A stretch of 64,000 nucleotides of DNA from positions 1 to 64,000 of the forward strand of contig NZ_RDQF01000005.1 of NCBI RefSeq assembly GCF_004114425.1, read 5' to 3'. The notes under the pieces are model-generated. The model did no database searches. It saw only the letters and a program-made list of their open reading frames with translations, and was not told where the DNA came from. Source of the stretch: Bradyrhizobium vignae. GTDB lineage: Bacteria; Pseudomonadota; Alphaproteobacteria; Rhizobiales; Xanthobacteraceae. Shown here one piece after another: positions 1-64,000 of this stretch. Both the position numbers and the translations under genes were made by a program. Within the stretch, counting starts at the first letter, position 1. Each line of letters begins with the position of its first letter.

Positions 1-36
1 CCGTTCCCGGATGTCTTCCGAATAGGGTCGCGTCAT
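1..36 (-). mobile_element. 5' end of a probable IS630-type transposase gene, cut by the left window edge
   Basis: On the minus strand an ATG at position 36 opens a frame reading MTRPYSEDIRER that continues off the left edge. This matches the characteristic opening of IS630-family transposases (M-x-R-P-Y-S-x-D-L-R-x-R), which starts the helix-turn-helix DNA-binding region. Only twelve codons are visible, so the family call rests on this motif alone. Terminal inverted repeats and the TA target duplication, if present, cannot be judged: the element's end on this side should lie somewhere in 37-123, but I could not identify it. Confidence 0.45.
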
Positions 37-123
37 CCATGCCGGCCTCCGCCCTCCAGCATGGATGTTGAATCAGAAATCGCTCCCGGTGGGAATCCCG
101 ATTCCAGCCAAAAACAACATGCT

Positions 124-375
124 CTAGCCACCCCGCAACGCATTTTTGACCTCGCCGTCCGGCCAGGTCTCATCGGCCGGGATCACCCGCACACGGCTTT
201 GATCTGCGGTATTCACCAGCACGTGCGAACTCGTCCGCTCAGCGCTCCGCTCGAGACGCAAATCGGTTTCGGGCTTCCAGCTCAACGTGGTCGCGAGGTC
301 CCCGGGAAAGATCTTCCATTGCGATCCGTCGTCGAGTTCGACGACATGGCTTTCCGCATGCGTGCGTATCTTCAT
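124..375 (-). CDS. small conserved-looking hypothetical protein
   Basis: An 83-residue protein with no signal peptide or membrane segment. It has alternating charged and hydrophobic residues (ELDDGSQWKIFPGD near residues 13-26) that suggest a small beta-rich fold. The start is supported by a GGGGTGGA purine stretch directly upstream of the ATG at 375. I do not recognise a domain. It lies alone between the transposase fragment and the divergently transcribed transglycosylase gene. The well-formed ribosome-binding site and protein-like composition make it more likely real than the overlapping frames. It might be specific to Bradyrhizobium-like bacteria. Confidence 0.55.
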   Translation of the reverse strand: MKIRTHAESHVVELDDGSQWKIFPGDLATTLSWKPETDLRLERSAERTSSHVLVNTADQSRVRVIPADETWPDGEVKNALRGG

Positions 376-584
376 TCCACCCCGAAATTTCGATGAACAG
401 ACTGCATCCCGGAAGCGGGCCCGGCCCCGCGGCCGAATCTTCCCGTCCTTCCTGGCGTTGAGGGAATGCGGGAGTGCGACACTTGTTCCGGTGGGAACGG
501 CCGCGCAATCAGGCAGAATTCACGCGTCGTTGCTGTTCCGGGAACCGACTCACACGCGCCATCTTTCCGGCTAGAATGTGCACC

Positions 585-1814
585 ATGAAACACGCTGATT
601 CCCCGTCACGTCACACGCGCCGCGCCCTGCTCCAGTCGACGCTCGGCGCCGCCGCTTTGCTTGCAATCCCGCCGCACGCTCTCGCCTCGCCTCCGGGCTT
701 CGACGAATGGCGTGAGAGCTTTCGTGCACGCGCGATGGCGAAAGGTATTTCCGGCGCGACATGGCAGCGCGCGATGGGGCGGGTCGAGCCGGACATGAGC
801 GTGTTCGCGCAGATGCGCAACCAGCCTGAATTCCACGAGCAGGTCTGGCAATACATCAACCGCCGCGTCTCGGACTGGCGCATCATCAACGGCAAGATCG
901 CGCTGAAGAACAACGAATCTTTGTTCGCCCGCATCGAGCGCGATTTCGGCGTCGAGCGCGGCACGCTGCTGGCGCTGTGGGGCGTCGAGTCCGCCTATGG
1001 CGATCCCCTGGTGCAGCAGAATCACATGAGGCCGGTATTTCCCTCGCTCGCAGCGCTGGCCTGGAACGAACCGCGCCGCAAGGCTTATTGGGAGACCGAG
1101 CTCATCAACGCGCTGCGCATCGTCGACAAAGGCTGGAGCACGCCGGAGGAGATGCGGGGATCCTGGGCCGGCGCGATGGGCCATTCGCAATGGATGCCGG
1201 AAGTCTGGCTCAATGTCGGCATCGACTATGATGGCGACGGCAAGGTGTCGCCGTTCGGCAAGCCCGATGACGCGCTGGGCTCGACCGCAAAATATCTCGT
1301 CAACCGCGGCAAGTGGCATCGCGGCGAACATTGGGGCTACGAGGTGCGCGCGCCCGGCAATATGAGCGGAAGCCGCACCTATGCGGCGTGGCAGGCGGCC
1401 GGCGTCACCCGCGCCGATGGCCATCCGTTTCCGCAGCCGAACGCATCCGCGCAGATGTGGACGCCTGTTGCGGGCGGACCAACCTTCCTGCTGGGGCCAA
1501 ATTTCTATTCAGTGAAGAGCTACAACCCTTCCATGAATTATGCGCTGGCGATCTGCCATCTCGGCGATCGCTGCCTGGGAGCCCCACCCTTTATCCAGCC
1601 CTTCCCTGGCTCCGAGCGTGCACTGACGCTCGCCGAAGTACAGGAGATGCAGACGCGCCTGACCAAGGCCGGCTTCGATACCGGCGGCACCGACGGGCGC
1701 GTCGGCAACGACACGATGAAGGCGATCAAGGATTTTCAGCAGCGCGCCGGGATTGTGCCAGCCGACGGCTATGGCGGGCTGAAGGTGCTGGCGAAGCTGC
1801 GGCAGGGGTCGTAG
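585..1814 (+). CDS. lytic murein transglycosylase, MltB family, with C-terminal peptidoglycan-binding domain
   Basis: Cleaves the glycan strand of peptidoglycan to give 1,6-anhydro-muropeptides in the periplasm. The 409-residue product begins with an export signal (residues 1-33) containing TRRALLQS and then a hydrophobic stretch, which may be a Tat signal. The transglycosylase domain (SLT_2, about residues 40-330) carries the catalytic Glu in LWGVESAYGD and the MGHSQWMP motif. A PG_binding_1 domain fills the last 60 residues (DGRVGNDTMKAIKDFQ). I chose the ATG at 585 over an earlier in-frame ATG at 474 because the signal peptide begins there. The gene converges on the aldolase-like gene across a palindromic repeat. 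The anhydro products could feed AnmK, encoded at 57-58 kb. Confidence 0.9.
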   Translation: MKHADSPSRHTRRALLQSTLGAAALLAIPPHALASPPGFDEWRESFRARAMAKGISGATWQRAMGRVEPDMSVFAQMRNQPEFHEQVWQYINRRVSDWRIINGKIALKNNESLFARIERDFGVERGTLLALWGVESAYGDPLVQQNHMRPVFPSLAALAWNEPRRKAYWETELINALRIVDKGWSTPEEMRGSWAGAMGHSQWMPEVWLNVGIDYDGDGKVSPFGKPDDALGSTAKYLVNRGKWHRGEHWGYEVRAPGNMSGSRTYAAWQAAGVTRADGHPFPQPNASAQMWTPVAGGPTFLLGPNFYSVKSYNPSMNYALAICHLGDRCLGAPPFIQPFPGSERALTLAEVQEMQTRLTKAGFDTGGTDGRVGNDTMKAIKDFQQRAGIVPADGYGGLKVLAKLRQGS

Positions 1815-1821
1815 CTACCTT

Positions 1822-1912
1822 GTCATTCCGGGGCTCGCATAGCCAGAACCCGGAATCTCGCGCTACAATCTCTGGATTCCGGGTTCGAGGCTTCGCCTCG
1901 CCCCGGAATGAC
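1822..1912. repeat. palindromic intergenic repeat, copy A
   Basis: Nested inverted repeat between two convergent genes. The outer arms are GTCATTCCGGGG (1822-1833) and CCCCGGAATGAC (1901-1912). The inner arms are GAACCCGGAAT and ATTCCGGGTTC. A near-identical element lies at 20145-20252. Such REP-like elements are common in intergenic DNA of Bradyrhizobium-type genomes. Placed between two stop codons, it could also act as a two-way transcription terminator, though it has no T-run. Confidence 0.85.
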
Positions 1913-1921
1913 CTCCCACAT

Positions 1922-2719
1922 TCAGTGCCGGTACTGCGGCTCTTCCGCATCGAGCTGCCGGCGGATCGCGGCGAGATGCAGCCGCGCGGATTCGGAATCG
2001 CCCTCGCGCATCTGCCTGTAGGTCGCGGCCGCAATCGCTGGATCGACTGGCAGCACCTTGCGGCCCGTCGACATCGCCAGAACCTGCACCTCGGCGGCGC
2101 GCTCAAGATAATAGAGATCGTCCCAGGCTTCCGCGATGGTCGGCGCCAGCACCATCACGCCGTGATGCTTCATGAAGACGATGTCGGCATCGCCGACCGC
2201 CGAGGCGATACGCGCGCCTTCGCGATTGTCGAGCGCGAGGCCATTATAGTCCCGGTCGACCGCGGTGCGGCCATAGAATTTCAGTGCGGTCTGTCCGGCC
2301 CAGATCAGTGGATCGCCCTCAGTCATCGACAGCGCCGTTGCGTAGGGCATGTGGGTGTGGAAGGCGACCTTGGCGCGCGGCAAGCGCTTGTGCATCTCGG
2401 CGTGGATGTAGAAGGCGGTCGCCTCGGGTACGCCCTCGCCATCGAGCACGTTGCCGTGGAAGTCGCAGATCAAGAGCTTTGACGCCGTCAGCTCGCGGAA
2501 GGCGTAGCCATAGGGATTGACGAGGAAAAGATCGTCATGGCCAGGCACCACGGCCGAGAAGTGATTGCAGATTCCCTCTTCAAAGCCGTTGCGCGCGGCC
2601 ATGCGGAAGCAGGCGGCGAGATCCTCACGCGCGGCGCGGATCGCGTCGGTGGCGAGGTCCGGCCGGTTGGACCGGAATGGCGCGGGCGCCGGTGAGGAAG
2701 CGTGAAGGCTGTGCGCCAT
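1922..2719 (-). CDS. class II aldolase/adducin-domain protein
   Basis: A 265-residue member of the class II aldolase/adducin family, related to fuculose-phosphate aldolase and ribulose-phosphate epimerase. The metal-binding histidines are visible: CNHFSAVVPG near residue 50, FHTHMPYATALS near 118-130, and MKHHGVMVLAP near 180. The family includes lyases, decarboxylases and proteins of unknown activity, so no substrate can be assigned. It lies 97 bp downstream of an SDR gene on the same strand, and the two may act together on a hydroxyacid or sugar-derived substrate. The N-terminus (about 20 residues rich in Ala, Pro and Ser) precedes the conserved fold. Confidence 0.85.
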   Translation of the reverse strand: MAHSLHASSPAPAPFRSNRPDLATDAIRAAREDLAACFRMAARNGFEEGICNHFSAVVPGHDDLFLVNPYGYAFRELTASKLLICDFHGNVLDGEGVPEATAFYIHAEMHKRLPRAKVAFHTHMPYATALSMTEGDPLIWAGQTALKFYGRTAVDRDYNGLALDNREGARIASAVGDADIVFMKHHGVMVLAPTIAEAWDDLYYLERAAEVQVLAMSTGRKVLPVDPAIAAATYRQMREGDSESARLHLAAIRRQLDAEEPQYRH

Positions 2720-2816
2720 GGCGAAGGATACCTCTGTCGGTCGGGAGCGGCTCCGAGTTGTACAGGGACGGCGCCTGCGCGTCAGCCCCTGCGACCGCTA
2801 CCCTGCCCTGCGCGCC

Positions 2817-3626
2817 TCAGGCCCGCCGCGGCACCCCGCCCGCGTTCATGCCGCCATCGATGACGAGCTCGCTGCCGGTGACATAGCGCGAAGCATCGGA
2901 GGCGAGATACAGCACGCCGCAGGCGATCTCCGTGGCCTGGCCGGCACGGCCGAGCGGCGTGACGAGCCGCGCGCGCTCCTCCGGATCGATCGGAGCGTTC
3001 TGACCGGCGCCGGTCGCCCCCGTCGGCATCTTACCCCAGATCGGCGTGTCGATGATGCCGGGGTGAACAGAGTTGACGCGGATGCCATCGCCAGCAGCCG
3101 CGCATTCCATCGCGATCGATTTGGCGAACAGCCGCACGCCGCCCTTGGTCGCCGAATAGGCCGATAACCCCGGCGCGCCGCGCAGGCCCGCCAGCGAGGA
3201 CATCATGACGATCGAGCCGCCGCCGGTTTTGCGCATCAGGGGCAGACAATGCTTCACGGAGAGAAACACGCCGTCGAGATTGATCGCATTCTGCTTGCGC
3301 CAGTCAGCGAGCGTCATGTCGACGATCGATGGCACGGAGATGCCGATGCCCGCATTGGAGACGAGCACGTCAAGCCGGCCATAGCGTTTGCCGACTTCAG
3401 CGACGATCTCGATCCAGCGCTCTTCGCTGGTGACATCCTGCTCCAGGAAGATCGCCTTGCCGCCTGCCTTGGTGATGCGCGTCGCGAGCTCGGGGCCTCG
3501 CAGCTCGTCAATGTCGGTGATGACGACCGTTGCGCCCTCGCGTGCGAACAGCTCGACGATCGCCTCGCCGATGCCGGACGCGCCGCCTGTCACCAGCGCA
3601 ACCTTGCCCTCCACCTGCCCTGCCAT
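2817..3626 (-). CDS. short-chain dehydrogenase/reductase (SDR)
   Basis: NAD(P)-dependent oxidoreductase of the classical SDR type, 269 residues. It has the cofactor motif TGGASGIGEA near the N-terminus, VSNAGIG for the central Asn region, Ser in MMSSLAG, and the catalytic YSATKGG (YxxxK). An acidic residue after beta-2 (ITDIDE) points to NAD preference. The ATG at 3626 has GGGAG five bases upstream, so I prefer it to the GTG at 3632. It starts 33 bp after recJ ends and is followed by the aldolase-like gene, so the three may be co-transcribed. The substrate is unknown. Confidence 0.88.
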   Translation of the reverse strand: MAGQVEGKVALVTGGASGIGEAIVELFAREGATVVITDIDELRGPELATRITKAGGKAIFLEQDVTSEERWIEIVAEVGKRYGRLDVLVSNAGIGISVPSIVDMTLADWRKQNAINLDGVFLSVKHCLPLMRKTGGGSIVMMSSLAGLRGAPGLSAYSATKGGVRLFAKSIAMECAAAGDGIRVNSVHPGIIDTPIWGKMPTGATGAGQNAPIDPEERARLVTPLGRAGQATEIACGVLYLASDASRYVTGSELVIDGGMNAGGVPRRA

Positions 3627-3659
3627 GTTCACTCCCTTTTTTGTTGTTCGAGGCCGTTG

Positions 3660-5501
3660 TCATCTAATCACGGATGGCCCCTGATCCGGTAGCGCGACGT
3701 CGACGACGCGAAATTGCACGCGCTCGGCGCCCTGGTAGCGATCGACCGAGAGCGAGCCCGCGACATGCATCTGCTGGCCGCGATTGGCGAGCAGCGCATT
3801 GCCGAGCTTCTGGCCGACCGAACGGAATGCGATGCCGTTGACGATAGCGCCGTCGCCCGCCTTGAAACGCAGGCGCAGATGCGCTTGCCCGACCTCGTCG
3901 GCAAACACGAGTTGATGCGCCGGCAGCGCCAGCACCGGCTCCGGATTGCCGCTGCCGAAGGGACCGGCGCGGTTGAGCGTCGTCGCCAGCTCCGGCGTCA
4001 CCGCACGCGCGGAGACCGCGCCGTCGATGTAGAGCTCGTTGACATGGCGCGCCTCGGCGACGTCCTGCGCCAGCGCAGTCTCGAGATAGGCGCGGAACTC
4101 GGCGAGCTTCTCCTTCCGCAACGTCACGCCCGCGGCCATCGCGTGGCCGCCGCCCTTGAGCAGAATGCCGTCGGCAACCGCCTGCCGCACCGCCTTGCCG
4201 AGATCGACGCCGGCGATCGAGCGGCCCGAGCCGGTGCCAATGCCGCCGGGCTCCAGCGCGATGGCGAAGGCGGGCCGCGAGAATTTCTCCTTGAGACGCG
4301 AGGCGACGAGACCGACGACGCCGGGATGCCAGCCTTCAGACGCCGTGACGATGACGCCGAGCTTGTCTTCGAGACCAATCGAGGCCAGTGCCTCGGCCTC
4401 GGCCTGCGCTTCCGCCGCCTGCTCGATCACGCGGCGCTCATTGTTGAGCCGGTCGAGCTCGGCCGCGATCCGCGCTGCCTCGACACTGTCGGCTTCGAGC
4501 AGCAGCCGCACGCCGAGATCGGCGCGGCCGATGCGGCCGCCCGCATTGACGCGCGGCCCCAGCATGAAGCCGAGATGCCAGGCCTCGGGCGGGCCGTTCA
4601 GGCGCGCTACGTCCATCAGCGCGGTATGGCCGATATGGTCGCGCCGTCGCATCGCGATCAGCCCCTTGGCTACGAAGGCGCGGTTGAGGCCGATCAGCGG
4701 CGCCACGTCGGCGACCGTGCCGAGCGCAACATGATGCAACATGCCGAGCAGATCGGGTTCGGGCATCTCGCTGCTCCAGAAGCCGCGCTGGCGCAGCTCG
4801 CGATTGACCGCGACCAAGGTCACCAGCACGAGGCCGACGGCGGCGAGGTGACCGAGGCCGGAGAGGTCATCGGGGCGGTTCGGATTGACCAGCGCGTCGA
4901 CCTCGGGGAGATCAAGGCCGCATTGGTGGTGGTCGATCACCACCACGGACATGCCGAGCCGCTTGGCCTCGGCCAGCGGCTCGATGCTGGTGGTGCCGCA
5001 ATCAACGGTGACGAGCAGCGTCGCGCCCTTCGCGGCGAGCGACTGCACCGCCTCAGTGTTCGGGCCGTAGCCTTCGAATATCCGATCGGGAATGTGGATC
5101 AGCGGATCAAGTCCGCAATGACGCAGGTGCCAGGCGAGCAGCGCCGCCGAGGTCGCGCCGTCGACGTCGTAGTCACCGAAGATCGCGACCTTCTCGCCTT
5201 TCGCCGCCGCATCGGCGATCCGCTTCGCGGCGGCCTCCATCTCTGTCACCGTGAACGGATCCGGCAGCAGCTTTCGGATGGTCGGATCGAGAAAATCGGG
5301 CACGGCCTCGATATCGATGCCGCGGCCGGCCAGCACCCGCGCCAGCAGCTCCGGCAGCCGGTGCCGCTGCACGATGGCGAGCGCCTGGGCCGCTCCGCGC
5401 CCGTCCAACCGGTCACGCCAGAGCTTGTCTGTGAACGAGCGCGCCACGCCCAGGAAAGCCTGGGGCACTTCGATGGGCAAGGCGGTGGCGGGTGGCGTCA
5501 T
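3660..5501 (-). CDS. recJ: single-stranded-DNA-specific exonuclease RecJ
   Basis: 5'-3' exonuclease on single-stranded DNA, used in recombination, mismatch repair and base-excision repair in the cytoplasm. The 613-residue product has the DHH phosphoesterase motifs GDYDVDGATSAALL (about residue 95-108) and VIDHHQCG, the DHHA1 motif GGHAMAAG, and a C-terminal OB-like region. I placed the start at the ATG giving MTPPATALP. An upstream in-frame start at 5570 would add 23 residues unlike the family. From memory recJ often follows hom and glpX in related bacteria; here those genes are 15 kb away (see findings). Confidence 0.95.
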   Translation of the reverse strand: MTPPATALPIEVPQAFLGVARSFTDKLWRDRLDGRGAAQALAIVQRHRLPELLARVLAGRGIDIEAVPDFLDPTIRKLLPDPFTVTEMEAAAKRIADAAAKGEKVAIFGDYDVDGATSAALLAWHLRHCGLDPLIHIPDRIFEGYGPNTEAVQSLAAKGATLLVTVDCGTTSIEPLAEAKRLGMSVVVIDHHQCGLDLPEVDALVNPNRPDDLSGLGHLAAVGLVLVTLVAVNRELRQRGFWSSEMPEPDLLGMLHHVALGTVADVAPLIGLNRAFVAKGLIAMRRRDHIGHTALMDVARLNGPPEAWHLGFMLGPRVNAGGRIGRADLGVRLLLEADSVEAARIAAELDRLNNERRVIEQAAEAQAEAEALASIGLEDKLGVIVTASEGWHPGVVGLVASRLKEKFSRPAFAIALEPGGIGTGSGRSIAGVDLGKAVRQAVADGILLKGGGHAMAAGVTLRKEKLAEFRAYLETALAQDVAEARHVNELYIDGAVSARAVTPELATTLNRAGPFGSGNPEPVLALPAHQLVFADEVGQAHLRLRFKAGDGAIVNGIAFRSVGQKLGNALLANRGQQMHVAGSLSVDRYQGAERVQFRVVDVALPDQGPSVIR

Positions 5502-5788
5502 GACAGGAGGCAGGTTGATGGGAACTCGAAGGTCCAGGCGATCACGCGAACGCACGGTCCCTAGCTTCAAGGATTGGCCGGCAATCGGCCAGGATTTGCA
5601 ACGGCCCGGCTACACAAAGCGGTGGATGGCCCGCCCAACCGGCCGGAGTGACTACCATTTAGGCATTCCGCGGAACGGCAAATTAAGCGGGCGTTAGGCG
5701 GAATCCTCGAAAAAGAATCGTATTCGATCTGTAAGTTGTTGTTCCGGGTTCATTGCAGATCAGACCACATTGCCTAGGGAAGTCCCCG

Positions 5789-6865
5789 ATGTCTGCTGCG
5801 CCGGGTCTGAAAGCCAAGCCGATTGCCACCGAACCTACGGACGATGATTCCGACATCTCCGCGCTGATCAACCGCCTCACCGCGGAGGTCAACCAGATCG
5901 CGATCGCCAAGACCAAGTCGATCCAGCAGATCACCAACCAGATGAAGATGCTGGCGCTGAACGCGCTGATCGAGAGCTCGCGCGCCGGCGCGCAAGGCGC
6001 CGGCTTTGCGGTGGTGGCGCAGGAGGTGCGCGGCGTCGGCCAGCAGGTCGAGACCATCGCCCGCGAGCTCGAAACCCAATTGACGAAACGCACGGGCGAT
6101 CTCGTCGCCTCGATCGAGCGCATGAGCCAGCGCTCCCGCGGCGAGCGGATGGTCGACCTGTCGCTCAATGCGATCGAGCTGATCGACCGCAATCTCTATG
6201 AACGCACCTGCGACGTCCGCTGGTGGGCGACCGACTCCGCCGTGGTCGATTGCGCGGCCTCGCCTGGCGCGGCGGCCGTCTCCCATGCCTCGCAGCGCCT
6301 CGGCGTGATCCTCGGCGCGTACACCGTCTATCTCGATCTCTGGCTCTGCGACCTCGACGGCAACGTCATCGCCAACGGCCGCGCCGATCGCTTCCGCGTC
6401 GTCGGCCAGAATGTCGCTCACACCAAATGGTTTCGCGAGGCGCGATCCTTGCACTCCGGTGACGACTATGTCGCCGGCGACGTCGAGAACCAGCCTCTGC
6501 TCGGCAATGCGCAGGTCGCGACCTATTGCGCCAGCGTCCGCGCCGGCGGCCAGGCCGGCGGCGCGCCGATCGGCGTGCTCGCCATCCATTTCGACTGGGA
6601 GCCACAGGCCCGCGCCATCGTCCAGGGCGTCCGCGTCGGCGATAGCGACAAGGCGCGTGTGCTGCTGGTCGATTCGAATTTGCGCGTGATCGCGGCCTCC
6701 GACGGCCAGGGCATCCTCACCGAGCGCATCTCGATCTCGCTGAACGGCCAGCGCTCCGGCTTCTATCACGAACGCACGGGTACGCTGGTCGCGTTCCATG
6801 CGACCCCGGGATACGAGACCTATCGCGGGCTCGGCTGGTACGGCGTGATCATCTGCGCGGCGTGA
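5789..6865 (+). CDS. soluble chemoreceptor-like protein with inverted domain order (MCP signalling region first, Cache-like region last)
   Basis: A 358-residue protein with no membrane-spanning segment. Residues about 20-110 form a short coiled-coil MCP signalling segment. It includes the hairpin-tip-like sequence QMKMLALNALIESSRAGAQG and then GFAVVAQEVRGVG, which is the part that normally contacts CheA and CheW. Residues about 115-350 resemble a Cache-type ligand-binding fold (LWLCDLDGNVIANG, VVGQNVAHTKWFREA, VLLVDSNLRVIAASDG). Typical chemoreceptors have the sensor first, outside the membrane, and the signalling region last. Here the order is reversed and the protein should be cytoplasmic. 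No HAMP domain or methylation helices of normal length are seen. No che genes lie nearby. The fold of the C-terminal half is inferred. Confidence 0.75.
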   Translation: MSAAPGLKAKPIATEPTDDDSDISALINRLTAEVNQIAIAKTKSIQQITNQMKMLALNALIESSRAGAQGAGFAVVAQEVRGVGQQVETIARELETQLTKRTGDLVASIERMSQRSRGERMVDLSLNAIELIDRNLYERTCDVRWWATDSAVVDCAASPGAAAVSHASQRLGVILGAYTVYLDLWLCDLDGNVIANGRADRFRVVGQNVAHTKWFREARSLHSGDDYVAGDVENQPLLGNAQVATYCASVRAGGQAGGAPIGVLAIHFDWEPQARAIVQGVRVGDSDKARVLLVDSNLRVIAASDGQGILTERISISLNGQRSGFYHERTGTLVAFHATPGYETYRGLGWYGVIICAA

Positions 6866-7257
6866 GGCGAGAGGCCGCCATCTCGCCTGCCCGATCAAAA
6901 CTCGCGAAAACAACCCCATGCACAGTAGCTTGAAGTTTGTTTTCATTGGTGTTTTTTAAAGCCTTCGTTGCCGCCTCGCCTCCACCAAGACGCTTTGACA
7001 CGTCGGGCAAAACACTGGCAATCTATCATCATCGCAGGTTGCGCTCACGGCCCGAGGGAATGATGCCCTTGCGATCCGATTTCGTGACGTCACAGCCCAG
7101 CTTCTAAAGCATTTTCCGGCAAGGCACGTCGGTTACAGGCAAGCGCCTGCGCCAAGGGTCGGATAGAGTCGCTTCGCATTACGTTGATCGACGCGAGAAG
7201 CGTGAGTTCCTTTTGGCCTGCATCGTCTCGCGCTCCGAAATAACGAGGAGACATGCC
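6866..7257. other. non-coding stretch between chemoreceptor-like gene and NmrA-like gene
   Basis: No convincing gene. Just after the upstream stop, arms GAAAACAA (6906-6913) and TTGTTTTC (6937-6944) are followed by a T-run at about 6951-6957, which could weakly terminate transcription. The remainder should carry the promoter of the NmrA-like gene, but I cannot point to a clear -35/-10 pair. The ribosome-binding site GAGGAG lies 8-10 bases before the ATG at 7258. Confidence 0.4.
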
Positions 7258-8001
7258 ATGAAAATCGTCGTGATCGGCGGAACTGGATTGATCGGATCCA
7301 GGCTCGTGGCGAAGCTCAAACGGCAAGGCCACGACCCGGTGGCAGCCTCGCCGAAATCCGGCGTGAACGCCGTGACCGGCGAAGGTCTCGCGGCCGCCCT
7401 GGCTGGTGCTGATGTCGTCGTCGACGTCGCCAACGCGCCGTCCTGGGAGCCGGCCGCCGTGCTCGATTTCTTTCAGCGTTCGAGCAAGAATCTCGTCGCG
7501 GCAGAGGCTGCAGCGAGCGTGAAACATCACGTGGCGCTCTCGATCGTCGGAACCGACCGCTCACCCGACAACGCCTACTTCCGTGCCAAGCTGGCGCAGG
7601 AAACCATCATCAAGTCCGCCTCGGTCCCCTACTCGATCGTGCGCGCCACCCAGTTCTTCGAATTCCTCGGGGCCATCGCCGACGCCGGTGTGATCGACGG
7701 AAAGATCGTCGTTCCCACAGCTCAGTTTCAGCCGATCGCGGCCGATGACGTCGTCGATCGCCTCGCGGAGGTCGCGACCGGCCGGCCGCTCAACGGCACG
7801 ATCGATATCGCTGGCCCTGAGAAGGCCCCCTTCAATGAATTCATCGCACGTCGCCTGAAGGCGTCCGGCGACACACGTCCCGTGATCGGAGATCCGACGG
7901 CGCTGTATTACGGCGCCCCCATCGACGACACATCGCTGAACCCGCTCGGTGAGGCGCGGCTCGGGACGACGTCGCTCGCAACATGGCTCGTGAGCCTCTG
8001 A
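7258..8001 (+). CDS. NmrA-like NAD(P)-binding oxidoreductase (atypical SDR)
   Basis: A 247-residue atypical short-chain dehydrogenase. It opens with the dinucleotide-binding motif VVIGGTGLIGSRL, and there is no YxxxK pair in the usual place, as in NmrA/NAD(P)H-quinone-oxidoreductase-like proteins. Such proteins sense redox state or reduce quinones and similar electrophiles in the cytoplasm. The ATG at 7258 is chosen because GAGGAG lies just upstream and the Rossmann motif starts immediately. The cupin gene follows after 48 bp in the same direction, suggesting a two-gene unit. Confidence 0.85.
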   Translation: MKIVVIGGTGLIGSRLVAKLKRQGHDPVAASPKSGVNAVTGEGLAAALAGADVVVDVANAPSWEPAAVLDFFQRSSKNLVAAEAAASVKHHVALSIVGTDRSPDNAYFRAKLAQETIIKSASVPYSIVRATQFFEFLGAIADAGVIDGKIVVPTAQFQPIAADDVVDRLAEVATGRPLNGTIDIAGPEKAPFNEFIARRLKASGDTRPVIGDPTALYYGAPIDDTSLNPLGEARLGTTSLATWLVSL

Positions 8002-8049
8002 GGCTCCGTCGGTCCTGCCATTACTCCAGCTGCAGCAGAGGGAAATCCC

Positions 8050-8466
8050 ATGCGGAGATTGTTGATCGCAACGGCGGTTCATGCCGCGACCGTCCTGACC
8101 GCCCATGCGGCCGAGCCCGCCGCTCCATCGGCGAAGGTGTCGGTCGTGTTCGACCAGGCGCTGCCGAACGTCCCCGGCAAGAGCATGAAGGGTGTTCTGG
8201 TCGAGTATGGTCCCGGAGGCTCCTCGCCGGCCCACATCCACGCGCCCTCCGCCTTCATCTATGCCACGGTCCTGGAAGGCGCGATCCGCAGTCAGGTCAA
8301 TGACGGCCCCGCAAAAGTCTTTCACAAGGGAGAGAACTTCTTTGAAAAGCCCGGCGACCGCCATGCCGTCAGTGCCAATGCCAGCGACACCGAGCCTGCG
8401 AAGCTGCTTGCCGTGTTCGTGGTGGATACAGCCGACAAGGAGCTGACGACGCCGATCGCAAAGTAG
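8050..8466 (+). CDS. exported cupin-domain protein
   Basis: A 138-residue protein with an N-terminal signal peptide (cleavage likely after THAADP-like residues around 22, sequence LTAHAAE) followed by one cupin barrel. Metal-ligand motifs are recognisable: PAHIHAPSAFIYATVLEG (HxH, then the conserved E/G turn) and later KPGDRHAV. Small exported cupins of this type are common beside oxidoreductases, but their substrate is usually unknown. It forms a pair with the NmrA-like gene 48 bp upstream. The start at 8050 directly opens the signal peptide. Confidence 0.82.
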   Translation: MRRLLIATAVHAATVLTAHAAEPAAPSAKVSVVFDQALPNVPGKSMKGVLVEYGPGGSSPAHIHAPSAFIYATVLEGAIRSQVNDGPAKVFHKGENFFEKPGDRHAVSANASDTEPAKLLAVFVVDTADKELTTPIAK

Positions 8467-8762
8467 CAGGGATTGACCATGTCGCGTTGCTGCGCGCAAT
8501 GACCATGTCATCCTGGCGGCGCAGCGGCGTGTCAGCATAGACAATGATCAACTCGCCGCGACAAATGCCGCCAGAGAAGGCGCTCGCAGTGATCGTCATC
8601 GATTGCCGACAGATGCAGTGCCCCATCCCATCGGTCCACCAAAGTTTCGTATCCTCTGGTCCGCTCGATCGGCGCGACAAACGGCAGATCCGCCTTGGAC
8701 ACCTTCTCGAGATTGAAATTAGCGTGACGCCGCGGCTCCGAAGCGGGTTGGAAATGTCGAGT
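8467..8762. other. gene-free stretch, possibly holding a decayed coding remnant on the minus strand
   Basis: No gene with a start and good composition is seen. On the minus strand a frame without a start codon, from about 8755 to 8540, reads a protein-like segment (NFNLEKVSKADLPFVAPIER, then RGYETLVDRWDGALHLSAID) and ends at a stop. This could be the remains of a broken gene, but I do not recognise the family. Confidence 0.25.
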
Positions 8763-9236
8763 TCATAACTCCATGTGCACGATCTCGATAGGCTCGCCAC
8801 CAAGACCGTGGGAGAAATAGCCTCTTCCTGTGCTTCGGAAGCCGCACTTTCGGTAGAAGCCTTCGGCATTGATCGTCGCTTCGAGTCTTATCGGTCCGTT
8901 GTGGCCCAACCGCGCCTGGGCGATACCGATTTCGAGCAGACGCCGGCCGATTCCAGACCCCGCGGTTTCGGGCAAGACAAACAGCCTGGTTACCTCGCCG
9001 GGTTCGGCGTCGACAAATCCGACCGCAACGCCGTTTCGCAAGCATATGGTCATTCGTCCCCTGGCGATGAGCTCCTCATAAAACGCCGGCGTGCGCTCAC
9101 CCATCCAGTTCTCCAGCTGCGCCCGCGAATAGGAGGCCGCTGCAAGGCCGCGGATCGATGCCAGAGTGATGTTGAAAACCGTTGCAGCGTCGTCGCATCG
9201 AGCTGCCCTGAAGCAAAAGTCGCCGTCGAGTAACAT
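8763..9236 (-). CDS. GNAT-family N-acetyltransferase
   Basis: A 157-residue acetyl-CoA-dependent acyltransferase. The GNAT core shows as VAVGFVDAEPGEVTRLFVLPE (beta-4/beta-5), then the acetyl-CoA pyrophosphate loop GSGIGRRLLE (Q/RxxGxG/A pattern), and AEGFYRKCGFRSTGRG near the C-terminus. The substrate could be an amine-bearing small molecule or a protein N-terminus, and nothing in the neighbourhood narrows it. The full family length is present. It lies alone, 144 bp downstream of the L,D-transpeptidase gene in the same orientation. Confidence 0.88.
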   Translation of the reverse strand: MLLDGDFCFRAARCDDAATVFNITLASIRGLAAASYSRAQLENWMGERTPAFYEELIARGRMTICLRNGVAVGFVDAEPGEVTRLFVLPETAGSGIGRRLLEIGIAQARLGHNGPIRLEATINAEGFYRKCGFRSTGRGYFSHGLGGEPIEIVHMEL

Positions 9237-9380
9237 GAGAGGTGGGCTCCGGGAGTACCCTTATCGGGTCAGCAGATTTGGATTGATAGCAATCCATGGC
9301 GGAGTCAATCCGGACGTGATTTTCTCTGCAGCGGGATGCGGCCGACAAGCCGTCGGCGATAGCCATCGCGAAGTCCCGCG

Positions 9381-10382
9381 TCAGCCCGAACCATCCACGA
9401 ACGCGACCTGCGTACCCTTCGAGACGCTGGCTGCGACACGCTCTGCATCCCAGTTGGTGAGACGCACGCAGCCGTGCGACTGAACCTTCGAAATCTTTCC
9501 CGGCGATGGCGTTCCGTGAATGCCGTAGCCTTCGGCGGAGAGGTTGATCCAGACCGTTCCAACCGGATTGTTCGGACCGGGATTGATTTTGAAGGGCCTG
9601 TGGGAACGAACATCCTTGAAGTGGTAGGCGGGATTGTAGCGGTAGGTCGGATTTCGGCTGATCTCCGTGACCTTGAACGTACCCGAGGGCGACGGCTTCT
9701 CCTCGCTGCCAACGGTCGCGGGATAGAACCCGATCAGCACGTTCGATTTGTCGAACAGCTTCACCGTCTGGCGCCGCTTGTCGATCTCGATCCTGTCGGC
9801 CTTGGTGGGGGGCGCAGCGCTTCCGCCATGGGTGCTGTCCACCACGACGATGGTCTCGCCGGCGCGGTCAAATTGCCGGCCGGGGTTCAGCGCCGCCAGG
9901 AGCTGCTCGCTCATGTGAAATTTCTCGGCCAGTGCTTCGCGCGGACTGGTGAAGCTGAGCTTCGGGATGCCCTTCATCTCCTCCATCCTCGATGGCAGCT
10001 TGCGCAGGAACGGGCCCGCGACATCCTGCTCGGCGACGGTGTAGGTCATCGTCGCCGGTCGATCGTCCGCCCGCAGCGCCTTCCAGACCTCATCCGTCAG
10101 AGCGTCCGAACTCGGCAATTGCTGCGCTTCCGTATAGGCCCGGAGCGCCTTTCTGGCATTCTCGCCGAACCTGCCGTCGATCTCGCCGGGCGAGAAATGC
10201 GCCCTATCCAAGAGAACCTGCAGCCGCACCCCCGCCGGGGTGGGCTTGTCGTTCGAGAGAGTCGTCTTTGACGGTTCGGCGGAATTGATGGCGTCCACGG
10301 TCATCTCGGCGCCAAACGCCGGCAATGCCGCCAAGGCGAAGACAAGAAAGATGCAAATCTGCCCCGCTTTCGTCAGCGACAT
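9381..10382 (-). CDS. L,D-transpeptidase (YkuD domain) with N-terminal peptidoglycan-binding region
   Basis: Periplasmic enzyme that forms 3-3 crosslinks in peptidoglycan or attaches proteins to it. The 333-residue product has a signal peptide (IFLVFALAALPAFGAE), a peptidoglycan-binding-like region (about residues 45-110, FSPGEIDGRFGENARKAL), a LysM-like stretch around residues 140-185, and the YkuD catalytic domain with the signature IHGTPSPG and the catalytic SHGCVRLTNWDA. The start is fixed by AAGGAG six bases before the ATG at 10382; the ATG at 10388 sits too close to it. The glycosyltransferase gene ends only 12 bp upstream, so the two are probably one operon. Confidence 0.93.
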   Translation of the reverse strand: MSLTKAGQICIFLVFALAALPAFGAEMTVDAINSAEPSKTTLSNDKPTPAGVRLQVLLDRAHFSPGEIDGRFGENARKALRAYTEAQQLPSSDALTDEVWKALRADDRPATMTYTVAEQDVAGPFLRKLPSRMEEMKGIPKLSFTSPREALAEKFHMSEQLLAALNPGRQFDRAGETIVVVDSTHGGSAAPPTKADRIEIDKRRQTVKLFDKSNVLIGFYPATVGSEEKPSPSGTFKVTEISRNPTYRYNPAYHFKDVRSHRPFKINPGPNNPVGTVWINLSAEGYGIHGTPSPGKISKVQSHGCVRLTNWDAERVAASVSKGTQVAFVDGSG

Positions 10383-10394
10383 TGCCATCTCCTT

Positions 10395-11456
10395 TCATGG
10401 TTCCAACGGCTGCGTGTCGAGTCCTCGTGCTGCCGGGGCAATCAGCTCCCGGTATCGTTCTTCGTATTGTTGCGCCATTCGGCGTGCAGTGAAGCGCTCC
10501 TCGAACCGGGCGCGCACCCTCTTTCGATCCAGCTTGCCCAATTCGCCGACCGCCTTGACGGCTTGCTCCTCGCTCTCGACGATGAAACCGGTCAGGCCGT
10601 GTTCGATGACCTCAGGAACCGAGCCGGAGCGATAGGCGATCACCGGTGTTCCGCACGCCATCGCCTCGATCATGACCAATCCGAAGGGCTCCGGCCAAGC
10701 GATTGGAAATACCAGAGCGGCTGCTCCCCGAAGCAATGATTGCTTCTTCACGTCGTCGACTTCGCCGACGAGCTGGATCTTCTCGCCGTCGATCCGGGGC
10801 GCGAGGTGTTTCCTGAAGTAGGCGGTCTCGGCGCGCGGAATCTTCGCGGCGATGCGGAGAGGCATCCGGGCGGCGTGCGCGATACGGATGGCGTCCTCCG
10901 GACCCTTGTCCGCCGTGAGACGGCCAAGAAACGCCAGATAGGACCCGGCCCCGTAGGAGGCGTGCAACAGCTCCGAAGGCAATCCGTGCTGGATCGTTCC
11001 AATCCATTTCGCCTCCGGAAGCGGCAGGCGCTGGTGATCGGAAATCGAGACGAACCTCGCATCGGGGAATTGCCGAACCACGTCAGGCAGCCCAGGCAGA
11101 TCGAGCCGGCCATGCAGGGTTGTCAGGAACGGCACGCCAAGGCGGCTGAGCAATGGCAGATGCAGCCAGTCGACATGGGCGTGGATCACATCGAAGTCTC
11201 TGGCTCGTTTCGCGATTGCCTCCAGCAGCATCGCGCAGGCTGCACTCGGATCGGTGCCCTTCCGGCCGAGACGCAGCGCGCGCGGCCACACCGGGTGGAG
11301 CTTGCCCGTCGTTCGGGAGTCACCGCTGGCGAAGAGGGTGACGTCGTGGCCGCGCTCGACGAGCTCATCCACAAGCCAGGCCACCACCCGCTCGCTGCCG
11401 CCGTAGAGCTTCGGAGGGACGCTTTCGGCCAGGGGAGCGAGCTGGGCGATGCGCAT
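10395..11456 (-). CDS. glycosyltransferase family 4 (GT-B fold)
   Basis: A 353-residue retaining glycosyltransferase that transfers a sugar from a nucleotide donor, probably to a cell-surface glycan or lipid. The acceptor-binding N-terminal Rossmann half has KLYGGSERVVAWL. The donor-binding half has YLAFLGRLTADKGPE and the E-x7-E motif region PEPFGLVMIEAMACGTPVIA. It lies just upstream of the L,D-transpeptidase gene on the same strand, which suggests a role in envelope maintenance. No signal peptide or membrane segment is visible. Confidence 0.9.
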   Translation of the reverse strand: MRIAQLAPLAESVPPKLYGGSERVVAWLVDELVERGHDVTLFASGDSRTTGKLHPVWPRALRLGRKGTDPSAACAMLLEAIAKRARDFDVIHAHVDWLHLPLLSRLGVPFLTTLHGRLDLPGLPDVVRQFPDARFVSISDHQRLPLPEAKWIGTIQHGLPSELLHASYGAGSYLAFLGRLTADKGPEDAIRIAHAARMPLRIAAKIPRAETAYFRKHLAPRIDGEKIQLVGEVDDVKKQSLLRGAAALVFPIAWPEPFGLVMIEAMACGTPVIAYRSGSVPEVIEHGLTGFIVESEEQAVKAVGELGKLDRKRVRARFEERFTARRMAQQYEERYRELIAPAARGLDTQPLEP

Positions 11457-11587
11457 GAGAGCCTGCTACACCGCTGAACGAAGAATGAACACGATAGCTG
11501 CGGATAGAAGGTTCGAAATCGCCAGCAGCGTCCAATCCGGCCTCGCGCTTGCGCTCGCCACGCGACAGGCGAGACCCTCAATGAACC

Positions 11588-11803
11588 TCAACATTCGTCA
11601 TCGGAAAGCCGCTCGAGATAGGCAAGCCCGAATGCTGCGAGTTCCTGGGCGTCGCCGTTACTCTCTCGCGCTTCCCGCCTCCCTTGCAGATGACGCTCGA
11701 GCAGGCAGCGACGGCCATCCGCAGCATCGACATCGCGATGCCGGGCGCGGTACACGCACCATGCGGTGTCAACCGCAGTTCGTAGTGGGCCGTCATCGAC
11801 CAT
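11588..11803 (-). CDS. small hypothetical protein
   Basis: A 71-residue, mostly helical, charged protein (RTAVDTAWCVYRARHRDVDA, then CLLERHLQGRREA, and ELAAFGLAYLERLSDDEC at the end). The pattern resembles short conserved proteins of rhizobia, but I cannot name a family. The start may be the ATG at 11803 or an earlier one at 11833. It stands in the otherwise empty 480 bp between the glycosyltransferase gene and pdxA. Function unknown. Confidence 0.45.
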   Translation of the reverse strand: MVDDGPLRTAVDTAWCVYRARHRDVDAADGRRCLLERHLQGRREARESNGDAQELAAFGLAYLERLSDDEC

Positions 11804-11943
11804 GTTCCAGCTCCGACGTGGGAGATTGTTCATGGGTCGCCAACTCGTCGCGACGGCGGAAGTTTCCAGTTTTTCCCTAAAGTCTAAGTCTGCGCGCAAG
11901 GCGCGCGCGGTAGTCGGCGCTCGCTCCCCCCGTGCGTGCAAAA

Positions 11944-12948
11944 TCAGCCAGAACGAGTCACCGCCATCTCCGTTGCGAGCAGCAGAGCAGCGCGGCTAGC
12001 GCCAATCGATGCGATGCCTTGCCCTGCGATGTCGTAGGCAGTGCCGTGCGCGGGCGTGCAGATCGGAAACGGGAAGCCGCCAAGCAACGTCACGCCACGA
12101 TCGAAGCCCATCAGCTTCATGGCGATCTGGCCCTGGTCATGATACATGGTCAGCACGGCATCGAACGCGCCGGCCCTGGCGCGCAGGAACACGGTGTCGG
12201 CCGGGAACGGTCCCTCCGCGGCAATGCCCTCGCGCTGGCCGTCCGCGACCACCGGCGCAATCACCTCGATCTCCTCGCGGCCGAAATTGCCGCCGTCGCC
12301 GGCGTGCGGATTGAGGCCTGCGACGGCGATGCGCGGCCGCGCGAAGCCGGCCTTGCGCATGCAGGAATCGGTCAGCCTGAGCGCGCGATGAATGCGCTCG
12401 CTCGACAGCTTTGCAGCCACGTCCTTCAGCGGGATGTGCGAAGTGACCCGTGCATTCCAGAGCCGGTCCAGCACGTTGAATTCGCTTGCCGGCGTCTTGA
12501 GGCCGACGACCTCGGCCGAGAACGCGATCTCGTCATCGTACTCGGCACGGGCAAAGCGCATCGCCTGCTTGTTGAAGGGGGTGAAACAGACCGCGTCGAC
12601 GTGGCCGTCGCGGCCGAGTTCGAGCGCGTGCCGATAGTTCGTCAGCGCGAATTTGCCGCCGGCAAGGGTCGCGGTCCTCGGCTCGACCTCGCTGAGGTCG
12701 AGGTGGCGGAGATCGACGAACAGTGCATCTTCCTGCGCCGCGCGAAGCTCGACACCCTGCTCCACCATCGTCAGCTCCGGCTCGAGGCCGGCAATGCGCG
12801 CGCCTTCGTCGAAGATGCGGCGGTCGCCGATGACGACGAGCCGACAGCTCGCGCGGATGTCGTCCTGCGCCACTAGCTTCGCCGTCAGCTCGGGGCTGAT
12901 GCCGGCGGGATCTCCCATTGCCAATGCAATGAGCGGCTTTGCGGTCAT
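11944..12948 (-). CDS. PdxA-family dehydrogenase, divergent type lacking the GHTE motif
   Basis: A 334-residue member of the 4-hydroxythreonine-4-phosphate dehydrogenase family (NAD-dependent oxidation followed by decarboxylation). Conserved parts are MGDPAGISPELTAK at the start, LNPHAGDGGNFGREE (second metal-ligand His), MYHDQGQIAMK, and PAHGTAYDIAG (third metal-ligand His). The usual first metal-ligand motif GHTE after the TAPINK-like segment is replaced: here TPFNKQAM is followed by YDDEIAFSAEVVG. Its start overlaps the tctA stop by ATGA, so it is the last gene of the TctABC/CoA-transferase operon. Together these points suggest a catabolic PdxA2-type enzyme for the transported acid rather than vitamin B6 synthesis, although that is inference. 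Confidence 0.82.
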   Translation of the reverse strand: MTAKPLIALAMGDPAGISPELTAKLVAQDDIRASCRLVVIGDRRIFDEGARIAGLEPELTMVEQGVELRAAQEDALFVDLRHLDLSEVEPRTATLAGGKFALTNYRHALELGRDGHVDAVCFTPFNKQAMRFARAEYDDEIAFSAEVVGLKTPASEFNVLDRLWNARVTSHIPLKDVAAKLSSERIHRALRLTDSCMRKAGFARPRIAVAGLNPHAGDGGNFGREEIEVIAPVVADGQREGIAAEGPFPADTVFLRARAGAFDAVLTMYHDQGQIAMKLMGFDRGVTLLGGFPFPICTPAHGTAYDIAGQGIASIGASRAALLLATEMAVTRSG

Positions 12949-14483
12949 ATGATCACCTTTTCCTGGGCTGGAGTGTCGATTGCGGGCGACGCTGGCCTGC
13001 GCCAGAGACGTGTGAGCTGCAAGACCAGCGGCAGCAGCAGCAGCGCGATGCCGCCCACGATCAGGCACGTCACCAACTTGTTCGCAAAGAAGATGCTAAG
13101 TGATCCCTTTGAGATCAGCATCGATTGCCGGAACGCGTCCTCGGCCTTGTCGCCGATCACGATCGCGAGCACGAGCGGCGCCAGCGGATAGAACAGCTTC
13201 TTGAAGAGATAGCCGACGATGCCGAACCCCAGCATCATGACCACGTCGAGATAGGAGTTCGACACCGAATAGGCGCCGACGACGCAGATGATCACGATCA
13301 GGGGCGCGATCACGACGAAGGGAATCCGCATCAAGGCGGCGAACACGGGCACGGTCATCAGCACCAGCGCGACCGCGACGATGTTGCCGACATACATCGA
13401 GGCGATCAGGCCCCAGACGAAGTCCTTGCTATCGACGAACAGCATCGGCCCGGGATTGAGACCCCAGATCATCAACCCGCCCATCATCACGGCCGCAGTG
13501 GCCGAGCCTGGAATGCCGAGCGAGAGCATCGGCAACAGCGCACTGGTCCCGGCGGCATGATCGGCGGTCTCCGGCGAGATGATGCCTTCGACCTCTCCGG
13601 TGCCGAAATGCCGGCCACGGCGGGAGAAGCGGCGGGCGATGCCGTAGCTCATGAAGGAGGCCGCGGTCGGGCCGCCCGGCGTGATCCCCATCCAGCAGCC
13701 GATCGCGGCGCTGCGCAGCAGGGCAACGCCATGCCGCGGCAGGCGCCCGACGGCGCGAAACACCTCGCGCCAATCGATCTTCGAGGACACGGCGCGGGCG
13801 TGAAACTCCTCCTCGACCGCGACCAGGAGCTCGCCGATGCCGAACAGGCCCATCACCGCGACGACGAAGCTGACGCCCTTGACCAGCTCATCTACGCCCA
13901 TGGTGAGACGCACGCTGCCGGAGACCGTGTCGATGCCGATGGCGGCGATCGCAAAGCCGATCGCCAGCGCCACGACGGTCTTGACCGGTGCCGCACCGCC
14001 CATGCCGACGAAGCTGGCAAAGGCGAGGAAATAGACCGCAAAATACTCGGCCGGCCCGAACGCGAGCGCAACCTGCGCCACCCAGGATGCGAGGAAGGTG
14101 ATCAGGATGACGCCGATCAGCGCGCCGAAAGCCGCGGAGCCGAAGGCGGTCGCGAGCGCCGTGGTCGGCCGGCCGTCGCGTGCCATCGGATAGCCGTCGA
14201 AGGTGGTCGCGACCGACGATGGCTCGCCGGGAATGTTGAACAGGATCGAGGTCACCGAGCCGCCGAACAGCGCGCCCCAATACATGCTCGAGAGCAGGAT
14301 GATCGCTGAGACCGGCTGCATGCCGAAGGTCAGCGGCAATAGCAGCGACACCCCGTTCGGCGCGCCCAGTCCCGGCAGCACGCCGACGAGAATGCCGAGC
14401 AGCACGCCAACCGCCATCAGGGCCAGATGCGGCACCGTGACCGCAATGGTGAAGCCGTGCAGGAGTTCCTGGAGATTGTCCAT
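12945..14483 (-). CDS. tctA: tripartite tricarboxylate transporter, large permease TctA
   Basis: Large membrane subunit of a TTT-family, ion-gradient-driven, binding-protein-dependent carboxylate importer in the inner membrane. The 512-residue product shows about 11-12 hydrophobic segments and the family signatures VLPGLGAPNGVSLLLPLTFG near residue 35-55 and SLGIPGSATAAVMMGGLMIWG in the middle. The length is typical. It lies 12 bp after tctB and overlaps the next gene, pdxA-like, by 4 bp, which indicates translational coupling. The substrate is not determined, but a di- or tricarboxylate or a hydroxylated or aromatic acid is expected. Confidence 0.95.
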   Translation of the reverse strand: MDNLQELLHGFTIAVTVPHLALMAVGVLLGILVGVLPGLGAPNGVSLLLPLTFGMQPVSAIILLSSMYWGALFGGSVTSILFNIPGEPSSVATTFDGYPMARDGRPTTALATAFGSAAFGALIGVILITFLASWVAQVALAFGPAEYFAVYFLAFASFVGMGGAAPVKTVVALAIGFAIAAIGIDTVSGSVRLTMGVDELVKGVSFVVAVMGLFGIGELLVAVEEEFHARAVSSKIDWREVFRAVGRLPRHGVALLRSAAIGCWMGITPGGPTAASFMSYGIARRFSRRGRHFGTGEVEGIISPETADHAAGTSALLPMLSLGIPGSATAAVMMGGLMIWGLNPGPMLFVDSKDFVWGLIASMYVGNIVAVALVLMTVPVFAALMRIPFVVIAPLIVIICVVGAYSVSNSYLDVVMMLGFGIVGYLFKKLFYPLAPLVLAIVIGDKAEDAFRQSMLISKGSLSIFFANKLVTCLIVGGIALLLLPLVLQLTRLWRRPASPAIDTPAQEKVII

Positions 14484-14495
14484 CTCGCTGCCCCC

Positions 14496-14978
14496 TCAGA
14501 AACCAAGCGCGGCGGCGAGCGCGCCGTGCGGCAGGCTGACTTGGAATAAGCGCTCGAACACGACGTAGAGCGCGAGCGCCGTGGCCGCCGCCATGGCGAG
14601 CGCGCGCGGCATGGATTGGTGCCTGGGGATCGCCAGCACCGAAAAGACATACAGGGCCGAGGCGACGTACATCCCGGCAAGCGGGATCGCAGCGACGAAG
14701 ATCGCAGCCGGTACGAACAGGCCGGCGAGCCGCCGCAGCTCGATGGACGTGATGGCGATGGGGACGTTTGCCACTGTCGCGGCCGACAGCACGCCGCGCA
14801 CCAGATTGTAGAGGCTCCCGAGCACGATGACGATGCCGGTCAGGAACGGGAACGTGCCGGCATCGACGCCTGCGCTCGACCAGCCGATGCCGTTGTCGAG
14901 GCTGGAGACGACGACGGCGACACCGAAGCTGCCGGCGAGGACGGCGGTCGCAAGTTCAAGCGCACGACGGGAGATCAT
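14496..14978 (-). CDS. tctB: tripartite tricarboxylate transporter, small permease TctB
   Basis: Small membrane subunit of the TTT transporter, 160 residues with four predicted membrane helices (for example ATAVLAGSFGVAVVVSSL, FLTGIVIVLGSLYNLV, and LFVPAAIFVAAIPLAGMYVA). TctB proteins are poorly conserved, so the call rests on length, topology, and position between tctC and tctA with gaps of 11 and 12 bp. The ATG at 14978 was chosen because it opens directly into the first helix after the tctC stop. Confidence 0.9.
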   Translation of the reverse strand: MISRRALELATAVLAGSFGVAVVVSSLDNGIGWSSAGVDAGTFPFLTGIVIVLGSLYNLVRGVLSAATVANVPIAITSIELRRLAGLFVPAAIFVAAIPLAGMYVASALYVFSVLAIPRHQSMPRALAMAAATALALYVVFERLFQVSLPHGALAAALGF

Positions 14979-14989
14979 GGCGTAATGCC

Positions 14990-15982
14990 TTACTTGACCA
15001 GCCAGCCCTGCTCGCTCGCGACCTGCTTGACGTGATCGAGGTCCTCCTTGATGAATTTGTCGAACTCGGCACCAGTCAGGAACGTGTCGACCTGGGAGGT
15101 CTTCTCGATGTAGTCCTTCCACTCCGGCGTTGCCTGCACCTTCCTCATGAGGTCGACATAGAACGCGGCCTGCTCCGGCGTGACCTTGCCGGGCAGCCAC
15201 ACGGTGCGCGGCTGCTCATATTGCTTGATGTCGAGGCCCTGCTCGACGCAGGTCGGAACATCGCTCCAGCCTTCGGTCGCGGTGACCTTCGGCCCCTGCG
15301 GCAGCCGCTTCGGGCTGAACACGCAGAGCGGCCGCTGCGTGCCGCCCCGCCATTGCCCGAGGCTTTCGCTGGGATTGTTGACGTGGGAGTCGAGATGTCC
15401 GCCGGCGAGCTGCACGGCGGTCTCGGCGCCGCTCTTGAAAGGGATATAGGTCAGCTTGACCTTGCCGGCCTTCTCGATCATGCGCGTCAGCACCTCGTCG
15501 GTGTCCTTCGACTGCGCGCCGCCCATCTTGAATTCGCCCGATGCGGCCGCCTTGAGATAGTCGCCCGCCGTCTTGTACGGCGCGTCCTGCTTGACCCAGA
15601 GCAAGAACTCGTCCTGCGCCATCGCCGCGATCGGGGTGAGATCGGTGTAGTTGAAGGCGACCTTGGAGACGAGCGGTTGCTGCCAGGCATTCGAGGTGCC
15701 GAAGATCACCTTGTAGGGGTCGCCCGCGGAGGCCTTGCCGTAGACATAGCCCTCGGCGCCGCTGCCGCCGCCCTTGTTGACGACGACGATCGGCTGCTCC
15801 GTCAGCTTGTGCTTGGTAATGATGTTCTGCACCGCGCGCGCGAGATTGTCGGTGCCGCCGCCAGGCCCGGCGGTGGCGACGAACTCGATCGGCTTTTGTG
15901 GTTGCCAGGCGGCACTCGCCGGCATCGTGCCGACCAGCACGGCTATGGCCGCAGAGAGCAGAAATGTTGACGTCCGACCCAT
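14990..15982 (-). CDS. tctC: tripartite tricarboxylate transporter substrate-binding protein TctC
   Basis: Periplasmic solute receptor that delivers the substrate to TctAB. The 330-residue product has a signal peptide (residues 1-25, ending PASAA), then KPIEFVATAGPGGGTDNLAR, the typical loop that binds the carboxylate, and a two-lobed fold of the Bug/TctC type. GGAGGAAATC precedes the ATG at 15982. It lies 46 bp after the CoA-transferase gene on the same strand. Bug proteins bind very varied acids, so the ligand must come from the enzymes of the operon. Confidence 0.94.
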   Translation of the reverse strand: MGRTSTFLLSAAIAVLVGTMPASAAWQPQKPIEFVATAGPGGGTDNLARAVQNIITKHKLTEQPIVVVNKGGGSGAEGYVYGKASAGDPYKVIFGTSNAWQQPLVSKVAFNYTDLTPIAAMAQDEFLLWVKQDAPYKTAGDYLKAAASGEFKMGGAQSKDTDEVLTRMIEKAGKVKLTYIPFKSGAETAVQLAGGHLDSHVNNPSESLGQWRGGTQRPLCVFSPKRLPQGPKVTATEGWSDVPTCVEQGLDIKQYEQPRTVWLPGKVTPEQAAFYVDLMRKVQATPEWKDYIEKTSQVDTFLTGAEFDKFIKEDLDHVKQVASEQGWLVK

Positions 15983-16028
15983 GATTTCCTCCAGCTGATC
16001 TTGTCTTTTGTTGTTGTCGGCCCCCTGT

Positions 16029-17288
16029 TCAGGCGACGCGTTCCTCGCGTTGTCCCGATGCGAGCACGATCGCGCCTTCTTTTTCGAGCGCTTCGATTCG
16101 TGACTGGTCGAACCCGTGCTCGGCCAGCACCTCGCTCGTGTGCTCACCATAGACCGGCGCGCCTGACAGCACTTTGCCTGGCGTCTCCGAAAACTTGATC
16201 GGAAGCCCGATCGTCTTGACGGGACCGAGCGTGGAATGCTCGACCTCGACGACCATCTCGCGCGCCAGCGTCTGCGGATCGTTTAAGGCCTCCAGCATGT
16301 CGTGCACGGGGCCGCACGGCACGCCCCTCTCGTCCAGCGCCGCCAGCCAATGCGCCCGCGACTTGGTGCGGAAGCGTTCGCTCAGGACGGCTTCGAGCTC
16401 TTTCAGATTGGCCATGCGATCGGCGCCCGTGACGAAGCGCGGATCGGCGGCAAGCTCGCTCGCGCCGAGCGCTTCCAGCATCAGCAGCCAATGCTTCTTG
16501 TTGGCGCCGCCGACCACGAGCCAGCCGTCCGAGGCTTCGAACGCCTGATACGGCGCATTGAGCGGATGCGCCGAGCCCATGGCGCGCGGCGCTGTGCCGG
16601 CCGCAAGCGCAATGGTCGACTGCCAATAGGTCTGCACCAGGGCGGCTTCATAGAGCGAGGTCTCGACCCACTGCCCTTTGCCGGTCTTGAGACGATGCGC
16701 GTAGGCCGCAAGGATGCCCATGCTCGCGAGCAGGCCGGCCGTGATGTCGGACAGCGGCGGACCGCATTTGACGGGCGGACCGTCCGGGCGTTCGCCGGTA
16801 AAGCTCATGATGCCGCTCATCGCCTGCGCGACGAGGTCAAATCCCCTGCGGTGCTTGTAGGGACCGGTGCGGCCGAAACCCGACAGCGAGCAGTAGATCA
16901 GCGCCGGGAATTCCGTGTGCAGCGCCTCGTAGCCGAAGCCGAGGCGCTCCATCGCGCCCGGCGCAAAGTTCTCGACCAGCACGTCGGCATCCGCGATCAG
17001 CCGTCGCAGCACCTGTTTGCCACCGTCGGTCTTCAGATCCAGCACGATGCCGCGCTTGTTGCGGTTCATCATCAGGAAGGACGCCGCCTCCTCGCCGATC
17101 TTCGGCGGCACCGAATGGCGGGTGTCGTCACCGTTGGGCCACTTCTCGATCTTGATGACGTCGGCGCCCATGTCGGCGAGCATCAAGGTGCAGGTCGGCC
17201 CGGCCATGACATGGGTGAGATCGATGACCTTGAGGCCGGCCAGCGGTCCCGAACGGCGGGAGGTGGATTGAGATCGGTCGCTTTGCAT
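16029..17288 (-). CDS. CaiB/BaiF type III CoA-transferase
   Basis: Transfers CoA from a donor acyl-CoA to a carboxylic acid in the cytoplasm. The 419-residue protein has the family opening LAGLKVIDLTHVMAGPTCT, ADVIKIEKW, and the GPPLSDITAG segment carrying the catalytic Asp that forms the acyl-enzyme. Its gene starts 9 bp after the enoyl-CoA hydratase gene ends, and the TctC gene follows after 46 bp. The natural reading is that the imported acid is activated to its CoA ester here and then processed by the crotonase. The exact donor and acceptor cannot be read from sequence. Confidence 0.92.
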   Translation of the reverse strand: MQSDRSQSTSRRSGPLAGLKVIDLTHVMAGPTCTLMLADMGADVIKIEKWPNGDDTRHSVPPKIGEEAASFLMMNRNKRGIVLDLKTDGGKQVLRRLIADADVLVENFAPGAMERLGFGYEALHTEFPALIYCSLSGFGRTGPYKHRRGFDLVAQAMSGIMSFTGERPDGPPVKCGPPLSDITAGLLASMGILAAYAHRLKTGKGQWVETSLYEAALVQTYWQSTIALAAGTAPRAMGSAHPLNAPYQAFEASDGWLVVGGANKKHWLLMLEALGASELAADPRFVTGADRMANLKELEAVLSERFRTKSRAHWLAALDERGVPCGPVHDMLEALNDPQTLAREMVVEVEHSTLGPVKTIGLPIKFSETPGKVLSGAPVYGEHTSEVLAEHGFDQSRIEALEKEGAIVLASGQREERVA

Positions 17289-17297
17289 CGGCTCGTC

Positions 17298-18092
17298 CTA
17301 TTGGCCGCGCCATTGCGGCGCGCGCTTGTTGAGGAAAGCATCGAGCCCTTCGCGAAAGTCCTGGCTCGTGTAGCACATCAGGATGAGGTCCTCGCCCTCG
17401 TCCCGGGTCAGCCGCCTTTGCAGGCGGGCGACCGCCTGCTTGGTCGCATTCAGCGTCAGCGGCGCATGGCTCGCGAGGAGGCGGGCCACCTCCTCGGCAC
17501 GCTGGTCGAGGACCGCAAGATCGTCGACGACCTCGCCCAGCAGCCCGATGCTCGCAGCCTCCGCGGCATCGACAAGGCGCGCGGTGAAGATGAGATCCTT
17601 GACGCGCGCGGCGCCGATGAGCGCGGTGAGACGGCTGACATTGGACATCGACAGGCAGTTGCCGAGCGTCCTGGCGATGGGGAATCCGATTCTCGCAGCT
17701 TTCGTGCCGATGCGGAGGTCGCAGGCCGCAGCAATGCCCGCCCCGCCTCCGGTACAGAACCCGTTGATCGCCGCGATCGTCGGCACCCGGCACTGCTCCA
17801 GCGTGGTCAGCACGCGATCGATGCGGTTCTCGTAGTCGATCGCGTCCTGCGGCGTCCTGAATTCGCGGAACTGGTTGATGTCCGTGCCCGAGGCGAAGGC
17901 CTTGTCGCCGGCCCCGCGCAGCACCAGCACCTTGATCGCATGGTCGCCGTTGGCCTCCTCGCAGATCGCGGCAAGCCGTTCGTACATGGCGAAGGTGAAG
18001 GCATTGCGGGCCTGCGGTCGGTTGAAGGTGATCCGCCCGATGCCCTCGTCGCGCTCGAAGACGAGGTCTTCTGCCGCCAGTTGCAGGTCCAT
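17298..18092 (-). CDS. enoyl-CoA hydratase/isomerase (crotonase) family protein
   Basis: A 264-residue crotonase-fold enzyme acting on acyl-CoA thioesters. The oxyanion-hole segments are FASGTDINQF and INGFCTGGGAGIAAACDLRI. At the position of the second catalytic Glu there is no clear Glu, so it could be a hydratase, isomerase or hydrolase variant. The ATG at 18092 is preceded by GAAAGGTGTGAGG. It is the first gene of a six-gene operon and is divergent from the GntR-type regulator. Operator-like repeats lie just upstream. Confidence 0.88.
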   Translation of the reverse strand: MDLQLAAEDLVFERDEGIGRITFNRPQARNAFTFAMYERLAAICEEANGDHAIKVLVLRGAGDKAFASGTDINQFREFRTPQDAIDYENRIDRVLTTLEQCRVPTIAAINGFCTGGGAGIAAACDLRIGTKAARIGFPIARTLGNCLSMSNVSRLTALIGAARVKDLIFTARLVDAAEAASIGLLGEVVDDLAVLDQRAEEVARLLASHAPLTLNATKQAVARLQRRLTRDEGEDLILMCYTSQDFREGLDAFLNKRAPQWRGQ

Positions 18093-18111
18093 TTCCTCAC
18101 ACCTTTCTGTC

Positions 18112-18193
18112 TTTTGCATTTTTGAATGCAAAATTTGGAATTTTCAAGCTATAACTTACAAATAAATGCGTATAAGTTCACTTTTGCATTCAA
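18112..18193. promoter_or_regulatory. operator-like inverted repeats in the divergent promoter region
   Basis: Within the AT-rich 116 bp between the crotonase gene and the GntR-type gene, TTGAATGCAAAA occurs at 18122-18133 and its exact reverse complement TTTTGCATTCAA at 18182-18193. The first copy is also part of a palindrome, TTTTGCATT-4 bp-AATGCAAAA, at 18112-18133. FadR/GntR-type regulators bind short palindromes of this kind next to their own genes. Autoregulation and control of the catabolic operon by the adjacent regulator is therefore likely, but inferred. Confidence 0.65.
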
Positions 18194-18208
18194 ATTGAGC
18201 TCGGACCC

Positions 18209-18874
18209 ATGCTTCACGAGGAAGTCGTCGGCCGCATCCGCGCCATCCTACTCGACGGCGAAATCCCCCCGGGTGCGAGGATTCCGGAGCGCGAGCTGTG
18301 CGAGCGGCTCGAGATTTCGCGCACGCCGCTGCGCGAGGCGCTCAAGGTGCTGGCGGCGGAAGGGCTCGTGCAGCTGCTGCCGCATCGCGGCTCGCGCGCA
18401 GCAAAACTGACCGACAAGGACATGCGCGACCTGTTCGAGGTCTGCCAGGGCCTGGAGGCCCTCGCCGGCGAGCTCGCCTGCGAGCGCATCACGGACGCCG
18501 AGATCGACGCGATCGCCACGGCCCATGCGGCCATGGTGCAGCATTATCGCGACGGCGACCTGATCCAGTACTATCGCGGCAACCGCGCCATTCACGAAGC
18601 CATCGTCACCGCAGCCGGAAATCCCGTGCTCGCGGGGCTTTACACCTCGGTGACCGCGCGCATCCGGCGGGCGCGCTACGTCACGCCGATGACGCCGCAG
18701 CGCTGGGCATTCGCGGTGAAGGAGCATGAGGCGATCCTCAACGCGCTTCAGCGCCGCGACGGCGTCGGCCTCGCCCACATCCTGCGTGCGCATCTGCGTC
18801 ACAAGCGCGAAGAGGTTCTACAGGCGGGCTTTGCCGAGACCGAGGGCGGCGATCTTACGCTGCGTATCGCGTGA
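18209..18874 (+). CDS. GntR-family transcriptional regulator, FCD (FadR-type) subfamily
   Basis: A 221-residue DNA-binding regulator. The winged helix-turn-helix fills residues 1-70 (ARIPERELCERLEISRTPLREALKVLAAEGLVQLLPHRG). The helical FCD ligand-binding domain follows, with metal-ligand-type residues in FEVCQGLEALAGELA, NRAIHEAIVTAAGNP and HLRHKREEV. FCD regulators usually respond to carboxylic acids or sugars acids and repress a neighbouring catabolic operon. The divergent TTT/CoA-transferase operon is the obvious target. Confidence 0.93.
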   Translation: MLHEEVVGRIRAILLDGEIPPGARIPERELCERLEISRTPLREALKVLAAEGLVQLLPHRGSRAAKLTDKDMRDLFEVCQGLEALAGELACERITDAEIDAIATAHAAMVQHYRDGDLIQYYRGNRAIHEAIVTAAGNPVLAGLYTSVTARIRRARYVTPMTPQRWAFAVKEHEAILNALQRRDGVGLAHILRAHLRHKREEVLQAGFAETEGGDLTLRIA

Positions 18875-18878
18875 GGTG

Positions 18879-19319
18879 CTATCCCCCGGGCTCCGTCAGT
18901 TCGAACGAGCCCTCGGGTGGACTGTCGCCGAAGACCTCGACCAGACGAAAACGCTCGCACATCAGCATCATGTCATCGCTATATCGTCCGAGCCTGCCGA
19001 AATAGGACTGATGGGCGCGGCGCCAATAGGCCAAGCTCCGGTCGCCTTCTCCTTCCTCATGCGCAAACGCTGCGTCGACCTCGTTGAAGCGCCGATACGT
19101 CACGTCGACGGATTCGATGACGCAACGCGGCTCTCCTCGGCCGTCGAGCACGACCCAGCGCTCACCGGGCGTGGAGGTGTTCGGCTCGTCTTCGGTGCTG
19201 CACGTCGCGGTCTTGATGCCCTTGATGACGAGCTCGACCAGTTCATCCGCCAGCGCGGGGCTGTCGCCGAACGCGAAGGTTCGGAGATGTCGATATGGTT
19301 CGGGGATCCGCTTGCCCAT
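18879..19319 (-). CDS. ASCH-domain protein
   Basis: A 146-residue protein of the ASCH superfamily, a PUA-like beta-barrel fold proposed to bind RNA or nucleotides. Visible features are the N-terminal FAFGDSPALADELVELVIKG, then IKTATCSTED, GERWVVLDGRGEPRCVIES, and the C-terminal helix-strand with YFGRLGRYSDDMMLMCERF. Some relatives are amidohydrolases acting on modified nucleosides. The ATG at 19319 starts the conserved part. It ends only 4 bp from the stop of the convergent GntR-type gene. Its role here is unknown. Confidence 0.8.
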   Translation of the reverse strand: MGKRIPEPYRHLRTFAFGDSPALADELVELVIKGIKTATCSTEDEPNTSTPGERWVVLDGRGEPRCVIESVDVTYRRFNEVDAAFAHEEGEGDRSLAYWRRAHQSYFGRLGRYSDDMMLMCERFRLVEVFGDSPPEGSFELTEPGG

Positions 19320-19397
19320 GCTCTTCGCATCCCATGTTGCCTGCGCCAAGGCGTCCCCGAAAAGCAACCGAAGCCGATCGCATCTGGAAAACGCGGC

Positions 19398-20117
19398 CTA
19401 GCAGCCCAATCTATCGGCGATGCCGCCAAAGTCCTTTGCAACGATGTCCCAATTGCCGGTCGCCTCGAAATCGACCTTCTGCAAGGGACCGTATTCGGTT
19501 GGTCGCGCCACGAAGGCAGTCTTCAGCCCGTACTTCTGCGCGGCAGCGAGATCGCCGTTGTGGGCGGCGACCATCATCACCTCTTCCGGCTTGAGGCACA
19601 GCAGACGGGCGGCGCCGAGATAGGTCTCGGGATCAGGCTTGTAGTGCTCGAATAGCTCGGCCGACATGATGAGGTCCCACGGGAGCCCTGCAAACTTCGC
19701 CATGTTGGTGAGCAGCGCCACGTTGCCGTTCGAGAGCGGCGCGATCACGAATTTGGATTTCAGCCGCTTGAGGCCGGCGACGCTGTCGGGCCAGGGATGC
19801 AGGCGGTGCCAGCCCTTGGTGAGATAATCGAGATCGGCCTCGGTGAGGCCCTTGATTTCGAGTTTCTCGACCAGCTTCTCCAGCGAGCGGCGGTGCAGAT
19901 CGTCGAGCATGACGTAGCCGCGTTCCGGGTGCTTGCGCACATCATCCATGGACGCGACGTACATGCCGCGCCAGCCGTCGACCAGCGCGGTCCAGTCGGT
20001 GGCGATGCCGCGCTGTTTGCCCCACCACATGAAGTCGCTGATCAGGCTGGTGCGCCAGTCGACCACGGTGCCGAACACGTCGAAGACCAGGGCTTTGACG
20101 GCGGAGAGATCGGACAT
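19398..20117 (-). CDS. haloacid dehalogenase type II (HAD superfamily)
   Basis: A 239-residue HAD hydrolase. Motif I is FDVFGTVVDW with the nucleophile Asp, motif II is APLSNGN, motif III is HYKPDPE, and motif IV is MVAAHNGDLAAA. The order and spacing match L-2-haloacid dehalogenases, which release halide from 2-haloalkanoic acids. Many close relatives are not proven dehalogenases, so the activity may be on another small acid or phosphate ester. A palindromic repeat lies just upstream, between this gene and glpX. Confidence 0.85.
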   Translation of the reverse strand: MSDLSAVKALVFDVFGTVVDWRTSLISDFMWWGKQRGIATDWTALVDGWRGMYVASMDDVRKHPERGYVMLDDLHRRSLEKLVEKLEIKGLTEADLDYLTKGWHRLHPWPDSVAGLKRLKSKFVIAPLSNGNVALLTNMAKFAGLPWDLIMSAELFEHYKPDPETYLGAARLLCLKPEEVMMVAAHNGDLAAAQKYGLKTAFVARPTEYGPLQKVDFEATGNWDIVAKDFGGIADRLGC

Positions 20118-20144
20118 GTGCGCTTCCCATTTGTTCTTATCATT

Positions 20145-20252
20145 GTCATTCCGGGCGATGGGTCCGCGCCACGCACGGCCCTGAGAACCCGGAATCTCGC
20201 GCTGTCATCTCTGGATTCCGGGTTCGACGCCTTCGCGTCGCCCCGGAATGAC
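20145..20252. repeat. palindromic intergenic repeat, copy B
   Basis: Second copy of the element at 1822-1912. It has the outer arms GTCATTCCGGG (20145-20155) and CCCCGGAATGAC (20241-20252) and the same inner arms GAACCCGGAAT/ATTCCGGGTTC. The two copies agree closely over the right half, with changes that tend to keep the stems paired (for example GAGGC..GCCTC versus GACGC..GCGTC). The left segment differs and is longer here. It lies between glpX and the HAD gene. Confidence 0.85.
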
Positions 20253-20260
20253 AGCAAACA

Positions 20261-21262
20261 TCAATCCAGATGGAACTTCGCCAGCTCGCGATGCTCGGCC
20301 TTGATGTAGCGCACGGTGCCGGTGACGGAGCGCATCACCACCGTCTCGGTCTCGATCACGCCGTCCTTGCGGAATTTGACGCCCGAGAGCAGCGAGCCCG
20401 TGGTGACGCCGGTGGCGGCGAACAGGCAGTCGCCGCGCGCCATGTCCTCGATGCCGTAGATCATCTTGGGGTCGTTGACGCCCATCTTGGCGGCGCGCTC
20501 GCGCTTCTCGTCGGAGTCGAGGATGAGGCGGCACTGCATCTGGCCCCCGATGCAGCGCAGCGCCACGGCCGCGAGCACGCCTTCCGGCGCACCGCCGGTG
20601 CCGAGATACATGTCGACGCCGGTGTTGTCGGGGTCGGCGCAGTGGATCACGCCGGCAACATCGCCGTCGGTGATGAGGCGCACCGCAGCGCCGGTCGAGC
20701 GCACGCTCGCGATGATATCGGCATGGCGCGGACGGTCGAGCACGAGCACGGTGATGCCTTCCGGCTTGACGCCCTTGGCCTTGGCGAGGCGGCGGACGTT
20801 GTCGGCAGGCGAAGCGTCGAGATCCACGACGCCCTTGTCGTAACCGGGTCCGATCGCGAGCTTCTGCATGTAGACGTCGGGGGCGTGCAGCAGCGTGCCG
20901 CCATCGGCCATCGCCATGGTCGCGATCGCGCCCGGCATGTTCTTGGCGCACAGCGTGGTGCCTTCGAGCGGGTCGACCGCGATATCGACCTGGGGACCGG
21001 CATTCATACCGACCTTCTCGCCGATGAAGAGCATCGGCGCCTCGTCGCGCTCGCCTTCGCCGATCACGATGGTGCCTTCGATCGGCAGCTTGTTGAGCTC
21101 GCGGCGCATGGCGTCGACGGCGGCCTGGTCAGCCTGCTTCTCGTTGCCGTGCCCGCGCAACCGCGCCGACGACACCGCCGCCCGCTCCGTCACCCGCACA
21201 ATCTCCAGCGTGAGGATGCGCTCGAGCAACGCGTGCGGCGGGACTGAAATATGGGTCGACAT
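20261..21262 (-). CDS. glpX: fructose-1,6-bisphosphatase class II
   Basis: Hydrolyses fructose-1,6-bisphosphate (and in some bacteria sedoheptulose-1,7-bisphosphate) in gluconeogenesis and the Calvin cycle. The 333-residue product has the GlpX metal and substrate motifs IGEGERDEAPML, VDPLEGTTLCAKN, and MADGGTLLHAPDVYMQK. The ATG at 21262 is fixed by AAGGAG seven bases upstream. It follows hom on the same strand after 161 bp, and that gap contains a perfect palindrome and a degenerate repeat, so it may have its own promoter. Confidence 0.95.
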   Translation of the reverse strand: MSTHISVPPHALLERILTLEIVRVTERAAVSSARLRGHGNEKQADQAAVDAMRRELNKLPIEGTIVIGEGERDEAPMLFIGEKVGMNAGPQVDIAVDPLEGTTLCAKNMPGAIATMAMADGGTLLHAPDVYMQKLAIGPGYDKGVVDLDASPADNVRRLAKAKGVKPEGITVLVLDRPRHADIIASVRSTGAAVRLITDGDVAGVIHCADPDNTGVDMYLGTGGAPEGVLAAVALRCIGGQMQCRLILDSDEKRERAAKMGVNDPKMIYGIEDMARGDCLFAATGVTTGSLLSGVKFRKDGVIETETVVMRSVTGTVRYIKAEHRELAKFHLD

Positions 21263-21327
21263 CGGCTTACTCCTTCGAAACGGTTTGGGACAGACATCTC
21301 TGCCCGCATCAACTCTCAACGCCCGGT

Positions 21328-21343
21328 GTTCGTTCGAACGAAC
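21328..21343. promoter_or_regulatory. perfect 16-bp palindrome upstream of glpX, operator candidate
   Basis: GTTCGTTCGAACGAAC is its own reverse complement and lies 66 bp upstream of the glpX start codon, in the gap after hom. This is a typical place and size for a dimeric repressor or activator site. No regulator gene is adjacent, so the protein that binds is unknown. Confidence 0.5.
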
Positions 21344-21356
21344 GCCTTTTAGTTCG

Positions 21357-21426
21357 AGCATGCTCTTTTCCGGAAAACCGCTTCACACTTTGCGCTAGCG
21401 CGGCCCTCCGGGTCCCAGCATGCTCA
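21357..21426. repeat. degenerate rhizobial-type intergenic repeat
   Basis: The segment contains TTTTCCGGAAAACCGCTTCA, the core of a short dispersed element that I associate with intergenic DNA of rhizobia and Bradyrhizobium. It is bordered by the direct copies AGCATGCTC at 21357-21365 and 21418-21426. The expected closing half of the palindrome is not intact. The right end overlaps the stop codon region of hom. Confidence 0.45.
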
Positions 21427-22740
21427 GTTCTTCTCGATCCGGATCACCTGCGGCCGTCCGCTGATGACCTTGTCCTTCTGCACGGCGGCGAGTGCACGAC
21501 GTACGGCGTCCTCATGCGTGGCATAGGTGATCAGGATGACGGGCACCGGGACCGCCTTGCCATTCGCCGGCGCAGCGCCGCCGTTGGGATGACGCTGCAC
21601 GATCGACTCGATCGAAATCTTCTGCTCTGCAAGCCGGGTCGCGATCGCAGCCGCGGTGCCGGGGAAATCGCGCGCGAGCAGGCGGATGTAATAACCACCC
21701 TCGTGCCGCTCCATCGGCGCCTTCTTGGTGTCGCGCAGCTGCGATATCGGCCGGCCGAACGGATTGGCGCGGATGCCGCGCGCGACATCGGCGATATCGG
21801 CGACCACCGCGGATGCGGTCGCTGCGCCTCCGGCACCGGGGCCGACCAGCGTGATCGGTGGAATGCCCTCGCCATCGATCGTGACCGCATTGGTGACACC
21901 CATCACCTGCGCGATCGAGGAGGATTTGGGAACCATGGTTGGATGCACGCGCTGCTCGATGCCCTTGGCGGTGCGAACCGCAACGCCGAGCAGCTTGACG
22001 CGGTAACCGAGATCGGCGGCGGCGCGCAGATCTTCCGGCGCGATGGACGAGATGCCTTCGACATACACGGCGCTTTGAGCAACTTTCGTGCCGAAGGCGA
22101 GGCTGGCGAGAATGGCGAGCTTCTGCGCGGTGTCGTGGCCGTCGACGTCGAAGGACGGATCGGCCTCGGCATAACCGAGCCGCTGCGCGTCCTTGAGGCA
22201 TTCGGCGAAGGAAAGCCCCTCCTGCTCCATCCGGGTCAGGATGTAATTGCAGGTGCCGTTGAGGATGCCGTAGACGCGGTTGATGCCGGTTCCGGCCAGA
22301 CCTTCGCGCAACGTCTTGATGACCGGGATCGCTGCGCCGACGGCTGCCTCGAAATTCAGCGCCCCGCCGTGCTTTTCAGCCGCCTTGGCGAGCTTGAGGC
22401 CGTGCTTGGCCAGCAGCGCCTTGTTGGCGGTGACGACCGACTTGCCGGCGCCCAGCGCGGCGTCCACCGCCGACAGCGCCGGATCGCCGGCGCCGCCCAT
22501 CAGCTCGACGAAGCAATCGATCTCGGGATGAGTGGCGAGCGCCATCGGATCCTTGGCCCATTCGACGCCGCGCAGGTCGATGCCGCGATTCTTCGCCTTC
22601 GAGCGCGCAGTGACGGCGACGACGCGGATGCCGCGGCCGCTGCGGCCCGCGAGCACGCGCGCCTGCGTTTCAATCAATCGGACAACTTCGGCGCCCACGG
22701 TGCCGAGCCCCGCTATGCCCACTTTCAGGGGTGCAACCAT
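21424..22740 (-). CDS. hom: homoserine dehydrogenase
   Basis: Reduces aspartate semialdehyde to homoserine, the branch point to threonine and methionine, in the cytoplasm. The 438-residue protein has the NAD(P)-binding motif VGIAGLGTVGAEVV, the central NKALLAKHG and GGALNFEAAVGAAIPVIKTL, the YGILNGTCNYILT signature, and a C-terminal ACT domain (about residue 350 onward, GGYYIRLLARDFPGTAAAIA) for feedback control by threonine. It starts 29 bp after the aminotransferase gene ends, so the two are very likely co-transcribed. Confidence 0.97.
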   Translation of the reverse strand: MVAPLKVGIAGLGTVGAEVVRLIETQARVLAGRSGRGIRVVAVTARSKAKNRGIDLRGVEWAKDPMALATHPEIDCFVELMGGAGDPALSAVDAALGAGKSVVTANKALLAKHGLKLAKAAEKHGGALNFEAAVGAAIPVIKTLREGLAGTGINRVYGILNGTCNYILTRMEQEGLSFAECLKDAQRLGYAEADPSFDVDGHDTAQKLAILASLAFGTKVAQSAVYVEGISSIAPEDLRAAADLGYRVKLLGVAVRTAKGIEQRVHPTMVPKSSSIAQVMGVTNAVTIDGEGIPPITLVGPGAGGAATASAVVADIADVARGIRANPFGRPISQLRDTKKAPMERHEGGYYIRLLARDFPGTAAAIATRLAEQKISIESIVQRHPNGGAAPANGKAVPVPVILITYATHEDAVRRALAAVQKDKVISGRPQVIRIEKN

Positions 22741-22769
22741 GATGTCTTAGAAAACCTGCCGAAGAGAAC

Positions 22770-23990
22770 TCAACGCCGATTGGCGAGCGGAACGACGTTG
22801 TGCAACGTTTCGATGCCGCTTTCAAGGAAGCGGCGCACGCCGCGCGCGGCCTGCCTGATCCGTTGCTCGTTTTCCACCATGGCGATGCGGACATATCCTT
22901 CACCATGCTCGCCGAAGCCGACGCCGGGCGAGACCGCAACGCCGGACTTCTCCACCATCAGGGTCGCGAACTGCATGCTGCCGATGCTGCGGAACGCTTC
23001 CGGCAGCGGCACCCAGGCGAACATCGAGGCCTCCGGCGGCGGAATCTCCCAGCCGGCGCGGCCGAACGATTCCACCAGCGCGTCGCGGCGCTTGCGGTAA
23101 GTGTCGCGCATTTCCTTGATGCAATCGTCCGGGCCGTTCAGCGCAGCCGTCGCCGCGACCTGGACCGGCGTGAACGCGCCGTAGTCGAGGTAGGATTTGA
23201 CGCGGGCGAGCGCCGCGATCACGCGCTCATTGCCGACGGCAAAGCCCATGCGCCAGCCGGCCATCGAATAGGTCTTCGACATCGAGGTGAACTCGACGGT
23301 GCAGTCCATCGCGCCCGGCACCTGCAGCACCGAGGGCGGCGGGTTGTTCTCGTCGAAATAGACTTCGGCATAAGCGAGATCGGACAGGATCAGAATCTCG
23401 TGCTTCTTCGCGAAGGCGACGAGGTCCTTGTAGAAGTCGAGGCTCGCGACATAGGCGGTCGGGTTCGAGGGATAGCAGACAACGAGCGCCAGCGGCTTCG
23501 GGATCGAGTGGATGATCGCCCGCTCCGCCGCCTCGAAGAATTGCGGCGTCGGCTCCGATGGCACCGAGCGGATCACGCCGCCCGCCATCAAAAAGCCGAA
23601 CGCATGAATCGGGTAACTCGGGTTCGGACAGAGGATGACATCGCCGGGCGCGGTGATCGCCTGCGCCACGTTGGCAAAACCCTCCTTCGAGCCGAGCGTC
23701 GCCACCACCTGGGTGTCGGGGTTCAGCTTCACACCGAAGCGGCGGGCGTAGTAGGCGGCCTGGGCCCTGCGCAGTCCGGGGATGCCGCGCGAGGCCGAGT
23801 AGCGGTCGGTGCGCGGCTTGCCGAGGGTCTCCTTCAGCTTCTCCAGCACATGAGGCGGAGCAGGCAGGTCCGGATTGCCCATGCCGAGGTCGATGATGTC
23901 GGCGCCGGCATTCCGCGCAGCCGCCTTGGCCCGGTTGACCTGCTCGAACACGTAAGGCGGAAGGCGGCGAATGCGGTAAAATTCTTCCAT
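22770..23990 (-). CDS. class I/II aminotransferase, AlaC / LL-diaminopimelate-aminotransferase-like
   Basis: A 406-residue PLP-dependent aminotransferase. The PLP lysine lies in TSMSKTYSMAGWRMGFAVGN, and the cofactor-binding Asp and Tyr are in LILSDLAYAEVYF. The N-terminal MEEFYRIRRLPPYVFEQVNR and LGMGNPDLP match AlaC-type alanine transaminases and the similar DapL-like group. Both names are used for close relatives and cannot be separated by eye. Co-transcription with hom favours a role in aspartate-family or alanine metabolism. I set the start at the ATG at 23990 because earlier codons do not resemble the family. Confidence 0.9.
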   Translation of the reverse strand: MEEFYRIRRLPPYVFEQVNRAKAAARNAGADIIDLGMGNPDLPAPPHVLEKLKETLGKPRTDRYSASRGIPGLRRAQAAYYARRFGVKLNPDTQVVATLGSKEGFANVAQAITAPGDVILCPNPSYPIHAFGFLMAGGVIRSVPSEPTPQFFEAAERAIIHSIPKPLALVVCYPSNPTAYVASLDFYKDLVAFAKKHEILILSDLAYAEVYFDENNPPPSVLQVPGAMDCTVEFTSMSKTYSMAGWRMGFAVGNERVIAALARVKSYLDYGAFTPVQVAATAALNGPDDCIKEMRDTYRKRRDALVESFGRAGWEIPPPEASMFAWVPLPEAFRSIGSMQFATLMVEKSGVAVSPGVGFGEHGEGYVRIAMVENEQRIRQAARGVRRFLESGIETLHNVVPLANRR

Positions 23991-24217
23991 GGCTCTCTGG
24001 GCTCCGGGCAACCGGTCAGGACAGAATCGACAGGCCACGAGGGCCATTCCAAAAGGCGTTCAGGATCATCGCGAAAATCACTCAAAATCAAATACTTAGA
24101 GCAATCGTCGACGACGAAGACTGAAGTCGTTCGCCCTGACTCTTGGCTGAACCGAGGTCTTTTAGCACGGCAAAGCGGAGGCGCCAGCGATTACGTTGCC
24201 CGTCTCCCGTCACGGGC

Positions 24218-24493
24218 CTATTTGGCGTCCTTGGCGGCCACAGCCTGGCGATCGCGTGCGGCGGCGAGCTCGGCCTCGATCTTGGCGCGCTGCTCCGGCG
24301 GGATGATCGCCTGGTCGCGATCCGGCGGCAGATCATGCACCGGCAGATAGGTGCCGGACTCCCTGGCATGCGGCTGCGCATCGGTGGGCGTCAGATCCGC
24401 GAGCTGGCTCGAACACCCGCCCAGCGCGAGCGCCCCGATCAACAGCGCGCCGCGGATCGACAGCGTCTTTTGCAGGTCCCATAACGCCAACAC
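24218..24493 (-). CDS. small lipoprotein of unknown function
   Basis: A 91-residue protein with a type II signal peptide: a hydrophobic stretch GALLIGALALGGC with the lipobox LALGGC, so Cys27 should be lipidated and the protein anchored in the envelope. The mature part is short and polar, with a helical C-terminal tail (EQRAKIEAELAAARDRQAVA). No domain is recognised. It lies divergent from phaC and upstream of the aminotransferase-hom pair. From memory, small lipoproteins of this type occur widely in Bradyrhizobium-like genomes. Confidence 0.7.
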   Translation of the reverse strand: MLALWDLQKTLSIRGALLIGALALGGCSSQLADLTPTDAQPHARESGTYLPVHDLPPDRDQAIIPPEQRAKIEAELAAARDRQAVAAKDAK

Positions 24494-24747
24494 TTGGGAA
24501 ATCCCCTACTCGTCCCAAAGCACGGCCCCGGGCAACCTTACCCCAAGACCGAACCCAAGCTCAAACCATTGCTGCCCAAATGGCGTGAGCGAGAAAATAG
24601 CCCGGCGCTACCAAGCCGAGCGGTGCGGCTTGATTGTGACGGAACCAAGAAGATTTGTCGCAGTGCAACACATCTTCGAGAGTGTTTAACGTCAAACATG
24701 CGAGCTTCGCGGTGACGAATACGGAATGAATCGTTACTGTTCTGCTC

Positions 24748-26556
24748 ATGAGTATGGCCACGACCGACACGCCGAAACCCGAGACGAAGTTCGATGCGGA
24801 AGCCTTCGCGATGAATGTCGCGCGGGCGATGGAGAGCGGCGGCAAGGCGCTCGCCGCTTACCTCAAGCCGCGCGAGAGCGGCGAGGTGCAGGATCGCCCG
24901 CCAGCCGAGCTTGCCGAGGTGGTCAAGACCTTCACGTCGGTCGCCGAATATTGGCTGTCGGATACGTCCCGCTCCTCCGATCTGCGGACCAAGCTCGCGA
25001 AGGACTATCTCGACCTCTGGGGCTCGGCGGTGCGACGTATGGCCGGTCAGGACGCCGACCCCGCGATCGCACCCTCGCCGCGCGACAAGCGCTTTGCCGA
25101 TCCGGAATGGAAATCGAACCAGTTCTTCGATTTCGTCATGCAGCTCTATCTGCTCACGACCAAATGGGCGCAGGAGCTGGTGCGCGATGCTGAAGGGCTA
25201 GATCCGCACACCCGCCGCAAGGCCGAGTTCTATGTCCAGCAGGTCACCAATGCGCTCTCGCCATCGAACTTCGTGCTGACCAATCCCGAGGTGCTGCGCG
25301 AGACGGTGGCATCCAGCGGCGAGAACCTCGCGCGCGGCCTCAAGATGCTGGCCGAGGACATCGCGGCCGGCAAGGGCATGCTGAAGATCCGCCAGTCCAA
25401 TCCGGACAATCTCGTCGTCGGCGTCAACATGGCGACGACCCCGGGCAAGGTGATCTACCAGAACGAGATGATGCAACTGATCCAGTACACGCCGACGACG
25501 GAGAAGGTGCTGCGCACACCGCTCCTGATCGTGCCGCCCTGGATCAACAAGTTCTACATCCTCGATCTCAAACCGGAGAAATCCTACATCAAGTGGTGCG
25601 TCGACCAGGGCATCACCGTGTTCGTGATCTCATGGGTCAATCCCGACAAGCGGCTCGGCAACAAGGGCTGGGAAGACTACATGAAGGAAGGCCTGCTCAC
25701 GGCGATGGACGTGATCGAGAAGGTCACCGGCGAGATGAAGGTGCATACCGCCGGCTATTGCGTCGGCGGCACCATGCTCGCGACCACGCTGGCCTGGCTC
25801 GCCGAGAAGCGCCGTCAGCGCGTGTCGTCCGCGACGTTCTTCGCCGCCCAGGTCGACTTCACCCATGCCGGCGATCTCCTCGTGTTCGTCGACGAGGAGC
25901 AGATCGCAGCGCTCGAGCAGGACATGAAGACGGCCGGCGTGCTCGAAGGCTCGAAGATGGCGATGGCCTTCAACATGCTGCGCTCCAACGATCTGATCTG
26001 GTCCTATGTCGTCAGCAACTATTTGAAGGGCCAGCAGCCGAGCGCGTTCGACCTGTTGCACTGGAATTCCGATGCGACGCGCATGACCCAGGCGAACCAT
26101 TCCTATTATTTGCGCAACTGCTATCTGGAGAACCGGCTGTCGACCGGCACGATGGTGCTCGACAACACCCTGCTCGATCTCTCCAAGGTCAAGGTGCCCG
26201 TCTACAATCTCGCCACCCGGGAGGATCACATCGCCCCCGCTGAATCGGTGCTGTACGGCTCGCAGTTTTTCGGCGGTCCGGTGAAGTACGTGTTGTCGGG
26301 CTCGGGTCACATCGCGGGCGTGGTCAATCCGCCGGCCTCGAACAAGTACCAGTACTGGACCAACGACAACATCAAGGACGTCAACGTCGCGCAGTGGATG
26401 AAGGGCGCCGTGGAGCACAAGGGCTCGTGGTGGCCGGACTGGCGGGAGTGGCTGGGCCGACTCGATCCCGAAGAAGTCCCGGCGCGCGCGGTCGGCAGCG
26501 ACGCATTCCCACCGATCGAGGACGCACCCGGCAGCTATGTCAGAGTTCGCGCATAG
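24748..26556 (+). CDS. phaC: class I poly(3-hydroxyalkanoate) synthase PhaC
   Basis: Polymerises (R)-3-hydroxyacyl-CoA, mainly hydroxybutyryl-CoA, into storage granules. The 602-residue length fits class I. The N-terminal PhaC_N region covers about residues 85-255. The alpha/beta hydrolase part contains the lipase-like box GYCVGGT with the catalytic Cys, the Asp in TREDHIAP, and the His in GSGHIAGVVNPP. The start could be the ATG at 24748 or the one two codons later. No phaA or phaB lies adjacent. The 254 bp upstream must hold its promoter, divergent from the lipoprotein gene. Confidence 0.96.
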   Translation: MSMATTDTPKPETKFDAEAFAMNVARAMESGGKALAAYLKPRESGEVQDRPPAELAEVVKTFTSVAEYWLSDTSRSSDLRTKLAKDYLDLWGSAVRRMAGQDADPAIAPSPRDKRFADPEWKSNQFFDFVMQLYLLTTKWAQELVRDAEGLDPHTRRKAEFYVQQVTNALSPSNFVLTNPEVLRETVASSGENLARGLKMLAEDIAAGKGMLKIRQSNPDNLVVGVNMATTPGKVIYQNEMMQLIQYTPTTEKVLRTPLLIVPPWINKFYILDLKPEKSYIKWCVDQGITVFVISWVNPDKRLGNKGWEDYMKEGLLTAMDVIEKVTGEMKVHTAGYCVGGTMLATTLAWLAEKRRQRVSSATFFAAQVDFTHAGDLLVFVDEEQIAALEQDMKTAGVLEGSKMAMAFNMLRSNDLIWSYVVSNYLKGQQPSAFDLLHWNSDATRMTQANHSYYLRNCYLENRLSTGTMVLDNTLLDLSKVKVPVYNLATREDHIAPAESVLYGSQFFGGPVKYVLSGSGHIAGVVNPPASNKYQYWTNDNIKDVNVAQWMKGAVEHKGSWWPDWREWLGRLDPEEVPARAVGSDAFPPIEDAPGSYVRVRA

Positions 26557-26620
26557 CGGAATCTCGCGTGCTTTCGTATAGACTCGTCTCAATCCAGCGA
26601 CGACACAGGGGATCGGCACT

Positions 26621-27019
26621 ATGACACGCGAATTGTTCTGGCTGACACTGACGGTGATCCTGACGGGGGTTCTCTGGATTCCCTACATCATCAACCGATG
26701 CCAGGTGCGCGGGTTGAGCGGTGCCATGGCCAACCCCTCGCGGGGCGACAAGCCGCAGGCGGAGTGGGCGAACCGGCTGATGTTCGCGCATGACAATGCG
26801 GTCGAGAACCTCGTGATCTTCGCGCCGCTGGTGCTGATCCTGAACGCAATCGACTATTCCACGAAATGGACCGTGCTCGCCTGCGCCGTTTATTTCTGGT
26901 CGCGCGTCGCACATACCATCGTCTATGCGATGGGAATCCCGGTGTTCCGCACGCTGGCCTTCACCGTCGGCTTCCTCGCCCAGGCCGTGCTGGCGCTGGC
27001 GATCTTCGGGGTGGTGTGA
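26621..27019 (+). CDS. MAPEG-family membrane protein
   Basis: A 132-residue integral membrane protein with four helices. They include FWLTLTVILTGVLWIPYIIN, NLVIFAPLVLILNAIDYS, WTVLACAVYFWSRVAHTIVY and TLAFTVGFLAQAVLALAIF. The pattern RLMFAHDNAVENLVIFAPLV with ENL and the ARVAHT-like SRVAHTIVYAMG are hallmarks of MAPEG proteins, which include glutathione-dependent transferases and peroxidases. Bacterial members of this length mostly lack tested functions. It lies 64 bp downstream of phaC and may be read through from it. Confidence 0.88.
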   Translation: MTRELFWLTLTVILTGVLWIPYIINRCQVRGLSGAMANPSRGDKPQAEWANRLMFAHDNAVENLVIFAPLVLILNAIDYSTKWTVLACAVYFWSRVAHTIVYAMGIPVFRTLAFTVGFLAQAVLALAIFGVV

Positions 27020-27097
27020 GCATCCGAAAGGAGCTGCAGGCCCCTGCAATCTACGATATTGTCATGCGAGCCGAGGCAACCGATGCGAGGATGCCTG

Positions 27098-27448
27098 ATG
27101 CGGACCTGTCTTTCAGCCGTCGCAATGATCGCGCTCGCCGGAGCTTGCAGCCAGGCCGGCGCGCAGGCGCAATGCCCTGAACTGACGCGCCTGCGCAGCG
27201 AGGCCGTCGAGGCCACAAAGCCGATGACGCGCGCGTTGATGTCGAGCCGCTGCGATGCCTATGTTCGCGCGTCCCTCGCCTGGGCCGCCGCGGTCGACTA
27301 CGCGCGCAACCACCAGGACGTGTGCGATATTTCCAATCGCTTGCTGAGCGACCTCGAGAAATACCATCTCGACAGCGTGACCGCCCGCAACAATGTGTGT
27401 GCCGGCCGGCCTGTCCGGCCATTCCCGGCCGACGTCGTTCTCCAGTAA
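27098..27448 (+). CDS. small exported protein of unknown function
   Basis: A 116-residue protein with a signal peptide (MRTCLSAVAMIALAGACSQA, likely cleaved after AGA or QA around residue 23). An alternative reading is a lipobox-like LAGAC with lipidation. The mature part is helical and has four Cys residues (QCPEL, SSRCDAY, QDVCDIS, NNVCAGR), which could form two disulfides in the periplasm. The start at 27098 is chosen because the signal peptide begins there. I do not recognise the family. Confidence 0.65.
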   Translation: MRTCLSAVAMIALAGACSQAGAQAQCPELTRLRSEAVEATKPMTRALMSSRCDAYVRASLAWAAAVDYARNHQDVCDISNRLLSDLEKYHLDSVTARNNVCAGRPVRPFPADVVLQ

Positions 27449-27536
27449 GGAACGGCGCGCGAGCCAAGTCGCTCGCCGCCTTTGCAGCGCGCCGCCGAAG
27501 CGGCGCCGCGCTGCGTCCATGGCACGAGAGCGTGCC

Positions 27537-28520
27537 TTACTCCTCCGGCAGGCCCAGCATCAGGCGCATGTTCTGCACGGCCGCGCCGGATGCACCCTTG
27601 CCGAGATTGTCGAGCCGGGCGACCAGCAATGCCTGATGATACTTGTCGCTGGCGAAGACGTAGAGCTCGAGCATGTTGGTCTCGTTGAGCGCCTCCGGCT
27701 CGAGCCGGCCGCCCTTGGTCGCCTCGTTCTGCAGCGGCATCACCTTGACGTATTTCGAGCCGGCGTAACGCTTTGCCATCGCCGCTTGCAGGTCGGCGCC
27801 GGCAGGCTTGCCCGGCAGCGTGTCGAGCTGGAGCGGCACCGAGACCAGCATGCCCTGCCGGTAGTTGCCGACCGAGGGAATGAAGATCGGCCGCCGCGTC
27901 AGGTTGGAATAGAGCTGCATCTCCGGCAGATGCTTGTGCTCGAAGCCGAGGCCATAGAGCTCGAATGACGGCGCGCTGCCATCCTGAAAGCTCGCGATCA
28001 TCGACTTGCCGCCGCCGGAATAGCCGCTCACCGCGTTGACGGTGACGGGATAGTCCTGCGGCAGCAGGCCGGCATCGACGATCGGCCGCAGCAGCGCAAT
28101 CGCGCCGGTCGGATAGCAGCCGGGATTGGAGACCTTTTTCGCCGCCCTGATCTTGCCGGCCTGGTCTGGCGTCAGCTCGGGAAAGCCATAGGCCCAGTCG
28201 GGCGCGACCCTATAGGCGGTGGAAGCGTCCAGCACTTTCGGCGCAGAAGTTCCCATGCTGTCGACGAGCGCGACCGTCTCCCTGGCGGCGTCGTCAGGCA
28301 GACAGAGGATGACGAGGTCCACCTCTTCCATCAGCGCCTTCTTGGCCGCGGGGTCCTTGCGCTTGTCATCGGCTATGGTCTTCACCGCGACGTCGCTCTG
28401 GAGCTTCAGCCGCTCGTTGATGCCGAGCCCGGTGGTGCCGGAGCCGCCGTCGACGAAGACGGTGGCGGGCTTTTTGGCCGCGCTGGCGATCGGGGCTTTG
28501 GTGGTGTCAGCGAGGCTCAT
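27537..28520 (-). CDS. argC: N-acetyl-gamma-glutamyl-phosphate reductase (type 2)
   Basis: Reduces N-acetyl-glutamyl phosphate to the semialdehyde in arginine synthesis, using NADPH. The 327-residue protein has the dinucleotide loop VFVDGGSGTTGLGI and the catalytic Cys in KVSNPGCYPTGAIALLRP, followed by a His-rich active-site region (LGFEHKHLPEMQ). The shorter length and the GSGTTGL form mark the type 2 (ArgC2) group common in alphaproteobacteria. It overlaps the preceding PaiB-like gene by ATGA, which implies co-translation. AAAGGAG precedes the start. Confidence 0.94.
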   Translation of the reverse strand: MSLADTTKAPIASAAKKPATVFVDGGSGTTGLGINERLKLQSDVAVKTIADDKRKDPAAKKALMEEVDLVILCLPDDAARETVALVDSMGTSAPKVLDASTAYRVAPDWAYGFPELTPDQAGKIRAAKKVSNPGCYPTGAIALLRPIVDAGLLPQDYPVTVNAVSGYSGGGKSMIASFQDGSAPSFELYGLGFEHKHLPEMQLYSNLTRRPIFIPSVGNYRQGMLVSVPLQLDTLPGKPAGADLQAAMAKRYAGSKYVKVMPLQNEATKGGRLEPEALNETNMLELYVFASDKYHQALLVARLDNLGKGASGAAVQNMRLMLGLPEE

Positions 28521-29197
28521 GGTGCGCTCCTTTCGAGCATGTTCGTATCGTCTGCGAAAACTTGTTCTGCGAAGGCTTGCGGCCTGGCTTGCCGCATCAA
28601 ATGTGAGATCTGCTTGGCGTCGGCATCGCCGGCGCTAAGCGCATTGGCGATCGCCACATAGTCGGCGTCGGATTTGTGCTGGTTCAGCTTGAAGCTGCCT
28701 TCGACCTCCTCAACCGTCATGACCAGCCCAACGATCGCCTTCTTCATCGTCTCGAGCCGGCCCGCTGTCATCTTGCCTGACGTCCACGGCTTTTTCGGCA
28801 AGAGCCGGCTCTCGAACTTGGCGCTGAGCGTGTCGAGCTGCACCGACAGCTCATCGTCCGACAACAGCCGCACCGGCCCGGTCAGATGCACCGACTGGTA
28901 GAGCCAGGTCGGGACCTGATCCGGCGAGACGTACCAGTCCGGCGATACATAGGCATCGGGACCGTTGACCGCGAGCAGCCAGGACACGTCACCCCCCGCA
29001 AGCTTTAGCAGCGGATTGTGACGGGCGAGATGAAAGGCGGCCTGCGGCGTGCCGTCCGCGGCATAGGTCAGGTAGAACGGCAATGGCGAGGCAACGGGCT
29101 TGTGGCCGTCAAAGGCGCACATGGTCCCGAAGCCGCGCTCTTCGGCGAATTTCAGGCTCGCGGCGCGGTCCTGCTTGAAATGGGGTGGCGTGTACAT
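28517..29197 (-). CDS. FMN-binding PaiB-like protein
   Basis: A 226-residue protein of the PaiB/FMN_bind_2 family, a split-barrel flavin-binding fold. Family signatures are MYTPPHFKQD at the N-terminus, DGTPQAAFHLARHNPLLK, YVSPDWYVSPDQVPTWLYQSVHLTG, and FKLNQHKSDADY near the C-terminus. In Bacillus PaiB was linked to negative control of sporulation and proteases, but most members have no proven role. The four-base overlap with argC suggests they are co-expressed. GCAGGAG lies 5-9 bases before the ATG. Confidence 0.88.
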   Translation of the reverse strand: MYTPPHFKQDRAASLKFAEERGFGTMCAFDGHKPVASPLPFYLTYAADGTPQAAFHLARHNPLLKLAGGDVSWLLAVNGPDAYVSPDWYVSPDQVPTWLYQSVHLTGPVRLLSDDELSVQLDTLSAKFESRLLPKKPWTSGKMTAGRLETMKKAIVGLVMTVEEVEGSFKLNQHKSDADYVAIANALSAGDADAKQISHLMRQARPQAFAEQVFADDTNMLERSAP

Positions 29198-29422
29198 CGT
29201 GGTCTCCTGCTGGGCCTCCTCGGGGGAAGCCGCCGGATCAGATCGCGCTGACAGGAGAGAATGCCGCGGATCGGGTCCAGCGGCAAAGACGATGATCTCA
29301 AACGCGATCGACCGCCCAAACCGCTAAGCTGCGGCGGCGGCGACGAGCGAACAGGATGGTCGCGGCGTTGATCATGGCGCGCGGCTATAAGGCCAGTTGC
29401 GGTTCCCGTCAAGGTTCTGGCG

Positions 29423-29956
29423 TCAGATGACGCGCCAGATCCATTCCATGATCTTGGCGAGCACGTCGCCGAACAGCAGGAGCACGGCCGACCAGATCAG
29501 GGCCGAGACGAAATTGGCGGCCTGGAAGCTCCAATAGGGCATCTCGAAGATGCCGGCCGCGAGCGGCACCGAGGCGCGCAAGGGCCCAAAGAAGCGCCCG
29601 ATGAAGATGCTGGGTATCCCCCAGCTCCGGACAAAGGCCTCGCCCCTGGGCAGCAGCTCCGGGTAGCGCGAGAGCGGCCACATCTGGGCGACGTGCTCCT
29701 TGTAGCGGTAGCCGAACCAGTACGAGACCCAGTCGCCCAGCGCCGCCCCGAGGCCACCGGCGATCCAGACCGGATAGAAGTTGATGCCGCTCACCCCGAT
29801 CAGCGCTCCGATGGCCACCAGCGCGCCCCAGGCCGGGATCAAGAGCGAGATGAACGCAAGCGACTCCCCGAAGGCGAGCAGGAACACGATTGGCGCCGCC
29901 CAAGCCTGGTGAACACGCACGAGGTCAGCCAGGCCGTGCGCAAACTGCTCCATCAA
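29423..29956 (-). CDS. DedA-family membrane protein
   Basis: A 177-residue inner-membrane protein of the DedA/SNARE-associated (VTT-domain) family, proposed to move lipids such as undecaprenyl phosphate or phosphatidylethanolamine across the membrane. The family signatures are present: FLLAFGESLAFISLLIPAWG with the acidic residue in the first re-entrant helix, GAALGDWVSYWFGYRY, and SIFIGRFFGPLRASVPLAAGI with the functional Arg residues. The last helix is IWSAVLLLFGDVLAKIMEW. It is transcribed away from parE. Confidence 0.9.
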   Translation of the reverse strand: MMEQFAHGLADLVRVHQAWAAPIVFLLAFGESLAFISLLIPAWGALVAIGALIGVSGINFYPVWIAGGLGAALGDWVSYWFGYRYKEHVAQMWPLSRYPELLPRGEAFVRSWGIPSIFIGRFFGPLRASVPLAAGIFEMPYWSFQAANFVSALIWSAVLLLFGDVLAKIMEWIWRVI

Positions 29957-30226
29957 AAATAGCCTTCCCGCCCCGTCTCAAGGTGCTGCTCGATGAAAAG
30001 GACTGGTAAGCCAAGGACTTGTGTGACATCAAGTCACAAAATCCCGACATGCTCGGGTGGGAACGTCAAATTGGCGGGAACTGGTGGGGCTGCGGCGTAA
30101 AATCGCCGGGATTGGCTCCCAACCCACACCGCCCGGCCCGCCCGCGGTAACCTTTCCGAGTGAGAAGTGGCATAGTCGGCCTAACCGATTCGCCGCTTCC
30201 GCGGCCCTCAAAACGCATCAAGATAT

Positions 30227-32269
30227 ATGTCCAAGCAATTGAAACCCAAAGCAAAAGACGACTTTTTCGGCGGTGACGAGCCGAAACCCCGTGCCGCCAA
30301 GGCGGCGTCACGCGGAAGCGGCGGGGAAGCCGATTACACGGCGGCCGACATCGAGGTGCTCGAAGGCCTGGAACCGGTGCGGCGCCGGCCCGGCATGTAT
30401 ATCGGCGGCACCGACGAGAAGGCGCTGCATCACCTGTTCGCAGAAGTCATCGACAACTCGATGGACGAGGCGCTGGCCGGGCACGCGACCTTCATCGAGG
30501 TCGACCTCAGCGCTGACGGGTTCCTGACCGTCACCGACAATGGCCGCGGCATCCCGATCGATCCGCACCCGAAATTCCCGAAGAAGTCGGCGCTCGAAGT
30601 CATCATGTGCACCCTGCATTCGGGCGGCAAGTTCGACAGCAAGGTTTATGAAACCTCGGGCGGTCTGCACGGCGTCGGCATCTCGGTGGTGAACGCCCTC
30701 TCCTCGCGTCTCGAGGTCGAGGTCGCGCGCAGCCAGAAACTCTACCGCATGACGTTCGAGCGCGGTCACCCGAAGGGCAAGCTCGAGGACCTCGGCAAGG
30801 TCAGCAACCGCCGCGGCACGCGCGTGCGCTTCAAGCCGGATACCGACATCTTCGGTGCCAAAGCGGCGTTCAAGCCGCAGCGCCTGTTCAAGATGACGCG
30901 CTCGAAGGCTTATCTGTTCGGCGGCGTCGAGATCCGCTGGAATTGCGCGCCCGAGCTGCTCAAGGGCATCGAGGACGTGCCGGCCGAGGCGACGTTCCAC
31001 TTCCCCGGCGGCCTCAAGGATTACCTGGCGGCCGCAATCCACGCCGACACGTTGGTGCATCCCGACATCTTCTCCGGCAAGTCGGGCCGCAACGGCGCGC
31101 ATGGCGCCTGCGAATGGGCGGTGGCCTGGACGGCGGATGCCGACGGTTTCCTGTCTTCCTACACCAACACCGTGCCGACGCCCGATGGCGGCACGCACGA
31201 GTCCGGCCTGCGCAGCGCACTTTTGCGCGGCCTGAAGGATCACGCCGAGCGCGTCGGCCAGGGCAAGCGCGCGGCCTCCGTCACTTCGGAAGACGTGATG
31301 GTCGGCGCGGCCGTGATGCTCTCGGTGTTCGTGCGCGAGCCTGAATTCCAGGGCCAAACCAAGGACCGCCTCGCCACCGCCGAAGCGCAGCGCATCGTAG
31401 AGCAGGCGATGAAGGATCCGTTCGACCATTGGCTGTCGGGCAATCCGAACATGGCCAACCGGCTGCTCGACTTCGTGATCGACCGCGCCGAGGAGCGGCT
31501 GCGCCGCCGCCAGGAGAAAGAGACCGCGCGGAAAACCGCGGGCAAGAAGCTGCGCCTGCCCGGCAAACTCGCCGACTGCACCGACGCCGGCACCGAAGGC
31601 TCCGAGCTCTTCATCGTCGAGGGCGACTCGGCCGGCGGCAGCGCCAAGCAGGCGCGCGACCGCAAGACCCAGGCCGTGCTGCCGCTGCGCGGCAAGATCC
31701 TCAACGTCGCCTCCGCCGGCAAGGACAAGCTGACGGCGAACGCGCAGCTTTCCGATCTCGTGCAGGCGATCGGCTGCGGCACGCTCGCGCATTATCGCGA
31801 AGAGGATCTGCGCTATCAGCGCATCATCATCATGACCGACGCCGACGTCGACGGCGCCCATATCGCCTCGCTGCTGATCACCTTCTTCTACCGGCAGATG
31901 CCGCGGCTGATCGACGAGGGCCACCTCTTCCTCGCGGTGCCACCGCTCTACAAGCTGACCCACGGCTCGAAGTCGGTCTACGCCCGCGACGACGCCCACA
32001 AGGAGGCGCTGCTCAAGAGCGCGTTCAGCGCCAACGCCAAGGTCGAGGTGAACCGCTTCAAAGGCCTCGGCGAGATGATGCCGGCGCAGCTCAAGGAGAC
32101 CACCATGGATCCGACCAAGCGGACGCTGCTCAAGGTGGTGCTGCTCGCCGACGATCGCGATACCACGGCCGATTCGGTGGAGCGCCTGATGGGCACCAAG
32201 GCCGAGGCGCGCTTCGCATTCATCTCGGACAAGGCCGAATTTGCCAGCGAAGAGCTGCTGGACGTGTGA
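30227..32269 (+). CDS. parE: DNA topoisomerase IV subunit B
   Basis: ATPase subunit of topoisomerase IV, which decatenates daughter chromosomes. The 680-residue product has the GHKL ATPase motifs [27 protein letters not shown] and [17 protein letters not shown], and a transducer domain in the middle. The TOPRIM domain follows with [30 protein letters not shown], and the QAK-like [20 protein letters not shown]. The C-terminus is [16 protein letters not shown] strong terminator follows, and beyond it lies a decayed copy of its last codons. The final Asp-Val of the protein is intact. Confidence 0.97.
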
Positions 32270-32301
32270 GGCCGTAACCAGGCCGGCCGCCTTCCGAGAC
32301 A

Positions 32302-32334
32302 GCCCCGGCCTAAAGCCGGGGCCGTTTTGTTTGA
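32302..32334 (+). terminator. intrinsic terminator of parE
   Basis: An 8-bp perfect stem, GCCCCGGC (32302-32309) and GCCGGGGC (32315-32322), with the loop CTAAA, followed by CGTTTTGTTTG. It sits 33 bp after the parE stop codon. Confidence 0.85.
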
Positions 32335-32446
32335 GGGGGTGACCGCATTTTCCGGCGATCCGGCCGGACGATCCGTCGATGTTTTCGTCGCGTCCCGCAA
32401 TCGCCGCATGGCGACTCAGCCATCGACTCACCGGCGCCAAGCGCGA

Positions 32447-32503
32447 GGCAGGATTGCCTCCATTTCGGACAAAGCCGAATTTGCTAACGAGACGTTACCC
32501 GAA
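32447..32503 (+). pseudogene. decayed duplicate of the parE 3' end
   Basis: About 240 bp downstream of the true parE end, one frame reads [19 protein letters not shown], which mirrors [19 protein letters not shown] at the end of ParE. From ATC/ATT to GAA/GAG the match is 25 of 30 bases, and four of the five changes are silent. The remainder of the gene is absent, and the frame has no start or matching stop. It is either a remnant of a second parE copy that was deleted or a partial tandem duplication. Confidence 0.6.
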
Positions 32504-32650
32504 ATCAAAATTCTCAAATTCCCCAACGCGTTGAAATATCGAATTAATTTTGATTTGCGCGATGGCGCTCCGAATACCCACGCACCGGCGTTTTCCGGCG
32601 ACTGTGCCTGCCCGGCAACAGCATTTCGGCGAGAACCGTCTATAGTCCGG

Positions 32651-32664
32651 GTATCAGATGATAC
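32651..32664. promoter_or_regulatory. palindrome in the promoter region of the outer-membrane protein gene
   Basis: GTATCAGATGATAC consists of two perfect 6-bp inverted arms around GA. It lies 49 bp before the start codon of the downstream barrel protein and directly after a TATAGT that could be a -10 element (32641-32646). It could be an operator or a stabilising 5' hairpin of the transcript. Confidence 0.35.
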
Positions 32665-32712
32665 GAACTTCGGTGCGCTCGCGCCTACAGACCTAAGGTT
32701 GGGGATTTTGAC

Positions 32713-33489
32713 ATGAAGAAGACTTTGCTCGCTCTGACCGCGGTCGCGGCGATGACCGGTTCGGCCTCGGCGGCCGACCTTGCGGCTCGTCCCTACACGA
32801 AGGCTCCGGTCGCGGCGCCCGTCGCCAGCTGGACCGGCTTCTACATCTTCGGCGGCGCCGGCGGCGGCGTCTGGGATGCGGACTCCCACACCAACTTCGT
32901 TGGAGTTCCCGTGACGATCGATCAGCGTGTTGGCGGCGATGGCTGGTTTGGAACGGTCGGTGCCGGCTACGACTGGCAGTTCTCCGGCACCTGGGTGGCT
33001 GGTGTGTTCGCCGATGGTCAGTTCGGCAGCCTGCGCGGCAGCATCAACGATGAGTTTGCTGCGCTGACCGGCCGCATCAAGATGCAGGACGCATGGGCTG
33101 CGGGTGTTCGCGTCGGCTATCTGGTTGCTCCGAATGTTCTCTCGTACGTCAATGGCGGTTACAGTGGATCGCACTGGTCGGGCGCTGGCTTGACGAATCT
33201 CGCCGGGACGGCTTCGGGCTTCCACACCGACTCGTTCAACCGCAATGGCTGGTTCGTCGGCGGTGGCGTCGAGAACAATCTGAACATCTTCGGCATCACG
33301 GCGCCGGGCTGGTTCATGAAGACCGAATATCGTGCTGCCTACTACGATCGTAAGGACATTGCCGTCCGCACCGACGTTGGCAACGTCGCGACGACCGACT
33401 CCATCAGCTTCAAGCCCCTGGTGCAGACCATCAGCACCTCGCTGGTCTACCGCTTCAACTGGACCGGTCCGGTCGTCGCGAAGTACTGA
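32713..33489 (+). CDS. outer-membrane beta-barrel protein (Omp25/RopB-like)
   Basis: A 258-residue outer-membrane protein. It has a signal peptide (residues 1-22, ending ASA), the DLAARPYTKAPV segment typical of this rhizobial family, the opening strand WTGFYIFGGAGGGVW, and alternating beta strands to the C-terminus. The last strand ends in a aromatic residue (VVAKY), as needed for BAM-dependent insertion. Related proteins are abundant surface proteins that stabilise the envelope. AAGGTTGGGGA lies upstream of the start. A second member of the family is encoded at 34784-35545. Confidence 0.92.
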   Translation: MKKTLLALTAVAAMTGSASAADLAARPYTKAPVAAPVASWTGFYIFGGAGGGVWDADSHTNFVGVPVTIDQRVGGDGWFGTVGAGYDWQFSGTWVAGVFADGQFGSLRGSINDEFAALTGRIKMQDAWAAGVRVGYLVAPNVLSYVNGGYSGSHWSGAGLTNLAGTASGFHTDSFNRNGWFVGGGVENNLNIFGITAPGWFMKTEYRAAYYDRKDIAVRTDVGNVATTDSISFKPLVQTISTSLVYRFNWTGPVVAKY

Positions 33490-33511
33490 TCTGACCTCCC
33501 GTTCAGACGTC

Positions 33512-33540
33512 AAAGCCCCGGCATCGTCCGGGGCTTTTTC
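33512..33540 (+). terminator. intrinsic terminator of the outer-membrane protein gene
   Basis: A perfect 10-bp stem, AAAGCCCCGG (33512-33521) and CCGGGGCTTT (33528-33537), with a 6-base loop and a T-run. It lies 22 bp after the stop codon. Confidence 0.9.
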
Positions 33541-33692
33541 GTTGCAGGGAGCGCATAGGCGTGCTCCCGACGATCTGCACCCAGCCATTGTATCCGGACC
33601 GAAGCCACGGCTAGTCTGAGTCGAAGTTTTCGTGGCCGCGGCGATCGTTGATGCCGCAGACCGCGACAGAACCAGACCAACGGGAGGAATGC

Positions 33693-33878
33693 ATGCGCAG
33701 ATTACTGCTTGTCGCAGGCCTGTTTGCGACCGCCGTCGGCCTGCTCTGGATCGGACAGGGCACGGGCACCGTCCCGTGGCCGCGGTCGAGCTTCATGGTC
33801 AACCAGCTGCAATGGGCCGGCTATGGCGCAGCCATGGCCGGATTCGGACTGGTGCTGATCTGGCAGAGCAACCAATAG
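33693..33878 (+). CDS. small two-helix membrane protein
   Basis: A 61-residue protein with two hydrophobic helices, LLLVAGLFATAVGLLWIG and WAGYGAAMAGFGLVLIW, joined by a short loop (QGTGTVPWPRSSFMVNQ). GGGAGGAATGC precedes the ATG. The final QSNQ is polar. It resembles short conserved membrane proteins in Bradyrhizobium-like genomes, but no function is known to me. The SDR gene starts 21 bp downstream in the same direction, so the two are probably co-transcribed. Confidence 0.65.
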   Translation: MRRLLLVAGLFATAVGLLWIGQGTGTVPWPRSSFMVNQLQWAGYGAAMAGFGLVLIWQSNQ

Positions 33879-33899
33879 AAGAAACCAGGGAATACAAGC

Positions 33900-34670
33900 A
33901 TGACATCCAGCCGGTTCGATCTCCGCGGCAAGGTCGCGATCGTCACGGGAGGCAATGGCGGCATCGGGCTCGGCATGGCGCGCGGCCTTGCCGATGCCGG
34001 CGCCGACATCGCCGTGATCGGACGCAACGAGACCAAGTCCGCGGAAGCGGTCGCCGATCTCAGGCAGCGCGGGGTGAAGGCGATTGCCGTCGCGACTGAC
34101 GTCACCGACAAGGCGGCCGTCGCGGCCATGATCGACCGCGTGGTGAAGGAGCTCGGCCGCATCGACGTCCTCGTGAATAATGCCGGCATGAGCATCCGCA
34201 AGCCGCCGCACGAACTCGAGCTCGACGAATGGAACAAGGTGATCGACACCAACCTCACCAGCGCCTTCGTGTGCTCGAAGCTGGCCTATCCGGCGCTGAA
34301 GGCATCCGGCAACGGCAAGGTGATCAATATCGGCTCAATGATGTCGATCTTCGGCGCGAGTTTCGCGACAACCTATGCGGCGAGCAAGGGCGGCATCGTG
34401 CAGTACACCCGCGCCTGCGCCAATGCCTGGGCGCCCGACAACATCCAGGTCAACGCCATCCTGCCAGGCTGGATCGACACCGATCTCACCCGCGGCGCGC
34501 GGCAGCAGGTCTCGGGGCTGCACGAGCGCGTGCTGGCGCGCACGCCCGCGGGACGCTGGGGTGACATCGACGACTTCGCCGGCATCGCCGTGTTCCTCGC
34601 CTCGCCCGCGTCGAACTTCGTCACGGGCACCGCGATCCCGGTCGACGGCGGCTTCTCGGTGATGGCCTGA
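33900..34670 (+). CDS. short-chain dehydrogenase/reductase (SDR)
   Basis: A 256-residue classical SDR. It has the cofactor loop VTGGNGGIGLGMA, VLVNNAGMS, the catalytic Ser in IGSMMSIFG, and YAASKGG (YxxxK). IGRNETK after beta-2 has an Arg, which suggests NADP preference. The C-terminus ends TGTAIPVDGGFSVMA, typical of FabG-like and glucose-dehydrogenase-like members. The substrate is unknown. It follows the small membrane protein gene by 21 bp and converges on the second outer-membrane protein gene across a terminator. Confidence 0.9.
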   Translation: MTSSRFDLRGKVAIVTGGNGGIGLGMARGLADAGADIAVIGRNETKSAEAVADLRQRGVKAIAVATDVTDKAAVAAMIDRVVKELGRIDVLVNNAGMSIRKPPHELELDEWNKVIDTNLTSAFVCSKLAYPALKASGNGKVINIGSMMSIFGASFATTYAASKGGIVQYTRACANAWAPDNIQVNAILPGWIDTDLTRGARQQVSGLHERVLARTPAGRWGDIDDFAGIAVFLASPASNFVTGTAIPVDGGFSVMA

Positions 34671-34706
34671 GTCCGGGCCTGCACCACAACATTGCGCACA
34701 AAAAGG

Positions 34707-34730
34707 AAGCCCCGGTCGAAGCCGAGGCTT
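34707..34730. terminator. two-way terminator between convergent genes
   Basis: Arms AAGCCCCGG (34707-34715) and CCGAGGCTT (34722-34730) pair with one mismatch around a 6-base loop. A-rich sequence lies on the left and T-rich sequence on the right, so it can end transcripts from both the SDR gene and the outer-membrane protein gene. Confidence 0.65.
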
Positions 34731-34783
34731 TTGAATTTTGGCAGTGCTCTTTTTTGATCGTTGGTCGCGTTGCGTCGACGTGC

Positions 34784-35545
34784 TCAGTAGCGGGCGATGG
34801 TCGGCGCGTCGAACTTGTAGCTCGCGCGCACGACGGCCCACTGGATGTCACGCGGCTTGGCATCGAAGGTGTAATTGCCCGCCGTGCCGCCGAGCTGATA
34901 GGTCTGGCTGCCGAAGGCCGCGTAATTGTATTCGAGGCCGACGATCCAGTTGCGGGTGATGCCGTATTCCCAGCCAGCGCCGACGGTCCAGCCATTGGCC
35001 CAGTGAGTTTGTCCGCCCGTACCCGTCACAACCGGGTCGGTGACCGAGAGCCGGTTGTTGACCCCCGCATAGCCGCCCTTGATGTAGAACAGGTTGTTCT
35101 GCACGGCAAAGCCGGCGCGGCCGACGACCGTCGCCAGCACATTGGCACGCCAGGAGAACACATCGTTCGCCGGTGCGAACGCGGTGTTCACGACCGTACC
35201 CTTGTTGTCGAGGCCGGAGATCGTGCCTTCCACACCGAACACGTAGTTGTTGGCCTGCCAGTTGTAGCCGATCTGCGCGCCGCCCATGACGCCCGAATTG
35301 CGCTGACGATAGCCCTCTCCCGGAAGCAAATCGCCGAACGCCGCGCCGGTCCCGTTGTTGATGAACTGCTCGTTTGTCCATGCGCCACCGATGTGGCCGC
35401 CGACATAGAAACCGGTCCAGTTGAACAGCGGCTCGACATAGGCGGGCGCCTTCGTGTAGCGCGCAGCGAGATCGGCCGCCGAAGCAGCGCCGGTCGAAAT
35501 CAGAGCTGTCGTACAGGCGAAGGCGGCAATCAATTTGTTACGCAT
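34784..35545 (-). CDS. outer-membrane beta-barrel protein (Omp25/RopB-like), second paralogue
   Basis: A 253-residue outer-membrane protein with a signal peptide (MRNKLIAAFACTTALISTGAASAA), then DLAARYTKAPAYVEPLFNWTGFYVGGHIGGAW and a barrel of alternating strands. It contains GYNWQANNYVFGVEGTISG and YGITRNWIVGLEYNYAAFG, and it ends with an aromatic residue (PTIARY). The ATG at 35545 opens the signal peptide; an earlier in-frame start would add 22 unrelated residues. It shares the DLAAR-YTKAP-WTGFY pattern with the protein at 32713-33489 but is clearly diverged. Confidence 0.92.
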   Translation of the reverse strand: MRNKLIAAFACTTALISTGAASAADLAARYTKAPAYVEPLFNWTGFYVGGHIGGAWTNEQFINNGTGAAFGDLLPGEGYRQRNSGVMGGAQIGYNWQANNYVFGVEGTISGLDNKGTVVNTAFAPANDVFSWRANVLATVVGRAGFAVQNNLFYIKGGYAGVNNRLSVTDPVVTGTGGQTHWANGWTVGAGWEYGITRNWIVGLEYNYAAFGSQTYQLGGTAGNYTFDAKPRDIQWAVVRASYKFDAPTIARY

Positions 35546-35723
35546 GGTACACCCCGTGTCTTTGATGGCCGCACGGTCACCGACGGCTCTTACTAAAATT
35601 GAAATCAACACGGTTAATGTGGCGGCTGGGCACGCATCGGCCTGTGAATCCGTTGGGGCTGTTGCAAGCGCGCAACGCGCAGTGCGCGATTTAGCACGGC
35701 GTTATCCCTACCGAAGCCTTGCG

Positions 35724-36941
35724 CTACGATCCCGGCGCGGCCCGCGAATGCACGTGCTCGGGCCGCACGCCGAGCGCAATCAGGCGCGCCGGAATGCCCT
35801 GAAGCCACGGCAGCGCGGTGATGAGGCGCACGATCAGCGGCACCTTCAGCGGCTGGTCGCCGCCCTGTAAGGCGCCGCGGATGATGTTGTTCTGCACGAT
35901 CACCTGCATTGCTTGCGTCATCTTCACTGGAAACTCGCGGCGACGCCTGACGGCATCGAGCTCGTTCTCCGAGGGACAACCGTGCTCCAGCTTGTCCGCC
36001 AGCAGGTTGGCGGTCGCGACCGCGTCCTGCACGGCGAGATTGACGCCGACGCCGCCGACCGGCGACATCGCATGCGCGGCATCGCCGATGCACAGCAGGC
36101 CCGGCTGCGTCCAGCGCGTCAGTCGGTTGATCGCGACGGTGAGCAGCTTGATGTCGTCGAAGCTCTTCACCTCGGCGATGCCGGACCTGAGGATCGGCGC
36201 CATGCGCACGACATCGTCGAGCAGCGCCGATAGTCCCCTCGCCTTGACTGCCTCATACTGTCCTTTTGCGATGACATAGGCGCATTGCCAGTAATCGCCG
36301 CGGTCGAAGGTGACCATCATCTTGCCAGGCTCGATCCGCGCGAAGAGGCTTTCAGTCTCCTCGGGCCTGCGGCCGGCGCGGAACCAAAGCACGTCCATCG
36401 GCGCGCCGATCTCCTCGACCGCAAGGCCGGCGCGCTCGCGCACCATCGAATGGCGGCCGTCGCAGGCAACGGTGAGATCGGCCTCGATGTCGATGAAGCC
36501 GTCAGGCGTCCTCGCCCGCACGCCGGCGACCGTCTCGCCGCGACGGATCAGATCCACCGCCTCCGTGCTCATCATCACCTTGAGCTGCGCAAAGCGCCGG
36601 CCGGCCTCGCGCAGGAAATTCAGGAAATCCCATTGCGGCATGAAGGCAATGAAGGGATATTTGGTATGGAGCCGGCCAAGATCGGCGATGCGCACCGGCG
36701 TGCCGCCGAACAGGCCGTCCATCTTCTGCAGACGCTGATGCGGCAGCTTCAGGAAGCCGTCGATCAGCCCGAGTTCGTCCATCACCTGAAGCGTCGAGGG
36801 ATGCACGGTGTCGCCGCGGAAGTCGCGGAAGAAATCCGCATGCTTCTCCAGCACCACGACATCGATGCCGGCCCGTCCCAGGAGATAGCCGAGCATCATG
36901 CCGGCCGGGCCGCCGCCGACGATGCAGCAGCGGACCTTCAT
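35724..36941 (-). CDS. FAD-dependent aromatic-type monooxygenase (UbiH/PHBH-like)
   Basis: A 405-residue class A flavin monooxygenase. It has the N-terminal GxGxxG motif CCIVGGGPAGMMLGYLLGRAG, the DG motif region TVACDGRHSMVRERAG, and the second FAD-ribityl motif LLCIGDAAHAMSPVGGVGVNLA. Such enzymes hydroxylate aromatic or quinone substrates with NAD(P)H and oxygen. The ligand cannot be predicted, and no aromatic-catabolism genes are adjacent. The start at 36941 begins directly with the Rossmann strand. Confidence 0.9.
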   Translation of the reverse strand: MKVRCCIVGGGPAGMMLGYLLGRAGIDVVVLEKHADFFRDFRGDTVHPSTLQVMDELGLIDGFLKLPHQRLQKMDGLFGGTPVRIADLGRLHTKYPFIAFMPQWDFLNFLREAGRRFAQLKVMMSTEAVDLIRRGETVAGVRARTPDGFIDIEADLTVACDGRHSMVRERAGLAVEEIGAPMDVLWFRAGRRPEETESLFARIEPGKMMVTFDRGDYWQCAYVIAKGQYEAVKARGLSALLDDVVRMAPILRSGIAEVKSFDDIKLLTVAINRLTRWTQPGLLCIGDAAHAMSPVGGVGVNLAVQDAVATANLLADKLEHGCPSENELDAVRRRREFPVKMTQAMQVIVQNNIIRGALQGGDQPLKVPLIVRLITALPWLQGIPARLIALGVRPEHVHSRAAPGS

Positions 36942-37145
36942 GGTCCGGCTTTGTTGTTGCTCGGATATCATTGCCGCCGCGATCCGCGCCGTGAGCATCG
37001 ATCAAGCTATGCCGGACGATACTAGCGCGATTCAGGCCGAAGGCAGTCTCAATTTGCAGGGAAAAGCGCACCGCGGTTTCCAGCGGCAAACAAGCGCCCG
37101 ACAAAAGGCCCGCAGAACGCGGGCCTTGTGTGAAACGGGGCCAGA

Positions 37146-37574
37146 CTATTTCTGGTCCTCGTTGCTGGTCCCGGTGCCCGGACTGCCGATCGGCAACCCG
37201 TTGGGGGCGTGACCGACGCCCATGTTTCGCTCGGCTTGCGCTGCTGCCGGCGTCTTGGCGTTCGCGGTCGGGGGCTGAACATTCGGATTGGGTCGGCCGA
37301 TGTTGGTGTTGACGTTGGCTCCCGTGGTGGTGTCATGCGTTCCCATCCCGGAGGGAGCCGACGGCCCGAAGTTGGCGCTGCTGGACGACGAGCCCACTCC
37401 GACACCTGAGTTGGCCGCAGCCCCCGAGCTGGCGCCACCGGTCCCCGTGCCGGCGCCGGCCGCTCCACCTGCACCTGCACCACCGCCGCCCCCAGCACCA
37501 CCGCCGCCTTGGGCAAAGGCCGCCGTCGAAAGTGCGGCACAAGCGATGGTCACGAGAATGGATCTGCGGATCAT
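37146..37574 (-). CDS. glycine/alanine/serine-rich exported protein
   Basis: A 142-residue protein with a signal peptide (RRSILVTIACAALSTAAFAQ) followed by a low-complexity stretch of about 45 residues made almost entirely of Gly, Ala, Ser and Thr. After that comes an Asn/Pro/Thr-rich tail with a conserved-looking NMGVGHAPNGLPIGSPGTGT near the C-terminus. The mature part should be unfolded. From memory such small low-complexity exported proteins are frequent in Bradyrhizobium, but their role is unknown. It lies between the monooxygenase and another small exported protein. Confidence 0.6.
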   Translation of the reverse strand: MIRRSILVTIACAALSTAAFAQGGGGAGGGGGAGAGGAAGAGTGTGGASSGAAANSGVGVGSSSSSANFGPSAPSGMGTHDTTTGANVNTNIGRPNPNVQPPTANAKTPAAAQAERNMGVGHAPNGLPIGSPGTGTSNEDQK

Positions 37575-37653
37575 GGATCGTCTCCCTGGTTTGACAGACA
37601 ATCCAGGGACCAAAGGAGTTGTTCCTTCCGCTGGGAAGCGATGTTCGCTCGTC

Positions 37654-37869
37654 TCAGGGCTTTGACGACTTCCGTTCCCATGGGCGCTTGCCATCGGCAT
37701 CGCGATCCCATGGTCGAGTGATCGGAGCTAGCCTCTCATCTTCGGCGGCTTTCGAACGGTCTGCTTGGACTCGCTCGCGGTCGGTCAGTGGTGGCGGTGC
37801 GGGGACTGGAGTGGTCTGGGCCAGAACCGGAAGCGTCGTAAGGAACGTGACGATGATGAATTTTATCAT
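37654..37869 (-). CDS. small exported protein, charged and proline-rich
   Basis: A 71-residue protein with a signal peptide (MIKFIIVTFLTTLPVLAQ) and a short mature part (TTPVPAPPPLTDRERVQADR, then RPWDRDADGKRPWERKSSKP). The mature part has two RPWxR motifs about 11 residues apart. A GTG at 37890 could extend the N-terminus by seven residues. The function is unknown. The size and composition match many periplasmic small proteins of Bradyrhizobium-like bacteria. Confidence 0.5.
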   Translation of the reverse strand: MIKFIIVTFLTTLPVLAQTTPVPAPPPLTDRERVQADRSKAAEDERLAPITRPWDRDADGKRPWERKSSKP

Positions 37870-37962
37870 CCCCTGCTCTAGCACTTTCACCTTGGCTTGT
37901 CCGATGTAAGTTCGTCCACGTCGTAAGGTGATCCCATCACAATCCTCCGGCCGAACAGCGTA

Positions 37963-39471
37963 TCAATTATTACTCCGGTTCGCGCTCCGAAACGTCTTGA
38001 TCTCCGAGACGCTGCCGTCGCGATAGGTCAGCTCCACCGAGACGGACTGCGTGCTTGGTGCGAGCTTCACGTAGAGCGGCATGCCGGCGGTAATTGCGCT
38101 GGGGTCGCGCATGTCGCAAGGCGGCATCTTCAGCACCTGGTTGGGCACGGCGGTGTCGATGCCGATGCGCACCTCGCGGATGGCGCAGCGGTGCGACACG
38201 AGGTGCGTGTAGTAGACCAATAGGCCGTTGAACACGCGGAACGACAGCCAGCTGGTCGACGTCATGTCGAGGATCTTGCGCTGGTCGCGGATCAGTGCGG
38301 CCTCGGGATCGAACTTGATCGGGAACGGTCCCTGCGTCTCGCCGGACTGATCGACATAGCGGACCTCGATGGTGCCGGCCTGCGCATCCGGCGGCAGCTC
38401 GATCGACGGGTTCGGCATCCGCTTGCGCGTGCGCGGATCGAGCGTGTCGATGAAGCCGGTTTCGCGGAAATCGCCTTTGCCGGCCATGCGCCAGGAAATG
38501 CCGAGCGTCGGATCGGCGAAGGAGAACGTAATGCTCCAGCCGCCATCGTGCCGCGAGAAGCTCGCGATCGGCGCGTTGATCGTCTCTTCCTTCGGGATCT
38601 GCGGCACCGACACCGGCGGCAGCGCCGTGAGCTTCTGCGGCGGCTCGGCCGGCCGCGCCGTGGTATCCTTCGCCATGCCGCTGAGGAAGACGTCGTCGAC
38701 CATCTGGTCGAAATAGACCGGCACCTGCCTGTGCTTGACGGTGTCGGCCATCTCGCTGACCAGACGGCGCGTGCGCTGCGCCACCTGCACGAGGTTCTCG
38801 CCGGGCTGGAGCAGCTCCTTGGCGAAAGTGCGCGTGAACACCGAATTGGGATTGGTGTCGTCATTGGACAGACGATCGAGCGCGGTCTGGCGAGGTCCTG
38901 CCGAAAACACCGAGAACACGCCTTCCGGCAGCTGCGTCATCGGCGCTAGCCCGCCGCCGCCGGCGACCGCGCGGGTGCCCTTGCGTTCGAACGGGTTGTT
39001 GCGGCAGGCATCGAACACCAGGATCGAGGTCCGCGCCTTCTTGTTCTGCAGGCGCTCGACGATGCGGTCGGCCAGGATGGAAGCATCGCGCACCAGCTCC
39101 TCCTGTCCTTCCGTCGCCGCGGGCACGTCGGTCGGCAGCAGATAGTTCTGGCCGGCGATCTCGAAGCCATGACCGGCATAGAAGAAGAACGCGGTGTCGC
39201 CGGGCTCGACCGCCTTGTCGAACGCGAGCAACGTCTCGGAAAATTGCTGCCGGTTCTGGTTCTCGGCGACCATCACCGAAAAGCCGAGCTGCTTCAGCGT
39301 ATCACCCATGGTGCGGGCGTCGTTGACCGCCTTGAGCAGCTTCGGCACGTTCTTGTAGTCGTTGTTACCGACGACCAGCGCGACGCGCTTCTCGGCTTGG
39401 GCGGGAGCTGCGCCCACCAGCAACGCAGCCAGGCCGAGAGCCAAAGCCGCCTTGGACAACATACATGTCAT
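37963..39471 (-). CDS. exported caspase-like protein (peptidase C14 domain)
   Basis: A 502-residue protein with a signal peptide (residues 1-25, ending AQA) and an N-terminal caspase-fold domain (about residues 26-255). The catalytic His is in FFFYAGHGFE, and the catalytic Cys is in LVFDACRNNPF. The C-terminal part (residues about 300-500) has no known catalytic motif. It contains repeated beta-type segments (GWSITFSFADPTLGISWRMA, then GTIEVRYVDQSGETQGPFPI), and may bind a partner or ligand. Bacterial orthocaspases cleave after Arg or Lys. Export signals put this one in the periplasm. No obvious substrate gene is adjacent. Confidence 0.88.
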   Translation of the reverse strand: MTCMLSKAALALGLAALLVGAAPAQAEKRVALVVGNNDYKNVPKLLKAVNDARTMGDTLKQLGFSVMVAENQNRQQFSETLLAFDKAVEPGDTAFFFYAGHGFEIAGQNYLLPTDVPAATEGQEELVRDASILADRIVERLQNKKARTSILVFDACRNNPFERKGTRAVAGGGGLAPMTQLPEGVFSVFSAGPRQTALDRLSNDDTNPNSVFTRTFAKELLQPGENLVQVAQRTRRLVSEMADTVKHRQVPVYFDQMVDDVFLSGMAKDTTARPAEPPQKLTALPPVSVPQIPKEETINAPIASFSRHDGGWSITFSFADPTLGISWRMAGKGDFRETGFIDTLDPRTRKRMPNPSIELPPDAQAGTIEVRYVDQSGETQGPFPIKFDPEAALIRDQRKILDMTSTSWLSFRVFNGLLVYYTHLVSHRCAIREVRIGIDTAVPNQVLKMPPCDMRDPSAITAGMPLYVKLAPSTQSVSVELTYRDGSVSEIKTFRSANRSNN

Positions 39472-39589
39472 GTGAAGTTCCCGCCCCCGCATCCCTGGCC
39501 AAAATGCTCAATACATAGTGCGCAAACTGGGCAGATCGGTTCAAGCGCCTATCATCACGGGCGACGTGATCCATCATCGGCCAGAACCG

Positions 39590-40555
39590 TCAGGCACGGT
39601 CGCGTACCCCACTTGGGCTATCGCCGAACCGATTCCGGAACAATCGATTGAAATGCGAGACATTCGAGAATCCAACCTGAGCCGCAATCTCGGACACAGG
39701 CCGGTCCGGGAATTTTGTGACGAGCGCAAACGCCCGCTTCAACCTCAATTCGTTCACGCGTGCGGTAAATGATGCCCCCGACTTCTCCAACAGTTCCTGC
39801 AGATAGCGCGCCGAGATGTGTTGACGATCGGCAACACCTGCCAGCGACAATCCGGGATCCGTAAAGGATTTTCCGATGAAATCGATGGCAGCGGCCAAAC
39901 GTGCCGCCGCGACCGCGCCCCTTGCCTGCTGTCGCGTATCGCGGTTGGCGCCGATCATCAGCGCAGCGAAATCGTGAATGTGATTGACAACCGTTTGCTG
40001 CAGCGCGGTCTGCTCAAGACCAGGCGCATTCTGAACGAGATCAAGGTACCCGAGAAGCAGCCGCAGCGCCGGATCGTTGTGCGCAATTGGCCGCATGACC
40101 GCGCCGTCCAAATCGTGTGTCCGGAGGGCCAGAGCGGCGCGCGGAAACAACAAATGGAGATGTCTTGTGCCGCACAGCAGGGCAGCTTCGCCCGGGCGGA
40201 CGAACGCCGCATTACCCGGTCCAAGCTCCAATTCGGCACCGCGCTGGGATACGGATGCAGCTTGCCCAAGATTGATGAATAACCCAATCCAGTCCCCACC
40301 GTCGGCAGCCAACGCGCGCGTGCGATCGAGGCGCGCCGCGGAGCCATCGCAGGACGCGAGGCGCACACCCGGGAGGTTTTGAAGCACGGCCTCCGCCCTG
40401 AACGGAACGTCGTTCGACAAGGGTTCGATATCTACACGTACCAGCGTCCTTCCGAACTCCTCACGCCATCGGGCGAGCCTTTCTCGCTCGGGCAAGTCAT
40501 CGGTGCTGAAGCGTCGGGGTGCAAATTCGCTGGCACAAGCCATGGGACGGTGCAT
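39590..40555 (-). CDS. AraC-family transcriptional regulator
   Basis: A 321-residue regulator. The N-terminal region (about residues 20-200) matches the AraC_binding_2 type sensor seen in regulators such as FeaR (FSTDDLPERERLARWREEFG). The C-terminal HTH_18 domain (about residues 220-320) has two helix-turn-helix units, with the second in RPVSEIAAQVGFSNVSHFNRLFRNRFGDSP. It may start at the ATG at 40555 or at 40543. It is divergent from the autotransporter-like gene and might regulate it, but this is only positional. Confidence 0.9.
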   Translation of the reverse strand: MHRPMACASEFAPRRFSTDDLPERERLARWREEFGRTLVRVDIEPLSNDVPFRAEAVLQNLPGVRLASCDGSAARLDRTRALAADGGDWIGLFINLGQAASVSQRGAELELGPGNAAFVRPGEAALLCGTRHLHLLFPRAALALRTHDLDGAVMRPIAHNDPALRLLLGYLDLVQNAPGLEQTALQQTVVNHIHDFAALMIGANRDTRQQARGAVAAARLAAAIDFIGKSFTDPGLSLAGVADRQHISARYLQELLEKSGASFTARVNELRLKRAFALVTKFPDRPVSEIAAQVGFSNVSHFNRLFRNRFGDSPSGVRDRA

Positions 40556-40851
40556 TCCAATGAGCTTTGGAAGCTAGCGATTCACGCAAAGATTGCAAGA
40601 TTCGGACTGGTTCCTCACTTCGTAAAAAGCAAAGATCCCACTCGCCTAACATCAAGAATGAGCGCGGATCAATCAACAGGCCTGCGTCATGCTGACGCGC
40701 TGTCGCGCAAATCGCAAAGCCTCACTCGTCTTATGTAAACCCATCCGACAACGCTGTTGCCTGCCGACGACAGAAGATCGGCGATCGTTGTGCAAGATTA
40801 CGCACGACAAGCCGTTTCAGAGGTTACATCCTCGGCTTCTGGAGATTCGAA
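40556..40851. other. intergenic region between AraC gene and autotransporter-like gene
   Basis: About 295 bp, less G+C-rich than the surroundings. The ribosome-binding site TGGAG lies 7 bases before the ATG at 40852. No clear promoter or operator can be named. It is expected to contain the promoters of the two divergent genes. Confidence 0.4.
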
Positions 40852-41961
40852 ATGATATCCCAACAAAGCCTCACCAGCCGTTCATTGAAGAATTGGGGTC
40901 CGCTGCTCGCCGTCGCCGCCTGCATGTTGGCGCCGAAACCGGCCCATGCGATCCATGCCGTCTGTTCTTTCGTAAACGGCAGCGAACAGCAAGTTCTGAT
41001 CGTGCAGGACGACGACTGCTCCAATCCCTTCGACCCGTTCTTCGCCGGCCCCCTGCTTTTCGGTGACAGTATTCATGCTGCGCAGGACATGACCGTGGAC
41101 GGCACCACGACAACGGGCACGACCAACGTCAACGGCAATTCGACCTTTGCCACCGGCACGACGGCTACATTCAATGGAAATGCTGTCTTCAACGGAGGGG
41201 TGACCTTTGCGGGCTCCCAGAACTTTTCGGGCATCAACAACACCGGAAACATTTCTACCGACACGTTGAGCACGACAGGCAATGCCACGATCGGAGGCAC
41301 CCTCAACGTGGCGGGTCTCGCGACGTTCAATGGCATTACCAACACAGGCAATCTGACAACCGACACATTGACGGCAAATACCTCGGTCAACACGCCTCTG
41401 ATCAACGCAACCAACGCCAACGTGACGACGGCTACGATCACGACTGCTAACGTGACCACTGCCAATGTCACTACGGCGAATATGACCACGGCGAACGTCA
41501 CGACGGCGAACATCGGCACGGCCAACATCACGACAGCGCTGCAGGTGTCACCCGGCGCCTCGGTCAACATGGGCGCCAACAGAATTCAGAACGTTGCCGC
41601 CCCGCTGGCAGGAACGGATGCTGCAAACAAGAGCTATGTTGATGCCAGCCTCTCGGCACTGGGAGGACAGTTCGACCAGGCGCTTGCGGGGGTAAATAGC
41701 AGGATCGACGAAATTTCAAATCGGACCACTAAAGCGACGGCCGGCGTCGCCATGGCAATGGCCATGGCAGGCGTGCCAACGGTGCTCCCAAGCGAGCGCG
41801 TGGCGTTCACGATGAACTATGGCAACTTCCAGGGACAAAACGGTCTGGCACTCAACGGCGCGGTCCGTCTCAATGATAATCTGCAGTTCACAGGCGGCGT
41901 GGGCTACTCGACCAATCAGAACCTCGTTGGCGCGCGCGCAGGCCTGCGCGTCGGATGGTAG
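40852..41961 (+). CDS. small trimeric-autotransporter-like surface protein with pentapeptide-repeat stalk
   Basis: A 369-residue exported protein. A signal peptide (about residues 1-33, ending KPAHA) precedes a Thr/Asn/Gly-rich passenger. Residues about 85-185 are irregular NGNSTF/GTTATFNGN-type strands. Residues 189-228 are eight tandem pentapeptides of the form A-N-V/I/M-T-T. Then comes a neck-like segment, MGANRIQNVAAPLAGTDAAN, followed by KSYVDASL, similar to phage tail fibres and TAA connectors. The last 75 or so residues (AMAMAMAGVPTVLPSERVAF and TGGVGYSTNQNLVGARAGLR) form a YadA-type membrane anchor ending in Trp. This predicts a trimer anchored in the outer membrane. Adhesion is the likely role. 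Confidence 0.75.
   Translation: MISQQSLTSRSLKNWGPLLAVAACMLAPKPAHAIHAVCSFVNGSEQQVLIVQDDDCSNPFDPFFAGPLLFGDSIHAAQDMTVDGTTTTGTTNVNGNSTFATGTTATFNGNAVFNGGVTFAGSQNFSGINNTGNISTDTLSTTGNATIGGTLNVAGLATFNGITNTGNLTTDTLTANTSVNTPLINATNANVTTATITTANVTTANVTTANMTTANVTTANIGTANITTALQVSPGASVNMGANRIQNVAAPLAGTDAANKSYVDASLSALGGQFDQALAGVNSRIDEISNRTTKATAGVAMAMAMAGVPTVLPSERVAFTMNYGNFQGQNGLALNGAVRLNDNLQFTGGVGYSTNQNLVGARAGLRVGW
41416..41535 (+). repeat. eight tandem 15-bp repeats encoding A-N-[V/I/M]-T-T pentapeptides
   Basis: Eight in-frame 15-bp units. The second reads A-T-I-T-T and the seventh A-N-I-G-T; the rest keep A-N-x-T-T. Codons differ between units, mostly silently, so the array is old and under selection rather than freshly expanded. 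The A-N-L/V-x-x pattern equals the pentapeptide-repeat consensus, which forms a four-sided beta helix. Confidence 0.8.
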
Positions 41962-42669
41962 GTGTCATGCTGCGCCCCCCCGCTTTATGCCGCCTTCATC
42001 CTGGCGCTGTGTGTCATGGTCCTCCGCCCAACCAGCGCTTCGTCGCAGACCAGCATTCCTTCCCAGAACTCGTCGGGCGGTGCAGCTCCTGGCGCCACCC
42101 CAACCGAAAGAGCCCCCGCGGCGCCGGCACGAACCAAGGTCCATGTGCCGGTCGACCAAGCTCTGCTGTTGGTGCGTTCAACATTGCTGACGCTCAACGA
42201 TGCCAACCAGTCCGGAAACTACACGGTCCTGCGGGATCTCGCCTCACGAGAGTTCCAGATTAGAAACACATCCGCCGATCTTGCGCTCGTTTTCGCAGAC
42301 ATGAGAAGGAGCAATCTCAGCTTATTTAGTGTGATGCTGTTGTCACCTCAGCTTTCTGGCACTCCCGACATAGACGCCGACGGGCACCTTCGCATCTCCG
42401 GCTACGTTCCAACGAGTCCGCAGCAGGTGAAGTTCGATCTCGTGTTTGAAGCCTCTTCTCGCCAGTGGAAATTGTTGAGCCTCAACATCGCGACCGCGCC
42501 CGTCCAGGCTTCATCGGCCGCTCGAGAGCAGCAAAGAAGCGAACCCAAGAAGCAGATGCAGAGTGCAAAGGTCCTGCCGAAAGCTCCGCCCGCGAAAGGA
42601 GCTCCGGTAAGATTGGAGGCCGCTCAGAGCCCAGCGCCCCAGCCGGAGGAAGCTTCCAATCGGGAGTGA
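41962..42669 (+). CDS. exported protein of unknown function downstream of the autotransporter-like gene
   Basis: A protein of about 235 residues. A hydrophobic N-terminal segment (LYAAFILALCVMVLRP) acts as signal or anchor, followed by a Pro/Ser/Ala-rich linker. A folded part (about residues 70-180) runs from VDQALLLVRSTLLTLNDANQ to FEASSRQWKLLSLNI and resembles a small NTF2-like or cone-shaped domain. The tail is Lys/Pro/Ala-rich. The GTG at 41962 directly abuts the upstream stop codon. The alternative ATG at 41967 is in another frame separated by a run of seven C (41975-41981). It is probably co-transcribed with the surface protein and may assist it. I do not recognise the family. Confidence 0.6.
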   Translation: MSCCAPPLYAAFILALCVMVLRPTSASSQTSIPSQNSSGGAAPGATPTERAPAAPARTKVHVPVDQALLLVRSTLLTLNDANQSGNYTVLRDLASREFQIRNTSADLALVFADMRRSNLSLFSVMLLSPQLSGTPDIDADGHLRISGYVPTSPQQVKFDLVFEASSRQWKLLSLNIATAPVQASSAAREQQRSEPKKQMQSAKVLPKAPPAKGAPVRLEAAQSPAPQPEEASNRE

Positions 42670-42797
42670 AATGCACAGGCGGCTTGGCCTGCCTTACCGA
42701 CTCCGTCTCGGGCGTCGCTGTCCATCCGCCAGCCCGCCTATGGAATAATTGGGGTGAATCTGCTCCTCTGGTCAGGTCATCCGAAGGGGAGTCTTCC

Positions 42798-43772
42798 GTG
42801 TATTGGTGTACGAACGAGGTGGAGCCGCAGGACCGCTTCGACTATTGGCGCGAGGTGCGCGCCAAGGGCCTGTTCGGCGTCACCGCCGAGCTCGAACCCG
42901 AACGGCGCGCGGACTTCTTCGGCGAATTCTCGCTGCGCCAGCTTGGCGGCGCCGGCCTCGTCGAGCTGAAGGCTTCGCCCTACGCGGTCGAGCGCAGTGC
43001 GTCCGACATCGCCAACGCCCCGGGTGACGCGATTTGCGTCTACCAGCAGCTCGGCAGTGGCGGCTGGTTCGGCGGCATGCGCACAAGCGACTTTTCGATC
43101 GCGAGCGGCAGCTTCGCCACCAGCCATACCGACCTGCCCTACCGCACCGCGCCGCTGGGCGCCGGCGGCTTCCATCTCCGGATCCTGAAGATCCCGATGA
43201 GCAGCATCCCGGCGCAGGACAAGCGCATGCGCGAGCTGTCGCCCCGCACCTTCAACGATGCAGCCCTGGCGCCCCTGCTCGCTACCTGCCTTGCCGATCT
43301 CGGCGAGGCCGGCGCGGATGATGCCGCCGCCGATGCGGCCTCCGTGGTCCAGACCTCCTTGGTTCAAGCTTTGGCCCATCTGGCGCTGATCGAACGCGGC
43401 ATCGTGCGGCCCGGCAGCCGGCGCGGACAGGCCGCGCTGCGGACCGCCCGCCTCTCACAGGCCCGGCGGCTGATCGCACGCCGTCTGCAAGACCCTCATC
43501 TCGCGCCGACCATGGTGGCCGACCTGCTCGGCATCTCCGTGCGTCATCTCCACATGCTGTTCGAGACGGCGGAGAAGAGCTTCTCGCAGACCGTGACCGA
43601 CGAGCGTCTGAAACAGAGCCGCCGCCTGCTGCGCGACACGCCGGAACGGCTGATCGCCGACATCGCGAGCGCCTGCGGCTTCGAGAGCCTGGCGACCTAT
43701 TACCGGGTGTTCAACGCCGCCTATGGCATGGCTCCCGGCGACTTCCGGGCCAAGGCTTCGGACGGGCATTAA
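42798..43772 (+). CDS. AraC-family transcriptional regulator
   Basis: A 324-residue regulator starting at a GTG preceded by AAGGGGAG seven bases upstream. The N-terminal sensor region (VEPQDRFDYWREVRAKGLFG) is of the AraC_binding_2 type. The C-terminal HTH_18 domain has LQDPHLAPTMVADLLGISVR and, for the second helix-turn-helix, ERLIADIASACGFESLATYY, ending FRVFNAAYGMAPGDFRAK-like. A longer open frame begins at 42465, but it overlaps the preceding gene and has non-coding character. This is the second AraC-type regulator around the autotransporter-like locus. Confidence 0.9.
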   Translation: MYWCTNEVEPQDRFDYWREVRAKGLFGVTAELEPERRADFFGEFSLRQLGGAGLVELKASPYAVERSASDIANAPGDAICVYQQLGSGGWFGGMRTSDFSIASGSFATSHTDLPYRTAPLGAGGFHLRILKIPMSSIPAQDKRMRELSPRTFNDAALAPLLATCLADLGEAGADDAAADAASVVQTSLVQALAHLALIERGIVRPGSRRGQAALRTARLSQARRLIARRLQDPHLAPTMVADLLGISVRHLHMLFETAEKSFSQTVTDERLKQSRRLLRDTPERLIADIASACGFESLATYYRVFNAAYGMAPGDFRAKASDGH

Positions 43773-43883
43773 CCCTCGTCTTGGCGGTTCCGGCCGGACC
43801 GCTGGAGGAGCGGAAAACCCAAGCCGCGCCCGCAATTTGGGCAAAAACCTCAGGTTTTTTAGGGCCTTCCCGCGTCCGCTCCA

Positions 43884-43911
43884 TTGACTTTGGCCAATTC
43901 CTCCCTATGTT
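43884..43911 (+). promoter_or_regulatory. sigma-70-like promoter candidate for the RNA helicase gene
   Basis: TTGACT (43884-43889) and TATGTT (43906-43911) are separated by 16 bp. The start codon lies 160 bp downstream, so the transcript would have a long 5' leader, as is common for cold-inducible DEAD-box helicase genes. No experimental or comparative support is available to me. Confidence 0.4.
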
Positions 43912-44070
43912 CCGGGGCGACGCGGCTCAGATCGAAGAGCGATTCCTGGGCCTTGCGCTTTGTCCGCGTGAGTCAGCACCCCCAGCTTCTTTGAGAGCGC
44001 GCCGTTTCGGGGTGGAACGCGACAGCCTTATTACCCTCGATTCCGAACGGCGGTTTCGACCAGAGGCTCA

Positions 44071-45537
44071 ATGTCCTTTTCTCATCTCGGACTGTCCGAA
44101 AAAGTCCTCGCCGCAGTGGCGGCCACCGGTTACACCACCCCCACCCCCATTCAGGAACAGGCGATCCCCCACGTGCTCGCACGCAAGGACGTGCTCGGCA
44201 TCGCCCAGACCGGCACCGGCAAGACCGCGGCCTTCGTGCTGCCGATGCTCACCATCCTCGAAAAGGGCAGAGCCCGGGCGCGCATGCCGCGCACGCTGAT
44301 CCTCGAGCCGACCCGCGAGCTCGCGGCCCAGGTGAAGGAAAACTTCGACCGCTACGGCGCCGGCCAGAAACTCAACGTCGCCCTCCTGATCGGCGGCGTC
44401 TCCTTCGGTGACCAGGATGCCAAGCTGATGCGCGGCGTCGACGTGCTGATCGCAACCCCCGGCCGCCTGCTCGACCATACCGAACGCGGCGGCCTTCTGC
44501 TCACCGGCGTCGAGCTGCTCGTCATCGACGAGGCCGACCGCATGCTGGACATGGGCTTCATTCCCGACATCGAACGCATCTGCAAGCTCGTCCCGTTCAC
44601 GCGGCAGACCCTGTTCTTCACCGCGACCATGCCGCCGGAAATCCGGCGCATCACCGAAGCCTTCCTGCACAATCCGCAGAAGGTCGAGGTCTCCCGGCCC
44701 GCCACCACCGCCGTGACAGTCACGCAGGCCCAGGTGCCCGCCGGACGCGAGGCGCACGAGAAGCGCGAGCTGCTTCGCCGCCTGCTACGCGAGGCCAAGG
44801 ACCTCAAGAACGCGATCATCTTCTGCAATCGCAAGCGCGAGGTGGCGATCGTCCACAAATCGCTTCAGAAGCACGGCTTCAGCGTCGGGGCGCTGCATGG
44901 CGACATGGACCAGCCCGCCCGCATGGCCGCGCTCGACCAGTTCCGCAAGGGTGAGCTGCCGCTGCTCGTCGCCTCCGACGTCGCCGCCCGCGGCCTCGAC
45001 ATTCCCGAGGTCAGCCACGTCTTCAATTTCGACGTTCCCCATCACGCCGACGATTACGTCCACCGCATCGGCCGCACCGGCCGCGCCGGGCGAACCGGCA
45101 CCGCGATCTCGATCGTGACACCGCTCGACCAGAAGTCGATGGCGGCGATCGAAAAGCTGATCGGCCAGAGCATTCCGCGCGCCGAAGGCGATTACGAAGT
45201 CCCAGCCGAGGCCGCCGATGCCGGCGAGCGTCCGCGCGAGCAGCGCGGTCGCGAACGTTCACGCGGCGGACGCGGCAAGCCGCAACGCGGCCACGACCGC
45301 GAGCGCAGCCACGAGCCGCGCGAGGCAAGACAGCCCGCCGCGGCAAGGCATCGGTCCGACGACAAGCGCCGGGCGGAGCCGCGGCACGATGCGCGCCAGC
45401 AGGCCAACACCTCCCATGTGCCCTCGATCGGCCGTCCCGAGCCGCGCCGCCAGCGCGAGATCGACACCGAGCCGGGCGATCACTCGCATCTGCCGGCGTT
45501 TCTGCTGCGGCCGGTTCGCTCCCCTGCCGGCGCCTGA
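44071..45537 (+). CDS. DEAD-box RNA helicase, RhlE-type
   Basis: ATP-dependent RNA helicase acting in ribosome assembly or RNA decay. The 488-residue product has the Q motif (TPTPIQEQAIP), motif I AQTGTGKTAAF, Ia PTRELAAQ, Ib TPGRLLDH, II VIDEADRMLDMGF, III TATMP (usual form SAT), V DVAARGLDIPEVSHV and VI HRIGRTGRAG. The last 110 residues are Arg/Gly-rich (RGRERSRGGRGKPQRG), an unstructured RNA-binding tail. The start at 44071 begins MSFSHLGLSEKVL as in the family. The long upstream region suggests 5'-leader control. Confidence 0.95.
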   Translation: MSFSHLGLSEKVLAAVAATGYTTPTPIQEQAIPHVLARKDVLGIAQTGTGKTAAFVLPMLTILEKGRARARMPRTLILEPTRELAAQVKENFDRYGAGQKLNVALLIGGVSFGDQDAKLMRGVDVLIATPGRLLDHTERGGLLLTGVELLVIDEADRMLDMGFIPDIERICKLVPFTRQTLFFTATMPPEIRRITEAFLHNPQKVEVSRPATTAVTVTQAQVPAGREAHEKRELLRRLLREAKDLKNAIIFCNRKREVAIVHKSLQKHGFSVGALHGDMDQPARMAALDQFRKGELPLLVASDVAARGLDIPEVSHVFNFDVPHHADDYVHRIGRTGRAGRTGTAISIVTPLDQKSMAAIEKLIGQSIPRAEGDYEVPAEAADAGERPREQRGRERSRGGRGKPQRGHDRERSHEPREARQPAAARHRSDDKRRAEPRHDARQQANTSHVPSIGRPEPRRQREIDTEPGDHSHLPAFLLRPVRSPAGA

Positions 45538-45701
45538 AGTGCGCTTCCCGCTTTCGGTTGCAGAAAATCGAAATACACGTTTTTAGAGGTTTCGTGGACG
45601 TATATTTACGGGGCGTTCACGATCGTCCGTTAGCCTACGAAGATAATTAATTTAAGCATTGCTGCGGTCGATGGCGCGCCGACCGTTGTGGGGTATGTTC
45701 T

Positions 45702-46769
45702 GTGATCAAGGTGCTCGACGAACACGAACGCACGATGGCGTTCGCCGAGGTGGCGCTCGGTCAGATCCGATCGCTTCGGCAGACGGCAATTCCCCGCAAC
45801 TATGAGATCTGGTACGTCTACGCCACCGGCTACAACGCGCCGCTCAACAAGATCATCAACGAGACGCTGGCGCGCAGCGGCAAGCTGACCGAAGCCGATC
45901 TCGAGCAGATCTACGAGACCTATCTCTCCCACATCAAGACCACCGATCGCATCGACAAGGTCGGCGCGCGCGTCATCGGCGAGATCGACGACGTGATGAA
46001 GGTCTTGGGCGAGGCGCTCGGCATGACCGGCGCCTACGATGCCAGCCTGTCGGGCGCGACCGACAAGCTGTCGTCGGCCAAGAGTCGCGACCAGATCAAG
46101 GGTATCGTCGAAGCGCTGCTGCGCTCGACCAGCGAGATGCGTCAGACCAACAAGGCGCTGGAAGACCGGCTGACGCTGTCGAAGAACGAGATCAGCAATC
46201 TCCAGCAGAGCCTGGAAGCGATCCGCGCCGAGAGCCTGACCGATCCGCTCACCGGCCTCGGCAACCGCAAATATTTCGACCGCATGATCGGCATGGCCGT
46301 GCAGAGCGCGCTCGCCTCGGGCGAGCCGCTGTCGCTGCTGCTGTTCGACATCGATCACTTCAAGTCGTTCAACGATTCCTACGGCCATCTCACCGGTGAC
46401 CAGGTGCTGCGGCTCGTCGGCCTCTCGCTGAAGCAGACCATCAAGGGCCAGGACATTACGGCGCGTTACGGCGGCGAGGAATTCGCGGTCGTGCTGCCCA
46501 ACACCGCGCTGCGCCAGGCGCTCACCGTGGCCGACCACATCCGCCGCGCCGTGATGGCGAAGGAACTGAAGAAGAAATCGACCGGCGAGATTCTCGGCCG
46601 CGTCACCATCTCCGTCGGCGTCTCCATGCTCAAGGAGGGCGACGACACGGACGCGCTGATCGAGCGTGCCGATGCCTGCCTCTACGCCGCCAAGCGCAAC
46701 GGCCGCAACCGCGTGATTTGCGAAGCCGATCCCGAATACGCGGTCGAGACGCGCAGCCGGGTGGCGTGA
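45702..46769 (+). CDS. diguanylate cyclase (GGDEF domain)
   Basis: Makes cyclic di-GMP from GTP. The 355-residue protein starts with GTG. Residues 1-170 form a helical N-terminal region with no recognised sensor (TAIPRNYEIWYVYATGYNAP) leading into a coiled coil (EMRQTNKALEDRLTLSKNEI). The GGDEF domain follows with DPLTGLGNRKYFD, FDIDHFKSFND, and the intact active-site motif RYGGEEF, so the enzyme should be active. The inhibitory site usually reads RxxD before the active site. Here it is KGQD, with Lys instead of Arg. No membrane segments are present. Confidence 0.93.
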   Translation: MIKVLDEHERTMAFAEVALGQIRSLRQTAIPRNYEIWYVYATGYNAPLNKIINETLARSGKLTEADLEQIYETYLSHIKTTDRIDKVGARVIGEIDDVMKVLGEALGMTGAYDASLSGATDKLSSAKSRDQIKGIVEALLRSTSEMRQTNKALEDRLTLSKNEISNLQQSLEAIRAESLTDPLTGLGNRKYFDRMIGMAVQSALASGEPLSLLLFDIDHFKSFNDSYGHLTGDQVLRLVGLSLKQTIKGQDITARYGGEEFAVVLPNTALRQALTVADHIRRAVMAKELKKKSTGEILGRVTISVGVSMLKEGDDTDALIERADACLYAAKRNGRNRVICEADPEYAVETRSRVA

Positions 46770-46862
46770 GACGGCCGCCGTCCGCGCTTGACATTCCCGC
46801 TTGCGGACCGACATCTTCCTCGCCGCCGCGGCGCCTGACGCGGGCATCGAGGACCCATCACC

Positions 46863-47393
46863 TTGCCCAATCCTCACGATTTCCATACGCCGCAACCGTC
46901 CTACACCAGGGACGAGCTGCTGAGATCGAGCGAGGGCGGCTATTTCGGCCCGGGCAATGCGCAGCTGCCGGCACCGCCGATGCTGATGATGGACCGCATC
47001 ACGGAGATCAGCCTGGACGGCGGCGAGTTCGGCAAGGGCCATGTCGTCGGCGAGTTGGACATCACACCGAGCCACTGGTTCTTCGATTGCCATTATCACG
47101 GCGACCCGATGATGCCGGCCTCCCTGGGGCTCGACGCCATGTGGCAGATGATCGGCTACTGGCTCGGCTGGTCGGGCTCTCCGGGCAAGGGCCGCGCCAT
47201 CGGCGTCGGGGAAGTCGAGTGCACGGGGACCATTACACCCGACACAAAACGCGTGCGTTACGAGGTTGCAATGCGCATGGTCCGGCGCGGCAAGCTGGTG
47301 CTCGGAATTGCCGACGGCCGCGTGCTTGCCGACGGCAGCTGCGTCTTCACGGCCAAGGACATGAGGGTCGGCCTGACCAAGGCCGTGGATTGA
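46863..47393 (+). CDS. fabA: 3-hydroxydecanoyl-ACP dehydratase/isomerase FabA, without adjacent fabB
   Basis: Dehydrates 3-hydroxyacyl-ACP and isomerises the trans-2 to the cis-3 decenoyl form, starting unsaturated fatty acid synthesis. The 176-residue protein has the catalytic His in FDCHYHGDPMMPASLGLDAMWQ and the Asp in the same segment (GLDAMW). The start appears to be TTG at 46863, preceded by GAGGACCC. fabB, which normally follows fabA and uses its product, is not present here, and the next gene is the convergent TfoX-like gene. This could be a second fabA copy, with the fabA-fabB pair elsewhere. Confidence 0.9.
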   Translation: MPNPHDFHTPQPSYTRDELLRSSEGGYFGPGNAQLPAPPMLMMDRITEISLDGGEFGKGHVVGELDITPSHWFFDCHYHGDPMMPASLGLDAMWQMIGYWLGWSGSPGKGRAIGVGEVECTGTITPDTKRVRYEVAMRMVRRGKLVLGIADGRVLADGSCVFTAKDMRVGLTKAVD

Positions 47394-47396
47394 TCG

Positions 47397-47840
47397 TCAG
47401 GCCTTTCGCTTGGCACGCTTTCGAAGCGAACTCTTCCTGGTCACCGTTCTCGACGCTTTCGCAGGCTTGACAGCCTTCTTCGCGGGTTTGCTCGCCGCCT
47501 TGTTCGCCTTCGGCCGCTTCTTCACCTTGGCGCGCTGAGCCGCGGCGAGTGCCGCCCTCGCCCACTGGGCAAGCTCTGCAGAATCATCGAACAGGCGCGC
47601 GGGCAGCTCCCAGTAGGAGTTGACCAGCACGGTCTTGGCGCGGGTCGCGTACTGGAATGGCTTTGAGCCCTCGGCCTCGAAGTCCGGAATGGTCGTCTCG
47701 TCCGCACGGAAGAACAGGCCGGCACGCAGCGACAGCGCGAAATTGACGCCGTCAGCGGAGATGCCGTAGCCGGAGAACATCTTGCGAATCGTGACGGGGC
47801 CGAAATCGGCGAACAGATCGATCAGGAATTCGCGGTCCAT
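47397..47840 (-). CDS. TfoX-domain protein with lysine-rich tail
   Basis: A 147-residue protein. The N-terminal TfoX domain spans about residues 1-90 (FGPVTIRKMFSGYGISADGV, then FALSLRAGLFFRADE). In Haemophilus and Vibrio TfoX/Sxy activates competence genes with CRP. Stand-alone proteins with only the N-terminal half, as here, have no proven role. The last 45 residues are Lys/Ala/Arg-rich (KKRPKANKAASKPAKKAVKP) like histone-type or nucleic-acid-binding tails. The ATG at 47840 starts the domain. Confidence 0.85.
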   Translation of the reverse strand: MDREFLIDLFADFGPVTIRKMFSGYGISADGVNFALSLRAGLFFRADETTIPDFEAEGSKPFQYATRAKTVLVNSYWELPARLFDDSAELAQWARAALAAAQRAKVKKRPKANKAASKPAKKAVKPAKASRTVTRKSSLRKRAKRKA

Positions 47841-47848
47841 GGGCACGC

Positions 47849-48050
47849 TCTCTCGTGCCCCGGACGCGGCGCAGCGTGACAAAAGCGCGCTCCCGCGCGC
47901 CTTCGACTCGCTATGGCGCTGATGAGCCGGGGCCCAGTCTTCTGCACCGACGACTATAGCGTGGGTCCCGGCTCTGCGCAGCAGCGCCATAAGCGCGTTT
48001 ACGCGCGTCTTCGACGGCTATGGCGCTGCAGCGCGTCCGGGACGCGAGAG
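47849..48050. repeat. compound intergenic repeat with inverted ends and a duplicated 37-bp unit
   Basis: The outer arms, from 47849 (CTCTCGTGCCCCGGACGC) and ending at 48050 (GCGTCCGGGACGCGAGAG), are inverted copies. Inside, a unit at 47883-47920 recurs as a direct repeat at 47991-48027; both contain CGCGCG then CTTCGAC and end in GCTATGGCGCT. I associate repeats of this kind with intergenic DNA of Bradyrhizobium-type genomes. It fills the whole gap between the TfoX-like gene and sufA. Confidence 0.75.
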
Positions 48051-48063
48051 TACTGAGAAGGCG

Positions 48064-48465
48064 CTACCCGTCGATCTTGGCCGGCCGCAGCTCGACCGAC
48101 TCGCCGCAGCCGCAGGCGGAGACCTGGTTGGGATTGTTGAAGACGAACTGGGCCTGCATCTTGTCGGCCTTGTAGTCCATTTCGGTGCCGAGCAGGAACA
48201 GCACGGCCTTGGGATCTACCAGGATCTTGACGCCCTTGTCCTCGACGACCTCGTCGGTCGGGCGGATCTCGTGGGCGTATTCGACCGTGTAGGACTGGCC
48301 GGCGCAGCCGCCATTCTTTACCCCCACGCGCAGGCCCACGATCTCCGAATCCGCCCGTTGGGTCAGCTCGGTGATGCGCCGGGCAGCAGCGTCCGTCAGC
48401 CGCATCACCTGCGGGCGCGGCCGCCGCGGCTTCGGAGTGGAGGATGCTGGTGTCGCCTGGGTCAT
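48064..48465 (-). CDS. sufA: A-type iron-sulfur cluster carrier SufA/HesB-like
   Basis: Carries and delivers iron-sulfur clusters made on SufBCD to target proteins. The 133-residue protein has the three conserved Cys in the usual places: GVKNGGCAGQSY and, near the C-terminus, ACGCGES. The family fold runs from MRLTDAAARRITELT onward. An N-terminal extension of about 20 residues is rich in Thr, Pro and Arg. It follows sufT after 49 bp and closes the suf operon, before a repeat. Confidence 0.93.
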   Translation of the reverse strand: MTQATPASSTPKPRRPRPQVMRLTDAAARRITELTQRADSEIVGLRVGVKNGGCAGQSYTVEYAHEIRPTDEVVEDKGVKILVDPKAVLFLLGTEMDYKADKMQAQFVFNNPNQVSACGCGESVELRPAKIDG

Positions 48466-48514
48466 GTTATCTATGTGGTCCGTTGAGGAGCGAATTCAAT
48501 GCGGGCTGACACCG

Positions 48515-48886
48515 TTACCACATGTTGAGCACGAGGCGCGCCTCGTCGCTCATGCGTTCCGGCGACCACGGCGGCTCCCAGACGACCTTGACGTTGACCA
48601 CGCCGACGCCGGGAACGCTGGCGACCGCGTTCTCGACCATGGTCGGCAGCTCGCCGGCGGCCGGGCAGTTCGGCGTCGTCAGCGTCATCAGCACGTCGAC
48701 CGAACGATCGTCCTTGATCTCGACCTTATATATCAGGCCGAGCTCGTAGATGTCGGCGGGGATCTCCGGGTCGAACACGGTCTTGAGCCCGGCGATGATC
48801 TCGGTCGTGAGACGCTCGGTCTCCTCAGGCGGCAGTGCCGACTGGGTCTCCATCGGATTGGCTTTGACTTCGGCCGTGTCAGTCAT
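48515..48886 (-). CDS. sufT: SUF system protein SufT (MIP18/DUF59 domain)
   Basis: A 123-residue protein of the MIP18 (DUF59) family, implicated in maturation of iron-sulfur proteins. The family motif around residues 30-60 (ETERLTTEIIAGLKTVFDPE, then IPADIYELGLIYKVEI) and DVLMTLTTPNCPAAGELP with the conserved Cys are clear. It overlaps the end of sufS by 4 bp. The N-terminal 20 residues are variable. Position in the suf operon supports the SufT name. Confidence 0.92.
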   Translation of the reverse strand: MTDTAEVKANPMETQSALPPEETERLTTEIIAGLKTVFDPEIPADIYELGLIYKVEIKDDRSVDVLMTLTTPNCPAAGELPTMVENAVASVPGVGVVNVKVVWEPPWSPERMSDEARLVLNMW

Positions 48887-50130
48887 GCGAACAAATCCCG
48901 CGCCTTCAGCAGCGCCTGTGCCAGATGATCGACTTCTTCCCGCGTATTATACATGCCGAACGAGGCCCGGCAGGTGGCCGTCACGTTGAACCGCTCTAAA
49001 AGCGGCATCACGCAATGGGTGCCGGCGCGTACCGCAATGCCCTGGCGGTCAATCACGGTGGCGACGTCATGGGCGTGTGCGCCCTTGAGCTCGAAGGAGA
49101 TCACCGGGCCCTTGCCGCGCGCCGTGCCGATCAGCCGCAGCGAGTTGATCTCGCGCAAGCGCTCCTGGGCATAGGTGGTGAGATCTTGCTCATGGGCGGC
49201 GATGCGCTCCTTGCCGATCGAGTTGACGTAGTCGATGGCAGCGCCAAGGCCGATCGCTTCCACGATAGGCGGGGTGCCGGCTTCGAACTTGTGCGGCGGA
49301 TCGCCATAGGTGACCCAGTCCTTCGCAACCTCGCGGATCATCTCGCCGCCGCCGTTGAAGGGCCGCATCGCGACAAGGTGCTCATGCTTGGCATAGAGCG
49401 CGCCGATGCCGGTCGGGCCATAGATCTTGTGGCCGGTGAACGCGTAGAAATCGCAGTCGAGGTCCTGCACGTCGATGGGCAGATGCACCGCGCCTTGCGC
49501 ACCGTCGACCAGCACCGGAATGCCGCGATCATGGGCCAGCCGCACCACCTCCTTGATCGGAACGAACGTTCCGAGCGCGTTCGACATCTGGGTGATGGCG
49601 ACAAGCTTGGTCTTGGGCGTCAGTAGCTTCTCGAACTCGTCGATCAGGAAATTGCCGTCGTCATCGACGGGCGCCCATTTGATCACCGCGCCATGACGTT
49701 CCCTGAGGAAGTGCCAGGGCACGATGTTGGAATGGTGCTCCATGATCGAGAGGACGATCTCGTCGCCCTGCTTGATGTTCGGCTCGCCCCAGGACGACGC
49801 CACGAGGTTGATGGCCTCGGTGACGTTGCGGGTGAAGATGATTTCCTCGGTACGGCGGGCGTTGACGAACTGCGCGACCTTTGTCCGCGCGCCCTCGTAG
49901 GCCTCCGTCGCCGCATTGGCGAGGTAGTGCAGGCCGCGATGCACGTTGGCGTATTCGCTCGTATAGGCCTGCGTCATGCGGTCAAGCACCGACTGCGGCT
50001 TCTGCGCCGAAGCCGCGTTGTCGAGGTAGACCAGCTTCTTGCCGTAGACCTGCATGGCGAGCGCCGGAAAGTCCTGGCGCACGCGCGCGACGTCATAGGC
50101 GCCGTTCTTGACGGCCGGATGCGTGCTCAT
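48883..50130 (-). CDS. sufS: cysteine desulfurase SufS (class II)
   Basis: PLP enzyme that removes sulfur from cysteine and passes it as persulfide to SufBCD. The 415-residue protein has the PLP lysine in FYAFTGHKIYGPTGIGALY, the conserved HSN region (SIMEHHSNIVPWHFL), and the active-site Cys in RAGTHCVMPLLERF. It lacks the longer Cys loop of class I enzymes. It overlaps sufD (upstream) and sufT (downstream) by 4 bp each, a sign of tight co-translation. No sufE is visible, so a partner sulfurtransferase would have to come from elsewhere. Confidence 0.96.
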   Translation of the reverse strand: MSTHPAVKNGAYDVARVRQDFPALAMQVYGKKLVYLDNAASAQKPQSVLDRMTQAYTSEYANVHRGLHYLANAATEAYEGARTKVAQFVNARRTEEIIFTRNVTEAINLVASSWGEPNIKQGDEIVLSIMEHHSNIVPWHFLRERHGAVIKWAPVDDDGNFLIDEFEKLLTPKTKLVAITQMSNALGTFVPIKEVVRLAHDRGIPVLVDGAQGAVHLPIDVQDLDCDFYAFTGHKIYGPTGIGALYAKHEHLVAMRPFNGGGEMIREVAKDWVTYGDPPHKFEAGTPPIVEAIGLGAAIDYVNSIGKERIAAHEQDLTTYAQERLREINSLRLIGTARGKGPVISFELKGAHAHDVATVIDRQGIAVRAGTHCVMPLLERFNVTATCRASFGMYNTREEVDHLAQALLKARDLFA

Positions 50131-51431
50131 GACCGCTGCTCCAGCCAGCGCTCGGCGATGCCGATCACGTGCTCGCGCAAACCGTCATCTGCGATCTGCT
50201 CGATCGCCTCGCCCACGAAGGCCTGGATCAGCAGCGCCTGGGCCTGCTTCTCGGGCAGGCCGCGCGCCTTCAGATAGAACAGCAGGCTGTCATCCAGCGC
50301 GCCGGCGGTGGCGCCGTGGCCGCAGGAGACGTCGTCGGCAAAAATCTCCAGCTCGGGCTTGTTGTCGGCCTCGGCTTCGTCCGAGAGCAGCAGCGCACGG
50401 GTCATCATCTTGCCGTCGGTCTTCTGCGCGTCGGGACGGACGATGATGCGGCCCTGGAACACCGAATGGGCGCGATCGTCGATCACCGCACGGAACGTCT
50501 CGCGGCTGACGCAGTTCGGCACGGCATGGTCGACCACCAACGTGGTGTCGCCATGCTCGGTCTTCTTCAGGAGGTTCACGCCGTTGACCGCGAGCTCGCT
50601 GCCCTCGCCCGAGAACGTAATGAAGCCCTGCAGCCGGCTGACCGCCGCGCCGGTGGTCATGTTGAAGAAGTTCAGCTTGGTGTTGGCGCCGACGGTGACG
50701 AACTGCGAGGTGACGTTCACCGCATCAGGCGCATCATCCATCAGGCGGATATGGGCGACGTCGGCGTCGTCGCCGATCTGGACGATGACGGCGTCGTTGA
50801 CCTGGTAGGCCTTGGCGCCGGCCGCGACGAAGCTTTCGATGATGGTGGCGCGGGCGCCCTTCCCGACGGCCACCCGCGAGCGCGTGAAGGCCGACGCCGA
50901 AGCGGCAGTTGCGACATGGATGATCTGGACCGGCGCAGAGAGCTGCGCACCATCGGCAATCGAGAGCACCACGCCGTCGGTCGCCAGCGCCGCGTTGAGC
51001 GCGATCACGGCATCGGTGGACGCGGTCTTGAGGAGACCGGCATCCTTGTCCAGCATCTCCCGCAGAGCTTTGAGGGTTACTTCAGAGGCCAGCGCCTTCA
51101 CATCGGACAGATCGGCCGCGAACACGCCGTCGACCAGCACCAGCTTGCAGGCGCCTGCGATTGCCTGCGCCTTGACGGCGTCCGCGGCGCGCTTCAGCGC
51201 AGCCGCATCGGGCGCGGCCGCCAGCGGCAACACCTCACCGACCAGCGCGCGCAGATCCGTGTATTTCCATTCCTCGATCCGGCGGTGCGGCAGGCCGAGA
51301 CGCTCATAGCTCTCGAACGCCTCGCGGCGCGCCGCGATCACGTCAGGCGAACCCGGCAAGCGGCCTTCGGCGCTGGCGAAGAGATCACTCACCGCGCGGC
51401 CGTTCCCGGTCTTTGCCACAGCAACGTTCAT
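50127..51431 (-). CDS. sufD: Fe-S cluster assembly protein SufD
   Basis: Structural partner of SufB in the SufBC2D scaffold. The 434-residue protein has a mostly beta-helical core and the C-terminal signature of the SufB/D family (DDVSCGHGATAGALDDSLLFYL, then RGLPEKQAQALLIQAFV). The start at 51431 opens MNVAVAKTGNG. It begins 11 bp after sufC ends and overlaps sufS by 4 bp. Sequence similarity outside the family core is low, as is normal for SufD. Confidence 0.94.
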   Translation of the reverse strand: MNVAVAKTGNGRAVSDLFASAEGRLPGSPDVIAARREAFESYERLGLPHRRIEEWKYTDLRALVGEVLPLAAAPDAAALKRAADAVKAQAIAGACKLVLVDGVFAADLSDVKALASEVTLKALREMLDKDAGLLKTASTDAVIALNAALATDGVVLSIADGAQLSAPVQIIHVATAASASAFTRSRVAVGKGARATIIESFVAAGAKAYQVNDAVIVQIGDDADVAHIRLMDDAPDAVNVTSQFVTVGANTKLNFFNMTTGAAVSRLQGFITFSGEGSELAVNGVNLLKKTEHGDTTLVVDHAVPNCVSRETFRAVIDDRAHSVFQGRIIVRPDAQKTDGKMMTRALLLSDEAEADNKPELEIFADDVSCGHGATAGALDDSLLFYLKARGLPEKQAQALLIQAFVGEAIEQIADDGLREHVIGIAERWLEQRS

Positions 51432-51442
51432 CGCAAAATTCC

Positions 51443-52195
51443 TTACGCGGCGTCCTCGAACTGGGTGTAGCCGGAAGCTTCCAGCTCGAGCGCCAGGTCC
51501 TTGCCGCCGCTCTTCACGACGCGGCCCTTCGACATCACGTGCACGAAATCGGGCACGATGTAGTTGAGCAGCCGCTGATAGTGGGTGATGACGACCATCG
51601 CGCGCCCCGGCGAGCGCAGCGCGTTGACGCCGTCGGCCGCAATGCGCAGCGCATCGATGTCGAGGCCGGAATCCATCTCGTCGAGGATGCACAGGCTCGG
51701 CTCGAACAGCGCCATCTGCAGCACCTCGTTGCGCTTCTTCTCACCGCCGGAGAAGCCGACATTGACGCCGCGCTTGAGCATGTCCTGGGGGATGTTCAGC
51801 GACTTCGAGACCTCGCGGACCTTCTTCAGGAAATCCGGAGTCGAATATTCGCTCTCGCCGCGCGCCTTGCGCTGCGCGTTCAGCGCGGTGCGCAGGAACG
51901 TCATGGTGGCAACGCCGGGAATCTCGACCGGATACTGGAACGCCAGGAACACGCCCTTGGCAGCGCGCTCGTCCGGCTCCATCTCCAGCAGGTCCTCGCC
52001 CTTGAACAGGATCTGGCCGTCGGTGACCTCGTAGCCGGGCTTGCCGGCGATGACATGCGAGAGCGTCGACTTGCCGGAGCCGTTCGGCCCCATGATCGCG
52101 TGCACCTCGCCCTCGTTCACGGTCAGCGACAGCCCATGGAGGATCTCACGTTCCTCGACACGAACCTTGAGGTCTTTCACTTCAAGCAAAGCCAT
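51443..52195 (-). CDS. sufC: Fe-S cluster assembly ATPase SufC
   Basis: ABC-type ATPase that drives cluster assembly in the SufBC2D complex. The 250-residue protein has Walker A GPNGSGKST, the ABC signature FSGGEKKRNEVLQMALFEP, Walker B LCILDEMDSGLDIDAL and the H-loop His in VITHYQRLL. The length and the SGLDIDAL form are SufC-specific. It follows sufB by 60 bp. Confidence 0.97.
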   Translation of the reverse strand: MALLEVKDLKVRVEEREILHGLSLTVNEGEVHAIMGPNGSGKSTLSHVIAGKPGYEVTDGQILFKGEDLLEMEPDERAAKGVFLAFQYPVEIPGVATMTFLRTALNAQRKARGESEYSTPDFLKKVREVSKSLNIPQDMLKRGVNVGFSGGEKKRNEVLQMALFEPSLCILDEMDSGLDIDALRIAADGVNALRSPGRAMVVITHYQRLLNYIVPDFVHVMSKGRVVKSGGKDLALELEASGYTQFEDAA

Positions 52196-52255
52196 CTTGT
52201 ATCCAGTCTATCAATTGATGTTGGAGCGCAAGGTGCGCACCGCTGGGGTCGGCGA

Positions 52256-53752
52256 TCAGCCGACCGATCCCTCGAGCGAGATCGAGATCAGCTTCTGCGC
52301 TTCCACCGCGAACTCCATCGGCAGTTGCTGCAGCACGTCCTTGACGAAGCCGTTGACGACGAGGCCGACCGCTTCTTCCTGGCTGAGCCCGCGCTGGATG
52401 CAGTAGAACAGCACGTCCTCGGAGATCTTGGAGGTCGTCGCCTCGTGCTCGAACGTCGCCGAGGAGTTCTTGGCCTCGATGTAGGGCACGGTGTGCGCGC
52501 CGCATTTGTCGCCGATCAGCAGCGAGTCGCAGGCGGTGAAGTTGCGCGCGCCGGTCGCCTTGCGATGCGCGGTGACGAGACCGCGATAGGTGTTCTGCGA
52601 CTTGCCGGCGGCGATGCCCTTGGAGATGATGCGGCTCGACGTGTTCTTGCCGAGATGGATCATCTTGGTGCCGGAATCGACCTGCTGGAATCCGTTCGAG
52701 ATCGCGATCGAGTAGAACTCGCCGCGGGAGTTGTCGCCGCGCAGGATGCAGCTCGGATATTTCCAGGTGATCGCAGATCCCGTTTCGACCTGGGTCCACG
52801 AGATCTTCGAATGGGCGCCGCGGCAGTCGCCACGCTTGGTGACGAAATTGTAGATGCCGCCCTTGCCTTCCGAATTGCCGGGGTACCAGTTCTGCACCGT
52901 CGAATATTTGATCTCGGCATCGTCGAGCGCGACGAGCTCGACCACGGCGGCGTGCAGCTGGTTCTCGTCGCGCTGCGGCGCGGTGCAGCCTTCGAGATAG
53001 GAGACGTAGGAGCCCTTGTCGGCGATGATCAGCGTGCGCTCGAACTGGCCGGTATTGCGCTCGTTGATGCGGAAATAGGTCGACAGCTCCATCGGGCAGC
53101 GCACCCCCGGCGGCACGTAGACGAACGAGCCGTCGGAGAAAACCGCCGAATTCAAGGTCGCGTAGAAATTGTCGGAGGTCGGGACAACCGAGCCGAGATA
53201 TTTCTGCACCAGTTCCGGGTGCTCGCGGATCGCCTCCGAGATCGGCATGAAGATCACGCCGGCCTTCTTCAGCTCGGCCTTGAAGGTGGTCGCAACCGAG
53301 ACCGAATCGAAGACGGCATCGACCGCGATCTTGCGCTGCGCCGGATCCTGCTCGCCCACCTTGGGCTCGATACCCTCGAGCATCGCGACTTCCCGCAGGG
53401 GAATGCCGAGCTTCTCGTAGGTCTTCAGGATCTCCGGATCGATCTCGTCGAGCGAGGTGACCGTCTTCTTCGGTTTCGGTGCCGCATAATAGTGGATGTC
53501 CTGGAAGTCGATCTTGGGATATTCGACGCGGGCCCAGGTCGGCTCGGTCATGGTCAGCCAGCGCCGATAGGCTTCCAGCCGCCACTGGAGCATCCAGGCG
53601 GGTTCGTTCTTTTTCTGCGAGATGAATTTTACGATCTCTTCCGACAGCCCCTTGGGGGCCTTCTCGGAGTCGATCAGGGTCTCAAACCCATAACGATACT
53701 GGTCGACGTCGATGCGCTTCACGCGCTCGACCGTCTCTTGTACGGCTGGCAT
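52256..53752 (-). CDS. sufB: Fe-S cluster assembly scaffold SufB
   Basis: Scaffold on which new iron-sulfur clusters are built. The 498-residue protein has the SufB signatures [33 protein letters not shown], and the C-terminal [20 protein letters not shown]. The functional Cys in this last segment and the [16 protein letters not shown] motif with its conserved Glu are present. The ATG at 53752 was chosen because it opens [12 protein letters not shown]. It is separated from the upstream desulfurase gene by 113 bp that carry an Irr-box-like palindrome. Confidence 0.97.
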
Positions 53753-53833
53753 TCCATCCTCCGCTCGCGGTTTCAAGGACCGCGGTGGATCAAACTCGGA
53801 CGAGTATTACGATATTTCTCAGCGGAAAGCACG

Positions 53834-53852
53834 GGCTTAGAACCGTTCAAGC
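53834..53852. promoter_or_regulatory. candidate iron-control element (Irr box-like) upstream of sufB
   Basis: TTAGAACCGTTCAAG (53837-53851) matches the form TTAGAACnGTTCTAA expected for Irr-type iron-control elements at 13 of 15 positions, by memory of the motif. It lies about 90 bp upstream of sufB, between the two desulfurase-linked transcripts. In rhizobia and Bradyrhizobium Irr controls iron-responsive genes, and suf genes have been proposed as members of the regulon. Confidence 0.35.
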
Positions 53853-53865
53853 CGTGTTTCGTCGC

Positions 53866-55005
53866 TTAGCCCTTAAGTAGGGTATTACCAAGCTTTCGCC
53901 AAGCCTCTAACGCCCTATTGATGTGCTCTGGTTCCGTGGACCAGCCCAGACTGAGACGCACCGCTCCCTGGGCCACCGCCGGATCATAGCCCATCGCAGA
54001 AAGGACGTGGGATGGCTGGACTTTGCCTGAGGAACAGGCGGATCCAGAGGAGACGGCGATGCCCTCCAGATCGAAGCCGATCACGGCGGTTTCGGCCTTC
54101 AGGCCTGGCGCGGTGAAAAGCACGGTATTCGGCAACCGCGCCACGCCGTCCGCAAAGATCGTCGCCCCGGCAATTCCGCGCAAGCCATTTTCCAAATGAT
54201 CTCTGAGGTTTGTCATGCGCTTCGCATCCTCCGGCAGAGCCTGAAGCGCGGCCTTCACCGCCGCGCCGAAGCCGGCGATCCCCGCGACGTTCTCGGTTCC
54301 GGCGCGACGGTTGAGCTCCTGCCCGCCACCCCGCAATGCCGGCTCCAGGCCGCCTATCCCTTCGCTCATCACCAATGCGCCAACCCCCTTGGGGCCGCCG
54401 ATCTTGTGCGCAGAGAAGGTCGCAAGGTCAGCGCCTACCAAATTGATATCGAACGGGACTTTTCCCAGCGCCTGGATCGCATCGACGTGCAGGAGACCGC
54501 CGGACTCGTGGACGATCGTTGCAGCCTCGGCGACGGGCTGGAGCGCTCCGGTCTCGTTGTTGGCGGCCATGATCGAGACCAGGGCTGGCGGGCCGTCCTT
54601 GAGCTGCGCCTTCAGATGATCGAGGTCGACCACCCCGGAGCGCGTGACCTGGATCAGGCCGATCTTGTCCGCCGGGAATCGGCCGCCGGCCAGCACCGAT
54701 ACATGCTCAACCGCAGAGACCAGCAGCCGCTCGACCTGGCCGCCAGAGCGCCCCCGCAAACCCGGCGAGAGCGCCAGCGCATTGGCCTCGGTTCCAGCGG
54801 AGGTGAAGACGACGTTGCGCGGCTGCGCGCCGACCGCAGCTGCCAGCGTGGCGCGGGCCTCCTCGACCAGCCTTCGCGCCTCCCGCCCCTCGGCATGGAC
54901 CGAGGAGGGATTGCCGGTCAGATCGTAGGCAGCCAGAATCGCAGCCCGCGCTTCCGGGCGGAGCGGCGTGGTCGCATTCCAATCGAGATAGACCCGGGTT
55001 CGCAT
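53866..55005 (-). CDS. class I cysteine desulfurase (NifS/IscS-like), upstream of suf genes
   Basis: A 379-residue PLP enzyme that liberates sulfur from cysteine. The PLP Lys lies in TFSAHKIGGPKGVGALVM, and the Cys loop is SSGSACSSGKVQPSHVLSAM, typical of class I (NifS/IscS) enzymes, unlike SufS of the adjacent operon. The start at 55005 opens MRTRVYLDWNATTPLRPE. It is on the same strand as, and 113 bp upstream of, sufB. Two desulfurase classes side by side suggest a division of labour, perhaps in thiolation of tRNA versus cluster assembly, which is inference. Confidence 0.92.
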   Translation of the reverse strand: MRTRVYLDWNATTPLRPEARAAILAAYDLTGNPSSVHAEGREARRLVEEARATLAAAVGAQPRNVVFTSAGTEANALALSPGLRGRSGGQVERLLVSAVEHVSVLAGGRFPADKIGLIQVTRSGVVDLDHLKAQLKDGPPALVSIMAANNETGALQPVAEAATIVHESGGLLHVDAIQALGKVPFDINLVGADLATFSAHKIGGPKGVGALVMSEGIGGLEPALRGGGQELNRRAGTENVAGIAGFGAAVKAALQALPEDAKRMTNLRDHLENGLRGIAGATIFADGVARLPNTVLFTAPGLKAETAVIGFDLEGIAVSSGSACSSGKVQPSHVLSAMGYDPAVAQGAVRLSLGWSTEPEHINRALEAWRKLGNTLLKG

Positions 55006-55344
55006 TGAGTAGGATATTACCTCACGTCGCGGAGATCTTTCGCGCCGTCCCGACATGGGCTGCAGGCACGGACTTGGCAACCCAATTCCGAATGAGCGGC
55101 CGGCGTGACGCGCTCATGACACGCTAACGCCTTGAGCCCATTGGTTGATGTTCAAGATGCTTGCTTTTTGACCCTCAGCCTATGTTAGAACGCGCACCGT
55201 CAAGTCACCGCGCGCTCTCAGCGCATCACCGCAAGGCGCGCCTTCTCACCCGTCCTTCGCGCTTCGGTCGGCATCTGCCGACGAGGCCGCAATCGGTTGA
55301 TTGCTAGGGATCATCTCTCCAGGAAATCAATCAAGAGATCACCG
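55006..55344. other. divergent intergenic region between the desulfurase gene and the hydrolase gene
   Basis: About 340 bp without a convincing gene. It should hold the promoter of the suf-linked desulfurase gene on the minus strand and that of the hydrolase on the plus strand. TTGACC at 55168-55173 is the best -35-like sequence, but no -10 at proper distance is clear. Confidence 0.4.
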
Positions 55345-55992
55345 ATGCCCGAAGTCATTTTCACCGGCCCTGCTGGCCGTCTCGAAGGCCGCTACCACCC
55401 GGCCAAGCAGAAGAACGCGCCGATCGCGATGATCCTGCATCCGCATCCGCAGTTCCACGGCACGATGAACCATCAGATCGTGTACCAGTGCTACTACGCC
55501 TTCGCGCATCGCGGCTTCTCGGTGCTGCGCTTCAACTTCCGCGGCGTCGGCCGCAGCCAGGGCTCGTTCGACCACGGCACCGGTGAATTGTCGGATGCGG
55601 CGGCCGCGCTCGACTGGGCGCAGACCATCAATCCCGAGGCGCGCGCCTGCTGGGTCGCCGGCTTCTCCTTCGGCGCCTGGATCGGCATGCAGCTTTTGAT
55701 GCGCCGCCCCGAGGTCGAGGGCTTCATCTCGATCGCGCCGCCGGCCAATCTCTACGACTTCTCCTTCCTCGCACCCTGCCCGTCGTCGGGCCTGATCGTG
55801 CATGGCGAGAAGGATGCGGTGGTGCCGCCCAAGGACGTCAACACCCTGGTCGAGAAGCTGAAGACACAGAAGGGCATCGTGATCGACCAGCAGATCATTC
55901 CTGGCGCCAATCACTTCTTCGATTCCAAGCTCGAGCCGTTGATGGAGACCATCACGGCCTATCTCGACATGCGCCTTGCCAACGTGCGGTGA
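55345..55992 (+). CDS. alpha/beta hydrolase
   Basis: A 215-residue cytoplasmic hydrolase. Nucleophile Ser lies in VAGFSFGAWIG (GxSxG), the acid in VHGEKDAVVPP, and the His in PGANHFFDSKL. HPHPQFHGTMNHQIV gives the oxyanion side. Such short alpha/beta hydrolases without lid domains are usually esterases or thioesterases of unknown substrate. The ATG at 55345 is preceded by AAGAGA and starts MPEVIFTGPAGRLEG. It stands alone, divergent from the suf-linked desulfurase gene. Confidence 0.9.
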   Translation: MPEVIFTGPAGRLEGRYHPAKQKNAPIAMILHPHPQFHGTMNHQIVYQCYYAFAHRGFSVLRFNFRGVGRSQGSFDHGTGELSDAAAALDWAQTINPEARACWVAGFSFGAWIGMQLLMRRPEVEGFISIAPPANLYDFSFLAPCPSSGLIVHGEKDAVVPPKDVNTLVEKLKTQKGIVIDQQIIPGANHFFDSKLEPLMETITAYLDMRLANVR

Positions 55993-56001
55993 GTCTGCAG
56001 C

Positions 56002-56313
56002 TCAAGCCAGCTTGAGAGCGACGATCCCCATCAAGACGAGCGCGATGCCTGCAAGCTTCATCGCGCTCAAGGTCTCGCCGAACAGCACCACCCCCATCAG
56101 AAAGGTGCCGGCCGCGCCGATCCCGGTCCACACCGAATAGGCAATGCCGACCTCGAGCACCTTCAAGGCGCGCCCGAGCAGGAAGACGAAAGCGGCGAGC
56201 AACACCAGCGAAGCGATGCTCCAGCCGATGCGGGTGTAGCCTTCCGCATATTTCATCGAGATCGCCCAGCCGACATCGAGCGCGCCGGCGATCACGAGCA
56301 TGAGCCAGGCCAT
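56002..56313 (-). CDS. small multidrug-resistance (SMR) transporter with Asp in place of the essential Glu
   Basis: A 103-residue, four-helix inner-membrane protein of the SMR family, subgroup SugE/Gdx (guanidinium exporters). It has WLMLVIAGALDVGWAISMKY, VLEVGIAYSVWTGIGAAGTFLMGVVLFGE and a last helix MKLAGIALVLMGIVALKL. The charged residue of helix 1, Glu13/14 in SugE and EmrE, binds both proton and substrate; here it is Asp (GALDVGW, codon GAT). The start could also be the ATG at 56325. It follows the GST gene by about 10-22 bp and is probably co-transcribed with it. Confidence 0.88.
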   Translation of the reverse strand: MAWLMLVIAGALDVGWAISMKYAEGYTRIGWSIASLVLLAAFVFLLGRALKVLEVGIAYSVWTGIGAAGTFLMGVVLFGETLSAMKLAGIALVLMGIVALKLA

Positions 56314-56335
56314 CGACGGCGACATCCGCGTGCTC

Positions 56336-57013
56336 TCAGGCCGCGAGCTTGAGCAGATGCGCGTCGTGGCGGACGAGGAAGGCCCGCAGCAATTGCGGAT
56401 AGTCCGCGCCGACCGCGCTGCGCACGCTCGGGCGTTTCGCGAGCTCCGCGCGCCAGGCACGGACCTTCGGCACATCGTTGAAGATGCCGTGCTCCGTCAG
56501 TTCGTCGAACAGGTCGAAGTAGCGGAAGATCGGCGCGAACACGGCGTCGACCAGACTGAACGCATTGCCGGCGAAAAACGGGCCTGCGCCGAGCGCGGCT
56601 TCGACGCGCGCAAATTTCGCAACGAGCGCCTGGCGCTTGCTTTCGAACGTCGCCGGATCGGTCGTCGTCTCCAGCCCCCAGAGGTCGCCAAGGATCGCCG
56701 AGCCGAACTCCATCCAGGCGCGGTGCTCGGCACGCTGCAGCGCATCCCCCGGATGCAGCCTCACGCCGCCTTGCGTCTCCTCGATGTACTCGCAGATCAC
56801 GTTGCTCTCGAAGAGCGCGACCTCGCCCTTGTCGGTCGTCACCACCAGCACCGGCACCTTGCCGAGCGGCGAGAGCTTGAGAAACCAGTCGGGCTTGTTG
56901 GCGAGATCGATATCGATCCGCTCGAACGGCACCCCCTTTTCCTTCAGCGCGATCACGGCACGCTGCACGTAAGGGCAAAGCTTGTGGCTGATCAGTTTCA
57001 GTGATGCGGTCAT
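56336..57013 (-). CDS. glutathione S-transferase family protein
   Basis: A 225-residue cytosolic GST. The N-terminal thioredoxin-like domain has the active-site-type Cys in SHKLCPYVQRAVIALKEKGV and the glutathione-binding motif PLGKVPVLV then ALFESNVICEYIEE. The helical C-terminal domain follows from about residue 85. The form with Cys-Pro-Tyr resembles omega- and SspA-type enzymes, which act in thiol-disulfide and dehydroascorbate-type reactions. It is preceded by three operator-like palindromes and followed closely by the SMR gene. Confidence 0.9.
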   Translation of the reverse strand: MTASLKLISHKLCPYVQRAVIALKEKGVPFERIDIDLANKPDWFLKLSPLGKVPVLVVTTDKGEVALFESNVICEYIEETQGGVRLHPGDALQRAEHRAWMEFGSAILGDLWGLETTTDPATFESKRQALVAKFARVEAALGAGPFFAGNAFSLVDAVFAPIFRYFDLFDELTEHGIFNDVPKVRAWRAELAKRPSVRSAVGADYPQLLRAFLVRHDAHLLKLAA

Positions 57014-57032
57014 GGCGCGATCCCGGCGGTTA

Positions 57033-57096
57033 GATGCAACTGCATCCAAAATAGATGCGTTTGCATCCCGCCGTCAAGAATAGATGCATTTGCATC
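57033..57096. promoter_or_regulatory. three operator-like palindromes upstream of the GST-SMR pair
   Basis: Three copies of GATGCn3-4TGCATC type: GATGCAACTGCATC (57033-57046), GATGCGTTTGCATC (57054-57067) and GATGCATTTGCATC (57083-57096). Each is preceded by TA, and each is an interrupted palindrome. Start-to-start spacings are 21 and 29 bp, close to two and just under three helical turns. They lie 20-83 bp before the GST start codon, so they probably overlap its promoter. No regulator gene lies adjacent, so the protein that binds is unknown. Confidence 0.7.
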
Positions 57097-57124
57097 AACC
57101 GCCTGTGACCTCAGGCAGTCATGG

Positions 57125-58228
57125 TCAGGGTCTGGCGATCACCCCGCCGGTCATCGGCATCGGCACGCCCGTGGTCGTGGGATAGGACAGTGGCAGGCCT
57201 TTCAGGCCACGCGCCGCGAGGAAGCCGAAGGCCTGCGCCTCGATGGCATCGGAAGCCCAGCCGAGCGTCTCGGCGGCCTCGACTGTGGCCGAGCCCACCC
57301 GCTCCCGCAGCATCCGCAGCATGGTGAGATTGCGGGCGCCGCCGCCGCACACGATCCAGCTCCGCGGCCGGCGCGGCAAGAGCGGGATGACGCGGGCGAT
57401 CGCGGCGGCGGTGAACGCGGTCAGCGTCGCGGCGCCGTCGGCCGGTGCCACCTCACCGAGCTTGAGCACGGCAAAATCGTTGCGGTCGAGCGATTTCGGC
57501 GGCGGGCTTGTGAAGAACGGCAGCTCCAGCGCCCGGGCGATCCAGGCTTCATCCACCTTGCCGAGTGCTGCGAATTTGCCTTCAGCATCGAACGCCTTGT
57601 TCATGGTGCGGTACATGAAATCGTCGAGCAGCGCGTTGCCGGGGCCGGTGTCGCAGGCGATCAGCGTGTCGTTGCCGTCGATATAGGTGATGTTGGAGAC
57701 GCCGCCGATATTGACCACGACGATCGGCCCCTCGCGCTCGAGCGAATGTGCCAGTGCCCGGTGGTAGACCGGCACGAGCGGCGCGCCCTGCCCGCCGGCC
57801 TCGACATCGGCGGCGCGGAAATCATGCATCACGGGGATATGGATGGCCCTGACCAGCGCCGGCGCGTCGCCAATCTGCACCGTCAGCCGTCTTTCGGGCC
57901 GGTGCAGCACGGTCTGGCCGTGGAAGCCGACAATGTCGATGTCCTCCGCCCTCATCCGGTTCTGGGCGAGGAAGGCGGCGACCGCCTCGGCATGGGCCCG
58001 CGTCACCGCACGCTCGGCCTCGGCCAGAATGCCCGGGCGGGCGTCGCGTTGCTGCAGATGCACGGCCTCGCTCAGCGCCTGACGCAGCAGGTTGCGCTCG
58101 GCCGGGCTGTACGGCCGGTAACCGGATGGCCCGAACGCCTTCAGATGTTTTCCGTCGGTTTCGATCAGCGCGACATCCACCCCATCCAGCGAGGTGCCGC
58201 TCATCAAACCGAGTGTCGTCAACATCAT
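57125..58228 (-). CDS. anmK: anhydro-N-acetylmuramic acid kinase AnmK
   Basis: Phosphorylates and opens 1,6-anhydro-MurNAc, returning cell-wall sugars to metabolism. The 367-residue length is right for AnmK. It starts TLGLMSGTSLDGVDVALIET, the family's nucleotide-binding opening, followed by GFHGQTVLHRPERRLTVQIGD, ANIGGVSN-type VVNIGGVSNITYI, DTGPGNALLDD and a C-terminal CGGGARNLTML. Its substrate is made by lytic transglycosylases such as the one encoded at 585-1814. It is divergent from tyrS. Confidence 0.95.
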   Translation of the reverse strand: MMLTTLGLMSGTSLDGVDVALIETDGKHLKAFGPSGYRPYSPAERNLLRQALSEAVHLQQRDARPGILAEAERAVTRAHAEAVAAFLAQNRMRAEDIDIVGFHGQTVLHRPERRLTVQIGDAPALVRAIHIPVMHDFRAADVEAGGQGAPLVPVYHRALAHSLEREGPIVVVNIGGVSNITYIDGNDTLIACDTGPGNALLDDFMYRTMNKAFDAEGKFAALGKVDEAWIARALELPFFTSPPPKSLDRNDFAVLKLGEVAPADGAATLTAFTAAAIARVIPLLPRRPRSWIVCGGGARNLTMLRMLRERVGSATVEAAETLGWASDAIEAQAFGFLAARGLKGLPLSYPTTTGVPMPMTGGVIARP

Positions 58229-58393
58229 GGATCAGCGTCCTCAAGAGACCCGCCCTGGCATGCCGATCTTGTGCCAGAGGGACACATCTTATAATGCCAC
58301 AGCGCCAAGTGGCGGGCAGCAATCGAGTTCCCATGCAAGACCCTTAAATTGCCCCCAAAACAGTAAACCAAGAATTGTCAGGCACGCCGACAG

Positions 58394-59647
58394 ATGACTG
58401 CATTTAAATCGGATTTCCTCAACACCCTGCAGGAACGTGGATTCATCCACCAATGCTCCGATTTCGAGGGGCTCGATGCGCTTGCCGCCAAGGGCGAAGC
58501 CATCGCCTATGTCGGCTACGATTGCACCGCCCGCTCGCTGCATATCGGCAATTACCTGACCATGATGATGCTGCACTGGCTGCAGCAGTCCGGCAACAAG
58601 CCGATCACGCTGATGGGCGGCGGCACCACCATGGTGGGCGATCCCTCCGGCAAGGACGAGACGCGCGCGATGCGCACCATTGCCGAGATCGAGGCCAACA
58701 AGGAATCGATCCGCGGCGTGTTCGCCAAGGTGCTGCGCTATGGCGAGGGCAAGAGCGACGCCATCATGCTCGACAATGCGGAGTGGCTGACCAAGCTGAA
58801 CTGGATCGAGATGCTGCGCGACATCGGCCGGCATTTCTCGGTCAACCGCATGCTGACCATGGACTCCGTTCGGCTGCGTCTCGAGCGCGAGCACGAGATG
58901 AGCTTCATCGAGTTCAACTACATGGTCTGCCAGGCCTACGACTTCGTCGAGCTCGCCAAGCGCACCGGCTGCCGCCTCCAGATGGGCGGCTCGGATCAGT
59001 GGGGCAACATCATCATGGGCGTCGATCTCGGCCGCCGCATGGGCACGCACCAGCTGTTCGCGCTGACGACACCGCTGCTGACGACCGCGTCGGGCGCCAA
59101 GATGGGCAAGACCGCGCAAGGCGCGGTCTGGCTCAACGCCGACCAGTTCTCGCCCTATGACTTCTGGCAATACTGGCGCAACACCGAGGACGCCGATGTC
59201 GGCAAGTTCCTAAAACTGTTCACGACACTGCCGCTCGCCGAGATCAAGAAGCTCGAGGCGCTCGGCGGCTCGGAGATCAACGAGGCCAAGAAGGTGCTCG
59301 CGACCGAGGCAACGGCGCTGCTGCACGGCCGCGACGCCGCGAACGAAGCTGCGGAGACCGCACGCCGCACCTTCGAGGAAGGCGCGCTCGCCGAGAGCCT
59401 GCCGACGGTGGAAATTCCGCGCGGCGAGCTCGACACCGGGCTTGGCGTGCTCAGCGCTTTCGTGAAGGCAGGCCTCGTCGCCTCCAACGGCGAAGCGAGG
59501 CGCCAGATCAAGGGCGGCGGCCTGCGCGTCAACGATGCGCCCGTTACCGACGAGAAGATGGCCCTGTCGGCGGGCAATCTGACGCCGGAAGGCGTGATCA
59601 AGCTGTCCTTCGGCAAGAAGAAGCACGTGCTCATCAGGCCTGCATAG
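58394..59647 (+). CDS. tyrS: tyrosyl-tRNA synthetase
   Basis: Charges tRNA-Tyr with tyrosine. The 417-residue class I synthetase has the HIGH-type motif in [17 protein letters not shown], the tyrosine-binding region [11 protein letters not shown] and [11 protein letters not shown], and the KMSKS-type loop GAKMGKT. The C-terminal S4 RNA-binding domain is clear ([20 protein letters not shown]). The start at 58394 opens [17 protein letters not shown], as in alphaproteobacterial TyrS. Confidence 0.97.
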
Positions 59648-59702
59648 GCGTATGAGCTTTTGATGCTTGTCAGGGCGCACCGAAGCGCGCTCCCTGACGG
59701 CA

Positions 59703-60950
59703 ATGGACCAGAACACGCCCAGGGAACAAGGTGGGGCAGCTCAGCGAGATGCGGTACGCACCGCACTCGTGGTGCTCGGGTTGTGCTTTACGCTGGCTGT
59801 TCTTGGCCGCGGCTTAAGCGAGAGCTTCACCGTCTTCCTCAAGCCGATTTCCGAAAATCTTGGCTGGGATCGCGCCCAGGCCGTCTCGATCTACTCACTG
59901 ACGTGGCTCATCAGCGGGCTGACAGCGCCGCTGGTCGGCCGCCTGTTCGATCATTCCGGTCCGAGCATCGTGTATGCGCTCGGCCTGTTCCTGCTTGGCT
60001 CCGCCTTCCTGATCGCGGGCCAAGCGCACGCACTCTGGCAATTCCAGCTCTCGATCGGCGTTTGCGTCGGCATCGGCGTCGCCTTCATCGGCAATGTGCC
60101 CAATTCGATCCTGCTCGGCCGCTGGTTCGGCCCAAAGCTGCCGACCGCCATGGCGGTGGTCTATTCGGCGATGGGCGGCGGCGTGCTGGCCTTGCTGCCG
60201 GCCTCGCAGCTCCTGATCGATCATCTCGGCTGGCGCGAGACCTACCAGGTCTACGGCCTCGCCGCGCTCGCGCTGCTGGTGCCGCTGCTGCTGCTGCCCT
60301 GGCGCATGTTCGCGGCCGGCTCGCCGCACGTCTCCAAGAAGAGCGATCCGGATTTCGTCGACAGCGGCTGGACGCTTGTGAGCGCGATGCGTCATCATGC
60401 CTTCTGGGCGCTGTTCTCGACCTTCTTCTTCACCGCGGTCGGCATGTATTCGATCGCGGCGCAGATCGTGGCGTATCTGATCGACGCCGGCTTCCCGCCG
60501 CTCCAGGCTGCGACCGCATGGGGCTTCTCCGGCGTCGTCCTGGTGTTCGGCATGCTCGGCGTCTCCGTGCTCGACGGCCTGATCGGGCGCCGGCCGTCGG
60601 TGCTGCTCAGCTACGCGATCTCGATCCTCGGCATCGTTCTGCTCTGGCTGCTGCAGCATTATCCCAACGTCGTCCTGCTCACCGGCTTCGTCGTCTGCTT
60701 CGGCAGCATGATGGGCTCCCGCGGGCCGCTGATCACCGCAACCGCGATGAAGATTTTTCGTGGCAAGCGCGTTGGCACGATCTACGGCACGATCTCGATC
60801 GGCAGCGGCCTCGGCTCGGCCTTCGGCTCATGGAGCGGCGGCCTGATTCACGATGCCACGCACGGCTACAATCTCCTGCTCGTCTTCGCACTTGCGAGCG
60901 TCGTGCTGGGCATGATTCCGTTCCTGGTCGTCCCCGCTTTGCGGGAGTAG
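59703..60950 (+). CDS. major facilitator superfamily transporter
   Basis: A 415-residue inner-membrane transporter with 12 predicted helices and a cytoplasmic N-terminus. The MFS motif A appears between helices 2 and 3 in GLTAPLVGRLFDHSGPSIVY, and again in the second half as VSVLDGLIGRRPSVLLSY. The overall form (VLGLCFTLAVLGRGLSESF, then FLKPISENLGWDRAQAV) resembles monocarboxylate/oxalate-formate-like transporters, but the substrate cannot be fixed. I chose the ATG at 59703 as it starts nearer the first helix than 59667. Confidence 0.88.
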   Translation: MDQNTPREQGGAAQRDAVRTALVVLGLCFTLAVLGRGLSESFTVFLKPISENLGWDRAQAVSIYSLTWLISGLTAPLVGRLFDHSGPSIVYALGLFLLGSAFLIAGQAHALWQFQLSIGVCVGIGVAFIGNVPNSILLGRWFGPKLPTAMAVVYSAMGGGVLALLPASQLLIDHLGWRETYQVYGLAALALLVPLLLLPWRMFAAGSPHVSKKSDPDFVDSGWTLVSAMRHHAFWALFSTFFFTAVGMYSIAAQIVAYLIDAGFPPLQAATAWGFSGVVLVFGMLGVSVLDGLIGRRPSVLLSYAISILGIVLLWLLQHYPNVVLLTGFVVCFGSMMGSRGPLITATAMKIFRGKRVGTIYGTISIGSGLGSAFGSWSGGLIHDATHGYNLLLVFALASVVLGMIPFLVVPALRE

Positions 60951-61168
60951 GTCTCTCAGAGGTAACCTGCGCGAATTCACGTCACCGGGGAACTACTGAC
61001 GGCTACGGCGTGAACTCGCGCAAAAAATGCGAGTCGCGCGAGGCTGAAGGCCGGGGCTGCGGTGTTTTGTGGACATGACGAAAATGTCAGCGCGGAATTG
61101 GTCCCGGGTGGCTTGCGAGCCAGGACCGAATACGGTCCAAGTCGCAGCATTGGATGGAGGGCAAACCA

Positions 61169-61573
61169 ATGGACTTTCCTTATCTCACTCGCTTTCAACC
61201 GGTTCTCCTGAGCCTGTTTCGCTTCATCACCGGCCTCTTGCTGTTCCAGTATGGCGTCGCCAAACTGTTCAAGTTCCCGGTGCTCCCCTACTTCGCGAAC
61301 ATCCCGCCGCTGATCTACGCGGCCGGCACGCTCGAGCTTGTGCTCGGCGGGCTCCTGATGGTCGGCCTGTTCACCCGCCTCGCGGCTTTCATCCTCTCGG
61401 GTGAAATGGCCTTCGCCTACTTCATGGGCCACATGTTCAAGGGCGAGACGCCGGTGTTCCTGCCGCTGCTCAACGGCGGCACCGCCGCGATCCTGTTCTG
61501 CTTCGCATGCCTGTACCTCTCGGCAGCCGGCGCCGGCCCGGTCAGCGTCGATGCCGCCATGGGCAAGAAATAG
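61169..61573 (+). CDS. DoxX-family membrane protein
   Basis: A 134-residue protein with four membrane helices. The family signature is in the first part (SLFRFITGLLLFQYGVAKLF and FANIPPLIYAAGTLELVLGG). GGTAAILFCFACLYLSAAGAG forms the final helix, and the protein ends in a short charged tail. DoxX proteins have been linked to oxidative stress and thiosulfate metabolism, though most members are untested. GGAGG lies 8 bases before the ATG at 61169. The 218 bp upstream contain an imperfect inverted repeat with arms at 60970-60982 and 61010-61022. Confidence 0.9.
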   Translation: MDFPYLTRFQPVLLSLFRFITGLLLFQYGVAKLFKFPVLPYFANIPPLIYAAGTLELVLGGLLMVGLFTRLAAFILSGEMAFAYFMGHMFKGETPVFLPLLNGGTAAILFCFACLYLSAAGAGPVSVDAAMGKK

Positions 61574-61658
61574 CCGCCGGGGCGGCGCATTCGCGCCGCG
61601 CAGACACAGCCATCATTGCTTGCAAGGACGACGGCACCGGCAGACCGGCGGTGCCGTC

Positions 61659-61745
61659 TCAGCGCGCCCCCAGCACGTTCCAGATCAGAACGAGGGCCGC
61701 GACGAGCAGCAGAGACATGATGATGCGATGAACGAATCGAGTCAT
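61659..61745 (-). CDS. possible 28-residue single-helix membrane peptide
   Basis: An open frame MTRFVHRIIMSLLLVAALVL followed by IWNVLGAR on the minus strand, ending at TGA. It has a basic N-terminus and one hydrophobic helix, like many small membrane proteins of Bradyrhizobium-like genomes. A hairpin of arms GACGGCACCG/CGGTGCCGTC follows its stop and could end the transcript. No strong ribosome-binding site is seen, so the call is tentative. Confidence 0.35.
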   Translation of the reverse strand: MTRFVHRIIMSLLLVAALVLIWNVLGAR

Positions 61746-61789
61746 TGCAGGTCCGTCCATATCTCTAATTTAGCTGCCAAGACCCAAGA

Positions 61790-62337
61790 TCGATTCCCTT
61801 CCTCAAATGGGCCGTCGAGCTCCTCCACAACTACGCCCAAGCGCTCCAGGACGAGGTGACCGCGGGCAAGCTGACGCCGGCCGAGGCCAAGAGCCTGTTC
61901 CATCAGCGCGGCCGCCTGAACGTCAACGGCAACCAGGGCTATCCGGTGGTCTACAATCAGGATGGCTCGCTCGTCGTGAATGGCGCCAATCAACAGCTCG
62001 AAGGCAAGATCACCGGCGCCAGGATTCCAACGGCGTGCTGATCGCCGACGCCATCATCAAGGCCGGCAGCGAGACCGCCCAGGGCGGCGTCACCTCCTAT
62101 CTCCATCCGCGTCCCGGCCGGACCGAGCCGGTCCGCAAAACCGTGTTCGCGCGCAAGTTCGCGCCCTGGAACGTGACGATCAGCTACGGCCTTTATGTCG
62201 ACGACATCGACGCCGACGTGCGCGCCTTGACGGTGGATCTTGGCATGGTGCTCGCGGCAGCCTCAAATCTCTCCAAGCAGGCCGAACAGCTCTCCGGCGA
62301 GGTCGGAACGTTCCTGAAGGGCGTGCGCGCGGCGTAG
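61790..62337 (+). pseudogene. frameshifted, internally deleted methyl-accepting chemotaxis receptor remnant
   Basis: The first frame, from about 61790 without a start, reads part of a Cache-type sensor domain (LKWAVELLHNYAQALQDEV, then YPVVYNQDGSLVVNGANQQL and GKITGA). A one-base deletion near 62023 shifts the frame. The second frame continues DSNGVLIADAIIKAGSETAQ and KFAPWNVTISYGLYVDDIDA as in sCache_2 chemoreceptors. Just after ALTVDLGM the sequence jumps to NLSKQAEQLSGEVGTFLKGV then RAA, which is the extreme C-terminus of such receptors. The membrane helix, HAMP and signalling regions are missing. The 5' end is missing too. This is a dead gene. Confidence 0.8.
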
Positions 62338-62370
62338 GCGCCACACAACGCTCCAAGCGATCGCCGTCAG

Positions 62371-62442
62371 GCCGGGCTTGTCCCGGGCATCCACGTTCTT
62401 GATGCCGTATGGTGAGGCGTGGATGGCCGGGACAAGCCCGGC
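62371..62442. repeat. long palindromic intergenic repeat
   Basis: Arms at 62371-62395 and 62418-62442 are inverted copies matching at 24 of 25 positions (starting GCCGGGCTTGTCCCGG). The loop is 22 bases. I associate this repeat type with intergenic DNA of Bradyrhizobium-like genomes. It differs from the repeats at 1822, 20145 and 47849. It lies between the chemoreceptor remnant and the stop of the AsmA-like gene. Confidence 0.8.
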
Positions 62443-62470
62443 CATGACGCCGTAATAAAGCAGCCCGCTC

Positions 62471-64000
62471 CTAACGCCGCGCGAGGCTGCAACCGCTCGA
62501 CAGCTGTCGTGTCGATCCAGTCGAGCCGTCATTCGACTGAGACGGGAATTCATCGAACGGCGAGTTCTGCTTGCCGGTATTGAATTCGAAGATCTTGCGG
62601 AACAGGCCGGGTGCCATCGCGGAGATCGGATTGACGCGCATCACGGGCGCAGCCGGGGTGCCGACGACCTCATAGGTCACGCCGATCAGCCCCTCATTGT
62701 TGCCGCCGCCGAGGAAGATGCCGAACAGCGGGATCTGGCCGAAGATGTTGTTCACGCCATACATCGGCACGAAGGTGCCGCTCATGCACACCTGGTTGCC
62801 GGGATAATCGATCGAGCCCTCGATGGTGGCACCGATCATGGGGCCTTTGACCACGCCGTCGCGGATCGTGAGCGCGCCGTTTTGCCGGGTGAACTCGGCG
62901 CGCAGCGCGTTGAAGGAGACGCCGTTGCCGGTGCCGTTCGGCGCGCCTGCCGCGACGCGCTCCAGCTGCGCCTCGCCCTTCACCGTGAAGTCGCGCACGT
63001 TGATGAGGCCCTCGCGCGCCGTGTTCGGCTCGGAGGTCGGCGGCTCCATCGCCACGACCATCTGGCCACCGACCGCCTTGGTGTAGATATCGGTGAAGCG
63101 CAGCAGCGCGCCCGCATCGTTTGTCTGGAGATAGATCACTTCGCGGTTGCCCTGGGCGCGGCCACCGCGCAGATCGGCTGCCACCGGCGTGTCGCGGCCG
63201 ATCTTGCCGCTGAGCGTGAAGGCTTTGATCGCGCCGTTGCGTTTCGACATCTTGGCATCGACGCTGCGCATCGCCTCGCCGTTGAAGCCGGCGACGGCAC
63301 CAAGCTTCACGTCGATATCGAAATCGACGTTCTTCATCCTGTTCTTGGCGTCATCCTTCGAATTGCCCGAGATTGCCGACTTCAGGAAGCCCCGGCCGTC
63401 GAAGACGTCGCCACGCATCGTGCCGCGCAGCACGCCGTCCTGACCGCGTTCGGCCTTCAATGAGGTCTTGTCGCCGTCAGACGGCGAATACGTCGGGAAA
63501 TTGACGTTCATGAGCTCGCCGTTGGCGTCGACCTCGAGCGAGCCCTTGATCGAGGCGCCGCCGCCTTCGACGACGATGTCTTCCAGGCGCGTCGATTGGG
63601 CCGTCGGCACCACCTTGAAAGTGGCCTTGCCGGACTTGCCCGGCAGCTTGACCCAGCCGGGCAGGATGTTGTCGAGCTTGACCGAGGTCAGGTCGGCCTC
63701 GACGCCGAGCTTCGTCGTCTGATCCGGGCCGCTGGCGATCTTGCCCGACAATTTGATCGGCAATGATCCGCTGACGGCGGGGCTGAGATCGAATCCCAGG
63801 CGCGCGCGGCTGGCATCGTCCAGCGTCGCCTGCAACCTGACATCCGCATCGCCCTCGGCCGGCTTGCGATAGTCGAGCGAGGCCGCCTGGCCGTTGATCT
63901 TGACGTCGCCCTTGACTTGGTAGCCCTGGTTACTGGCTGATATCTTGAGGTTGTTGGCCTCGAGTTTCTGGTTCATCACCAGCTTGTCGGCGGCAAAGCC
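62471..64000 (-). CDS. C-terminal part of an AsmA/YhdP-like (DUF3971) protein, running off the right edge
   Basis: A large envelope protein of the AsmA-like family (YhdP/TamB relatives), thought to form a long groove-like beta structure that bridges the periplasm and moves lipids. Only the last 509 or so codons lie in the window. The frame is open to the right edge (reading GFAADKLVMNQKLEANNLKI there), so the start is outside. The visible part is rich in repeats of beta strands (DLTSVKLDNILPGWVKLPGK). The AsmA-type C-terminus has RDGVVKGPMIGATIEGSIDY, SGTFVPMYGVNNIFGQIPLF and YEVVGTPAAPVMRVNPISAM. The protein ends with a polar tail. Confidence 0.88.
   Translation of the reverse strand, partial: GFAADKLVMNQKLEANNLKISASNQGYQVKGDVKINGQAASLDYRKPAEGDADVRLQATLDDASRARLGFDLSPAVSGSLPIKLSGKIASGPDQTTKLGVEADLTSVKLDNILPGWVKLPGKSGKATFKVVPTAQSTRLEDIVVEGGGASIKGSLEVDANGELMNVNFPTYSPSDGDKTSLKAERGQDGVLRGTMRGDVFDGRGFLKSAISGNSKDDAKNRMKNVDFDIDVKLGAVAGFNGEAMRSVDAKMSKRNGAIKAFTLSGKIGRDTPVAADLRGGRAQGNREVIYLQTNDAGALLRFTDIYTKAVGGQMVVAMEPPTSEPNTAREGLINVRDFTVKGEAQLERVAAGAPNGTGNGVSFNALRAEFTRQNGALTIRDGVVKGPMIGATIEGSIDYPGNQVCMSGTFVPMYGVNNIFGQIPLFGIFLGGGNNEGLIGVTYEVVGTPAAPVMRVNPISAMAPGLFRKIFEFNTGKQNSPFDEFPSQSNDGSTGSTRQLSSGCSLARR

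Follow-up and report, generated by a model that had tools for sequence, protein, structure and literature searches.

Six genes facing a GntR-family regulator

The window, that is, the whole stretch of 64,000 nucleotides of Bradyrhizobium vignae DNA that was analysed, carries six genes on the minus strand and, divergent from them, a regulatory gene on the plus strand. Starting beside the regulator, the minus-strand genes encode a crotonase-fold protein (17298..18092; 264 aa; NCBIfam subfamily PRK06144); a family III CoA-transferase (16029..17288; 419 aa) 9 bp from the crotonase gene; the TctC periplasmic solute-binding protein (14990..15982; 330 aa) after a gap of 46 bp; the small TctB membrane subunit (14496..14978; 160 aa) after 11 bp; the large TctA permease subunit (12945..14483; 512 aa) after a further 12 bp; and a PdxA-like protein (11944..12948; 334 aa) whose gene overlaps tctA by 4 bp. 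The divergent gene (18209..18874; 221 aa) encodes a GntR-family regulator with an FCD domain. An earlier note had described this layout, and its spacing is exact to the base, with the start codons of the crotonase, TctC, TctB and PdxA genes being chosen ATG codons within the listed ORFs. The family assignments made there agree with Pfam, as ECH_1, CoA_transf_3, TctC, TctB, TctA, PdxA, GntR and FCD all score above their curated cut-offs, and the adjacent tctA, tctB and tctC genes together make up a tripartite tricarboxylate transporter.

The region between the divergent genes holds the shared operator-like sites that had been proposed: TTTTGAATGCAAAA (18120..18133, plus strand) and ATTTGAATGCAAAA (18182..18195, minus strand), each of 14 bp, differing by one mismatch and with centres 62 bp apart. 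Both sites, at a spacing of 62-63 bp, are present in all 25 intact intergenic regions compared (window included), which points to a GntR/FCD protein that regulates its own divergent operon. Allowing up to two mismatches, a search of the window gives three matches, all falling on the two sites, where shuffled sequence would yield 0.10; across the 8.18-Mb genome the two sites are the sole copies with no or one mismatch. The genome-wide search returned 13 matches in all, 11 of them with two mismatches, and 10 of these 11 lie elsewhere in the genome (nine places, of which the one at contig C67 was inspected) against three matches of the reversed control, such that, judged from sequence, a wider regulon beyond the operon may exist. 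In the simplest scheme, GntR dimers would bind the two sites 62 bp apart and repress the divergent genes in both directions, with derepression presumably following once the substrate or its CoA ester is present. Promoter-like and terminator-like matches at the locus are near chance level (two promoter-like matches found, 0.8 expected), and the promoter-like match at 18147-18118 (9/12), which overlaps the first operator-like site, was left out of the argument.

Conservation of the gene set

The gene set was sought in two samples. Among 26 loci selected for closeness of their PdxA (the window itself and 25 others; L049 and L140 come from one genome), 25 keep all seven genes in identical order and orientation within 6.8-7.1 kb while the flanking genes vary, and the remaining one, L047, is interrupted by a contig end. 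Because order and orientation are kept in 25 of 26 loci, the unit is not a chance arrangement, and the six genes with their divergent GntR gene almost certainly form a real genetic unit. In a sample of 98 Bradyrhizobium genomes, the source genome among them, 61 have an ortholog of the CoA-transferase, 62 of TctC and 58 of the PdxA-like protein; all three are present in 57 and none in 36, and in 56 of the 57 they are collinear within 6 kb. The one genome with TctC and PdxA orthologs but no CoA-transferase (G090) has the locus on a short contig. The idea of a self-contained, GntR-controlled catabolic module is thus backed by kept gene order, near all-or-none co-occurrence and the conserved paired operator-like sites, and we infer a catabolic role from these. 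With TctC in 62 of 98 genomes, the unit is present in roughly three fifths of the Bradyrhizobium species sampled, making it a likely part of the nutrition of this major genus of soil and root nodules. Culturable carriers include Pseudolabrys sp. Root1462 and Bradyrhizobium valentinum LmjM3.

The gene that the unit can most easily do without is the PdxA-like one. It accompanies TctC in 58 of 62 genomes, but four genomes (G037, G053, G073 and G083) keep the CoA-transferase and TctC without it. Because three genomes retain the other six genes, the PdxA-like gene is best regarded as accessory, and it would be expected to matter for only a part of the substrates.

No paper describing the gene set was found among the literature matches listed, and the available parts of PMC6321122 and PMC7105596 do not describe the operon.

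The three enzymes and their possible substrates

The CoA-transferase belongs firmly to family III (443.1 bits against Pfam CoA_transf_3, cut-off 23.3). Among curated models, those for succinate-glutarate, formyl-CoA/oxalate and mesaconate CoA-transferases come nearest, but the protein reaches the cut-off of none; the best curated NCBIfam score is 331.5 bits where 750 would be needed. Taken with the transporter, it makes uptake of an acid followed by its CoA activation a likely function of the operon.

The crotonase-fold protein is harder to read. Its score against PRK06144, a subfamily named enoyl-CoA hydratase, is well above the cut-off (408 against 272 bits), and its model matches the crotonase fold of 4olq (Z 30.8, rmsd 2.2, 257 aligned). 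The catalytic glutamate of enoyl-CoA hydratases sits in a PE..LG motif; in the window protein this is replaced by PIARTLGNCLS, without the glutamate, and 44 of the 54 crotonase sequences aligned share such a TLGN motif. Because the glutamate is missing throughout the subfamily as sampled, hydration is less likely than decarboxylation or C-C cleavage; even so, the glutamate is absent too from the aligned sequence of PDB 4k2n, named enoyl-CoA hydratase/carnitine racemase, and a missing glutamate is no proof of other chemistry. The fold search returned hydratases and isomerases in general and singled out no one reaction, and methylmalonyl-CoA decarboxylase is not named among the 50 structural matches listed, an absence that carries no weight. 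We regard the case for non-hydratase chemistry as evenly balanced.

These observations bear directly on a more ordinary explanation, a beta-oxidation-like breakdown of a plain dicarboxylate, in which TctABC would import the acid, the CoA-transferase activate it and a true enoyl-CoA hydratase act on the product, leaving the PdxA-like protein as a passenger or as the enzyme for a second substrate. The proximity of the CoA-transferase to dicarboxylate enzymes, the hydratase-named subfamily and fold of the crotonase, and the dispensability of PdxA all fit this picture. Against it stand the glutamate-free motif, the absence of any acyl-CoA or 3-hydroxyacyl-CoA dehydrogenase from the six genes, and the frequency with which PdxA does accompany TctC, so that we consider it unlikely, albeit with appreciable weight.

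The earlier note had called the PdxA variant dehydrogenase-decarboxylase-like; the family is right, and the description can be narrowed to a Glu-type (DE) subfamily that lacks most substrate residues of true PdxA. In E. coli PdxA, histidines 166, 211 and 266 bind the metal, and His136, Thr137, Lys274, Asn283 and Arg292 contact the substrate. Among 106 PdxA sequences chosen for their resemblance to that of the window, all keep the three metal-binding histidines (HHH). The five substrate positions read E, I, K, T and I in the window, four of five being replaced; glutamate takes the place of His136 in 101 of the 106, two read YKKTI, and the canonical HTKNR occurs in three, which are the source genome's two other PdxA genes, one of them counted twice. 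The residue signature marks a wide subfamily whose genes adjoin sugar-acid and hydroxy-acid genes. A role for the protein as a second pyridoxine-pathway or D-threonate-4-phosphate dehydrogenase is suggested by its best matches, which are PdxA-named models, yet its 262.7 bits against the equivalog TIGR00557 fall below the curated cut-off of 290.35, the substrate residues are largely lost, two canonical paralogs lie elsewhere in the genome and no kinase is found among the six genes. On its sequence, a pyridoxine function for the protein is unlikely, and this explanation is scarcely credible.

Only slightly more credible, and still very improbable, is a route for a terephthalate-like aromatic acid, built on a TctC-family binding protein and a TphB-type decarboxylating dehydrogenase. 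In the Comamonas tph operon, according to the available part of PMC8556258, the TctC-family TphC is encoded with the diol dehydrogenase TphB. Relatives of TphB share the PdxA fold, and the PdxA-like model does match terephthalate diol dehydrogenase 8zj7 (Z 33.6). The better match, however, is E. coli PdxA 1ps6 (Z 38.7, rmsd 2.2, 319 aligned), which places the protein in the PdxA superfamily by fold and nearer PdxA proper than the terephthalate enzymes. The tph system, moreover, has dioxygenase genes and encodes its membrane transporter apart, in a tpi operon, whereas the window operon has a CoA-transferase and a crotonase, and no ring-hydroxylating dioxygenase among its six genes.

How regularly PdxA associates with a CoA-transferase and crotonase was assessed by labelling PdxA sequences with the pair within 10 kb: 30 have it, 95 do not and 38 are unlabelled. 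The 30 are spread over five groups in the PdxA tree with six changes, gain and loss not being distinguished, and this quick tree with long branches shows only that the association recurs. In three of these loci (L068, L117 and L139) the pair is accompanied by TRAP transporter genes, and the PdxA-linked loci carry three crotonase types. Eight sequences have only one of the two genes within 10 kb; in L110, L112, L163 and L174 one is missing or the pair lies farther off, and in L105 and L118 the crotonase gene is present. That 95 of 125 labelled sequences lack the pair counts against the association, and the pair is also found without PdxA, including beside BhcA-like aminotransferases. In a phylum sample outside the genus, nine genomes have crotonase and PdxA matches, which lie within 20 kb of each other in only two (G465 and G653). 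Each Bradyrhizobium genome in the phylum sample has 46-77 crotonase candidates, the label by 33% identity is a loose one, and the pair counts carry no control for chance neighbourhood; the genome scan covered the best 80 of 595 relatives, shares among which are not frequencies.

A proposed route and related operons

We infer the chemistry and the substrate of the operon from these parts, and our tentative reading, which falls somewhat short of an even chance as a whole, is that it serves, under GntR control, to take up a (hydroxy)dicarboxylate, probably a hydroxylated one, and to degrade it by a CoA-dependent route. By family, periplasmic TctC would bind the acid for import by TctAB; the CoA-transferase would move CoA from a cellular donor, e.g., succinyl-CoA, onto the acid; and the crotonase-fold enzyme would then act on the thioester, preferably by decarboxylation or C-C cleavage. 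The PdxA-like enzyme would provide an optional accessory step, oxidising and/or decarboxylating a non-phosphorylated beta-hydroxy acid, and so may either supply the CoA-transferase with its acceptor or handle a related substrate. Knowing the substrate would also help to rename groups of proteins whose key residues do not fit their present names of vitamin B6 enzyme or enoyl-CoA hydratase.

The neighbours of related PdxA genes raise a different prospect, namely that the operon is a branch of an ascorbate-derived sugar-acid route in which the PdxA-like enzyme strips CO2 from a 2-carboxy sugar acid. Stack et al. are said to have described, in 2020, a Ralstonia eutropha pathway for L-ascorbate that includes a 2-carboxy-L-lyxonate decarboxylase of the PdxA family. 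Its partners are a lactonase, a sugar-acid dehydratase and a DHDPS-family protein, without CoA chemistry, and a cluster of this kind would want a cytochrome b561, a gluconolactonase or a beta-propeller. Glu-type relatives that share 43-49% identity with the PdxA of the window do sit with enolase-superfamily and DHDPS-family genes in partly similar Cupriavidus and Burkholderia clusters; Burkholderia anthina (L148) adds a gene of amidohydrolase type and a protein that weakly resembles beta-propellers, at scores below the cut-off, which amounts to part of the pathway's composition. Six flanking genes tested in Cupriavidus necator A5-1 (L188) include no cytochrome b561, gluconolactonase or beta-propeller. 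The seven-gene unit, filling its 6.8-7.1 kb in 25 loci, leaves no space for lactonase, sugar-acid dehydratase or DHDPS genes, and none was found in it, the flanking genes being only partly identified; it has CoA chemistry instead, a difference drawn from the pathway as reported rather than from the R. eutropha enzyme. The available part of PMC6225978 adds in its favour that 2-carboxy-L-threo-pentonate has been proposed as a product of diketogulonate. On balance, this branch is improbable.

A little more doubtful still is a CoA-recycling decarboxylase, in which a malonate-type (geminal) dicarboxylate would receive CoA and lose CO2 through the crotonase-fold enzyme, the CoA then passing to the next molecule, with the Glu-type PdxA removing another carboxyl and NAD serving catalytically. 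If true, branched or 2-carboxy sugar acids that plants release would be degraded by a route not described before.

Two further kinds of gene cluster resemble the window operon. The source genome also has a sister operon on contig C67 (L099), with a GntR protein 55%, a crotonase 70%, TctA 60%, TctC 46% and TctB 27% identical to those of the window, but it differs in carrying two BhcA-like aminotransferases (below the model cut-off), an FAD/FeS oxidase-type protein and an HbpS-like protein; PdxA and CoA-transferase genes were not found in the 19 kb read. The Rhizobiaceae loci L034, L036 and L037 likewise have a Glu-type PdxA gene and TctABC facing a divergent GntR gene, and in contrast to the CoA-transferase and crotonase of the window they carry sugar-isomerase-like and dihydroxyacetone-kinase genes. 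The kinase of L037 is unannotated and visible solely as an ORF.

Conservation and putative regulation of the operon

The six minus-strand genes described in the earlier note (5′ to 3′: crotonase, CoA-transferase, TctC, TctB, TctA and PdxA-like) and the divergent GntR gene were located where it had placed them, with gaps of 9, 46, 11 and 12 bp and a 4-bp overlap exactly as given, and the Pfam families of all seven proteins were matched above cut-off. Among NCBIfam models, the crotonase exceeds the cut-off of subfamily PRK06144 (408 vs. 272 bits), the PdxA-like protein lies under the curated PdxA cut-off (262.7 vs. 290.35), and the nearest model of the CoA-transferase, succinate-glutarate CoA-transferase, is far from being reached (331.5 vs. 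750). Convergent to gntR is a gene for an ASCH-domain protein (window 18879-19319, minus strand), and past it lies a haloacid dehalogenase type II gene (window 19398-20117, minus strand; 162.1 bits, NCBIfam cut-off 125.4).

The proposal that these genes form a self-contained module is supported, in that the seven form a conserved unit by collinearity in 25 of 26 loci and by linkage in the genus. The 26 loci were all selected by a close PdxA, one (L047) is interrupted by a contig end and two (L049 and L140) come from one genome; in the 25, which include that of Pseudolabrys sp. Root1462, orientation is identical, and the flanking genes vary from one species group to another. Across 98 Bradyrhizobium genomes, orthologs of the CoA-transferase, TctC and PdxA (the last at ≥69% identity) occur in 61, 62 and 58, respectively; 57 genomes have the full trio, 62 at least one of them and 36 none. 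The Fisher value for this co-occurrence, 4e-21, is descriptive only because the genomes are related. The three are collinear within 6 kb in 56 of the 57, and in the remaining genome, G029, they are spread over two contigs, in fragments located at contig ends.

PdxA is the most dispensable member, since four genomes do without it: G037, G053 and G073 have no PdxA match within the 19 kb read but retain GntR, crotonase, CoA-transferase and TctCBA, and G083 has neither crotonase nor PdxA within the 19 kb read. Their loci (L209 to L212) are natural PdxA-free operon variants. The CoA-transferase gene of G037 has an in-frame stop close to its end, leaving a 416-aa ORF. In Pseudolabrys, an MmgE/PrpD-family gene immediately follows PdxA (L128:11104-12474), and a second such gene (L128:16746-18092) lies farther along, next to another crotonase.

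The intergenic region of the divergent genes holds two sites of the form TTTTGAATGCAAAA. All 25 intergenic regions compared, that of the window among them, contain both of the shared operator-like sites suspected earlier, each within 2 mismatches and with centres always 62 or 63 bp apart. With 0 or 1 mismatch, the own genome (8.18 Mb, 156 contigs) has matches at only these two places, and with up to 2 mismatches the window gives 3 rows against 0.10 expected. This is the pattern that a local GntR regulator of its own operon would leave behind, the binding itself being putative.

Altered active sites

Aligned with E. coli PdxA, the window protein retains the three metal-binding histidines, two aspartates and, of the substrate residues of that enzyme, Lys274, and carries the replacements His136 to Glu, Thr137 to Ile, Asn283 to Thr and Arg292 to Ile. 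A fold comparison of its predicted structure (mean pLDDT 90.2) gives Z 38.7 for E. coli PdxA and a lower Z of 33.6 for terephthalate diol dehydrogenase. By residues at 136, 137, 274, 283 and 292, 106 rows comprise 101 of the Glu type, 2 YKKTI and 3 canonical HTKNR, the last being the own genome's two other PdxA genes, one counted twice. The 81 rows from 80 named loci (the best 80 of 595 relatives) contain 80 with Glu at the His136 place and one canonical, which by tree position is a second PdxA in L134; as rows were chosen by similarity, the Glu-type share says nothing about PdxA proteins in general. The third pocket type, YKKTI, belongs to L086 and L088, and a neighbour gene in L086 exceeds the choline-sulfatase cut-off.

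Window-like crotonases with TLGN in place of the hydratase motif PE..LG (44 of 54 rows) are without the glutamate present there in 5z7r and have one additional residue at this point. In PdxA-linked loci, the crotonases are of three types, all without the glutamate: the window type (also in L139), PVKRLGLVV (L068, L117) and PAA(R/K)LGLGYG (L075, L166). The glutamate is absent from the PDB protein 4k2n as well.

A candidate pathway

Alongside the established gene order, linkage, site conservation, residue replacements and predicted folds, the most likely scheme is one in which TctABC would take up a dicarboxylate, the CoA-transferase would transfer CoA, the crotonase would perform a step other than hydration, the PdxA-like enzyme would contribute an accessory decarboxylation, and GntR would repress. 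Least secure in this scheme are the reaction of the crotonase and the placement of PdxA before or beside the CoA steps. All protein families of the operon are already known, and searches of open-licence literature found no description of the gene combination, the two altered active sites or the substrate; the finding is sound and useful, yet ordinary in kind pending the substrate.

Related genomic settings

In the PdxA tree (30 rows with both CoA-transferase and crotonase within 10 kb, 95 without, 38 unlabelled), rows with both genes form five groups with 6 changes, as raw counts. Against such recurrence, among nine non-Bradyrhizobium genomes of the phylum sample with crotonase and PdxA matches, the two lie within 20 kb only in G465 and G653. 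The window CoA-transferase is 65-67% identical to those of L065, L068 and L117, and 59% and 53% identical to those of L105 and L118, which stand beside aminotransferase genes; these identities suggest that PdxA-linked and aminotransferase-linked contexts may share one acceptor type.

A sister operon in the own genome (L099, C67:39500-58500) combines GntR, crotonase and TctCBA with two class V BhcA-like aminotransferases, a FAD/FeS oxidase-type protein of 1008 aa, and an HbpS-like protein. Identity to the window proteins is 55% for GntR, 70% for the crotonase, 60% for TctA, 46% for TctC and 27% for TctB. At C67:52743, immediately ahead of the FAD/FeS gene, there is an operator-like palindrome with 2 mismatches. 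This gene content too points to small hydroxy and oxo acids.

PdxA relatives occur in many contexts. Some stand beside TctABC, a xylose-isomerase-like protein and dihydroxyacetone kinase (likewise in L037 by ORF map, where the kinase carries no annotation); others have amidohydrolase, beta-hydroxyacid dehydrogenase and TRAP genes as neighbours; a further setting has enolase-superfamily and DHDPS-family enzymes, in one case joined by a protein weakly like beta-propellers (below cut-off; a search at 1e-5 gave nothing); and in L081 the neighbours are MmgE/PrpD and isocitrate-dehydrogenase-family genes. We infer that their common theme is hydroxy or sugar acids without phosphate. Five plasmids (L033 to L037) carry a Glu-type PdxA, all annotated as 4-hydroxythreonine-4-phosphate dehydrogenase PdxA. 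A DRL catalytic-domain family gene is repeatedly found near Glu-type PdxA, at L098:14465-15802 and in L058, L059, L068, L117 and L139.
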